Assembly: GCA_944390005.1 (NCBI GenBank)
Contig: CALXOJ010000014.1
Coordinates: 1 to 33,689 of the forward strand
Reading direction: 5' to 3'
Length of the DNA: 33,689 nucleotides
Source of the DNA: an uncultured Spirochaetota bacterium
GTDB taxonomy: Bacteria; Spirochaetota; Spirochaetia; JAFGXN01
Under the pieces are notes generated by a model that had not been told where the DNA came from, did not search any database, and worked only from the letters and a program-made list of their open reading frames with translations. Every line of letters starts with the position of its first letter. The stretch's first letter is position 1. This document shows, piece by piece, positions 1 through 33,689 of the stretch. The translations under genes and the position numbers were made by a program.

Positions 1-144
1 GAAGCTCAAAGACAAGCCGAAGCTCAAAGGAAGGCTGAAGCTGAAAGACAAGCCGAAGCCGAAAGGCAGGCTGAAGCCGAAAGACAAGCTGAAGCCGAAA
101 GACAAGCTGAAGCCGAAAGACAAGCCGAAGCCGAAAGACAGGCT
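1..144 (+). repeat. 18-bp in-frame tandem repeat (8 copies) encoding EAERQA hexapeptides
   Basis: Eight consecutive 18-base units start at position 1, with consensus gaagccgaaagacaagct. Most differences between units are single bases, mainly synonymous, and the later units are almost identical. The frame is that of the downstream TPR gene and gives E-A-E/Q-R-Q-A hexapeptides, expected to form a charged single helix or coiled coil. The repeat runs off the left edge, so the true copy number is unknown. Confidence 0.95.
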
Positions 145-1551
145 GAAGAGGCTAAATCCGAAAGAATTGCAATGCTGATGCATGAAGGCCGAAATCAACT
201 GGCTGCACAGCAGTATGCCGAAGCGGCGGAGAGTTTTGATCGTGCAATCGAAGAAGATCCGAATTTGCAGGAGGCTTATACTTTGGGGGCCCGCGCGTGG
301 TGGGAAAAAGACCGTGATAATCCTCAAAACAGAGCGACTGCCTTGAACAAGACTCGGAAAGCGGCGGAACTCAATCCGAAGGATGCGCATGCTTACGGAA
401 TTCAAGGTGAAATTTACGAATATGAAGGGAAGGTTGATGAAGCCATCAAAGCGTATGAAACGTCTTTGAGTTTGGCACCGAATAATGCCCGTTATCTGAT
501 GAGTCTCGGTGTTTTGTATTACCGTCAGAAGCAGTTTGCCAAAGCCGCAGCCGCATTTACGTCGGCATGGGATGCCGATCCGAAGATGGCAAAGGCCGGA
601 TACAATGCCGGCGTTGCGTATCTGAATGCGGGCATGTCTCATCAGGCCGAAGAAATTTTGACTCGTGTCGTTGCGGCTGATCCTCAAAACGGTACCGTTC
701 ACATTGCGTTGGGAAGTGCATTGGAACGCAACGGAAAGACGGCGCAGGCCATTGAATCCTATAAAAACGGATATAACTGTTCTGCTGCCGTTTCACAAAA
801 AGCAGATGCTGCGGCGAAAGCCGGCGTTCTTTACTTTAATGAAGGAAATTATGCCGACGCCGAAATTTGGCTGAACAACAGTTTGATCGTTGCCAAAGAA
901 CCGAAAACCGAACATAATTTGGCGCGCGTTTATGTTGAACAGGGACGCGCTGCCGAGGCGCTTCCTTATGCTCGGGCTGCCGCTGACGCCGAACCTCAAA
1001 ACGCAGTGTATGCGTTTACCCTTGCTCAGGCGTTTGAAGCGGCGGGAGAAACGGAGTCGGCGGTCTCCTCGTATCAAAAAGCGGTGGAGCTGAATCCCGG
1101 TTATCTTGATGCGATGATCAACCTCGGTGCTCTTTTCGACCGTTTGCAGCGTTATGCGGAAGCCGAATCGATTTTGAAGACAGCTGTTGCCGAAGACGAA
1201 TCGAATTTCGAAGCGTGGAACAATCTCGGTAATGTTTACTATCATCAAAAGAAGAATGATGCCGCTGTCGATGCTTATAAAAAGGCGCGGACGCTGCGTC
1301 CCGATGACACAACCGTCATTTATCAGACGGCATTGGCTTGTTTTGATGCAGGAAGGATTGCTGATGCGGAAAGGGCTTTCCTTGATTTGATTGAGGCAGA
1401 TCCGCAAAACGCGGAAGCGTATAACGATTTGGGGAATCTCTATTTTCAAGCCGGAGAAATCGATAAAGCTAAAGATTGTTATCGGAAGGTTTTGGAAATC
1501 AATCCGCGTCATCCGAACCGCAGCCGTATTGAACAGAGAATTTATCAGTAA
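1..1551 (+). CDS. TPR-repeat protein with EAERQA helical repeat region, 5' partial
   Basis: The frame is open from base 1, so the start codon lies outside the window; the ATG at 172 is internal. The visible part opens with about 48 residues of EAERQA repeat, then a short linker (EEAKSERIA), then roughly eleven tetratricopeptide repeats to the end. Typical TPR signatures recur about every 34 residues, for example AIKAYETSLSLAPNN, NLGNVYYHQKK and YNDLGNLYFQAGEIDKAKD. TPR arrays are protein-protein interaction scaffolds. The charged helical repeat resembles the spacer of TolA-like envelope proteins, so an envelope scaffold is possible, but no signal peptide or membrane segment can be seen because the N-terminus is missing. 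The stop codon runs into the Shine-Dalgarno (agaggacg) of ychF ten bases later, so the two are probably co-transcribed. The specific function is unknown. Confidence 0.9.
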   Translation, partial: EAQRQAEAQRKAEAERQAEAERQAEAERQAEAERQAEAERQAEAERQAEEAKSERIAMLMHEGRNQLAAQQYAEAAESFDRAIEEDPNLQEAYTLGARAWWEKDRDNPQNRATALNKTRKAAELNPKDAHAYGIQGEIYEYEGKVDEAIKAYETSLSLAPNNARYLMSLGVLYYRQKQFAKAAAAFTSAWDADPKMAKAGYNAGVAYLNAGMSHQAEEILTRVVAADPQNGTVHIALGSALERNGKTAQAIESYKNGYNCSAAVSQKADAAAKAGVLYFNEGNYADAEIWLNNSLIVAKEPKTEHNLARVYVEQGRAAEALPYARAAADAEPQNAVYAFTLAQAFEAAGETESAVSSYQKAVELNPGYLDAMINLGALFDRLQRYAEAESILKTAVAEDESNFEAWNNLGNVYYHQKKNDAAVDAYKKARTLRPDDTTVIYQTALACFDAGRIADAERAFLDLIEADPQNAEAYNDLGNLYFQAGEIDKAKDCYRKVLEINPRHPNRSRIEQRIYQ

Positions 1552-1561
1552 GAGGACGAAA

Positions 1562-2671
1562 ATGAGTTTGAATTGCGGAATTGTCGGCTTGCCGAATGTG
1601 GGGAAGTCAACGCTCTTTCAGGCGCTTTCCGGAGCGCCGGCTGAAGCAGCCAATTATCCATTTTGCACCATTGATCCGAATGTGGGAATTGTCAACGTGC
1701 CGGATAAACGGCTTGAAGAGATTGTGAAACGAATTCCAACCGATAAGGTCGTTCCGGCGGTTTGTGAGTTTGTCGACATAGCCGGTTTGGTTCGAGGTGC
1801 TTCCCGCGGAGAAGGTTTGGGGAATAAATTTCTTGCCAACATTCGGGAAACCGGCGTCATTCTTCACGTTGTCCGCTGTTTTGATAATGACGATATTGTT
1901 CATGTCGAAAATAAAATAGATCCGCTGAATGACATTGAAATTATCAATTTGGAGTTGGCTTTGGCGGATTTGGAGACGGTCGAAAAACGTTACGAAAAAA
2001 ACATCCGTATTGCTAAGGCAAAAGGAACCGAAGCCGGAAAGACGGCTGAGGCGCAGCAGTCGGTTTTGGAGAAGCTGAAAAAAGTGCTGGAGGATGGACG
2101 TCCTGTCCGTTCCGTTGTGTTGACCGAAGAAGAAGAGGAATTGATTCGAGATTTACATTTGATTACCGCTAAGAAGGTTCTGTACGTCTGTAATGTTGAC
2201 GAGTCGGCTTTAAACGGCGGAAACGAGTATGTTCGAAAAACACAATCCGCCGCTGCAGCCGAAAATGCCGATGTTGTTGTTATTTGCGGAAAGCTGGAGG
2301 CGGAGATCGCTGCATTGGATACGCCCGAAGAGCGGGCAGAGTTTTTAGAAGCAGCCGGTTTGACGGAATCCGGTTTGGATCAGCTGATTCGCAAAAGTTA
2401 CGGTCTGCTTGGTTTGAGAACTTTTTTTACTGCCGGTCCGAAGGAAGTGAGGGCTTGGACTTTTAAAAACGGCGACAAGGCGCCTCAAGCTGCCGGCGTG
2501 ATCCATTCCGATTTTGAAAGAGGATTCATCAAGGCGGACGTATACACTTGCGACGATCTTTTTCATTACGGAAGCGAAGCGGCTGTTCGTCGTGAAGGGA
2601 AGTTGAGAACCGAAGGCAAAGACTATGTCGTTCAAGACGGCGACATCATGTTCTTTAAATTCAATGTGTAA
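1562..2671 (+). CDS. ychF: Redox-regulated ribosome-binding ATPase YchF (Obg family)
   Basis: This 369-residue protein has the usual YchF length of about 363-370. The P-loop GLPNVGKST sits at residues 9-17. The usual NKxD base-recognition motif is replaced by NVDE (in CNVDES), the hallmark that makes YchF prefer ATP to GTP. The C-terminal part (TFFTAGPKEVRAWT to the end) is the TGS domain. YchF binds ribosomes and is linked to translation quality control and oxidative-stress response. The ATG at 1562 is chosen because it starts the canonical MSLNCGIVGLP and is preceded by agaggacg; an in-frame start at 1391 would lie inside the TPR gene and add unrelated residues. It follows the TPR gene by 10 bases and is closed by a strong terminator. 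Confidence 0.97.
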   Translation: MSLNCGIVGLPNVGKSTLFQALSGAPAEAANYPFCTIDPNVGIVNVPDKRLEEIVKRIPTDKVVPAVCEFVDIAGLVRGASRGEGLGNKFLANIRETGVILHVVRCFDNDDIVHVENKIDPLNDIEIINLELALADLETVEKRYEKNIRIAKAKGTEAGKTAEAQQSVLEKLKKVLEDGRPVRSVVLTEEEEELIRDLHLITAKKVLYVCNVDESALNGGNEYVRKTQSAAAAENADVVVICGKLEAEIAALDTPEERAEFLEAAGLTESGLDQLIRKSYGLLGLRTFFTAGPKEVRAWTFKNGDKAPQAAGVIHSDFERGFIKADVYTCDDLFHYGSEAAVRREGKLRTEGKDYVVQDGDIMFFKFNV

Positions 2672-2675
2672 CAAT

Positions 2676-2728
2676 CGAACGAACGCTTGTTTTCAACTAA
2701 ATAAACGTTCGTTCGTCTTCTTTTTCTT
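2676..2728 (+). terminator. Intrinsic terminator after ychF
   Basis: A perfect 10-bp inverted repeat (cgaacgaacg at 2676-2685, cgttcgttcg at 2706-2715) extends after one mismatch by six further pairs including a G-U, leaving a 6-base loop. It is followed by the T-rich tract tcttctttttctt. It sits between the convergent ychF and oxidoreductase genes. The other side is less T-rich, so it mainly serves the plus strand. Confidence 0.9.
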
Positions 2729-2735
2729 AGATTTT

Positions 2736-4262
2736 TCACGAAATTTCATCATGAACAGGGTATCCGCCTTCTTTTAAAGCAGCTTCCCGTCTGTAAACCG
2801 GCTGTTCTTCGTCTTTTTCGTGCTGAGCGTAGTAAAGCTGTGCAATGACTTTATCTTTTTGCGCCAGCCGCTTGTAATCCCAGTCGCCGGGAACGGTGCA
2901 CGGACACCAATGTCCTCCGTGGAGAATCAGCATCGGCGTGGCGGTAAAAATTCTGCCGCAGTGACCGCATTTCCATTGATGCGGTTCGTGCATTCCGTCA
3001 AACGACTCGGAAATTAACTCTCCGCCGCGGTATTCGGCGGCGCGTTTTAAATCATCAATAGTATAGTTTTTATCAAAACGAATTGTAAATCCCGTATCCA
3101 CTTCTTTTGCCTCTTCAAACGGAACTTTGACAATCGGTTCGCTGTTCCAGTCCGGAAGGTCTTCAAAGCGTTTGATGCCGGCGCGATAAACGGCAGCAAA
3201 GTGATACGGATATTTTTCTTTCTTTTTAACCCACTTCATCGGTTCGGCGTAAAAATGAAGAAACATCCGCATGAAAATCGGAGGCACAAAACGCGCCAAT
3301 CGGTAAATAACGGGAATGTGTCTGTTGACTTCTTCAATATAATTATCAAATGAGGTGCGGGCGTGACCGGTCAAACGATTGAGAATTTCCCAGTCTTTAA
3401 AGTATCCGCAGTGAAAGTTTCGCTGTGCAAACCAGCGGCGGTTCATCGCTTTCGTCAAATCGACGCCGATCAAACCGAACATTCGCTCTAAAAATTCGAG
3501 ATAACTGACACGGAATTTCGGTCCGTTTCCGAAATTGTATATTTGACGGTAAGCCGAATCGGGTGCCTCGAGCAGACGCGCCGCACCAAGACCGGCATCA
3601 TCTTTATATGTTCCTTCCAAAAGTTGATTTAAGGGCTGATGAAACATTAACGGAGCTAACAGCGAAAAGACGTTGGGCAGAGCGATGAAGGTTTGCCGGA
3701 TAATCATCCAATATTTCAGCCCTGATTCGATTAATGCCCGTTCAGCCTTGACTTTTGTGAGGCCGTAAAAATCGAGCGGACTCGAATAAACCGGATCTCC
3801 GACTTTGATGACGTGGTAAGGAGGCAGCCGATCGCCGTAAACAGCAACGCTGGAGGTGTTGATGAACCGCTTTGTCTCTATTCCGCCGGTTTCTTTGATG
3901 GCTTTGATGATGTTCAGTACTCCGCCGAGGTTAGTTTCATCGGTTGCTTGAATACTTTTGAAGCATCGAGGCGGAATGAGGGCGGCCATATTGAAAATTA
4001 AATCCGCTTTTTCCACACAAAGTCTGACGTCTTCATAATTTTCGATACTTCCCCAATGAATATCGAGACCGGGAACAGAGTCAAACGATTTGGAAATGCT
4101 GCGGCTGATGCCTTGTTTTTTTGCCCACCTGAAATTTTTCTTTGACGGACGAAGCAGAAGGATTAAGTGGAATTTTTCTTTATCCAGATAACGGAGGCAC
4201 GCCGACCCCATGCTGCCGGCCGCTCCGAAAATAACGACGTTTTTTTTTGTTTCGTTGCTCAT
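2736..4262 (-). CDS. NAD(P)-dependent SDR/epimerase-type oxidoreductase with C-terminal treble-clef-like zinc-binding domain
   Basis: The 508-residue product starts MSNETKKNVVIFGAAG. The extended-SDR nucleotide-binding motif GxxGxxG is G13-G16-G19. Catalytic-type residues are S137/S138 (NTSSVAVYG) and Y166xxxK170 (YGLTK). This matches the NAD-dependent epimerase/3-beta-HSD superfamily, where one SDR domain usually takes about 300-350 residues. Here about 110 further residues follow residue 395: a helix (DDLKRAAEYRGGELIS), then a cysteine cluster C432xxC435 ... C453xC455 with WKC and GGHWCPC. That layout resembles treble-clef or zinc-ribbon repeats seen with nucleases and in DNA-binding contexts. 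The substrate is unknown. The ATG at 4262 is chosen because it begins immediately before the Rossmann strand; a longer in-frame start at 4451 would overlap the divergent helicase gene. The gene is a single unit, convergent with ychF and divergent from the helicase. Confidence 0.85.
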   Translation of the reverse strand: MSNETKKNVVIFGAAGSMGSACLRYLDKEKFHLILLLRPSKKNFRWAKKQGISRSISKSFDSVPGLDIHWGSIENYEDVRLCVEKADLIFNMAALIPPRCFKSIQATDETNLGGVLNIIKAIKETGGIETKRFINTSSVAVYGDRLPPYHVIKVGDPVYSSPLDFYGLTKVKAERALIESGLKYWMIIRQTFIALPNVFSLLAPLMFHQPLNQLLEGTYKDDAGLGAARLLEAPDSAYRQIYNFGNGPKFRVSYLEFLERMFGLIGVDLTKAMNRRWFAQRNFHCGYFKDWEILNRLTGHARTSFDNYIEEVNRHIPVIYRLARFVPPIFMRMFLHFYAEPMKWVKKKEKYPYHFAAVYRAGIKRFEDLPDWNSEPIVKVPFEEAKEVDTGFTIRFDKNYTIDDLKRAAEYRGGELISESFDGMHEPHQWKCGHCGRIFTATPMLILHGGHWCPCTVPGDWDYKRLAQKDKVIAQLYYAQHEKDEEQPVYRREAALKEGGYPVHDEIS

Positions 4263-4328
4263 AGGACTTATCTTATCAAAAAACAGAAAAAAAATACAGG
4301 GTTTTCTATTTTGTGCATTAATATTTAT
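4263..4328. promoter_or_regulatory. Divergent intergenic region between oxidoreductase and helicase genes
   Basis: These 66 AT-rich bases separate two divergent start codons and must hold the promoter of at least one gene unless promoters lie inside the genes. A tataaat read on the minus strand near 4323-4329 could be a -10 for the oxidoreductase. Neither gene has a convincing Shine-Dalgarno. No clear -35 or operator was found. Confidence 0.3.
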
Positions 4329-5861
4329 ATGAGCAATGAATTTTTTGAAGATGATGAAATCAATGCGGCTGCCGGGCGGTTTTTCCGTATCGGTTATGTT
4401 TATCCGTATCAGCGGCTGGTGATTCACAACGTTTTGTGCGGGTGCGGTCACTTTGGCGAAGAGGCGCAGCAGGATGTGGTCAGACGACAGATTGTAATTT
4501 TGCCGACAGGTTCGGGAAAAAGTCTCTGCTTTATGCTTCCGGGAGCGCTTATCGAGCGGCCTGTGTTGATGATTTTCCCGTTGCTGTCACTGATGAGCGA
4601 TCAGGAGAGGCGGATTCGGGAAGCGGGGCAGAGCTGCGCCGTTTTACGCGGCGGTCAGAGTAAAAGCGAACGGGAAGAGATCTACGCCGCGTTGAAAGAC
4701 GGACGGTTGCGGTTTTTGATTGCCAACCCGGAAACACTGCTGGTTCCTTCAGTGGCAAATGCTGTCGCCGAAATTGATTTCGCTCATGTGGTGATCGACG
4801 AGGCGCACACCGTTTCCGAGTGGGGCGATACGTTTCGAGGCGCTTATTTGGAGCTGCGTACAATTCTCAAAGGAGTGCGTTTCGATATGCTGACTGCGTT
4901 TACGGCGACGGCGTCTTCGGATATCTTAAATCGAATGAAGCCGCTGATTTTTGCCGATGAAGATGTGAATTTGATTTACGGAGATCCCGATCGTGTCAAT
5001 ATTCACTATTCAGTCATAAAAACCGACAGTAAACACGCGGCGTTGGCGGATTTGATTAAACGCGCACAAAAACCGCTTTTGGTATTTGCCCGCAGCCGCA
5101 AACGGACGCGGGATTTAGCTGTTTTTCTTCGAGAGGAACTCGGTTCCGATGAAATTTATTTCTATCACGCCGGATTGACGAAGGAAGAGAAAAAAGAGCG
5201 GGAGCAGTGGTTTTTCGCTTCGGATGATGGAATTTTGACAGCGACATGCGCTTACGGTCTCGGCGTCGACAAGCAGAACATTCGTACCGTTATCCATTTT
5301 GATGTGCCGCCGACAATTGAAGCGTATTTGCAGGAATCGGGACGGGGCGGCCGTGACCGTCAGCAGGCGTTTGCGTATCTGCTGTTTTCGCGGGAAGATT
5401 CGCAATTTGCAAAGACGATCTCTGATCCGCTTTTGCGTCGCCGTTACGAAGCTGTTTTGAAATATGCGGAGAGTCAAAGTTGTCGAAGGGCGTTTTTGAT
5501 TGATAAGCTTGACAAAAAAAGCGAAAACTGCTCGGGGTGCGATGTTTGCGACGGAACCGTCGTTGATCGTTTTTACTTAAAGAATTTTTTTTCGCCGTAC
5601 CGTTTTCTTTCACGGGTTTTAACTCCGACAGCTTTCGCCCGCGTTCTCCGAGGCGAAGAGTTTTTACCCGATTTCGGAATTTCATTCGGAAAACTGACGT
5701 GCGATGAAAAAAACAGTGAAGTTGCAGCTGATTTCATCGATAAATTATATAAGAGGAAAAATAAAATCGATGCGAAAAAAAATTTTTATTCTGCCGCTGT
5801 TTTTTTGCGCGCTGCGGTTAAGCGCCGCAGGGTACGAAGTCGCGGATCTTTATCAAAATGA
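4329..5861 (+). CDS. recQ: RecQ-type ATP-dependent DNA helicase, short form
   Basis: The product has 510 residues. Superfamily-2 helicase motifs are in order: a Q-motif-like YPYQ (25-28), Walker A LPTGSGKS (58-65, K64), DEAH box (157-160) in IDEAHTVSEWG, TAFTATAS (189-196), and motif VI as QESGRGGRDRQQ (335-346). A RecQ-type zinc site follows: C385, C401, C404, C407. The final 100 residues do not look like winged-helix RQC or HRDC domains, so this is a core helicase plus zinc domain. RecQ enzymes unwind 3'-5' in recombination and fork repair. The ATG at 4329 is preferred because upstream in-frame sequence lies antisense to the divergent gene and matches nothing in the family. The stop lies 92 bases inside the next gene, and the last roughly 30 residues are Arg/Lys-rich and probably not conserved. 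Confidence 0.85.
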   Translation: MSNEFFEDDEINAAAGRFFRIGYVYPYQRLVIHNVLCGCGHFGEEAQQDVVRRQIVILPTGSGKSLCFMLPGALIERPVLMIFPLLSLMSDQERRIREAGQSCAVLRGGQSKSEREEIYAALKDGRLRFLIANPETLLVPSVANAVAEIDFAHVVIDEAHTVSEWGDTFRGAYLELRTILKGVRFDMLTAFTATASSDILNRMKPLIFADEDVNLIYGDPDRVNIHYSVIKTDSKHAALADLIKRAQKPLLVFARSRKRTRDLAVFLREELGSDEIYFYHAGLTKEEKKEREQWFFASDDGILTATCAYGLGVDKQNIRTVIHFDVPPTIEAYLQESGRGGRDRQQAFAYLLFSREDSQFAKTISDPLLRRRYEAVLKYAESQSCRRAFLIDKLDKKSENCSGCDVCDGTVVDRFYLKNFFSPYRFLSRVLTPTAFARVLRGEEFLPDFGISFGKLTCDEKNSEVAADFIDKLYKRKNKIDAKKNFYSAAVFLRAAVKRRRVRSRGSLSK

Positions 5862-6705
5862 TTGGATCAATTTCGGATTTGTCGGCAAACCGAAATCAGT
5901 CGTTCATCTGACAGGAAAACCGGGAAAAGATTTGGAAAATTTTTCCGACGCCCGTTTTTATTCCGAAACCGATGTGAATTTTAATAAAAACGGATACTGT
6001 TCGATGATTCGATTTAAAGATTTGCCATCCGAAGAGGTGACGTTTGAAAACGTCTTTTCATATCACCGTCAAAACGGTCGGCGGCTGATGTTTTCTTTTT
6101 ACGGACGGGAAGAAACTGAAATTTTTCGAAAGGTATTTCGTTACGGTGCAAACGGAAAGATCGTTAAAGAAGAAATTACTTATCCTCAAAAATCTTCAAA
6201 GCCGACTGATGAGGTTTTGTACCGATACGACGAAGCGGGGAAGCTGGTAGAGAAAACAACAAAGGAGATCCGCCGCGGCCGTACGGTTTTTGTCGAGACT
6301 TTTGGTTACAATGAGACCGGCGTGTTAATTCGAAAAGAGACGAGATCTTTAACGAATAAGAAAAATACTGCGGTTTGGATTTACGACGACGAAGGACGGC
6401 AAACTTCTTATGAGAAAAGAGACGGCAACGGATCGGAAAAGACGGTTTTCGAATATGCCGACGGAGTCCTTTCTCAAGAAACCGGCTTCCGTAACGGAGA
6501 GCAGACGTTCCGCCGCGTTTACCACTACGAAAACGGGGTTTGTACTTCCGAACTGCAAAGCGATGCCGCCGATCGGTTGGTTTCGATTGCTCGTCTGACT
6601 TACGACTCAAAAGGAAACTGGATTCGCAAAGTCACCTACCGCTTTTCGGAGGAATCCAAGAGAATCGAGGTTTTCCAAGTCGAGAAGCGGAAGATTACTT
6701 ACTGA
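5770..6705 (+). CDS. Secreted protein with YD-like (RHS-like) tandem repeats, function unknown
   Basis: The 311-residue product starts MRKKIFILPLFFCALRLSAAG, a clear signal peptide, so it is exported to the periplasm or cell surface. The mature part contains a series of roughly 20-25-residue beta-type repeats with a Y-D/N/E-x-x-G core: YRYDEAGKLVEKT, FGYNETGVLIRKE, WIYDDEGRQTSYE, FEYADGVLSQE, YHYENGVCTSE and LTYDSKGNWIRK. These resemble YD/RHS or MORN-like repeats, which form beta-strand arrays; there is no toxin domain. The start at 5770 is chosen for the signal peptide, with a loosely spaced agagg upstream. An in-frame ATG at 5704 would put 22 residues before it. The gene overlaps the helicase by 92 bases and converges with the reductase gene at a 2-base gap. 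No specific function can be assigned. Confidence 0.7.
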   Translation: MRKKIFILPLFFCALRLSAAGYEVADLYQNDWINFGFVGKPKSVVHLTGKPGKDLENFSDARFYSETDVNFNKNGYCSMIRFKDLPSEEVTFENVFSYHRQNGRRLMFSFYGREETEIFRKVFRYGANGKIVKEEITYPQKSSKPTDEVLYRYDEAGKLVEKTTKEIRRGRTVFVETFGYNETGVLIRKETRSLTNKKNTAVWIYDDEGRQTSYEKRDGNGSEKTVFEYADGVLSQETGFRNGEQTFRRVYHYENGVCTSELQSDAADRLVSIARLTYDSKGNWIRKVTYRFSEESKRIEVFQVEKRKITY

Positions 6706-6707
6706 AA

Positions 6708-8678
6708 TCAGATTGAACAACTCTCTCCGTCGCAGAATTTTTCACCTTCGGGCGTCGTCGTTACAAATGAAAAATCGACCGGTCGGATTTCTTTAATGCG
6801 CTCTTCGTAAACCTCTTTCGAAATTTCTTCGTAAGGCATCTGCTTGTAGCCGTTTTCTGTCAGCGGCAGCAGACTGATTGCCTTCAGGCTCTCTTCAAAC
6901 GCCGACAAAACGCGGGCAATGTCTTTCTTTTCCTCTTCTTTGAAAGTTACCGTAATAGAGACGTTGTTGTCTGCCCAGTAATATTGGTAGTCGACGCAGT
7001 TTTTGACCTGCTCCCAAATGGTGACATCGCTCTTTTTCCGATCGAAAAATTTTTCATGAACGAGGAATTCAACAACGGATGTTTTCTTTTTTTCCTCTTC
7101 GCTTGAACCGTAGATTGAGTACTCAATGCGGTAACCGGCTTTTCGCAGCGCTTCGACCAACGGTGAGTTTGAGGCAATGCGGACGCGGCGAATGTAGTAC
7201 TCTGAATGCGGGTAGTGAATTCCGGGCGAAACTCCGGGAAGAAGGCTGACGCTTCCCGACGGTTTGACACTGGTGATTTTGATTGATTTCGGAATGCAGA
7301 GCCAGTCGGAGTAGATGTCGTCCAGCTCTCTCAGATATGAGTACCCTTTATCGCACCACTGCAGCATTTCCCGCCGGCCGTGACGGACAAACGCATCAAT
7401 GATACCGGACTGACTGGTTCCGATACGGCGGTTTTTCATCAGAATGGCGTTGGTTTCTTCCCAATGGGTCGGCAGCAGGGTGACCGATTTGGCGTAGAGG
7501 TAGGCGGATTTCAACGTCTCTCGGTACTCTTCGTAACTTTTATGGAGAGAGGGGAAGGTCTCCACAAGGCAGCAGAGCTCCATCGATTCGAGCGTTTGCT
7601 CTCCGCACGGGTTGACCCCCATTGCCAGTTTATCGACGTTGTAAATCGGATCTTTCAGTCGGCCGTATTTGCGGATGTTGGAGAGCCAAACAACGCCGGG
7701 TTCTCCGTTCAAAGCAATCGATTCGGCGATTTTTTCGTAATCGGTCTGACCGATTTCGGCAAAAACCGAATTGTTGCTGGCCCAGCGGTGGGTTTTCATC
7801 TCTTCCGGGTAAAGATTGTAGTCTTTCATGGTAACGTAATCGCGGTCGTCATGCGCGCCGATGGCAATTTCGGCAGAACGGCGGACGTTTCCGGCGACCA
7901 CACAGACGCCGATCATGTTCATAATATCGACGATGTCGGTTGACGAAAGTTCGCGGCCGATGCGTTTATCCAGAAGCGTTTTTACTGATTCAACCAAGCG
8001 GACGAGGGGGTCCGGTCCCGAAGCGACGCCTCCGAATCCGTGAATGGGAGCTCCATACGGGCGAATTTGAGAAAAATCGAAATCGGGCATTTTTTGGCCC
8101 AGAAAGTAGGCGTCCAAAGTCAGCCGCAGCGTTTCGACCCAGCCTTCACGCGAATCGGGAACCGTAAACGAAAGTCCGTCGGCCGGTCTCGGCTGGCGGA
8201 TGGTGCATTTTCCGGCGCCTTTTGTATCGAAACCGATTCCGACGCCGAGCATCAGTGCATCCATCGTCCAGGTAAACGCGAGCGAACCGCGGGTTTCGAT
8301 ATCGATAGTGCTGACGAAACCGCAGTTGTTAAGCGCCGCCGATCCTTTTTCAATAATGAAATCAGTTCCCATCATCCACAAACCTCGTCCGGGAGGGAGA
8401 AATTTAAAGTTGAAAATTTTGTCAAACATGATTTGTGCCGATTTTTGCGCTTTGTGCGGCTTCCACGGCAGTTTCAGTTTTTGGCAGTGGTCCTGCTGAA
8501 TACTGAAAACGCCTTCGACGACGCGGCGGACAGTTTCAAACCACTTTTCGTTTCGATTTTCCGCTTCGATGCGGCGGGAATAGGTGCGCAGGTAAACGAA
8601 TTCGCCGAGCGGTCCCCAGGCAACCGGTTTGTCGGCGTATCCTGCTACAAATTTATCGTCAAGAATGAAAGTTCTCAT
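6708..8678 (-). CDS. nrdJ: Adenosylcobalamin-dependent (class II) ribonucleoside-triphosphate reductase, monomeric
   Basis: This enzyme reduces ribonucleotides to deoxyribonucleotides using a B12-generated thiyl radical, independent of oxygen. The 656-residue product carries the full cysteine set of the Lactobacillus leichmannii type enzyme with matching spacing. C119 (in NNCGF) and C369 form the active-site pair, C358 in NPCGEQ is the thiyl radical residue with N356 and E360, and C649/C654 near the C-terminus form the shuttle pair (CDGESCSI). The L. leichmannii enzyme is somewhat longer (about 739 residues). The ATG at 8678 is chosen because it is preceded by a near-perfect Shine-Dalgarno (gggagggg, 8683-8690 on the minus strand) and starts MRTFILDD; an in-frame start at 8720 lacks this. 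A good promoter and an inverted repeat lie upstream. No cobalamin riboswitch is recognisable in the short leader. Confidence 0.97.
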   Translation of the reverse strand: MRTFILDDKFVAGYADKPVAWGPLGEFVYLRTYSRRIEAENRNEKWFETVRRVVEGVFSIQQDHCQKLKLPWKPHKAQKSAQIMFDKIFNFKFLPPGRGLWMMGTDFIIEKGSAALNNCGFVSTIDIETRGSLAFTWTMDALMLGVGIGFDTKGAGKCTIRQPRPADGLSFTVPDSREGWVETLRLTLDAYFLGQKMPDFDFSQIRPYGAPIHGFGGVASGPDPLVRLVESVKTLLDKRIGRELSSTDIVDIMNMIGVCVVAGNVRRSAEIAIGAHDDRDYVTMKDYNLYPEEMKTHRWASNNSVFAEIGQTDYEKIAESIALNGEPGVVWLSNIRKYGRLKDPIYNVDKLAMGVNPCGEQTLESMELCCLVETFPSLHKSYEEYRETLKSAYLYAKSVTLLPTHWEETNAILMKNRRIGTSQSGIIDAFVRHGRREMLQWCDKGYSYLRELDDIYSDWLCIPKSIKITSVKPSGSVSLLPGVSPGIHYPHSEYYIRRVRIASNSPLVEALRKAGYRIEYSIYGSSEEEKKKTSVVEFLVHEKFFDRKKSDVTIWEQVKNCVDYQYYWADNNVSITVTFKEEEKKDIARVLSAFEESLKAISLLPLTENGYKQMPYEEISKEVYEERIKEIRPVDFSFVTTTPEGEKFCDGESCSI

Positions 8679-8709
8679 AAAACCCCTCCCAAATACAGCG
8701 TGTTTTTTG

Positions 8710-8731
8710 GTGTTTTTCAATCGAAAAACAC
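8710..8731. promoter_or_regulatory. Inverted repeat (operator or 5'-UTR hairpin) at the nrdJ start site
   Basis: This is a perfect 9-bp inverted repeat, gtgtttttc (8710-8718) and gaaaaacac (8723-8731), around a 4-base spacer. On the minus strand it begins within the last bases of the proposed -10 and covers the predicted transcription start, the classic position of a repressor site. A second aaaaacac-like copy follows immediately downstream (aaaaaacacgc). The right half of an NrdR-box-like sequence (atatagtgt, minus strand) overlaps the -10, but the left half is poor. Confidence 0.6.
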
Positions 8732-8758
8732 TATATCTGCCGATCGTAAAAAAATCAA
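8730..8758 (-). promoter_or_regulatory. Sigma70-type promoter of nrdJ
   Basis: Read on the minus strand: -35 ttgatt (8758-8753), exactly 17 bases of spacer, -10 tatagt (8735-8730). The predicted start is near 8723, giving a leader of about 45 bases with the Shine-Dalgarno at its end. Support is sequence match only. Confidence 0.65.
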
Positions 8759-8870
8759 CCGTTTTTCGGAAATTTTGAATTTTAATTTTTTGAGAAATTG
8801 ACTGTTGACTTTTATTTTCTTTTCGGCAATAACTGATAATGAAGAGGTTTTTGTTTTTTTGGAAAAATCG

Positions 8871-9320
8871 ATGGTACGAAACGTTTCCGAAGAAATTTTT
8901 GCTGATTTTTTAAACGCTCTGGATCGCGTAAAAAATTTTCCGAAGCGCGTGCACGGAAAAATCGGCGGACTGCGCTATTCCGAATTGACGCTGATTTTTG
9001 CGATTGGGGAGCTGAGAGAAAAAAACGGAAACGTAATTGCTACCGATTTGGCGTCGTCTTTATTGGTTTCGAGAGCGGCCGTGACTCCGACTATTCGCGT
9101 ACTGACGAAAAAAGGACTGATCGACAGGAAGGTTGAGTCTTCCGATGGTCGAAAGGCGGGCCTCTTTCTGACCGAAAAAGGCGAATCGGTGCTGAAAGCC
9201 GCCCGCGATTACCACTACCGACTGTTTTCCGAATTTGCCGACTCCATTGGAGTGGAAAGGGTTGTCGAATTTACGGTGCTGCTGAATTTGTTTTCTTCTT
9301 TTATGGTTGAAAAAATTTAG
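8871..9320 (+). CDS. MarR-family winged-helix transcriptional regulator
   Basis: The 149-residue product is the usual MarR length. It has an N-terminal dimerisation helix (VSEEIFADFLNALDRVKNF), a helix-turn-helix (IATDLASSLLVSRAAVTPTIRVLTKKGLI) and the wing signature RKVESSDGRKAGLFLTEKG, matching the family D-x-R-x-x-x-x-x-L-T-xxG pattern. MarR proteins usually repress adjacent efflux or stress genes and release DNA on binding a small ligand. It sits 82 bases upstream of a tripartite RND operon on the same strand, with a 19-bp palindrome in the gap, so it probably regulates that operon. The ATG at 8871 is chosen because it gives the normal family N-terminus; an upstream in-frame start would add an unrelated hydrophobic segment. 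Upstream, ttgact occurs twice (8798 and 8805) as possible -35 elements with a weak -10 (aataac, 8828). Confidence 0.92.
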   Translation: MVRNVSEEIFADFLNALDRVKNFPKRVHGKIGGLRYSELTLIFAIGELREKNGNVIATDLASSLLVSRAAVTPTIRVLTKKGLIDRKVESSDGRKAGLFLTEKGESVLKAARDYHYRLFSEFADSIGVERVVEFTVLLNLFSSFMVEKI

Positions 9321-9364
9321 AATTATACGTAACTCTTTTTGAGGAGAATTGTTTTATAGAAAAA

Positions 9365-9383
9365 TTGTTAAATAACTTAACAA
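9365..9383. promoter_or_regulatory. Candidate MarR operator palindrome upstream of the efflux operon
   Basis: A perfect 7-bp inverted repeat, ttgttaa (9365-9371) and ttaacaa (9377-9383), surrounds a 5-base spacer for a 19-bp palindrome. It lies between the marR stop and the channel gene, about 10 bases upstream of the Shine-Dalgarno (gggagaag). Its size and symmetry fit a MarR dimer site. No second copy was seen upstream of marR itself. Confidence 0.6.
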
Positions 9384-9402
9384 AATTATTCGGGAGAAGC
9401 CG

Positions 9403-10824
9403 ATGAAAAAAACGTTTTTTTTATTAACTTTAATTTGTTTTTCCCTGCAGGCGTTTTCAGCTGAAACGTACCGATTGTCGCTGGAAGAGGCGGTTGAGAT
9501 TGCATTGAAGAACAATTTGGACTTGAAAACTTCGGAAATTGCGTTGAGAACCAAACAGCGCAACAAAAGGCAGGTTTACAATCAGCTGATGCCGTCGTTG
9601 TCGACCGGCGTCACACTAAGCCGCTCGAATTTGAATCCGGGTGAAAGTATGCGTAAAATGTTTTCCTCTGGAAGCGGTTCTTCCGGCGGAGCCTCGTCGA
9701 TGGTTCCTTCTTCCGTTTACCCCGACTGGACGGCTTCGTTTCAGGTAAACGGGACGTTTTCGCTCAATGGATCTTTTTTTACGGCGATTGAAACGGTTCA
9801 AAATGATTACATTGCCGGATTGATCACTTATGAAGATGCCAAAGCAACACTGTCGAAAAACATCAAACAGGCGTACTTTGATTTGATTTATCTCGGAGAG
9901 AATGTCAATTTGATTCGGGAAAGCTTGGAAATGGCCGAAAAACGGTATCAGCAGGCGCAGCGCAACTACAACAGCGGATTGGTTCCCGACGTTGATCTTT
10001 TGCAGGCGCAGGTTTCCATGGAAAACGTTCGTCCGCAGCTGCTTCAGGCACAAAACACTTACGATACGTCGCTGCTGCAGTTTAAAATCAATCTCGGATT
10101 GAATATAGAAGATATTATCGAGTTGGACGATTCTGTTTTGGATGCAGCCGATGCGCTTCAAATTGAATTGGACGCGACTAATCTTTCTAATCAGTATCTG
10201 AATGACCGCTACGACATTCAGTCAATTCGCGCTAATATCGATCTTCTGCAGGCGAATAAAAAATCGACGATGGCTGCGGCGATGTCTCCGACTTTCTCTG
10301 TTTCGGCCGGTTATCTGCCGCGTATCGGAATTTTCGGTTCCGATGTCGCCGATGCGGATAAAAACGCGCAGTATAAAGATTGGCTCGATTCGGGTTCTTT
10401 CTCGATTTCGCTCTCCATTCCGATCGATACGCTGATTCCGGGAACAAGAACTTATACACAGGCAGCCGAAATTCAGGATTCCATTGACAGCATGAAAGTC
10501 ACATTGGAAAACGCGATTCGGCTGGCCGATTTGGAGATAAGATCGCTGGTGATGAACATTGACAACGCCCGCGAACAGCTTGAGGTGCTGCAGTCGTCGG
10601 TTACGTTGGCTGAGACGGTTTATCAGCGCTATTCCGACGGTTATCGATTGGGAACGGTCGAGATTTTGGATTTTGAAAACGTTGAGAATCAGCTCAATCA
10701 GGCACGGTTGAATTTGGTCAGCGGAAAAGTGACGCTGGCGAAGGCGCTGATGGATTTGGAATACGCTTTGAATCGCAGTTTAAGCGAAATCAGAGAAAAC
10801 GATATTGAGGAGATTGAACAATGA
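9403..10824 (+). CDS. TolC-family outer membrane efflux channel protein
   Basis: The 473-residue product has a signal peptide (MKKTFFLLTLICFSLQAFSA) and the TolC/OEP architecture. There are two repeated halves, each starting with a helix such as LSLEEAVEIALKNNLDLKTSE, long coiled-coil helices (LEMAEKRYQQAQRNYNSGLVPDVDLLQAQ and its second-half counterpart VETVYQRYSDGYRLGTVEILDFENVENQLNQA in spirit) and conserved NYNSG/YSDGYRLG turns. It would form the trimeric outer-membrane/periplasmic exit duct for the adjacent adaptor and pump. The ATG at 9403 follows gggagaag with good spacing. It is the first gene of the efflux operon, and its stop overlaps the adaptor start (atga). A Ser/Gly-rich segment around residues 85-100 replaces part of a beta-barrel loop. 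Substrate is unknown. Confidence 0.93.
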   Translation: MKKTFFLLTLICFSLQAFSAETYRLSLEEAVEIALKNNLDLKTSEIALRTKQRNKRQVYNQLMPSLSTGVTLSRSNLNPGESMRKMFSSGSGSSGGASSMVPSSVYPDWTASFQVNGTFSLNGSFFTAIETVQNDYIAGLITYEDAKATLSKNIKQAYFDLIYLGENVNLIRESLEMAEKRYQQAQRNYNSGLVPDVDLLQAQVSMENVRPQLLQAQNTYDTSLLQFKINLGLNIEDIIELDDSVLDAADALQIELDATNLSNQYLNDRYDIQSIRANIDLLQANKKSTMAAAMSPTFSVSAGYLPRIGIFGSDVADADKNAQYKDWLDSGSFSISLSIPIDTLIPGTRTYTQAAEIQDSIDSMKVTLENAIRLADLEIRSLVMNIDNAREQLEVLQSSVTLAETVYQRYSDGYRLGTVEILDFENVENQLNQARLNLVSGKVTLAKALMDLEYALNRSLSEIRENDIEEIEQ

Positions 10825-11843
10825 AAAAGATTTTCATTCCGGCGGCCTTCGCTTTGGCCGGTCTTTTGATTTTGAGCGGATGCAAAAAAGAACAGGCGCA
10901 GGAAGGTGAAGCCGTTCAAATTTATGCGGTACGGACTGCTCCTGTTACCGCCGGCGAAATTCAGGATTATATCAAACTTTCCGGTGAAATCATTACGAAA
11001 ATTAATGTCGATGCTTATGCCGATGTTTCTTACGGACGGATTCGGCAGCTGCAGGTTGACGTCGGCGATTATGTCCGCCGCAACCAGGTTATCGCCTATG
11101 TTGACCCGTCGACTCCGGGAACGGTGTATAATCTGAGCCCTGTTGTGGCTCCGATTTCCGGTTACATTACTTACCGAAACGGACAAATCGGTTCAACGGT
11201 GACTTCGGCGACGGCTATCTACCGTATCGGCGACCTGACTCAGCTGCGGATGCTGACAAGCACTCCGGAGCGTTATGTTTCCAAAATTTACGGCAATCAA
11301 AAGGCTGAAATCACGTTGGAAGCTTTTCCGGGAAAGATCGTGACAGCTCGGGTTGCCGAAATCAGTCCTGTTTTGGATACGGTCAGCCGGACGATGGATG
11401 TTTGGCTGGAGTTTACTTCGTCTATCAAAGGATTTAAACCGGGAATGTTCGGAACCGTTAAACTTTTTACTGATTACAAAGACAATATCATTAAATTGCC
11501 GGTTGATACGGTCGTTACACGGTTTAATGAAAATTTCGTGTTTGTTCTTTCCGATGAGGCGGTTGAGATTGATAATCCCGATTACATCAGCGAAAGCGAA
11601 ACGCCGGGCATTCCTCAGAAAATCATGCAGCCGACAGTGGAACGGCGCTTGGTGGAGCAGGGAATTCGGATTGACGGAACTGTTGAAATCACAAGTGGTT
11701 TGACACTTGACGACATTGTTGTTATTGAAGGCCAGGGACAGTTGGACGACGGCGTTTTGGTTCGCATTATTAATGAAGATGAAGCGGCCGAAGGCAAAGA
11801 GGAAGTCGTCGAAACGGAAATTGTTGAAGAAGTTGCGGAGTAA
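10821..11843 (+). CDS. RND efflux periplasmic adaptor (membrane fusion) lipoprotein
   Basis: The 340-residue product starts with a lipoprotein signal (LLILSGC; lipidated C21), so it is membrane-anchored in the periplasm. The HlyD/AcrA-type layout follows: beta-barrel lead-in (RTAPVTAGEIQDYIKLSGEI), a lipoyl half-motif (LQVDVGDYVRRNQVIAYVDPS), second lipoyl half (VVAPISGYITYRNGQIGSTV), then a beta-barrel domain (MLTSTPERYVSKIYGNQKAEI) and a membrane-proximal domain. The alpha-hairpin between the lipoyl halves is very short: only a few residues (TPGTVYNLSP) separate them. It therefore resembles hairpin-less adaptors rather than AcrA. It couples the pump to the TolC-like channel. Start and channel stop overlap as atga, implying translational coupling. 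The C-terminal tail is very acidic (EEVVETEIVEEVAE). Confidence 0.92.
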   Translation: MKKIFIPAAFALAGLLILSGCKKEQAQEGEAVQIYAVRTAPVTAGEIQDYIKLSGEIITKINVDAYADVSYGRIRQLQVDVGDYVRRNQVIAYVDPSTPGTVYNLSPVVAPISGYITYRNGQIGSTVTSATAIYRIGDLTQLRMLTSTPERYVSKIYGNQKAEITLEAFPGKIVTARVAEISPVLDTVSRTMDVWLEFTSSIKGFKPGMFGTVKLFTDYKDNIIKLPVDTVVTRFNENFVFVLSDEAVEIDNPDYISESETPGIPQKIMQPTVERRLVEQGIRIDGTVEITSGLTLDDIVVIEGQGQLDDGVLVRIINEDEAAEGKEEVVETEIVEEVAE

Positions 11844-11848
11844 AAACT

Positions 11849-14800
11849 ATGATAGCAAAAACGGTTGTTAATAAGCCGGTAACGATTCTGGTGCTCTTTG
11901 TCCTGATTTTGGGCATCGGCGCTTACGTCTCTTCCGGTTTGGATATCGACCTCTACCCCGAAATGGATCCGCCCGTTCTGTTGGTTTTTACCGAGTATGA
12001 CGGCGCCGGCCCCGAGCAGGTTGAGGAGCATGTAACCCGTATTCTGGAAGGTAACCTTACCAACGTTACGAATATTAAAGAGATTCGTTCGACGTCGCAA
12101 CGCGATCAGAGTATGGTTATTTTGGAATTTGAATGGGGAGAGGATTTGGCGGAAGCGGCGGCCGACGCCCGCGACAAAATCGAATTTGTGACGGGAATGC
12201 TGCCGGATGAGGCGGAGAGTCCGCAGCTGCTGAAATTTGACCCATCGATGCAGCCGATTGTCTACCTGACGCTGATGGGAAACAAAAACGAAATCGAAAT
12301 GTACGAGTTGGCGGACGATATTGTCGTTCCTCGTCTGGAGCAGATTTCCGGCGTTGCATCGGCCAGCATCTCAGGTTTGACCGAGCCGATTGTTCGTATT
12401 GAAGCGGATCAGAACCGCCTCGATGCTTTCGGATTGACGCTGACGGGTGCCGCCAACGGTCTTTTCAATAAAATTTCCACACAGAACACCAACACCTCCG
12501 GCGGTGAAATTGATGACGGTAAAAAAGCGTATCTGGTAAAAACAACCGGCGAGTATGCGTCGTTAGAGGAGATTGCCGACACGGTCGTTTCCGTTACATC
12601 AACGGGAAACATGGTCCGCCTCTCCGATTTGGCTGAAGTCAAAATGGGGCAGGAAGATCTTTCGCAGATTGTTACGATTGACGGGCAGAGGTCGATGTCG
12701 ATTCCTGTCCGCAAACAGAGCGGCGGAAACAGTGTGGCGGTCGCTGATTCGGTTTTGGCTCGCGTCGATGAAATCAACCGCGATCTGCCGGCCGGTGTCA
12801 GACTCGAAGTTCTGTATGACAGTACGAAGATGATTCGTTCCGCCATTGATTCGGTTGTGGAAAACCTCTTTTCCGGTATGGCGCTGGCGATGGCGGTTCT
12901 TTTCCTCTTTTTGCGGGTCATTAAAAGTACGCTGATTATCGGTTTGTCGATTCCGATTTCGTTGCTGATCACGATGACGTGTATGTATTTTGCGGGATTG
13001 ACGCTGAACATGCTGACGATGACCGGATTGGTTCTCGGTTTGGGTATGATCGTCGACTCGTCCATCGTTGTTTTGGAAAACGTCTTCTCATACCGTGAAA
13101 AAGGCGCGAAGCACAAAACGGCCGCCATCTTAGGCGCTACCGAGATGATAGGGGCTATCACAGGTTCGACACTGACGACGGTCTGCGTCTTCATTCCGGT
13201 TATCATGTTCCGGAGCGAGTTGGAGTTCCTCGGAGTTTTGACCGGCGATTTGGCATTTACAATTGTCATCGCTCTGATGTCTTCGCTTTTTGTCGCCGTC
13301 ACCCTGGTTCCGGTTTTGTGCAGTACTTATCTGAAACTGACACCGCGTTCTCAGAATCCGATCCGCATCCGCTGGCTGGCGAAGGTTGACGATTGGGTTG
13401 CTGCCGGTTTGGACAAACTCGATTCCGGGTACCGCGCATTGCTGAAGCGATGTCTGGATAAACGCTGGATTGTTGTCGGCGTGGTCTTTCTCTTCTTTGT
13501 GGCATCGATTATGATTATTCCTTATTTAGGATTCGACTTTATGCCGCCGAGTTCGGACGACTCAGTCACTTTGGAAATGACGCTTCCCGAAGGAACCCGC
13601 GTTGAAACGACGATGGAAAATTTGGAGGCGCTGAAGCTGATTGTTGATAAAGAAGTGACCGGAACCGAGCGGATCGTTTACACAGCCGGTTCGAGCAACG
13701 GTGTGTCGGCGGCTGAAACCAATGTCGGAACGATTCAGTTTATTCTGCCGGAATTTGACGAGCGGACGACGACAGTCGATGATATCAAAGCGATTATGCG
13801 GCCGCATTTTTACAAATTCCCCGACGCCATTTTTTCGTTTACTGAACGGTCGATGGGCGGCAGCAGCCACGATATCGACATCGTTATCAAAACCGACGAT
13901 TTGGATAAAGGAAAACGTATCGGTTTGGAAATCATCGATTTATTGAAAGAGCATGTTCCCGATGTTCTTGAACCGGATATCGATATGAAGGACGGTCTTC
14001 CGCAGGCGGAAATTATCATCAATCGTCAGAAAGCGTATGCGTTGGGAATCGATATGTACAGCGCCGGCCGCGAAATTTTGGCTTCCGTCGACGGTATTCA
14101 GTGCGGTTATTACCGTACCGGCGGCGACGAGTATGAAATCCATCTGATGTTCCGAGAAGAAGACCGTGCCAATTTGGTTGATTTGGAAACCATTACCGTT
14201 TCCAACAGCAGTTCGCAGAAGATTCCCGTTGCCAGTTTCGCAACTGTTGAGGTGACTGAAGGTCCGGTGACCATCAACCGTGAGGATCAAATCCGTGTCA
14301 TTCACATCGAAGCCGATATGTCCGACAATACGTCGCTTTCGGAAGTGACCTCGCAGATTAAGGCGGTTATCGATCGTTATCTGATTCTTGACGACGATGT
14401 CATTATTACTTACGGCGGCGATTACGAAGATATGCAGAACATCGGTATGAAGCTCATTGCCATCGTTTTGATTGCTCTGGCGTTGGTTTTCGGCGTTATG
14501 GCGAGTCAGTTCGAAGACCTTCTGAATCCGTTCATCATCTTTCTTTCAATGTTTACGATGAGTATCGGTGTTGTCGGCGTTTATCTGATTACAGGTCAGG
14601 CGATGAGTACCTTTTCGATTATGGGCGTCGTTATGTTGTTGGGAATGGTTGTCAATAACGGTATCGTTTTGGTTGACTACACCAATCTGCTGGTCAGCCG
14701 CGGAATGCCGATTTACGAAGCGTGCATTGCCGCCGGAGGAAGCCGTTTGCGCCCGGTTCTGATGACCACACTGACGACGATTCTCGGTATGTATCCGCTT

Positions 14801-15043
14801 GCGGTTTCTGAAGGCGAAGGATCGACGCTGATTCAGCCGATCGGATTGACGATTTTGGGCGGAATGACGACAAACACCATTATGACGCTGGTTTTGGTTC
14901 CTTGTTTGTATTATATCTTTAATAAAACCCGTTACGAAAAGCGGCAGCAGCGCGAAAAAGCCAGACGCCAGAGAGAATTGGAAAACCGCCGTCTGATTGA
15001 AGAGCGCAGAAAGGAAAAGGAGGCGGCTCGTGAAACGAATTGA
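11849..15043 (+). CDS. RND-superfamily efflux pump permease (HAE1/AcrB-like)
   Basis: The 1064-residue product has the usual RND size and topology: one N-terminal helix, a large periplasmic loop, a block of helices (from about residue 340), then the same pattern repeated. It exports drugs or other small amphiphiles using the proton gradient, as the inner-membrane part of the tripartite pump. The TM4 relay motif reads GMIVDSSIVVLENV: D403 matches AcrB D407, while the D408 position is S404. In TM10 the AcrB Lys940 position is N936 (VVNNGIVLVDY). Such variants occur in pumps outside the proteobacterial AcrB group. The C-terminal 35 residues are a highly charged Arg/Glu/Lys helix. It begins 5 bases after the adaptor, and its end overlaps the next gene by 14 bases. 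Substrate cannot be read from sequence. Confidence 0.95.
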   Translation: MIAKTVVNKPVTILVLFVLILGIGAYVSSGLDIDLYPEMDPPVLLVFTEYDGAGPEQVEEHVTRILEGNLTNVTNIKEIRSTSQRDQSMVILEFEWGEDLAEAAADARDKIEFVTGMLPDEAESPQLLKFDPSMQPIVYLTLMGNKNEIEMYELADDIVVPRLEQISGVASASISGLTEPIVRIEADQNRLDAFGLTLTGAANGLFNKISTQNTNTSGGEIDDGKKAYLVKTTGEYASLEEIADTVVSVTSTGNMVRLSDLAEVKMGQEDLSQIVTIDGQRSMSIPVRKQSGGNSVAVADSVLARVDEINRDLPAGVRLEVLYDSTKMIRSAIDSVVENLFSGMALAMAVLFLFLRVIKSTLIIGLSIPISLLITMTCMYFAGLTLNMLTMTGLVLGLGMIVDSSIVVLENVFSYREKGAKHKTAAILGATEMIGAITGSTLTTVCVFIPVIMFRSELEFLGVLTGDLAFTIVIALMSSLFVAVTLVPVLCSTYLKLTPRSQNPIRIRWLAKVDDWVAAGLDKLDSGYRALLKRCLDKRWIVVGVVFLFFVASIMIIPYLGFDFMPPSSDDSVTLEMTLPEGTRVETTMENLEALKLIVDKEVTGTERIVYTAGSSNGVSAAETNVGTIQFILPEFDERTTTVDDIKAIMRPHFYKFPDAIFSFTERSMGGSSHDIDIVIKTDDLDKGKRIGLEIIDLLKEHVPDVLEPDIDMKDGLPQAEIIINRQKAYALGIDMYSAGREILASVDGIQCGYYRTGGDEYEIHLMFREEDRANLVDLETITVSNSSSQKIPVASFATVEVTEGPVTINREDQIRVIHIEADMSDNTSLSEVTSQIKAVIDRYLILDDDVIITYGGDYEDMQNIGMKLIAIVLIALALVFGVMASQFEDLLNPFIIFLSMFTMSIGVVGVYLITGQAMSTFSIMGVVMLLGMVVNNGIVLVDYTNLLVSRGMPIYEACIAAGGSRLRPVLMTTLTTILGMYPLAVSEGEGSTLIQPIGLTILGGMTTNTIMTLVLVPCLYYIFNKTRYEKRQQREKARRQRELENRRLIEERRKEKEAARETN

Positions 15044-15317
15044 CATCATCTGCAATAACTCCATTTTTGAAGATGTGCAGGAAATTCTTTTGGAATTGCA
15101 GGTTAAAGCGTACACGAAAATCGAAAACGTCCACGGCGTCGGAACAGAAGGACAAAAGTGGGGAGACGCCGTCTGGCCGCAGGAGAACTTTATTTTGACA
15201 ATTTATTGTCCGATCGATGAAGTTTCCAAAATTGTCGATAACTTTCGTGATTTGAAAACCCGTTTTCCGACCGAAGGACTCAAGTTGTTTCTTTCGGATG
15301 CTGAAATGCTTTTATAG
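15030..15317 (+). CDS. PG0541-like transporter-associated small protein (ferredoxin-like/PII-like fold)
   Basis: The 95-residue product resembles the PG0541 family of small proteins encoded next to RND pumps. Similar features are a start of MKxIxIxxN-type, a G-x-G-T/S-x-G-x-x-x-G-D-x-x-WP segment (VHGVGTEGQKWGDAVWP) and a final GLKLFLSDAEMLL strand. The family is predicted to have a ferredoxin-like, PII/CutA-like fold and is thought to modulate or sense transport; its mechanism is not established as far as I know. The GTG at 15030 is chosen because a strong Shine-Dalgarno (aaaaggagg) lies six bases upstream and it starts KRIDIICNNS; an in-frame ATG at 14997 would add 11 basic residues without a ribosome site. 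It overlaps the pump by 14 bases, implying translational coupling. Confidence 0.75.
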   Translation: MKRIDIICNNSIFEDVQEILLELQVKAYTKIENVHGVGTEGQKWGDAVWPQENFILTIYCPIDEVSKIVDNFRDLKTRFPTEGLKLFLSDAEMLL

Positions 15318-15325
15318 GAGAGAGA

Positions 15326-16042
15326 ATGCATAATTCGATTTTGTTCGTTGCTCCCGATTCGGAAAAAAGACAGCAGCTGTTCAAAACGTTGTGGAAAGCG
15401 GGCTTTCCTGTTCGTTGCTTTTTGAATCCGGACGATGTTTTTGATTTTGTTCGCAATGATCCTCCTGCTTTGATTTTGATTCAGAATCGTTTGCCTAAAG
15501 GAAATACGGTGCAATTTATTTCAGCGCTCAGAGAATTTTCAAATGTGCAAGTTGCCGTGCTGGTCTCAGATTTTGAAGAAAGCGAAATTTCGGCATCGCT
15601 TCAAGCCGGAGCGGATACTTTTTTACCGTGGAGTATTTCGTCGTACTTGTTCCTTGATTGGATTAAGGCTCTTTTTCGGCGCATTTCCCGTTATACGATT
15701 GACTCCGAACAAGGGAAAATTTTTTTCCGCGGTTTCGTTTTTCATGAGAAAGGGCGCTATCTGGAATATCACCAGCAAAAAATTCGGATTGCTTCCAAGG
15801 AATTCGATGTACTGCAAGTTTTGCTGAAGAATCCGGGGAAACAGTTGACGTCAAAGTATATCTATTCTCAGGTGTGGGGAGAAGTTTTCGGCGATATTTC
15901 GACTGTCGGCGTTCACATCAAACGCATCAAATTGAAGTTGGCTCGCTATGATAAGTATCCGTTTATCACCAATGTGTACAGATCCGGTTATATGTTTGAT
16001 AAAAAGTGTCTGGAATCCGTTCCCGGCGAATCAAAAAATTAA
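15326..16042 (+). CDS. OmpR-type DNA-binding regulator with degenerate (non-phosphorylatable) receiver domain
   Basis: The 238-residue product has a receiver-like domain (about 1-120) and an OmpR/PhoB winged helix (about 125-226; IASKEFDVLQVLLKNPGKQLTSKYIYSQVWG ... VGVHIKRIKLKL ... FITNVYRSGYMF). Aligned by eye to CheY, the receiver has lost its chemistry. The acidic pair is A9-P10, the phosphoacceptor Asp is Q53 (in LIQNRLPKG) and the conserved Lys is P101 (FLPWS). Only the Ser/Thr switch remains as S81. It therefore probably acts without phosphorylation, through dimerisation or a ligand. The start follows ggagagag, 8 bases after the PG0541-like gene, so it belongs to the efflux operon. No histidine kinase is nearby. 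Targets are unknown; the efflux operon or the downstream glyA leader are candidates. Confidence 0.88.
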   Translation: MHNSILFVAPDSEKRQQLFKTLWKAGFPVRCFLNPDDVFDFVRNDPPALILIQNRLPKGNTVQFISALREFSNVQVAVLVSDFEESEISASLQAGADTFLPWSISSYLFLDWIKALFRRISRYTIDSEQGKIFFRGFVFHEKGRYLEYHQQKIRIASKEFDVLQVLLKNPGKQLTSKYIYSQVWGEVFGDISTVGVHIKRIKLKLARYDKYPFITNVYRSGYMFDKKCLESVPGESKN

Positions 16043-16059
16043 CGATCCTGTCGGAAAAA

Positions 16060-16102
16060 CCCTTGTCAACGATTTGTTTTTATGTTAAATCATAGACAAG
16101 GG
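16060..16102 (+). promoter_or_regulatory. Two-part stem-loop / inverted repeat at the head of the glyA leader, overlapping a possible promoter
   Basis: The outer arms cccttgtc (16060-16067) and gacaaggg (16095-16102) are perfect complements. Inside, after an aac/ata internal loop, gattt (16071-16075) pairs with aaatc (16087-16091) around an 11-base loop. As RNA this would sequester the Shine-Dalgarno of the small leader ORF; as DNA it could be an operator. The same stretch holds a possible promoter: ttgtca (16063-16068), 16 bases, ttaaat (16085-16090). Confidence 0.6.
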
Positions 16103-16110
16103 AGGTGCTT

Positions 16111-16245
16111 ATGAAAGCTTATTCTTTTATCCTCCTTATGTCACGCCCGAAAGGGCTTTTAATAACAAGAGGCTTCGGCCTCTTCTTTTCGTATTTTCGG
16201 AGGGAGTATGTCGGTTCTGGATTACATCAAAGAGAAAGGCGCTGA
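16111..16245 (+). CDS. Putative 44-residue leader ORF upstream of and overlapping glyA
   Basis: The ATG at 16111 is preceded by a strong Shine-Dalgarno (gggaggtg) with 4-5 bases of spacing. The frame reads MKAYSFILLMSRPKGLLITR, continues through two hairpins and stops at 16245, 35 bases inside glyA in another frame. The first part is hydrophobic; the middle is simply the translation of hairpin sequence. No run of diagnostic codons (such as repeated Ser or Gly) is present, so a classical amino-acid-sensing leader is not evident. It may be a genuine leader peptide coupling translation to the downstream hairpins, or a fortuitous frame with a ribosome site. No protein family is recognised. Confidence 0.35.
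   Translation: MKAYSFILLMSRPKGLLITRGFGLFFSYFRREYVGSGLHQRERR
16131..16137 (+). promoter_or_regulatory. Anti-Shine-Dalgarno element in the glyA leader
   Basis: The sequence cctcctt is complementary to the leader ORF ribosome site (aagggagg, 16098-16105, one bulge) and also to the glyA ribosome site (ggaggg, 16199-16204). It could pair with either one, giving two mutually exclusive structures. Confidence 0.45.
16145..16160 (+). terminator. Short GNRA hairpin with T-run in the glyA leader
   Basis: The stem gccc/gggc (16145-16148, 16153-16156) closes a gaaa tetraloop and is followed by tttt. It is weak alone, but lies 10 bases before a stronger hairpin and may be part of a tandem terminator. Confidence 0.5.
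16167..16197 (+). terminator. UUCG-capped terminator-like hairpin immediately upstream of glyA
   Basis: A perfect 7-bp stem, aagaggc (16167-16173) and gcctctt (16178-16184), closes a highly stable ttcg tetraloop and is followed by the T-rich tract cttttcgtatttt. It ends two bases before the glyA ribosome site, leaving no room for a promoter between them. It can end the efflux operon, but because glyA transcription must cross it, it is best read as a conditional terminator (attenuator). Confidence 0.75.
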
Positions 16246-17716
16246 AAATGTTTCGGAGGGAATGATCGCTTATTGGGCGTCGCTGGAAAAGGTTGCGGAG
16301 ACGGCTCCGAATGTTGCGGCTTCGATCGTCAAAGAGTTGGAATCGCAGCGTTCGTATTTGAAGTTGATTGCCAGCGAAAACTTTTCGTCGCTGTCGACAC
16401 AGTTAGCAATGGGGAATCTTTTGACCGATAAATATTCCGAAGGGATTCCTTACCATCGATTTTATGCCGGATGCGATAATGTCGACGATATTGAAGCTTA
16501 CGCCGCTGAGCAGGCGTGCAAACTTTTTGGAGCCGAACACGCTTACGTTCAGCCTCACAGCGGAGCTGACGCCAACTTATGCGCTTATTGGGCTATTTTA
16601 AACGAAAAAATTCAAGTCCCGATGATGGAGCAGTTCGGAGAGACTAACCCGTCGAAGCTTTCACAGGCTGACTTCAATCGAATTCGGGAGAAGTGCGGAA
16701 ATCAGCGTTTGCTCGGATTGGATTATTATTCGGGCGGTCATCTGACGCACGGTTACCGTTCCAATGTTTCGGCGCAGATGTTTGAAGCGTATTCGTATAC
16801 GGTCAATAAAGAAACCGGTCTGCTTGATTACGATGAAATCGAACGGCAGGCAGAAGAAATTAAGCCGTTGATTCTGCTGGCAGGCTATTCGGCTTATCCG
16901 CGTCTCATTAATTTCAAACGGATGAAAGAGATTGCCGATAAGGTCGGCGCGGTGTTTATGGTGGATATGGCCCATTTTGCCGGTTTGGTTGCCGGCGGCG
17001 TTTTGACCGGCGAATACAATCCGGTCGCTTACGCCGATGTTGTGACGACGACAACACACAAGACATTGAGAGGTCCGCGCGGCGGGTTGGTTCTGTGTAA
17101 GAAAGAGTTTGCCGATTCCGTTGACAAAGGATGCCCGCTTGTCATCGGCGGACCGCTCCCGCATGTCATGGCAGCAAAAGCGGTTGCTTTTACCGAGGCC
17201 AATCGCCCGGAATATAAAAAATACGCTGCCGACATTGTGAAAAACTGCCGGACGATGGCGCAGGCGTGCATGGATTTGGGAATGAAAATCGCTACCGGAG
17301 GAACAGATAATCACCTGTTTTTAATCGACGTCACCGGATTTGGTTTGAACGGCCGACAGGCGGAGAGCGTTTTGCGCGAGTGCGGGATTACCCTTAACCG
17401 CAATGCGCTTCCGTTTGACCCGAACGGACCGTGGTATACCAGCGGTCTGAGAATCGGAACGGCCGCTGTCACGACATTGGGAATGGGCGAGGCTGAAATG
17501 AAAGAAATTGCTTCCGTTATTTGCTTCGTACTGTCGCAGACGAAGCCGACGGAGATTAAAACCGGAGAGAAAGCGGGAACTCTTAGCAAGTCCAAGTATG
17601 AAATTCCGGCTGAAGCAGCAAAAGAGGCCAAAGAGCGGGTGCAGAGTCTTTTGCACCGTTTCCCCGTTTATCCCGAATTGGATTTAGAAGCGTTAAAAAA
17701 ACGGTTTATCGGTTGA
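16208..17716 (+). CDS. glyA: Serine hydroxymethyltransferase, long spirochaete/chlamydia-type
   Basis: This PLP enzyme interconverts serine and glycine while loading tetrahydrofolate with a one-carbon unit, feeding purine, thymidylate and methionine synthesis in the cytosol. The PLP-lysine motif TTTTHKTLRGPRGG gives K285, and MVDMAHFAGLVAGG (251-264) contains the PLP-binding Asp. The protein has 502 residues, compared with about 415-430 in E. coli. Extra sequence lies near residues 128-175 (after ANLCAYWAIL, up to LGLDYYSGGHLTHG), and the N-terminus is extended, as in Treponema and Chlamydia SHMTs. The ATG at 16208 follows ggagggagt at good spacing. The gene stands behind a structured leader and is followed by a terminator; the promoter for the next operon overlaps its stop codon. 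Confidence 0.97.
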   Translation: MSVLDYIKEKGAENVSEGMIAYWASLEKVAETAPNVAASIVKELESQRSYLKLIASENFSSLSTQLAMGNLLTDKYSEGIPYHRFYAGCDNVDDIEAYAAEQACKLFGAEHAYVQPHSGADANLCAYWAILNEKIQVPMMEQFGETNPSKLSQADFNRIREKCGNQRLLGLDYYSGGHLTHGYRSNVSAQMFEAYSYTVNKETGLLDYDEIERQAEEIKPLILLAGYSAYPRLINFKRMKEIADKVGAVFMVDMAHFAGLVAGGVLTGEYNPVAYADVVTTTTHKTLRGPRGGLVLCKKEFADSVDKGCPLVIGGPLPHVMAAKAVAFTEANRPEYKKYAADIVKNCRTMAQACMDLGMKIATGGTDNHLFLIDVTGFGLNGRQAESVLRECGITLNRNALPFDPNGPWYTSGLRIGTAAVTTLGMGEAEMKEIASVICFVLSQTKPTEIKTGEKAGTLSKSKYEIPAEAAKEAKERVQSLLHRFPVYPELDLEALKKRFIG

Positions 17717-17741
17717 CTGTTTTTCCGTTTTATGGTATAAA
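17713..17741 (+). promoter_or_regulatory. Consensus-like extended -10 promoter for the rimP-nusA-infB operon
   Basis: -35 ttgact (17713-17718), exactly 17 bases of spacer, -10 tataaa (17736-17741), with an extended -10 tgg at 17733-17735. The -35 contains the glyA stop codon (17714-17716). The predicted start is about 17748. This is the best promoter match in the window. Confidence 0.85.
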
Positions 17742-17757
17742 ATTACCGGAATCTTTG

Positions 17758-17789
17758 AAAAAAGAAGTCGTTTTTCGACTTCTTTTTTT
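17758..17789 (+). terminator. Strong terminator hairpin just downstream of the rimP promoter (glyA terminator / operon attenuator)
   Basis: The left arm aaaagaagtcg (17760-17770) and right arm cgacttctttt (17776-17786) pair perfectly around a 5-T loop; flanking A and T bases allow about 13 pairs, followed by a T-run to 17789. It lies after glyA but also about ten bases after the predicted start of the rimP operon promoter, so operon transcripts must read through it. Confidence 0.9.
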
Positions 17790-17805
17790 GTATCGAGAGG
17801 TTGTT

Positions 17806-18249
17806 TTGAATAAAAATGCGGTTGACGGAGAGTCGGAAGCGGTTATACGATCCGTTTGCGAGGCTCTTGGGTTGACATTCGTAGAAGCGGCAATGCGGAA
17901 AAGCGGAAAAACGATGGATTTTTCTGTTGTCATTCACAAAAAAGACGGTGTATCAACTGATGACTGTGCCCGATTGCATCATGCACTTTTTTTAAAACTC
18001 CAGACACTTTTTCAAAAAGAAATCGGTTTGGAAATTTCTTCTCCTGGGTTGGATCGGACACTGAAAAGTGAAGAGGAGTTCCGGATTTTTGTCGGATCTC
18101 CTCTTCGATGGCTCGAAAAAGGAGCTGCGGATTACCGAAGCGGAATCATTCAAAACGCCGATGAAAGGGTTGTTGTAGTCAGAACGGAGACCGGTGAAGA
18201 AGAAACGGTTTGCGTTGATAATATTTTAAAAGCGAAATTGAACGGATAG
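17806..18249 (+). CDS. rimP: Ribosome maturation factor RimP
   Basis: RimP assists 30S subunit maturation. The product has 147 residues, the family length, starting (M)NKNAVDGESEAVIRSV. Characteristic features are the two-domain layout, the GLTFVEAAMRKSGKTMDFSVVI strand pair with DDCARLHHAL (the D-D-C-x-x-x-x-x family motif), and LEISSPGLDRTLKSEEEF, the highly conserved E-V/I-S-S-P-G-x-x-R-x-L segment. The TTG at 17806 is chosen because gagagg lies five bases upstream and it matches the family N-terminus. An earlier in-frame TTG at 17713 would translate the promoter and terminator. It is the first gene of the 14-gene operon, always located before nusA in related genomes. It lies nine bases before nusA. 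Confidence 0.92.
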   Translation: MNKNAVDGESEAVIRSVCEALGLTFVEAAMRKSGKTMDFSVVIHKKDGVSTDDCARLHHALFLKLQTLFQKEIGLEISSPGLDRTLKSEEEFRIFVGSPLRWLEKGAADYRSGIIQNADERVVVVRTETGEEETVCVDNILKAKLNG

Positions 18250-18258
18250 GAGAGAAGG

Positions 18259-19728
18259 ATGGCTCAGAAATTTGGAGAGGTTCTCCGCGATTTGGTAAAA
18301 GAGATGGGCATTTCGGAGGATTTAATTAAAAAGGTAACCGAAGAGGTTTTATTGACGGCATATAAGAAAAATTACGGTACCGTCGATAATGCCGAAGTCC
18401 GTTTCAATGAAGAGGAGGAGGGTTGGGTTCCGACTTTATACTCCCAAAAAAGAGTTGTTGATGATGTTTATGAAGAAGTAAAAGAAATCGAATTGGCGGA
18501 TGCGAAGAAGCTTGAACCGGAAAGCGAAATCGGCGATACGCTGCTTATTGAAGTGGATCCTATCCGCGATTTTGATTATTCCGCTATTCAAGCGGCACAA
18601 CAAAAAATGAAACAGTTGATTCGGGATATTCAAAAAGATTCTCTCTATTCGGAATTTAAGCAAAAAGAAGGTCAGTTGGTTTTCGGATATGCTCAGCGGG
18701 AAAAAAACGGGAATATTTTTATTGATTTGGGACGTACCGAAGGCGTTCTTCCGAAAAAATTTCAATCCCCGCGGGAAATTTATAAGTTGAATGAACGGTT
18801 AAAGTGTTATGTTTATGAAGTTTCCAAAAACGGACCTCATGTCTCAATTACTCTTTCCCGGACTCATTCGGAGTTTGTCAGACGGCTTTTTGAAAACGAA
18901 GTTCCGGAGTTGGCGGACGGCAGTATCGAGATCAAAAATATTGTCCGCGATGCCGGATTCAGAACTAAAATGGCTGTTTCGACAAGACGCAGCGACATCG
19001 ATCCGGTCGGTTCCTGTGTCGGTGTAAAGGGAAGCCGTATTCAAAGCGTCATTGCGGAATTGGAAGGTGAACGCATCGATGTTGTCCGCTATGATCACGA
19101 TCCGAAAAAGTATATTGCGGCCGCTTTGAGTCCGGCGGTGCCTGAAGCGGTGTATATTTTAGATGAAGTTGCCAAAACGGCTTTGGCGATTGTAAAAGAG
19201 TCGCAGCTCTCCCTGGCCATCGGCAAGCAAGGTCAGAATGTTCGATTGGCAAATCGATTGGTCGATTGGAATATTGACGTCAAGACGGAAGAACAGTTCG
19301 CTGAAATGGAACATTCCCCCGAATTGAAAGAGGTTGTTGAAAAACTCTTCAATCAAGCGGATGAAGTTCAAAATATTCGAGAGCTGAGCGATATTCCTTT
19401 GCGAATTGCCGATATCTTTGCTTCTCACGGAATCGAACGAATCGAAGATCTGATTAGCTTGACAGAAGAATCAAGATCTAAAATTTCCGAATTGACTTCT
19501 GCTGATTGGGACTTGGTAAATAAAGTTTTGACTGAATCTGTTGATATTGTTGAGGATGAGGAGGTGGATTCTCGCTCATTTGAAAAAGAAACAGAAAATA
19601 ATCAAGAAGAAATAGAAGAGATTGAAATTTATGAATGCCCCGAATGCGGTCATGAGATTACGGTCGATATGACGGTTTGTCCGAATTGCGGTGTTGGTTT
19701 GAGTTTTGAATACGAGGAAGAAGAGTAA
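18259..19728 (+). CDS. nusA: Transcription termination/antitermination factor NusA with C-terminal zinc ribbon
   Basis: NusA binds RNA polymerase and controls pausing, intrinsic termination and antitermination. The 489-residue product has an N-terminal polymerase-binding domain (1-125), an S1 domain (about 133-200; QLVFGYAQREKNGNIFIDLGR), KH1 (about 235-285; VGVKGSRIQSVIAELEGERI) and KH2 (about 305-350; AIGKQGQNVRLANRLVDW). A helix-hairpin-helix-like region (about 375-430; IADIFASHGIERIEDLISL) follows. After an acidic linker the protein ends in a zinc-ribbon signature C460xxC463 ... C474xxC477 (ECPECG, VCPNCG), which the well-studied NusA proteins lack. The start follows aggagagaagg. The gene sits between rimP and infB, as in most bacteria, and may regulate the operon through the leader hairpin. 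Confidence 0.96.
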   Translation: MAQKFGEVLRDLVKEMGISEDLIKKVTEEVLLTAYKKNYGTVDNAEVRFNEEEEGWVPTLYSQKRVVDDVYEEVKEIELADAKKLEPESEIGDTLLIEVDPIRDFDYSAIQAAQQKMKQLIRDIQKDSLYSEFKQKEGQLVFGYAQREKNGNIFIDLGRTEGVLPKKFQSPREIYKLNERLKCYVYEVSKNGPHVSITLSRTHSEFVRRLFENEVPELADGSIEIKNIVRDAGFRTKMAVSTRRSDIDPVGSCVGVKGSRIQSVIAELEGERIDVVRYDHDPKKYIAAALSPAVPEAVYILDEVAKTALAIVKESQLSLAIGKQGQNVRLANRLVDWNIDVKTEEQFAEMEHSPELKEVVEKLFNQADEVQNIRELSDIPLRIADIFASHGIERIEDLISLTEESRSKISELTSADWDLVNKVLTESVDIVEDEEVDSRSFEKETENNQEEIEEIEIYECPECGHEITVDMTVCPNCGVGLSFEYEEEE

Positions 19729-19744
19729 AAGAATCGAGAGAGAT

Positions 19745-22252
19745 ATGGAAGAAGAGAATAAAAAGAAAACATTGCTGGTAAAAGGGAGTCCATCCGAAGA
19801 AAAACCCGCGGGTGAAGAGAAAGCGACTGTTATAGCTAGGAAAAAAGTGCTTAGAGTCGTCGCTAAAAAAGAAACCGGAACCGGGGATGCGGCTCTTTCA
19901 GGGGGTGTGCAGCGGAAATCCGATTCAGAAGAGATAAAAACGAAGCTGCCGGAACGAAAAGAGGGTGAAGCTGCAGCGGAATCGATTCCGCCCGAGCAGA
20001 AAGAAGGAAAAACATCCGCTAATCTTTCTCCTGTAAAAACCGTTGAGCCTCGTCCGAAAACCAACCCCGATTATTTCGGTTTTGGTCCGAATCGCAACTT
20101 TGACCGCAGTTCACAAGATACGAGAAACGGATTTAACCGCGGCGGTCGCACCGATTCCCGTTTCGGAGATGGTCGCCAGGGCGGTTTCACCCGTCAGGGC
20201 GGAAACGGCCGTGCTGCTTCGCCGAACGGCGGCCGTTTTCCCGATCGGTCGGGAGCGCCTCGCCCCGGATTCAACAACCGTCCTGCCGGCACCGGCAGAC
20301 CGTTTGGAGGCAACTATGGACCGTCGCGGCCGAGTTCTCCTGCCGCCTCTTTGCCGCAGAAAAAGGTTAAAAAATTCTACGCCAAAGGCAAAAAAGAGGA
20401 AGAGCGGCGCGAACAGGAAGAAATTCTTTTCAGCTTAAAGAAAAAAGAGAGCGTCAAAACCAATTCCGTTCCGAAAGAGATTAACATTTTGGATGTGATT
20501 ACGGTCTCCGAACTGGCTAAGAAGATGAATTTGAAAGCGTCGGACCTGATTGCCAAATTGATGGCGATGGGAATGATGTGCACCATCAACGATCAGCTCG
20601 ATGCGGATACGGCTTCCATTTTGGCAGACGAATTCGGCTGTAAAGTTAATGTTGTTTCGCTTTACGATGAAACTGTGATCGAATCGCAGGTCATCGACGA
20701 GGAAGATCTTGAATCGCGTCCGCCAATTGTCACAGTAATGGGACACGTTGATCACGGTAAAACCAGGTTGTTGGATGTTATTCGCGAATCAAATAAAATT
20801 GATACGGAAGCGGGCGGGATTACGCAGCACATCGGTGCCTACAAGGTGACGGTTCCGACTGGGCAGGAAATTGTTTTCCTCGATACACCGGGACACGAGG
20901 CGTTTACCTTGATGCGGGCGCGCGGAGCGCAGATTACCGATATTGTTGTCTTGGTTGTCGCTGCCAATGACGGAGTGATGCCGCAAACTGTCGAAGCCGT
21001 CAATCATGCGAAGGCGGCCGACGTTCCGATTATCGTCGCCGTGAACAAAATCGATTTGGCGGACGCCAATCCGGACCGTGTCAAGCAGCAGCTCTCCGAG
21101 CTCGGACTGGTTCCCGAAGAGTGGGGCGGAGATACGATTTTCTGCGAAATTTCGGCATTGAAAAAGACGGGAATCGATGATCTGCTTGAAAATATTCTTC
21201 TGCTGGCGGAAGTGTTGGATTTAAAGGCAAGCCGCCGCTGTCGGGCGGAGGGCACCGTTCTGGAAACGCGCGTTGACAATGGCCGCGGAATCATTTCGAC
21301 GGTTATTATCCGTCAGGGAATTCTGAAAAACGGCGATCCGTTTGTGGCGGGCGTTTATTCCGGCAAGGTTCGGGCGATGTTTAATGATCTCGGACAGAAA
21401 ATCAAGGAAGCGCCGCCGTCTACTCCCGTCGAAATCATCGGTTTTGATGGAATTCCCGACGCCGGAGTGCCGTTTACGGTTACCGAATCGGAAAAAGAGG
21501 CGAAGAATATCGCTCAAAAACGACAGGAATTGGAAAAAGCGGTTGAGTCGAAAAATCTGAAAAAGATCACTCTCGACAATCTTTACAATACTTACAAAGA
21601 AGGCAGCCTCCCCGAACTGAAGGTGATTATCAAAGGCGATGTTCAGGGCTCCGTCGAGGCAATTCGGGCGGCTTTGGAGAAGTTAAGCAACGATGAAATC
21701 CGTCTGAATGTAATTCATACCGGCGTCGGCGCTATTGTCGAAAACGATGTCAACTTGGCAACTGCTTCCAACGCTATCATTATCGGATTTCATGTGCGGC
21801 CGATTCCGAAAGCGGCGGCTTTGGCGGAAGAAAAGAAGGTCGAAATCCGGAAATACAGCATCATTTACGACGTTGTCGAGGATATCGAGTTGGCGTTGGA
21901 AGGTATGCTGAGCCCCGAATATGAAGAACGGGCATTGGGAACGCTGGAGGTTCGAGATACCTTCCGGGTGCCGAAGATTGGAATCATTGCCGGCTGTCAC
22001 GTAACGTCGGGTGTTGTCAAGCGCAACGGACGCGTCAGAGTGTTCCGCGACAATGTCGAAATTTACTCCGGAAAAATCGCCTCTTTGAAACATTTTAAAG
22101 ACGATGTCAAAGAGATGAAAGAAGGGTTCGACTGCGGTCTCGGTATCGAGAATTGTCAGGATATTCGGGTCGGCGACATCATCGAAGCGTTTGAAACCGT
22201 CGAAGTTAAACGCCGTTTGAAACCTTCTTCCGAAAAAGGAAAGAACACATGA
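19745..22252 (+). CDS. infB: Translation initiation factor IF-2
   Basis: IF-2 is the GTPase that places initiator fMet-tRNA on the 30S subunit and promotes subunit joining. The product has 835 residues. The GTPase motifs are G1 GHVDHGKT (333-340), G3 DTPGHE (from 380) and G4 NKID (434-437), followed by domain II ([18 protein letters not shown]), domain III and the fMet-tRNA-binding C-terminal domain ([23 protein letters not shown]). Residues 1-115 are Lys/Glu-rich, and about 115-215 are an Arg/Gly/Asn/Pro-rich low-complexity segment with RGG-like patches (FNRGGR, RQGGF). An IF2-N module ([27 protein letters not shown]) comes before the G domain. The ATG at 19745 follows gagagag. An in-frame ATG at 19706 lies inside nusA and lacks a ribosome site. 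The stop overlaps rbfA (atga). Confidence 0.97.
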
Positions 22253-22617
22253 GCTCGCGGCGTCCCGAACGGGTGGAATCGCTGATCGGAGAAATTGTCG
22301 GTTCGCTTTTGGTCTCCGGAAAACTGAAAGATCACCGAATTTCTCCGTTTGCGACCGTTACTTGCGTGAAAGTTTCCTCCGACTTTGCGTATGCGAAAAT
22401 CGGTATCAGCTGTTTTGACGGCGCGGCGAAGGCAAAAAAAAGCGTTGTCGGTCTGAATTCCGCAAAAGGAATCATTCAGAGAGAATTGGCTCAAAAGATG
22501 AGGCTAAGAAACACTCCGGTTTTGACGTTTTTTGCCGATTCATCGCTGGAAGAGGGCTACCTTATTAATAAAAAAATCGAGGAACTGTTGATTGAATCGC
22601 CTGTTTCTGATAAATAA
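22249..22617 (+). CDS. rbfA: 30S ribosome-binding factor RbfA
   Basis: RbfA is a small KH-type protein needed for late 30S maturation and cold adaptation. The 122-residue product has the family pattern: R-x-x-R-V-x-x-x-I near the start (RRPERVESLIGEIVGSLL), ISPFATVTCVKVSSDFAYAKIGIS (the conserved V-x-V-S-x-D-x-x-x-A-x-V-Y segment) and the C-terminal RELAQKMRLRNTPVLTFFADSSLEEG, matching I-x-x-x-L-R-x-P-x-L-x-F-x-x-D-x-S-x-E-x-G. The start overlaps the infB stop by four bases (atga), and its end overlaps truB by 26 bases, so all three are probably translationally coupled. Confidence 0.96.
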   Translation: MSSRRPERVESLIGEIVGSLLVSGKLKDHRISPFATVTCVKVSSDFAYAKIGISCFDGAAKAKKSVVGLNSAKGIIQRELAQKMRLRNTPVLTFFADSSLEEGYLINKKIEELLIESPVSDK

Positions 22618-23473
22618 AGAGAGTGGGGTGACTTCTTTCAAAGAAGTTTCCCGTGTTCGTAGAAAACTGGGTATAAAAAAAGCCGGGCACGCCGGAACGC
22701 TGGATCAGTTTGCTTCCGGGTTGCTTTTGATTTTGACAGGTCGTTACACGAGGCTTGTTGAATATTTTACGGGTTTTGATAAAGTCTATCGGACGACATT
22801 TGAATTCGGTAAGGAAACCGATACGTCGGATCCGGAAGGATCCGTTACCGCAGAATCGACGGTTCCCCTTCTTTCCGATATCGAATCGGTTCTTCCTGCT
22901 TTTTCGGGTAAAATTTTTCAACAACCGCCTCTCTATTCCGCCGTTCACATTAACGGAGAACGGGCGTATCGACTGGCTCTGAAAGGACAGACGGTTGAAA
23001 TTCCCGCGCGTGAAATCGAGATTTTTGATTGGAAAATTCTCGACTATTCTCCGCCGTATCTGAAGTCGGAGATTCATTGTTCAAAGGGAACTTATATTCG
23101 TTCTTTGGCGAGGGATTTGGGGCGTGCATGCGGTTCTCGGGCGTATGTGAAAACACTGGAACGAACGGCAGTCGGCGGCTTTTCGCTCGCTCAAGCTGTC
23201 ACGGTTAATGATCTGAAAGAGGACGGCAGCGATGGTTTGCGTGACGAAGCGTTGTTTTCACTGCTGCCGGATTTGGCGGTGTGCCGCCTGAAAAGCGGGG
23301 CTGCTGCCGACTTTTTCAACGGAAAGCCGTTTTCGGCGGATGGATTTGAAACGAAACCGCCGTACGGGATTTTCGCTGTGTTTCACAAAAGCCGTTTTGC
23401 CGGCATGATGGAGAGGGAAAAAACGGGACGGCTGCGTTACCGTTTTGTGATGACGGAAGATGAAGATCATTGA
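22592..23473 (+). CDS. truB: tRNA pseudouridine(55) synthase TruB
   Basis: TruB makes pseudouridine 55 in the T-loop of tRNAs. The 293-residue product has the family start (NRLFLINKESGVTSFKEVSRVRR; usual G-x-x-x-x-K-P-x-G-x-T-S), the catalytic motif GHAGTLDQFASGLLLI with the essential Asp in GTLD (the following residue is Gln instead of the common Pro), YRTTFEFGKETDTSDPEG, QQPPLYSAVHINGERAYRLAL and CSKGTYIRSLARDLG. A reduced C-terminal domain follows. The start is TTG at 22592, within the end of rbfA, with gagg about nine bases upstream; it gives exactly the family N-terminus and no better start exists downstream. The order rbfA-truB-ribF is common in bacteria. It overlaps the next gene by 14 bases. 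Confidence 0.95.
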   Translation: MNRLFLINKESGVTSFKEVSRVRRKLGIKKAGHAGTLDQFASGLLLILTGRYTRLVEYFTGFDKVYRTTFEFGKETDTSDPEGSVTAESTVPLLSDIESVLPAFSGKIFQQPPLYSAVHINGERAYRLALKGQTVEIPAREIEIFDWKILDYSPPYLKSEIHCSKGTYIRSLARDLGRACGSRAYVKTLERTAVGGFSLAQAVTVNDLKEDGSDGLRDEALFSLLPDLAVCRLKSGAAADFFNGKPFSADGFETKPPYGIFAVFHKSRFAGMMEREKTGRLRYRFVMTEDEDH

Positions 23474-24191
23474 ATGGAAAAAAATCAAGTCCGTCCCTCA
23501 AATCCCAGCGACGGTGAGCATCGGTGTTTTTGATGCATTTCACAGCGGACATCAAACGCTGGCCGCCGCCGCATTTGCCGAATCTCAGGCGGCTGTTCGC
23601 GTGGCGGTGACGTTTCGCAAACTGCCGAAAAGCAAAGGCAAGCCGGTTTATCCGTTTTCCATGCGGTTGGACGACTTGGAAGCGTGCGGTTTTGATGAGG
23701 CGGTTGTGATTGATTTTAATAAAGCGTTTGCGGCTTTATCGGCTGCTGCGTTCTTTGCGCGATTGGAGCAGCGCTATCGGCTGCTGCGTTTGACGGTCGG
23801 AACCGATTTTCGTTGCGGTCGACAGCGTTCATCGTCGGCCGCCGACTTGAAATTGCTGCTGCCGCAAACCGAAATTCGATCGGTGATGCTGAACGACGGC
23901 GATCGGAAAGTTTCGGCATCGGACATCAAACGCTGTCTGCGGGAAGGTCGTCCCGAGGAGGCAAACTCTGTTTTGGTTCGGCCTTATCGACTGCCGTTTA
24001 GGTGGTGCGGACGTCGTTTCGCTGTCAGACGGCGTTCGGGACTGACCGTTTTGGCAAACGGCCGCTATAAAGTCGAAATCGGCGGACAGGAACAAACGGC
24101 GGAGGTAAAAGGAGCCTTCGTTCGTTTTGAAAGGGAAATATTGGTAAAAAAACCAATGGAAATAGTCATTTTGTCGAAGGAAAAGGAGTAA
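23460..24191 (+). CDS. ribF: RibF-like FAD synthetase (FMN adenylyltransferase) lacking the riboflavin kinase domain
   Basis: The product is 243 residues. The N-terminal nucleotidyltransferase domain has the signature SIGVFDAFHSGHQTL (usual GxFDGxHxGH), VGTDFRCGRQRSSSAADLKLL (usual GxDFRFGxxRxG) and VSASDIKRCLREGRPEEAN with VRPY (usual SSTxIRxxLxxGxxxxAxxLLGRPY). Bifunctional RibF is about 305-315 residues and continues into a riboflavin kinase domain with a GVAxxGxxPTF-like motif; here only about 60 residues follow and no such motif is visible. It therefore probably adenylates FMN only, and flavokinase activity would need another gene. The DF-R-C-G and SAS substitutions are mild. It starts inside truB (ATG at 23460) and ends three bases before rpsO. 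It lies in the position where ribF is found in many genomes. Confidence 0.85.
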   Translation: MKIIEWKKIKSVPQIPATVSIGVFDAFHSGHQTLAAAAFAESQAAVRVAVTFRKLPKSKGKPVYPFSMRLDDLEACGFDEAVVIDFNKAFAALSAAAFFARLEQRYRLLRLTVGTDFRCGRQRSSSAADLKLLLPQTEIRSVMLNDGDRKVSASDIKRCLREGRPEEANSVLVRPYRLPFRWCGRRFAVRRRSGLTVLANGRYKVEIGGQEQTAEVKGAFVRFEREILVKKPMEIVILSKEKE

Positions 24192-24194
24192 AAC

Positions 24195-24464
24195 ATGGCA
24201 TTGACAAAAGAACAGAAACAGGACATTATCGCGAAATTCGGCGGAGATTCGAAAAACACCGGATCCACGGAAGTTCAGATTGCGTTGATGACGGAACGAA
24301 TTAGGGATTTAACCGAGCACTTTAAAATTAATCCCAAAGACCACAATTCGCGCCGCGGATTGCTGCAGTTGGTCGGAAAACGCCGACGCCTGCTGCGCTA
24401 TTACAAACGAGTCAACTTGAACGGTTACCGCGATTTGATTGCGAAACTCGACTTGAGAAAATAA
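24195..24464 (+). CDS. rpsO: 30S ribosomal protein S15
   Basis: The 89-residue product is full-length S15, with the signature motifs [20 protein letters not shown] (S-x-x-D-T-G-S-x-E-V-Q-I/V), [19 protein letters not shown] (H-x-x-D-x-x-x-R-x-x-L), and the final [21 protein letters not shown]15 binds 16S rRNA early in 30S assembly and contacts 23S rRNA as bridge B4. The ATG at 24195 follows aaggag. In E. coli and many others rpsO lies directly before pnp and represses its own translation; a specific S15-binding fold was not identified in the 3-base gap or the end of ribF. Confidence 0.98.
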
Positions 24465-24480
24465 TTGAAGAAGGTATTTT

Positions 24481-26574
24481 ATGGAAAGATTAACCATCAG
24501 AATCGGAAAAGAAGATCTGATTCTTGAAACCGGCCGAATGGCCAAGCAGGCAAACGGTGCGGCTTTTGTCACTTACGGCGGAAGTTCTGTTTTGGCAACT
24601 GTTTGCTGCAGTTCCCAACCGACGCCGGGACTCGATTTTGTCCCTCTTCAGGTTGAATACAACGAACGTTATTATGCGGCGGGAAAAATTCCCGGAGGAT
24701 TTTTAAAAAGGGAAGGACGCCCGAAAGATAAAGAGATTTTGGTTTCCCGTTTGATTGACCGTCCGATGCGTCCGCTTTTTTCGAAAAAATTTGGGCGGGA
24801 AATTCAGATTGTTCCGACGGTCGTATCCACCGATCAAATCAATCCGCCCGATATGGTGGCGATGATTGCGGCGTCGGCGGCTGTGACGATTTCCGACATT
24901 CCGTTTGACGGACCGATTGCCGGCGTGCGCGTCGCTTATCTGGACGGCGAGTACATTATAAACCCGACATTTGAAGAGATTAAAAACGGACAGATGGACA
25001 TCGTTGTCGCCGGAACGGAAGAGGGCATCACAATGGTGGAAGGCGGTGCAAAAGAGGTCAGCGAAGAGATCATGCTGACCGCCATCGAAAAAGCGCACGT
25101 CGTCATTGCCGAAGTATGCCGTCAAATCCGCGATTTTGCCGCCCGCGTCGGAAAAGACAAGCTGCCGTTGGCAGGAACGGATCATCGCTACGAAAACGAA
25201 TCGGCTGTCCGCGCGTTTGCCGAACCGCTTTACGAAAAAGCCTCCTTTGTTAAAAATAAATTGGAGCGTCACGAAGCGAAGGCGAAAGTGCGTGCATCGA
25301 TTTTCGAACAGTTTACGAACGAGACGACTTCCGAAGAAGAGAAGACTCTTTTATCCGCTCTTTGCGACGAGATTGAAAAGGAAGTGGTGCGTCAATCGGT
25401 TTTAAACAATGGAATTCGGATTGACGGACGTAAACCCGATGAAATCCGCCCGATTACCTGCGAAGTCGGTGTTTTAAGCCGCACTCACGGCAGTGCGTTG
25501 TTTACCCGCGGCGAAACGCAGAGTTTGGGCGTGGTTACGTTAGGGACAACCGATGACGGAAAATTAATTGACGATATCGACGGCGACAAATCTTACGAAC
25601 ATTTTATGCTGCACTACAATTTTCCTCCGTACAGTGTCGGTGAAACGGGCCGACTGACGACGGGACGCCGCGAAATCGGTCACGGTCATTTGGCGCTGCG
25701 CGCACTGGAGTCCATGGTTCCCGATTCCAAAGAATTCCCGTATACCATTCGCGTTGTTTCCGAAATTTTAGAATCCAACGGATCCTCCTCAATGGCGACG
25801 GTTTGCTCCGGAACGCTGAGCCTGTTGGATGCCGGTGTTCCAATTAAAAAACCGGTTGCCGGAATTGCAATGGGATTGATTTCCGACGGAGATAAAGCGG
25901 TCGTTTTGAGCGATATTTTGGGCGATGAAGATCACCTCGGCGATATGGACTTTAAAGTCACCGGTACTGCCGAAGGAATCACCGCATTCCAAATGGATAT
26001 CAAAATCAAGCGAGTCGCTCCGGATTTAATGAGAACCGCTTTGGAACAAGCTAAGCAGGGACGACTGCATATTTTGAGCATCATGAATCAGACTCTGAGC
26101 CGGCCGAGAAGCGAAGTCAGCTGCTACGCTCCGAAAATCGTTTCGATTCGTATCAATCCCGACAAAGTCGGTGCCGTCATTGGCAGCGGCGGAAAAACCA
26201 TCAAAGCGCTGACCGAAAAGACCTCCTCTCAAATCGTTGTGGAAGAGGACGGAACCGTTCAAATTTACGGAAAAGACAAAGAGTCTGCCGAAAAAGCGAT
26301 GAAGATGATCGAAGCGATCGCCACCGATCCGAAACCGGGAACGCTGTTTACCGGCGTTGTCAAAAAAATCATGGATTTTGGTGCTTTCGTCGAATTTGTT
26401 CCGGGAAAAGAGGGACTGGTTCACATTTCGAAACTGGCCGATCACCGTGTCGAGAAAGTGACCGACGTTCTGAAAGAGGGACAAACTATTCCCGTCAAAG
26501 TGCTCGAAGTCGATAAGTTGGGACGAATCAATTTGTCTTATATCGACGCCGTGCGCGAACGGAAACCAGAATGA
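24481..26574 (+). CDS. pnp: Polyribonucleotide nucleotidyltransferase (PNPase)
   Basis: PNPase is the phosphorolytic 3'-5' exoribonuclease of the RNA degradosome. The 697-residue product has two RNase PH-like domains (first beginning [23 protein letters not shown] in spirit, with [14 protein letters not shown] and [12 protein letters not shown]; second from [19 protein letters not shown], with [14 protein letters not shown] and [21 protein letters not shown]). An all-alpha linker lies between them, then a KH domain ([15 protein letters not shown]) and an S1 domain ([19 protein letters not shown] ... [16 protein letters not shown]). The metal-binding D-x-x-G-D region is in [29 protein letters not shown]. 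It starts 16 bases after rpsO (aagaagg ribosome site), and its stop overlaps dut (atga). Confidence 0.98.
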
Positions 26575-27008
26575 AAACGGTTGCGGTTCGCGCTGTTTTC
26601 AAGGACGGCCGCAAACCGGTTTACTCTTCGCCCCTCGCTGCAGGGGCGGATCTGTTTGCGGACCTCGACGAATCGATTGTTTTGGAAAGTTTGGAGCGGC
26701 GGTTGATTCCGACCGGAGTTTTTTTGGAAATTCCGGAGGGGTACGAGGCACAGGTGCGCCCGCGTTCGGGATTGGCCATTAAACACGGACTTTCGTTGGT
26801 CAATACGCCCGGAACGATTGATGCCGATTACCGCGGCGAAATTAAAGTAATCGCCGTCAATCTGGGAAAAGACCCGGTGACAATTGCTCCGGGAGACCGT
26901 ATTGCGCAGCTTGTGGTTGCGCCGACGGTGCAGGCTCAGTTCCTGCAGTGTGAAAGTTTGACCCCGACCGAGCGCGGTGAAGGCGGTTTCGGTTCAACCG
27001 GAGTTTGA
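26571..27008 (+). CDS. dut: dUTP diphosphatase (dUTPase, trimeric type)
   Basis: dUTPase hydrolyses dUTP to dUMP and pyrophosphate, keeping uracil out of DNA and supplying dUMP for thymidylate synthesis. All five family motifs are present in the 145-residue product: motif 1 AGADLFAD, motif 2 [11 protein letters not shown], motif 3 [16 protein letters not shown] (catalytic Asp in [10 protein letters not shown]), motif 4 GDRIAQLVV and motif 5 [10 protein letters not shown], the flexible C-terminal arm closing over the active site. The ATG overlaps the pnp stop (atga). The pairing of dut with pnp is seen in other bacteria. It lies three bases before the next gene. Confidence 0.97.
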
Positions 27009-27011
27009 TTT

Positions 27012-28307
27012 GTGAAAGGGCAAAGACGTTATTGGACGATTTACGGCTATCTGTTTCGAGAGTTTATTCTTTCGTTCATGGTGGCATTCTTTATCTTCTT
27101 CGCGCTTTTTTTGGTAAATGAGCTTTTGGTCATCGCATTGAGAATGCAGAAGAAGGACGTCCCGGTTTCGACCGTTTTTATGTTTTTGCTCTATTCTCTC
27201 CCTTATGTTTTGTCTTATACATTTCCGCTTTCGACAATGGTCAGTTGTCTGATGGCAGTCGGTCGTTTTCACTCCGATAACGAGATGCTGGCCATGCGTG
27301 CCAGCGGTATCCGTTATACCAACATTTTTGTGCCGTTCTGCTTTGCGGCCGTCATCCTGACTTCTGTCTCTTTCGTGATGAACGATTATTTTCTTCCGCT
27401 CGGGATGGAGAAGCGTTATTCGCTGCTTAACAAAGTCGCTCTTTCAAACGCCTCTGTCATTTTCGAACCGTACGATGTCTCCGATCCCATTCAGGGAAAA
27501 ATCATTATCACAGGTGATATTCAGGAGAATTTGATTAAAAATCTGATCATCATCGACAGGGATCCCGACTCCAACCGACGGGTGATTGTTTCCCGAGACG
27601 CCAATTTTCGGCAAAATGAACAGCTGGAAGGGGTCATGCACCTGAATTTACAAGAGCCGTTTATGGTGTCGGTTGACAACGATCGGCGCAATGCTTTCAA
27701 TTACATTCGGGCAAGGGAAGCTGACTACAACATACTGCTGAAAGATTACGTCGGCACGGCTTTTTCTTCTTCCGATCCGTCGACTATGACAAGCAGTCAG
27801 GTCCGGGATATGATAAAAGAGGAAAAAGAACGGCTGAACGACAGCCGCGAGCGTCAAAAAGAGAGAGTTTCGTTTCAACTCTATCAACTGCAGTGTCAGT
27901 ATAACGAAATTTTTGAATCAACGCTCCGTCAGCGTGAGTACCGTCAGGCCGATATCAACTCGTTGGTCAACGATTACGAAAATTACATGACACAGAAGAA
28001 CCGCAAAATCGGCAATCGGAGTTTATCCCGTCTGGAGACCGAATATCACTACAAATTCGTGCTGCCGACAGGATGTCTTGCGCTCATTTTGTTGGCGTTT
28101 CCGCTCGGACTGTTTTCCAAACGCAGCGACAAGGCCGTTGGATTGGGACTCGGCAGCATTTTTGCCTTTGTTTATTGGGTTCTGATTATGATGGCAAAGA
28201 TCATCGGCTACACTTCCAATTTTTCTCCGGCTTTGATCATGTGGATGCCCAACATTATCGTCTGTACGGCGGGGATTGTCATTTATTCTATCCGTTTGAG
28301 GCAATGA
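27012..28307 (+). CDS. LptF/LptG (YjgP/YjgQ) family permease, first copy
   Basis: The 431-residue product has six predicted membrane helices in the YjgP/YjgQ pattern: an N-terminal cluster (FILSFMVAFFIFFALFLVNELLVI, YSLPYVLSYTFPLSTMVSCLMAVGR), the conserved cytosolic coupling segment DNEMLAMRASGI, a periplasmic jellyroll-like domain, and a C-terminal cluster (LALILLAFPLGLF, LGLGSIFAFVYWVLIMMAKII). In LPS-bearing bacteria LptF and LptG form the inner-membrane complex that extracts LPS. A charged, helix-rich insertion (about 27780-28030; IKEEKERLNDSRERQKER ... LRQREYRQADINSLVNDYENY) precedes the C-terminal helices and looks like a coiled coil. The GTG at 27012 is the start, three bases after dut. 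Whether it is LptF or LptG cannot be decided firmly. Confidence 0.88.
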   Translation: MKGQRRYWTIYGYLFREFILSFMVAFFIFFALFLVNELLVIALRMQKKDVPVSTVFMFLLYSLPYVLSYTFPLSTMVSCLMAVGRFHSDNEMLAMRASGIRYTNIFVPFCFAAVILTSVSFVMNDYFLPLGMEKRYSLLNKVALSNASVIFEPYDVSDPIQGKIIITGDIQENLIKNLIIIDRDPDSNRRVIVSRDANFRQNEQLEGVMHLNLQEPFMVSVDNDRRNAFNYIRAREADYNILLKDYVGTAFSSSDPSTMTSSQVRDMIKEEKERLNDSRERQKERVSFQLYQLQCQYNEIFESTLRQREYRQADINSLVNDYENYMTQKNRKIGNRSLSRLETEYHYKFVLPTGCLALILLAFPLGLFSKRSDKAVGLGLGSIFAFVYWVLIMMAKIIGYTSNFSPALIMWMPNIIVCTAGIVIYSIRLRQ

Positions 28308-28308
28308 G

Positions 28309-29403
28309 ATGATGCGGACGCTTCACAGGATGCTGCTGGTTCAGTTTTTGAAGGTTTTCTCGGTTGCTCTGCTGCTCTTTGTTTTCATCATTGTCTTTGT
28401 TGACATTTTTTCGCACCTTTATTCGTATATTGTCAGCGACATTCCGATAGGAAAGATTTTTTACATTACGGTGCTCTACATTCCGAAGTGCATTCACTAT
28501 TCTGTGCCGATTGCGGTTTTATTTGCCGTCTCGTACACTCTCGGAACATTTTACGCCAACAACGAATTGGTAGCGGTATTTTCATCGGGAATTCCGCTCT
28601 CTCGATTTGTTTTACCGCTTCTGATTTTCGGATTCTGCGGCAGTATTTTCAATTTTCTGTTTGAAGAGTGGGTTGTCATCGACACGCTGCGGATGAAAAA
28701 CAATGCTTACAATGAAGCGATGTATTACACCTCTTCATCTGACGGAGACAAGCAGCGAGCTGCCGTCTTCGACATCGATCAAAATATCATTTATTACGCC
28801 GGTTCTTACCGTGATGCCAATCAGGTTCTCAATGATGTGACTTTGATTCAGCTGACTCCGGACGGAAATCTCCTTTCCCGCTCCGACGCCCGTGAAGGCG
28901 AGTGGAACGGTTACTTTTGGGACTTTCGGGAAGTGAGGATTCTGGACGTGAATCAGGAGACAAAGGAGGTAACGGAGAGCTATCGGGATACGCTCAGTTC
29001 CGAAAAATTCAATAAACCGCCGAAATTTTTTCGAGAGGTAACAAAAGACATTGCCGAACTGCGGCTTTTTGAGGCGATCGATTGGCTGAAAGAGTTGAAG
29101 GAGGCCAACGTCGCTAAAAAATACCGCGATGCGCTGATTGAATTTTACAAACGCTTTTCGTTCACTTTTACGACTTTTATTGTTGCGTTGATTTCCTGCG
29201 CTCTCGGCAGTCGGTTCAATAAAAATATTTTGCTTTACAGTTTGCTTATCAGTATTGTGACAGCTGTTGTTTACTACGTTTTTCAGATGATTACCGAATT
29301 GTTTGCGGCCGGCCGTCTGCTGCCGCCGTTTGTCGGTTCTTGGCTGCCGTTTTTTACATTTTTAATTCTCGGCCGCGTTCTTTTCAGGAGGGCACGAACG
29401 TGA
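28309..29403 (+). CDS. LptF/LptG (YjgP/YjgQ) family permease, second copy
   Basis: The 364-residue product is the usual family length. It shows six membrane helices (FLKVFSVALLLFVFIIVFVDIF, FYITVLYIPKCIHYSVPIAVLFAVSYTLG, C-terminal FSFTFTTFIVALISCALG and LLYSLLISIVTAVVYYVFQMITELFAAG), the coupling segment NNELVAVFSSGIPL, and a periplasmic beta-rich domain between. It begins one base after the first copy stops (atgagatg), which places two different family members in tandem as in the lptF-lptG pairs of other bacteria. LPS or lipid export to the outer membrane is the family role. Treponemes without classical LPS also keep these genes, so the substrate here is open. The stop overlaps the tgt GTG start. 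Confidence 0.88.
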   Translation: MMRTLHRMLLVQFLKVFSVALLLFVFIIVFVDIFSHLYSYIVSDIPIGKIFYITVLYIPKCIHYSVPIAVLFAVSYTLGTFYANNELVAVFSSGIPLSRFVLPLLIFGFCGSIFNFLFEEWVVIDTLRMKNNAYNEAMYYTSSSDGDKQRAAVFDIDQNIIYYAGSYRDANQVLNDVTLIQLTPDGNLLSRSDAREGEWNGYFWDFREVRILDVNQETKEVTESYRDTLSSEKFNKPPKFFREVTKDIAELRLFEAIDWLKELKEANVAKKYRDALIEFYKRFSFTFTTFIVALISCALGSRFNKNILLYSLLISIVTAVVYYVFQMITELFAAGRLLPPFVGSWLPFFTFLILGRVLFRRART

Positions 29404-30533
29404 AACCGCTGTTTGAAATCCTTCACCGCGATCGGTCGTCGAAAGCCCGTACCGGCAGACTTTTTTTGCCGCACGGAAGCGTCGAAACTCCGGTTTTCAT
29501 GCCTGTCGGAACCGCCGGAACTGTTAAGGCTATGAATCATGACGAATTGGAACGGATCGGCTGGCGGCTGATGCTTTCCAATACTTATCACCTCTATCTG
29601 CGGCCGGGAGCCGAAGTCATCTCCGCTTACGGTTCCCTTCACGACTTCAACAGTTGGCGGCACAACATTTTAACCGACAGCGGCGGCTTTCAGGTCTTTT
29701 CATTGGCGCCGTTTCGGAAAGTTCGCCGGGAAGGGGTGCGTTTCAGAAGTCACATCGACGGCAGTTATCACACTTTAACCCCCGAGTCTGTTGTCGATTT
29801 TCAAACTGTGCTGAACTCCGACATTCAAATGGTTCTGGACGTTTGCAGCGAAAAAGGAATTTCCGAGAAAAAAGCGAAAGAAGCCGCTTACATCACGGCG
29901 GAGTGGGCGCAGCGGGCCAAATCGCGGTGGCTTCAAAAAAAGGAAGAAGGGTACAAAGGGGAATTGTTCGGTATCGTTCAGGGCAATTTTTATAAAGATT
30001 TGCGGAAAATGAGTGCAGAAATCGTCAATGAGATCGATTTTCCGGGAGTGGCAATTGGCGGTCTCTCTGTCGGAGAGGAAAAAAACGAATTCAGTGATTT
30101 TTTGGCGTATACGGCAGCCTTGCTTCCCGACGAAAAACCGCGGTACGTGATGGGAATCGGAACTCCCGATTATCTGTTTGAGGCGGTGGAGAACGGAATT
30201 GATATGTTTGACTGCGTTTTGCCAACCCGAGTTGCCCGCAACGGAACGGCAGCTTCCGATGACGGTTGGATTTCTTTAAAAAAGGAGCGCTATGCGTTCG
30301 ATCGGCGGTCGATTTCGGAAGAGTGCACCTGCTCGGCGTGTCGGAATTACAGCCGCGGTTACCTGCGTCATTTGGTGAAAGCCGGCGAAATTTCGGCATC
30401 CGTATTGATTACCGAACACAATTTAACGTGGTTCTACCGACTGACGGAGGAGATTCGTCGTTCAATTCGGGAAGACCGTTTCAGTGAATTCAAAAAAAGT
30501 TTTTTAACCCGTTTTTCCGGAGGCCGCGTATGA
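29400..30533 (+). CDS. tgt: tRNA-guanine(34) transglycosylase (queuine/preQ1 insertion)
   Basis: Tgt exchanges guanine 34 for preQ1 in the anticodons of Asp, Asn, His and Tyr tRNAs, the committed step of queuosine modification. The 377-residue product has the base-recognition Asp93 in LTDSGGFQVFSL, the QGNFYKDLR and GLSVGE substrate motifs, the nucleophile Asp271 in GIDMFDCVLPTR with ARNG, and the zinc site C309, C311, C314, H340 with exactly the family spacing (CTCSAC; ITEHNL). The GTG at 29400 is chosen because aggaggg lies eight bases upstream and it starts KPLFEILHRD; a longer in-frame start at 29340 lies inside the permease gene. It overlaps the permease stop (gtga) and the murJ start (atga). 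Confidence 0.97.
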   Translation: MKPLFEILHRDRSSKARTGRLFLPHGSVETPVFMPVGTAGTVKAMNHDELERIGWRLMLSNTYHLYLRPGAEVISAYGSLHDFNSWRHNILTDSGGFQVFSLAPFRKVRREGVRFRSHIDGSYHTLTPESVVDFQTVLNSDIQMVLDVCSEKGISEKKAKEAAYITAEWAQRAKSRWLQKKEEGYKGELFGIVQGNFYKDLRKMSAEIVNEIDFPGVAIGGLSVGEEKNEFSDFLAYTAALLPDEKPRYVMGIGTPDYLFEAVENGIDMFDCVLPTRVARNGTAASDDGWISLKKERYAFDRRSISEECTCSACRNYSRGYLRHLVKAGEISASVLITEHNLTWFYRLTEEIRRSIREDRFSEFKKSFLTRFSGGRV

Positions 30534-32083
30534 GTTCGGAAAGCCGACGAAGCACCTCTGTTTCCGCCCTCGTTGTCATGACGGCGACCATGTTTTCCCG
30601 TGTGCTCGGATTCGTTAAAATCGCTCTTATCAGCCATCTTTTCGGAGCGACAGGGAAGGCCGACGTCTTCAATTTCGTTTTTGATATTCCTAACAATTTA
30701 CGCAAGCTGATGGCTGAAGGAGCGCTTTCTTCGGCCTTTATTCCGACTCTTTCCCAGTCGATTGCGGCCAAAGACGGATCTGACAGACGGCTTGTGCGGA
30801 CATTGCTGACTTTTCAGGTGCTAATTCTGGTTCCGCTGTGCATCTTGGCGGTTATTTTCAAACGAGAAGTCATTCTTTTTCTATCCGAATACGAAGATCC
30901 CGAGCAAATCGAGTTGGCAGCGTCGCTTTTTCAGTTTTTTATTCATTACATTGTTTTTGTCAGCATCTCCGCCGTTCTCATGGCGACACTGAACTCCCGC
31001 CGTCACTTTTTGACGCCGGCGTTGGCGCCGATTGTTTTTTCGATCTGTGTCATCATTTCGGTAACGGCGTTTCATGGAAAATGGGACATTTTTTCGATGG
31101 CTCTCGGTGTTCTCTCCGGAGGTGTGGCGCAGATTTTGATTCAATTGCCGGCTTTTTATAAAAACGGTTACCGTCTGGCGCCCGATTTTCACTTTCGCGA
31201 TCCGTATTTCCGGACAATTTTGTGCCGTTGGGTACCGGTTCTTTTTGCCTCCTGCATTTTTTTCGTCAACCAGCTGATCGCCAATAAATTTGCTTCCGGA
31301 TTGGAAGATGGTTCTGTCTCGGCGCTGAAAAATTCCATCATTTTTTGGCAGCTGCCCCAGGGAATTTTCGGAGCTTCGCTTTCGACGGTTCTTTTTCCCA
31401 AGATGAGCCGGGAAGCGGCCGAAAATGATCTCGACGGATTGCGTCGAAGCGTCAATTACGGGTTAACGTTTCTTTTCCTTTTGTTGATTCCTTCATCGCT
31501 GATTTTGATTCTTTTCGGGCCTCAAATGACGGCGGTTACCTTGCAGCACGGGAAATTTACGTTAAACGACACGGTTTTAACGGCGCAGGTTTTGGCGTTT
31601 TACAGTATCGGACTTTTTTTCAGCGCCGGCTTTACCTTTTTGCAGCGTTTTTTTTATTCGAGACAGAAGTTTGCGCTTCCCGTGGCGGTTTCCGTCATTT
31701 TGGTTGCTATCGACATCGTCTGTTCGTTGCAGTTGAAAGAGACATCTTTGCGGGTTTCAGGTTTGGCTCTGGCCAATTCCATTGCTTTTACGGCAGCGTT
31801 TTTCATTCAGCTTGTTCTTGTCAAACGAGATTTGAAGAATATCGGGTTTATGAGTTTCCTGAAAGAGGCCGGCAAAGGAACGCTTGCCATGGTCCCTTTC
31901 ACCGCTTATCTCATCGGTGTCGGATTTCTCGATTATTGGAAAAGCGGTTTCTCTGCTGTCAATTTTCTTATTGCCGCATTGTTGGGCATCGGAGCCGTTT
32001 TGATTCTCTTTGCTTCATTTTATCTCTTTAAAATCGAAATTTTGTCCGATATTTTAAAGAGAAGGAGAAAATCCCGTGACTAA
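30530..32083 (+). CDS. murJ: Lipid II flippase MurJ (MviN)
   Basis: MurJ moves the peptidoglycan precursor lipid II across the inner membrane. The 517-residue product has about 14 membrane helices in the MVF family pattern, with the diagnostic first part SVSALVVMTATMFSRVLGFVKI-type (Ser/Arg of SRVLGFVK), KADVFNFVFDIPNNLRKLMAEGALSSAFIPT (usual A-D-x-x-x-x-A-F-x-x-P-x-x-x-R-x-x-x-A-E-G-x-x-x-x-A-F-x-P), IIFWQLPQGIFGASLSTVLFPKMS (usual Q-L-P-x-G-x-x-G-x-A-x-x-T-x-x-L-P) and FFSAGFTFLQRFFYSRQ. The ATG follows ggagg and overlaps the tgt stop (atga). It overlaps the last gene by eight bases. Confidence 0.96.
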   Translation: MSSESRRSTSVSALVVMTATMFSRVLGFVKIALISHLFGATGKADVFNFVFDIPNNLRKLMAEGALSSAFIPTLSQSIAAKDGSDRRLVRTLLTFQVLILVPLCILAVIFKREVILFLSEYEDPEQIELAASLFQFFIHYIVFVSISAVLMATLNSRRHFLTPALAPIVFSICVIISVTAFHGKWDIFSMALGVLSGGVAQILIQLPAFYKNGYRLAPDFHFRDPYFRTILCRWVPVLFASCIFFVNQLIANKFASGLEDGSVSALKNSIIFWQLPQGIFGASLSTVLFPKMSREAAENDLDGLRRSVNYGLTFLFLLLIPSSLILILFGPQMTAVTLQHGKFTLNDTVLTAQVLAFYSIGLFFSAGFTFLQRFFYSRQKFALPVAVSVILVAIDIVCSLQLKETSLRVSGLALANSIAFTAAFFIQLVLVKRDLKNIGFMSFLKEAGKGTLAMVPFTAYLIGVGFLDYWKSGFSAVNFLIAALLGIGAVLILFASFYLFKIEILSDILKRRRKSRD

Positions 32084-33689
32084 GAAACCTTTTTTTTTAA
32101 AGGCGATTGTTTTGCTTCTGTTTTTCAGCTTTCCGGCAGCCGCGCAGGAAACTCTTCCGAGTGATAAAACGATAGTCGAAACGCAGTCGGACGACGTACC
32201 GGCGGAAACGGCTGAAACAACAGACGGACAGCCGGCTGCCGCCGGAGATTCGGAAAAGACCGCTCCTGCAGCCGCGGCGTCTTCTTCGGCCGCTGCCGCC
32301 TCTCAAAGCACGGCGCAAAGTCGGGAACCCGATTATGAAGAAATTTTTCGCTGGGGAATGGATGATCAGATTCTTTCGACATTAAAAACGCTGACTGAAG
32401 AAAAAAAGACCGTCCCAGCGGAGTTAATTGACCGACTGTATGCCGAAACGCTCTCGGAGAGCGTAAAAGCTGCCTGTCTCGATTATTGGCGGGAGACAAG
32501 AAACGCGCTTCACTATGATGTGGTTTTAGATAAATGGAGCGAGTTGCCGCAGCGAACGACCGCGTTGCAAAGCGCTTCTTTAAAGTATCTGTTTGCGTTT
32601 TTGCCGGAAAAACAGGATGAAAAAACCGTCGGCGTTCTAAGCGATGTGCTTCGTTATGCCGATTTTAAGGTGCAGTCGGAGTTGATGGATCTGATTGCCG
32701 AAAAGGGGATGACAGTATTTGAACCGGTTTTAACAGTACTCGGGCAAACAAGCGAAGATCGGCCCGCTTTGCAGGCGGCGGTTTTGAAAACTCTCGGAAA
32801 ATTAAAGACGCCGGACGCATTTGAAACGTTGAAGGCTCGGTTGGCCGATCCCGATGCATCTACCGATATTCGTATGGCGGCTGCCGAAGGGTTGGGCGGT
32901 TACGGTACGCCTGAGGCTTTTTTGGCGTTGGAGCCGTTTATGAGCGAATCCAACATTTATTTGAGGTTGAGAGTTTTTCAGGCGCTGCTGTCGACCGACA
33001 ATCCGAACCTCTCTCATGTCATTGAACAGGGAGGAAAAGATGCCTATTGGCAAATCCGACGCGATGTTTTTCGTTTTATCGGAGATCACAATTTGACCGA
33101 ATACGCGCCGATGCTGTTGTTTAAGGCGAAAAACGAACCGGAACGCACTGTCCGCGATACCGTTTTGCGGGAATTGGGGAAGATGAAGACGGCGGAAGCG
33201 CGTTCTTATTTACAGGAAACGGTTCGTAACGATAAAAATTCCATGCCGACGCGGAAAATCGCTTTCGATGCGCTTGCCGGATTTCAGTACGCTTCTCAAA
33301 TTCCGTTTTTGATGGATTTGTGGAGCCGCTATAAGGAAAAACCTTCCGGTACCATTGCCGAGCACATGGCGATGAGACTTTCCGTCACCAAAGAGGCCGG
33401 ATTAGATGTCATGTATGAACTGTTTTTTCTTTCTCCGGTCGGATTGTTTAAGGTGTATGCAATTCGAGGAATTGCTTTGAACGGGTCCTCTTCGTGCCGC
33501 GCCGAGATCGAAAAACTGCAGCAGAGTGACCGCAACGATTTGTTGGCGCGGGAAGCGCGGAAGATCGATTACGGAGCTTCGACGACAGAAACTCCGTCAG
33601 CAGAAGTTCCGTCAGCAGAAACTCCGACAGCAGAAACTCCGACAGCAGAAACTCCGACAGCAGAAACTCCGACAGCAGAAACTCCGACA
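32076..33689 (+). CDS. Secreted HEAT-repeat protein with C-terminal AETPT repeats, 3' partial
   Basis: The frame is open from the GTG at 32076 to the right edge (538 codons, no stop). The start is supported by aggag eight bases upstream and a signal peptide (KPFFLKAIVLLLFFSFPAAAQ). An Ala/Ser/Thr/Glu-rich linker follows (to about residue 85). Then come repeated helix pairs of HEAT type, for example LQAAVLKTLGKLKTPDAFETL, IRMAAAEGLGGYGTPEAFLAL, LRLRVFQALLSTDNP and VRDTVLRELGKMKTAEA. These form an alpha-solenoid used for protein binding. The visible end is a Thr/Pro/Glu/Ala pentapeptide repeat, probably a flexible spacer in the periplasm or at the surface. It overlaps murJ by eight bases and closes the visible operon. 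The specific function is unknown; an envelope-biogenesis role is inferred only from its neighbours. Confidence 0.85.
   Translation, partial: MTKKPFFLKAIVLLLFFSFPAAAQETLPSDKTIVETQSDDVPAETAETTDGQPAAAGDSEKTAPAAAASSSAAAASQSTAQSREPDYEEIFRWGMDDQILSTLKTLTEEKKTVPAELIDRLYAETLSESVKAACLDYWRETRNALHYDVVLDKWSELPQRTTALQSASLKYLFAFLPEKQDEKTVGVLSDVLRYADFKVQSELMDLIAEKGMTVFEPVLTVLGQTSEDRPALQAAVLKTLGKLKTPDAFETLKARLADPDASTDIRMAAAEGLGGYGTPEAFLALEPFMSESNIYLRLRVFQALLSTDNPNLSHVIEQGGKDAYWQIRRDVFRFIGDHNLTEYAPMLLFKAKNEPERTVRDTVLRELGKMKTAEARSYLQETVRNDKNSMPTRKIAFDALAGFQYASQIPFLMDLWSRYKEKPSGTIAEHMAMRLSVTKEAGLDVMYELFFLSPVGLFKVYAIRGIALNGSSSCRAEIEKLQQSDRNDLLAREARKIDYGASTTETPSAEVPSAETPTAETPTAETPTAETPTAETPT
33585..33689 (+). repeat. 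15-bp in-frame tandem repeat (7 units) encoding AETPT
   Basis: Seven consecutive 15-base units (consensus gcagaaactccgaca) end exactly at the right edge. The first two vary (aca at the start, tca ends, gtt for act) and the last five are identical. They encode A-E-T-P-T pentapeptides at the end of the HEAT-repeat gene. The true number is unknown because the repeat runs off the window. Confidence 0.95.

Follow-up and report, generated by a model that had tools for sequence, protein, structure and literature searches.

A possible leaky intrinsic attenuator in a lineage-specific leader upstream of glyA in an uncultured spirochaete

The 165 bases that separate a response regulator gene from glyA, which serves glycine synthesis, in an uncultured spirochaete contain two short, T-tailed hairpins, named H2 and H3 here. 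Our tentative reading, which could well be right, is that this lineage-specific 5′ leader acts as a leaky intrinsic attenuator. Transcription would start at about 16096 to 16098 from a modest promoter at 16063 to 16091, and the transcript would run through both hairpins, which are plainly present in the sequence. A share of the polymerases would stop at H2 or H3 while the remainder read into glyA, and the hairpins may thereby set or tune the level of glyA. They may also catch read-through from the response regulator operon. With a T-tailed pair positioned 3′ of a promoter-like site, a 5′ attenuator is a reasonable interpretation. The leader appears to be a real but ordinary kind of control, with weak terminators.

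The glyA leader and its neighborhood

The window, i.e., the whole stretch of 33,689 nucleotides that was analyzed, is contig C14 of genome G000 (1.95 Mb). For comparison, the genus offered two genomes (G000 and its congener G001), and the family and the order three each, the third being G002 from a sister genus. The leader pieces named in the original prediction, which was made from this DNA alone, were all readable at or near the places given for them (Table 1). The upstream response regulator was matched by Pfam Trans_reg_C above the cut-off and by Response_reg slightly below it (28.7 of 30.2 bits), with NCBIfam matches under the curated cut-offs. It is preceded by TolC-like, adaptor, RND, and PG0541 genes, several of these names coming from matches below curated cut-offs. 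On the downstream side, glyA is followed by rimP and then by nusA. In a glyA tree, a weakly supported grouping (81) joined the G000 gene to that of G002 and to four Spirochaetota sequences. At the ends of the window, positions 1 to 148 and the last ∼110 bases (33577 to 33689) each had more than one match in contig C15 of G001; these are short repeats near contig ends, the right one within an ORF that is left open at the contig end.

Table 1. Features of the glyA leader and the genes on either side (window coordinates)
Feature	Coordinates	Strand	Remarks
OmpR/PhoB-like response regulator gene	15326..16042	+	Ends the upstream TolC-adaptor-RND-PG0541 group
First (two-part) stem-loop, arms CCCTTGTC/GACAAGGG	16060..16102	+	Overlaps candidate promoter; not conserved in G001
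Candidate sigma-70 type promoter, TTGTCA-16/17-TTAAAT/TAAATC	16063..16091	+	Modest matrix score; same site in G001
Hairpin H1	16099..16137	+	Predicted fold; small ORF ribosome site and ATG covered by CCTCCTT
Small ORF, 44 aa, Shine-Dalgarno GGGAGG, ATG at 16111	16111..16245	+	Sequence; overlaps glyA
CCTCCTT element	16131..16137	+	Sequence
Hairpin H2, GCCC-GAAA-GGGC (GNRA loop), 16145-16156, plus TTTT	16145..16160	+	Weak terminator-like
Hairpin H3, AAGAGGC-TTCG-GCCTCTT (UUCG cap), 16167-16184, plus interrupted T-tail	16167..16197	+	Weak terminator-like
Hairpin H4, T-tail paired with glyA Shine-Dalgarno	16184..16205	+	Predicted fold; unchanged in G001
glyA Shine-Dalgarno and ATG	16199..16206; ATG 16208	+	Sequence
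glyA, serine hydroxymethyltransferase, 502 aa	16208..17716	+	PF00464 above cut-off

Terminator-like hairpins and the promoter-like site ahead of them

H2 with its T-run and the UUCG-capped H3 with its T-rich tail (CTTTTCGTATTTT), as described in the original prediction, are real and beyond chance. Two T-tailed hairpins scoring −8 or better occurred together in none of 1000 dinucleotide shuffles, and at least one occurred in 12 of the 1000, which favors an attenuator. Between H3 and the ATG of glyA there are 23 bases. As terminators, both hairpins are weak. They were ranked within a sample of 45 T-tailed hairpins in sense orientation, taken from the gaps between predicted genes in 16 G000 stretches plus the window (∼354 kb), using simple custom versions of a gene caller, a promoter matrix, and a terminator score, the last with a d'Aubenton-Carafa type formula. 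While 28 of the 45 scored 17.8 or higher, H2 ranked 33rd with −2.9 and H3 ranked 35th with −7.6, low values that go with short stems and interrupted tails. Such weakness also favors an attenuator; Naville and Gautheret, in the passages that deal with stability, describe 5′ terminators as having a lower average stability than 3′ terminators (PMC2965389).

The weak scores are also in keeping with the main alternative, possible but doubtful, in which H2 and H3 are tandem leaky terminators that close the RND efflux/response-regulator operon, and glyA, having no promoter of its own, is fed by read-through. Several observations bear on it. First, H2 and H3 lie 102 and 124 bases past the upstream stop, respectively. 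Among the 40 other sample hairpins with a same-strand upstream gene, 29 were within 33 bases of the stop and one was at 42, which argues against operon-end terminators. The remaining 10 were more than 80 bases away, and eight of these were at 102 or more, a count in favor of operon-end terminators and against an attenuator. The distance therefore leans to a 5′ leader but is not decisive. Second, the H3 pattern occurs once each in G000, G001, and G002, and in G002 the hairpin has an uninterrupted T-tail and lies 3′ of an Hsp20 gene, between converging ORFs. This is a 3′-terminator position, as the operon-end reading would have it, and means that an H3-type hairpin is a normal terminator sequence within the family. 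Third, hairpins 11 to 25 bases before a start were also found at rimP, C2:67775, C3:12213 (behind tRNA-Met), C3:39222, and C3:50382 (between rplI and dnaB), so that a terminator this close to a gene start is in itself nothing unusual here. In the sample, some genes, such as those at C3:50382 and C3:39222, start 19 to 25 bases past a hairpin, leaving no room for a promoter, which favors operon-end terminators. Finally, genes of the upstream RND/response-regulator group were seen before glyA in just one of 80 relatives' loci, L082 (the flanks covered up to 3 kb, in several cases less), which argues against such terminators since the operon coupling would have to be recent. In L082 (1 to 3001, from a Treponema genome), RND and PG0541 genes lie immediately 5′ of glyA. 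The leaky attenuator and the operon-end terminators are not mutually exclusive.

The two readings also differ in whether glyA has its own promoter. When a matrix was trained on the same G000 sample, using 70 regions upstream of divergent genes, it found the motif TTGACA-17-TATAAT. The best leader site, TTGTCA at 16063 with TTAAAT at a spacer of 16, scored 6.3 and ranked 61st among 168305 pairings of site and spacer on the + strand; at the same place in G001, TTGCCA-17-TAAATC scored 8.7. A promoter-like site thus precedes the hairpins in both species, which supports an attenuator and argues against operon-end terminators. A second promoter-like site (16105 to 16133), also ahead of H2, scored 5.0. 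However, the promoter is weak, and this counts against an attenuator: 19% of 263 same-length coding stretches reached 6.3, and the best scores of the divergent upstream regions had a median of 12.1 (lower quartile, 6.1). Judged by its sequence, the promoter at 16063 to 16091 is plausible but unproven. In the matrix scan, no promoter-like site starting in 16110 to 16200 scored above about −0.6. Within the reach of the scan, therefore, there is no promoter between H3 and glyA and glyA transcription must pass H3, as had been predicted.

In these respects, the glyA leader resembles the 5′ intrinsic attenuators in the cataloguing passages of Naville and Gautheret (2010; PMC2965389): its weak T-tailed hairpins come after a candidate promoter and before the gene start. 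It differs from them in that no antiterminator partner or trigger was found, and its promoter is a candidate.

A related arrangement was observed at rimP, where a strong promoter-like sequence, TTGACT-17-TATAAA (score 14.1), overlaps the glyA stop, and an 11-bp hairpin (17759 to 17787) with a T-run ends 18 bases before the TTG start. This stretch (17713 to 17805) is a candidate rimP-nusA attenuator or glyA terminator. As the next gene downstream, rimP raises the idea of a NusA-type, factor-dependent attenuation common to glyA and rimP-nusA. Both leaders have a short hairpin and T-run near the start, rimP also has the order of promoter, T-tailed hairpin, and start, and the glyA hairpin is weak with an interrupted T-tail. 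In the passages concerned, the attenuator reported to be the most widespread is the rimP-leader (PMC2965389), and Bacillus subtilis NusA is described as autoregulated through attenuation (PMC12288461). However, the idea rests on adjacency and weak tails, and on inspection the hairpin before rimP, like H2 and H3, lacked the GGGc...gCCC stem motif described for the rimP-leader (PMC2965389, in the passage on that motif). The glyA leader thus differs from the rimP-leader both in this motif and in the gene that it precedes, and a shared NusA-type control seems very improbable.

Conservation and folding of the leader

The leader is ∼90% identical between G000 and G001. The H2 and H3 stems show no change in G001, which favors an attenuator; the H2 loop changes from GAAA to GGAA, and from 16151 on, the G001 leader has no substitution or deletion and one inserted base near 16164. 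Covarying pairs, which the original prediction had named as support for a regulatory RNA, were looked for in these two sequences, and no compensatory change was found in any leader stem, a result that counts against an attenuator. When an equal number of changes was placed at random, as many pairs were kept in 95% of the trials for H1, 67% for H1, H2, and H3 together, 22% for H2 and H3, 7% for H2, H3, and H4, and 40% for all four hairpins. Retention by chance in 22% and 40% of trials likewise weighs against an attenuator. An unusual conservation of the 3′ block of the leader was considered, with mixed results. The last 45 bases 5′ of glyA are identical in G001, which speaks for an attenuator and was seen at two of the other 25 gene starts in the window, whereas among the window's 55 identical runs of 50 bases or more, the 80-base one at 16151 to 16230 ranks only 33rd in length, which speaks against it. 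As far as the alignment with G001 can tell, conservation neither proves nor excludes a function of the hairpins, and it speaks against the first stem-loop and a leader peptide.

Of 394 class genomes searched, only two, G000 and G001, carry it, a further point against an attenuator. Short leader fragments were detected in 14 other class genomes (E, 0.00088 to 0.0094), and those inspected in three of the 14 (G002, G305, and G331) were a hairpin between converging ORFs, so wider conservation of the leader was not accepted. A repeated genomic element was also rejected, since within G000 the leader DNA has no match other than itself and the H3 pattern is not repeated. With respect to other glyA leaders, 80 of 83 glyA loci had at least 200 bases upstream, and a hairpin with a score of −10 or better ending no more than 60 bases before glyA was found in six of the 80 (G000, G001, L020, L029, L081, and L073) compared to none of 240 mononucleotide shuffles. 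T-tailed hairpins before glyA hence recur in a few lineages and are not the rule; their presence at these six loci favors an attenuator.

The leader folded better than its dinucleotide shuffles (z, −2.88; one of 200 shuffles equally good), as did, to a lesser degree, the presumed transcript from 16096 (z, −2.02; eight of 200); the G001 counterpart of this transcript had a z of −2.54. In the minimum-energy folds from both species, H2, H3, and H4 all form together, and no antiterminator competing with H3 was seen in these two sequences. The stem-loop at 16060 to 16102, proposed as an RNA element covering a ribosome site, fared poorly. G001 keeps nine of its 13 pairs, with substitutions at 16066, 16071, and 16072 and the loss of 16099 and 16100, and the broken stem was rejected both as an RNA element and as an operator palindrome. 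If the promoter at 16063 is used, this stem-loop would be mostly outside the transcript, and the leader would begin with H1. In the fold predicted for the presumed transcript, it is H1 (16099 to 16137) that covers the ribosome site, by way of CCTCCTT. The CCTCCTT element itself is present, and of the two ribosome sites with which it had been said to be able to pair, the fold pairs it with that of the small ORF. H1 keeps 11 of 14 pairs as aligned in G001, no better than randomly placed changes.

The small ORF was only partly borne out. Its strong Shine-Dalgarno and ATG are kept in both species, but the reading frame is not: G001 has two nonsynonymous changes in nine codons followed by a 1-base deletion, giving 16 aa instead of 44 aa. 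Leader-peptide attenuation, in which translation from 16111 would decide whether H1, H2, or H3 forms, draws on the conserved ribosome site and start, on their cover by H1, and on the ability of CCTCCTT to pair with either ribosome site. The codon changes and the frameshift argue against it, as does the lack of any regulatory codon run in the small ORF on inspection by eye, and we regard it as quite unlikely. More generally, the prediction of conditional termination by a riboswitch, leader peptide, or protein stands insofar as there is a T-tailed pair in the path of glyA transcription. The conditional part is unsupported because the one congener, G001, conserves neither the first stem-loop nor the small ORF, the stems lack compensatory change, and the hairpins are weak enough simply to leak.

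ZTP riboswitches before glyA in relatives

No Rfam model, including those for glycine, tetrahydrofolate, and other riboswitches and for T-boxes, matched the window at the gathering score. Below threshold, seven Rfam matches were obtained in 15900 to 16350, and every one was to a model of a snoRNA, microRNA, plastid RNA, or sRNA. The match with the best E, over the hairpins, was to BSR0709, a Brucella sRNA (E, 0.0073; 17.9 of 382 bits needed). The ZTP model RF01750 was absent among matches up to an E of 10 in the same stretch, and it gave no match at an E of 0.1, with stricter filters, in the G000 and G001 genomes. The leader therefore matches no riboswitch class in Rfam, as had been anticipated for the ZTP, glycine, and tetrahydrofolate types, and a diverged ZTP riboswitch in G000 was rejected for lack of an RF01750 match in these scans.

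In the sister genus, however, a ZTP-riboswitch-like element stands in front of glyA in G002 (L006 1380-1471, i.e., G002:C44:23278-23369; 32.6 bits and E of 0.001, below the 39-bit gathering score). A survey of 198 class genomes, drawn evenly, with E up to 0.1 gave 28 ZTP matches in 25 genomes, 16 of which were above the cut-off. For half of the matches (14 out of 28, in G002 and 13 other genomes), glyA follows at a short distance on the same strand, and 10 of these matches were above the cut-off; the remaining 14 matches had no glyA within the 1.5-kb flank. A scan of 20 glyA loci at the gathering score, comprising L004, L006, and 18 from the set of 80, revealed a ZTP riboswitch before glyA in three of them (L017, L023, and L024). 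The leader of glyA is thus a common control site here, which favors an attenuator. The ZMP/ZTP riboswitch (pfl motif, RF01750) occupies the same place before the same gene in these relatives, whereas the G000 and G001 leaders give no ZTP match. A link between the pfl motif and glyA is already published (PMC2864571, in the part on this motif). Our literature search found no paper on attenuation at glyA, or on ZTP riboswitches linked to glyA in spirochaetes, which is not proof of absence; the passages on RNA ends in Borrelia burgdorferi (PMC10319736) do not mention glyA.

Loss of the ZTP switch through loss of purH was considered and rejected. A purH match is present in both G000 (L145, G000:C4:41434-42603) and G001 (L144), so the ligand of the switch is probably still made. 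One in-frame TGA interrupts this match in both species, and in G000 the codons after it are ATG ATG, so that the two parts of the enzyme look like adjoining genes.

The contrast with G002 could also suggest that the glyA ZTP riboswitch was replaced within one family by an undescribed leader class, in which weak terminators in tandem are combined with CCTCCTT as an alternating anti-Shine-Dalgarno. This is unlikely; if true, sister genera would control glyA by two unrelated RNA devices. That a new metabolite riboswitch took over from the ZTP riboswitch is very unlikely. The ZTP-like element in G002, unmatched in G000 and G001, and the better-than-shuffled fold of the leader are consistent with it. 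However, only ∼50 bases of the presumed transcript come before H2, their single hairpin is kept no better than chance, and the two sequences show no covariation.

If the leader is an attenuator, as we tentatively propose, glyA control that involves no known riboswitch gains one more example, from a lineage that has been little studied. Of greatest interest is the contrast to the sister genus with its ZTP-like element; this contrast would be a small natural example of the turnover of RNA control at one gene.
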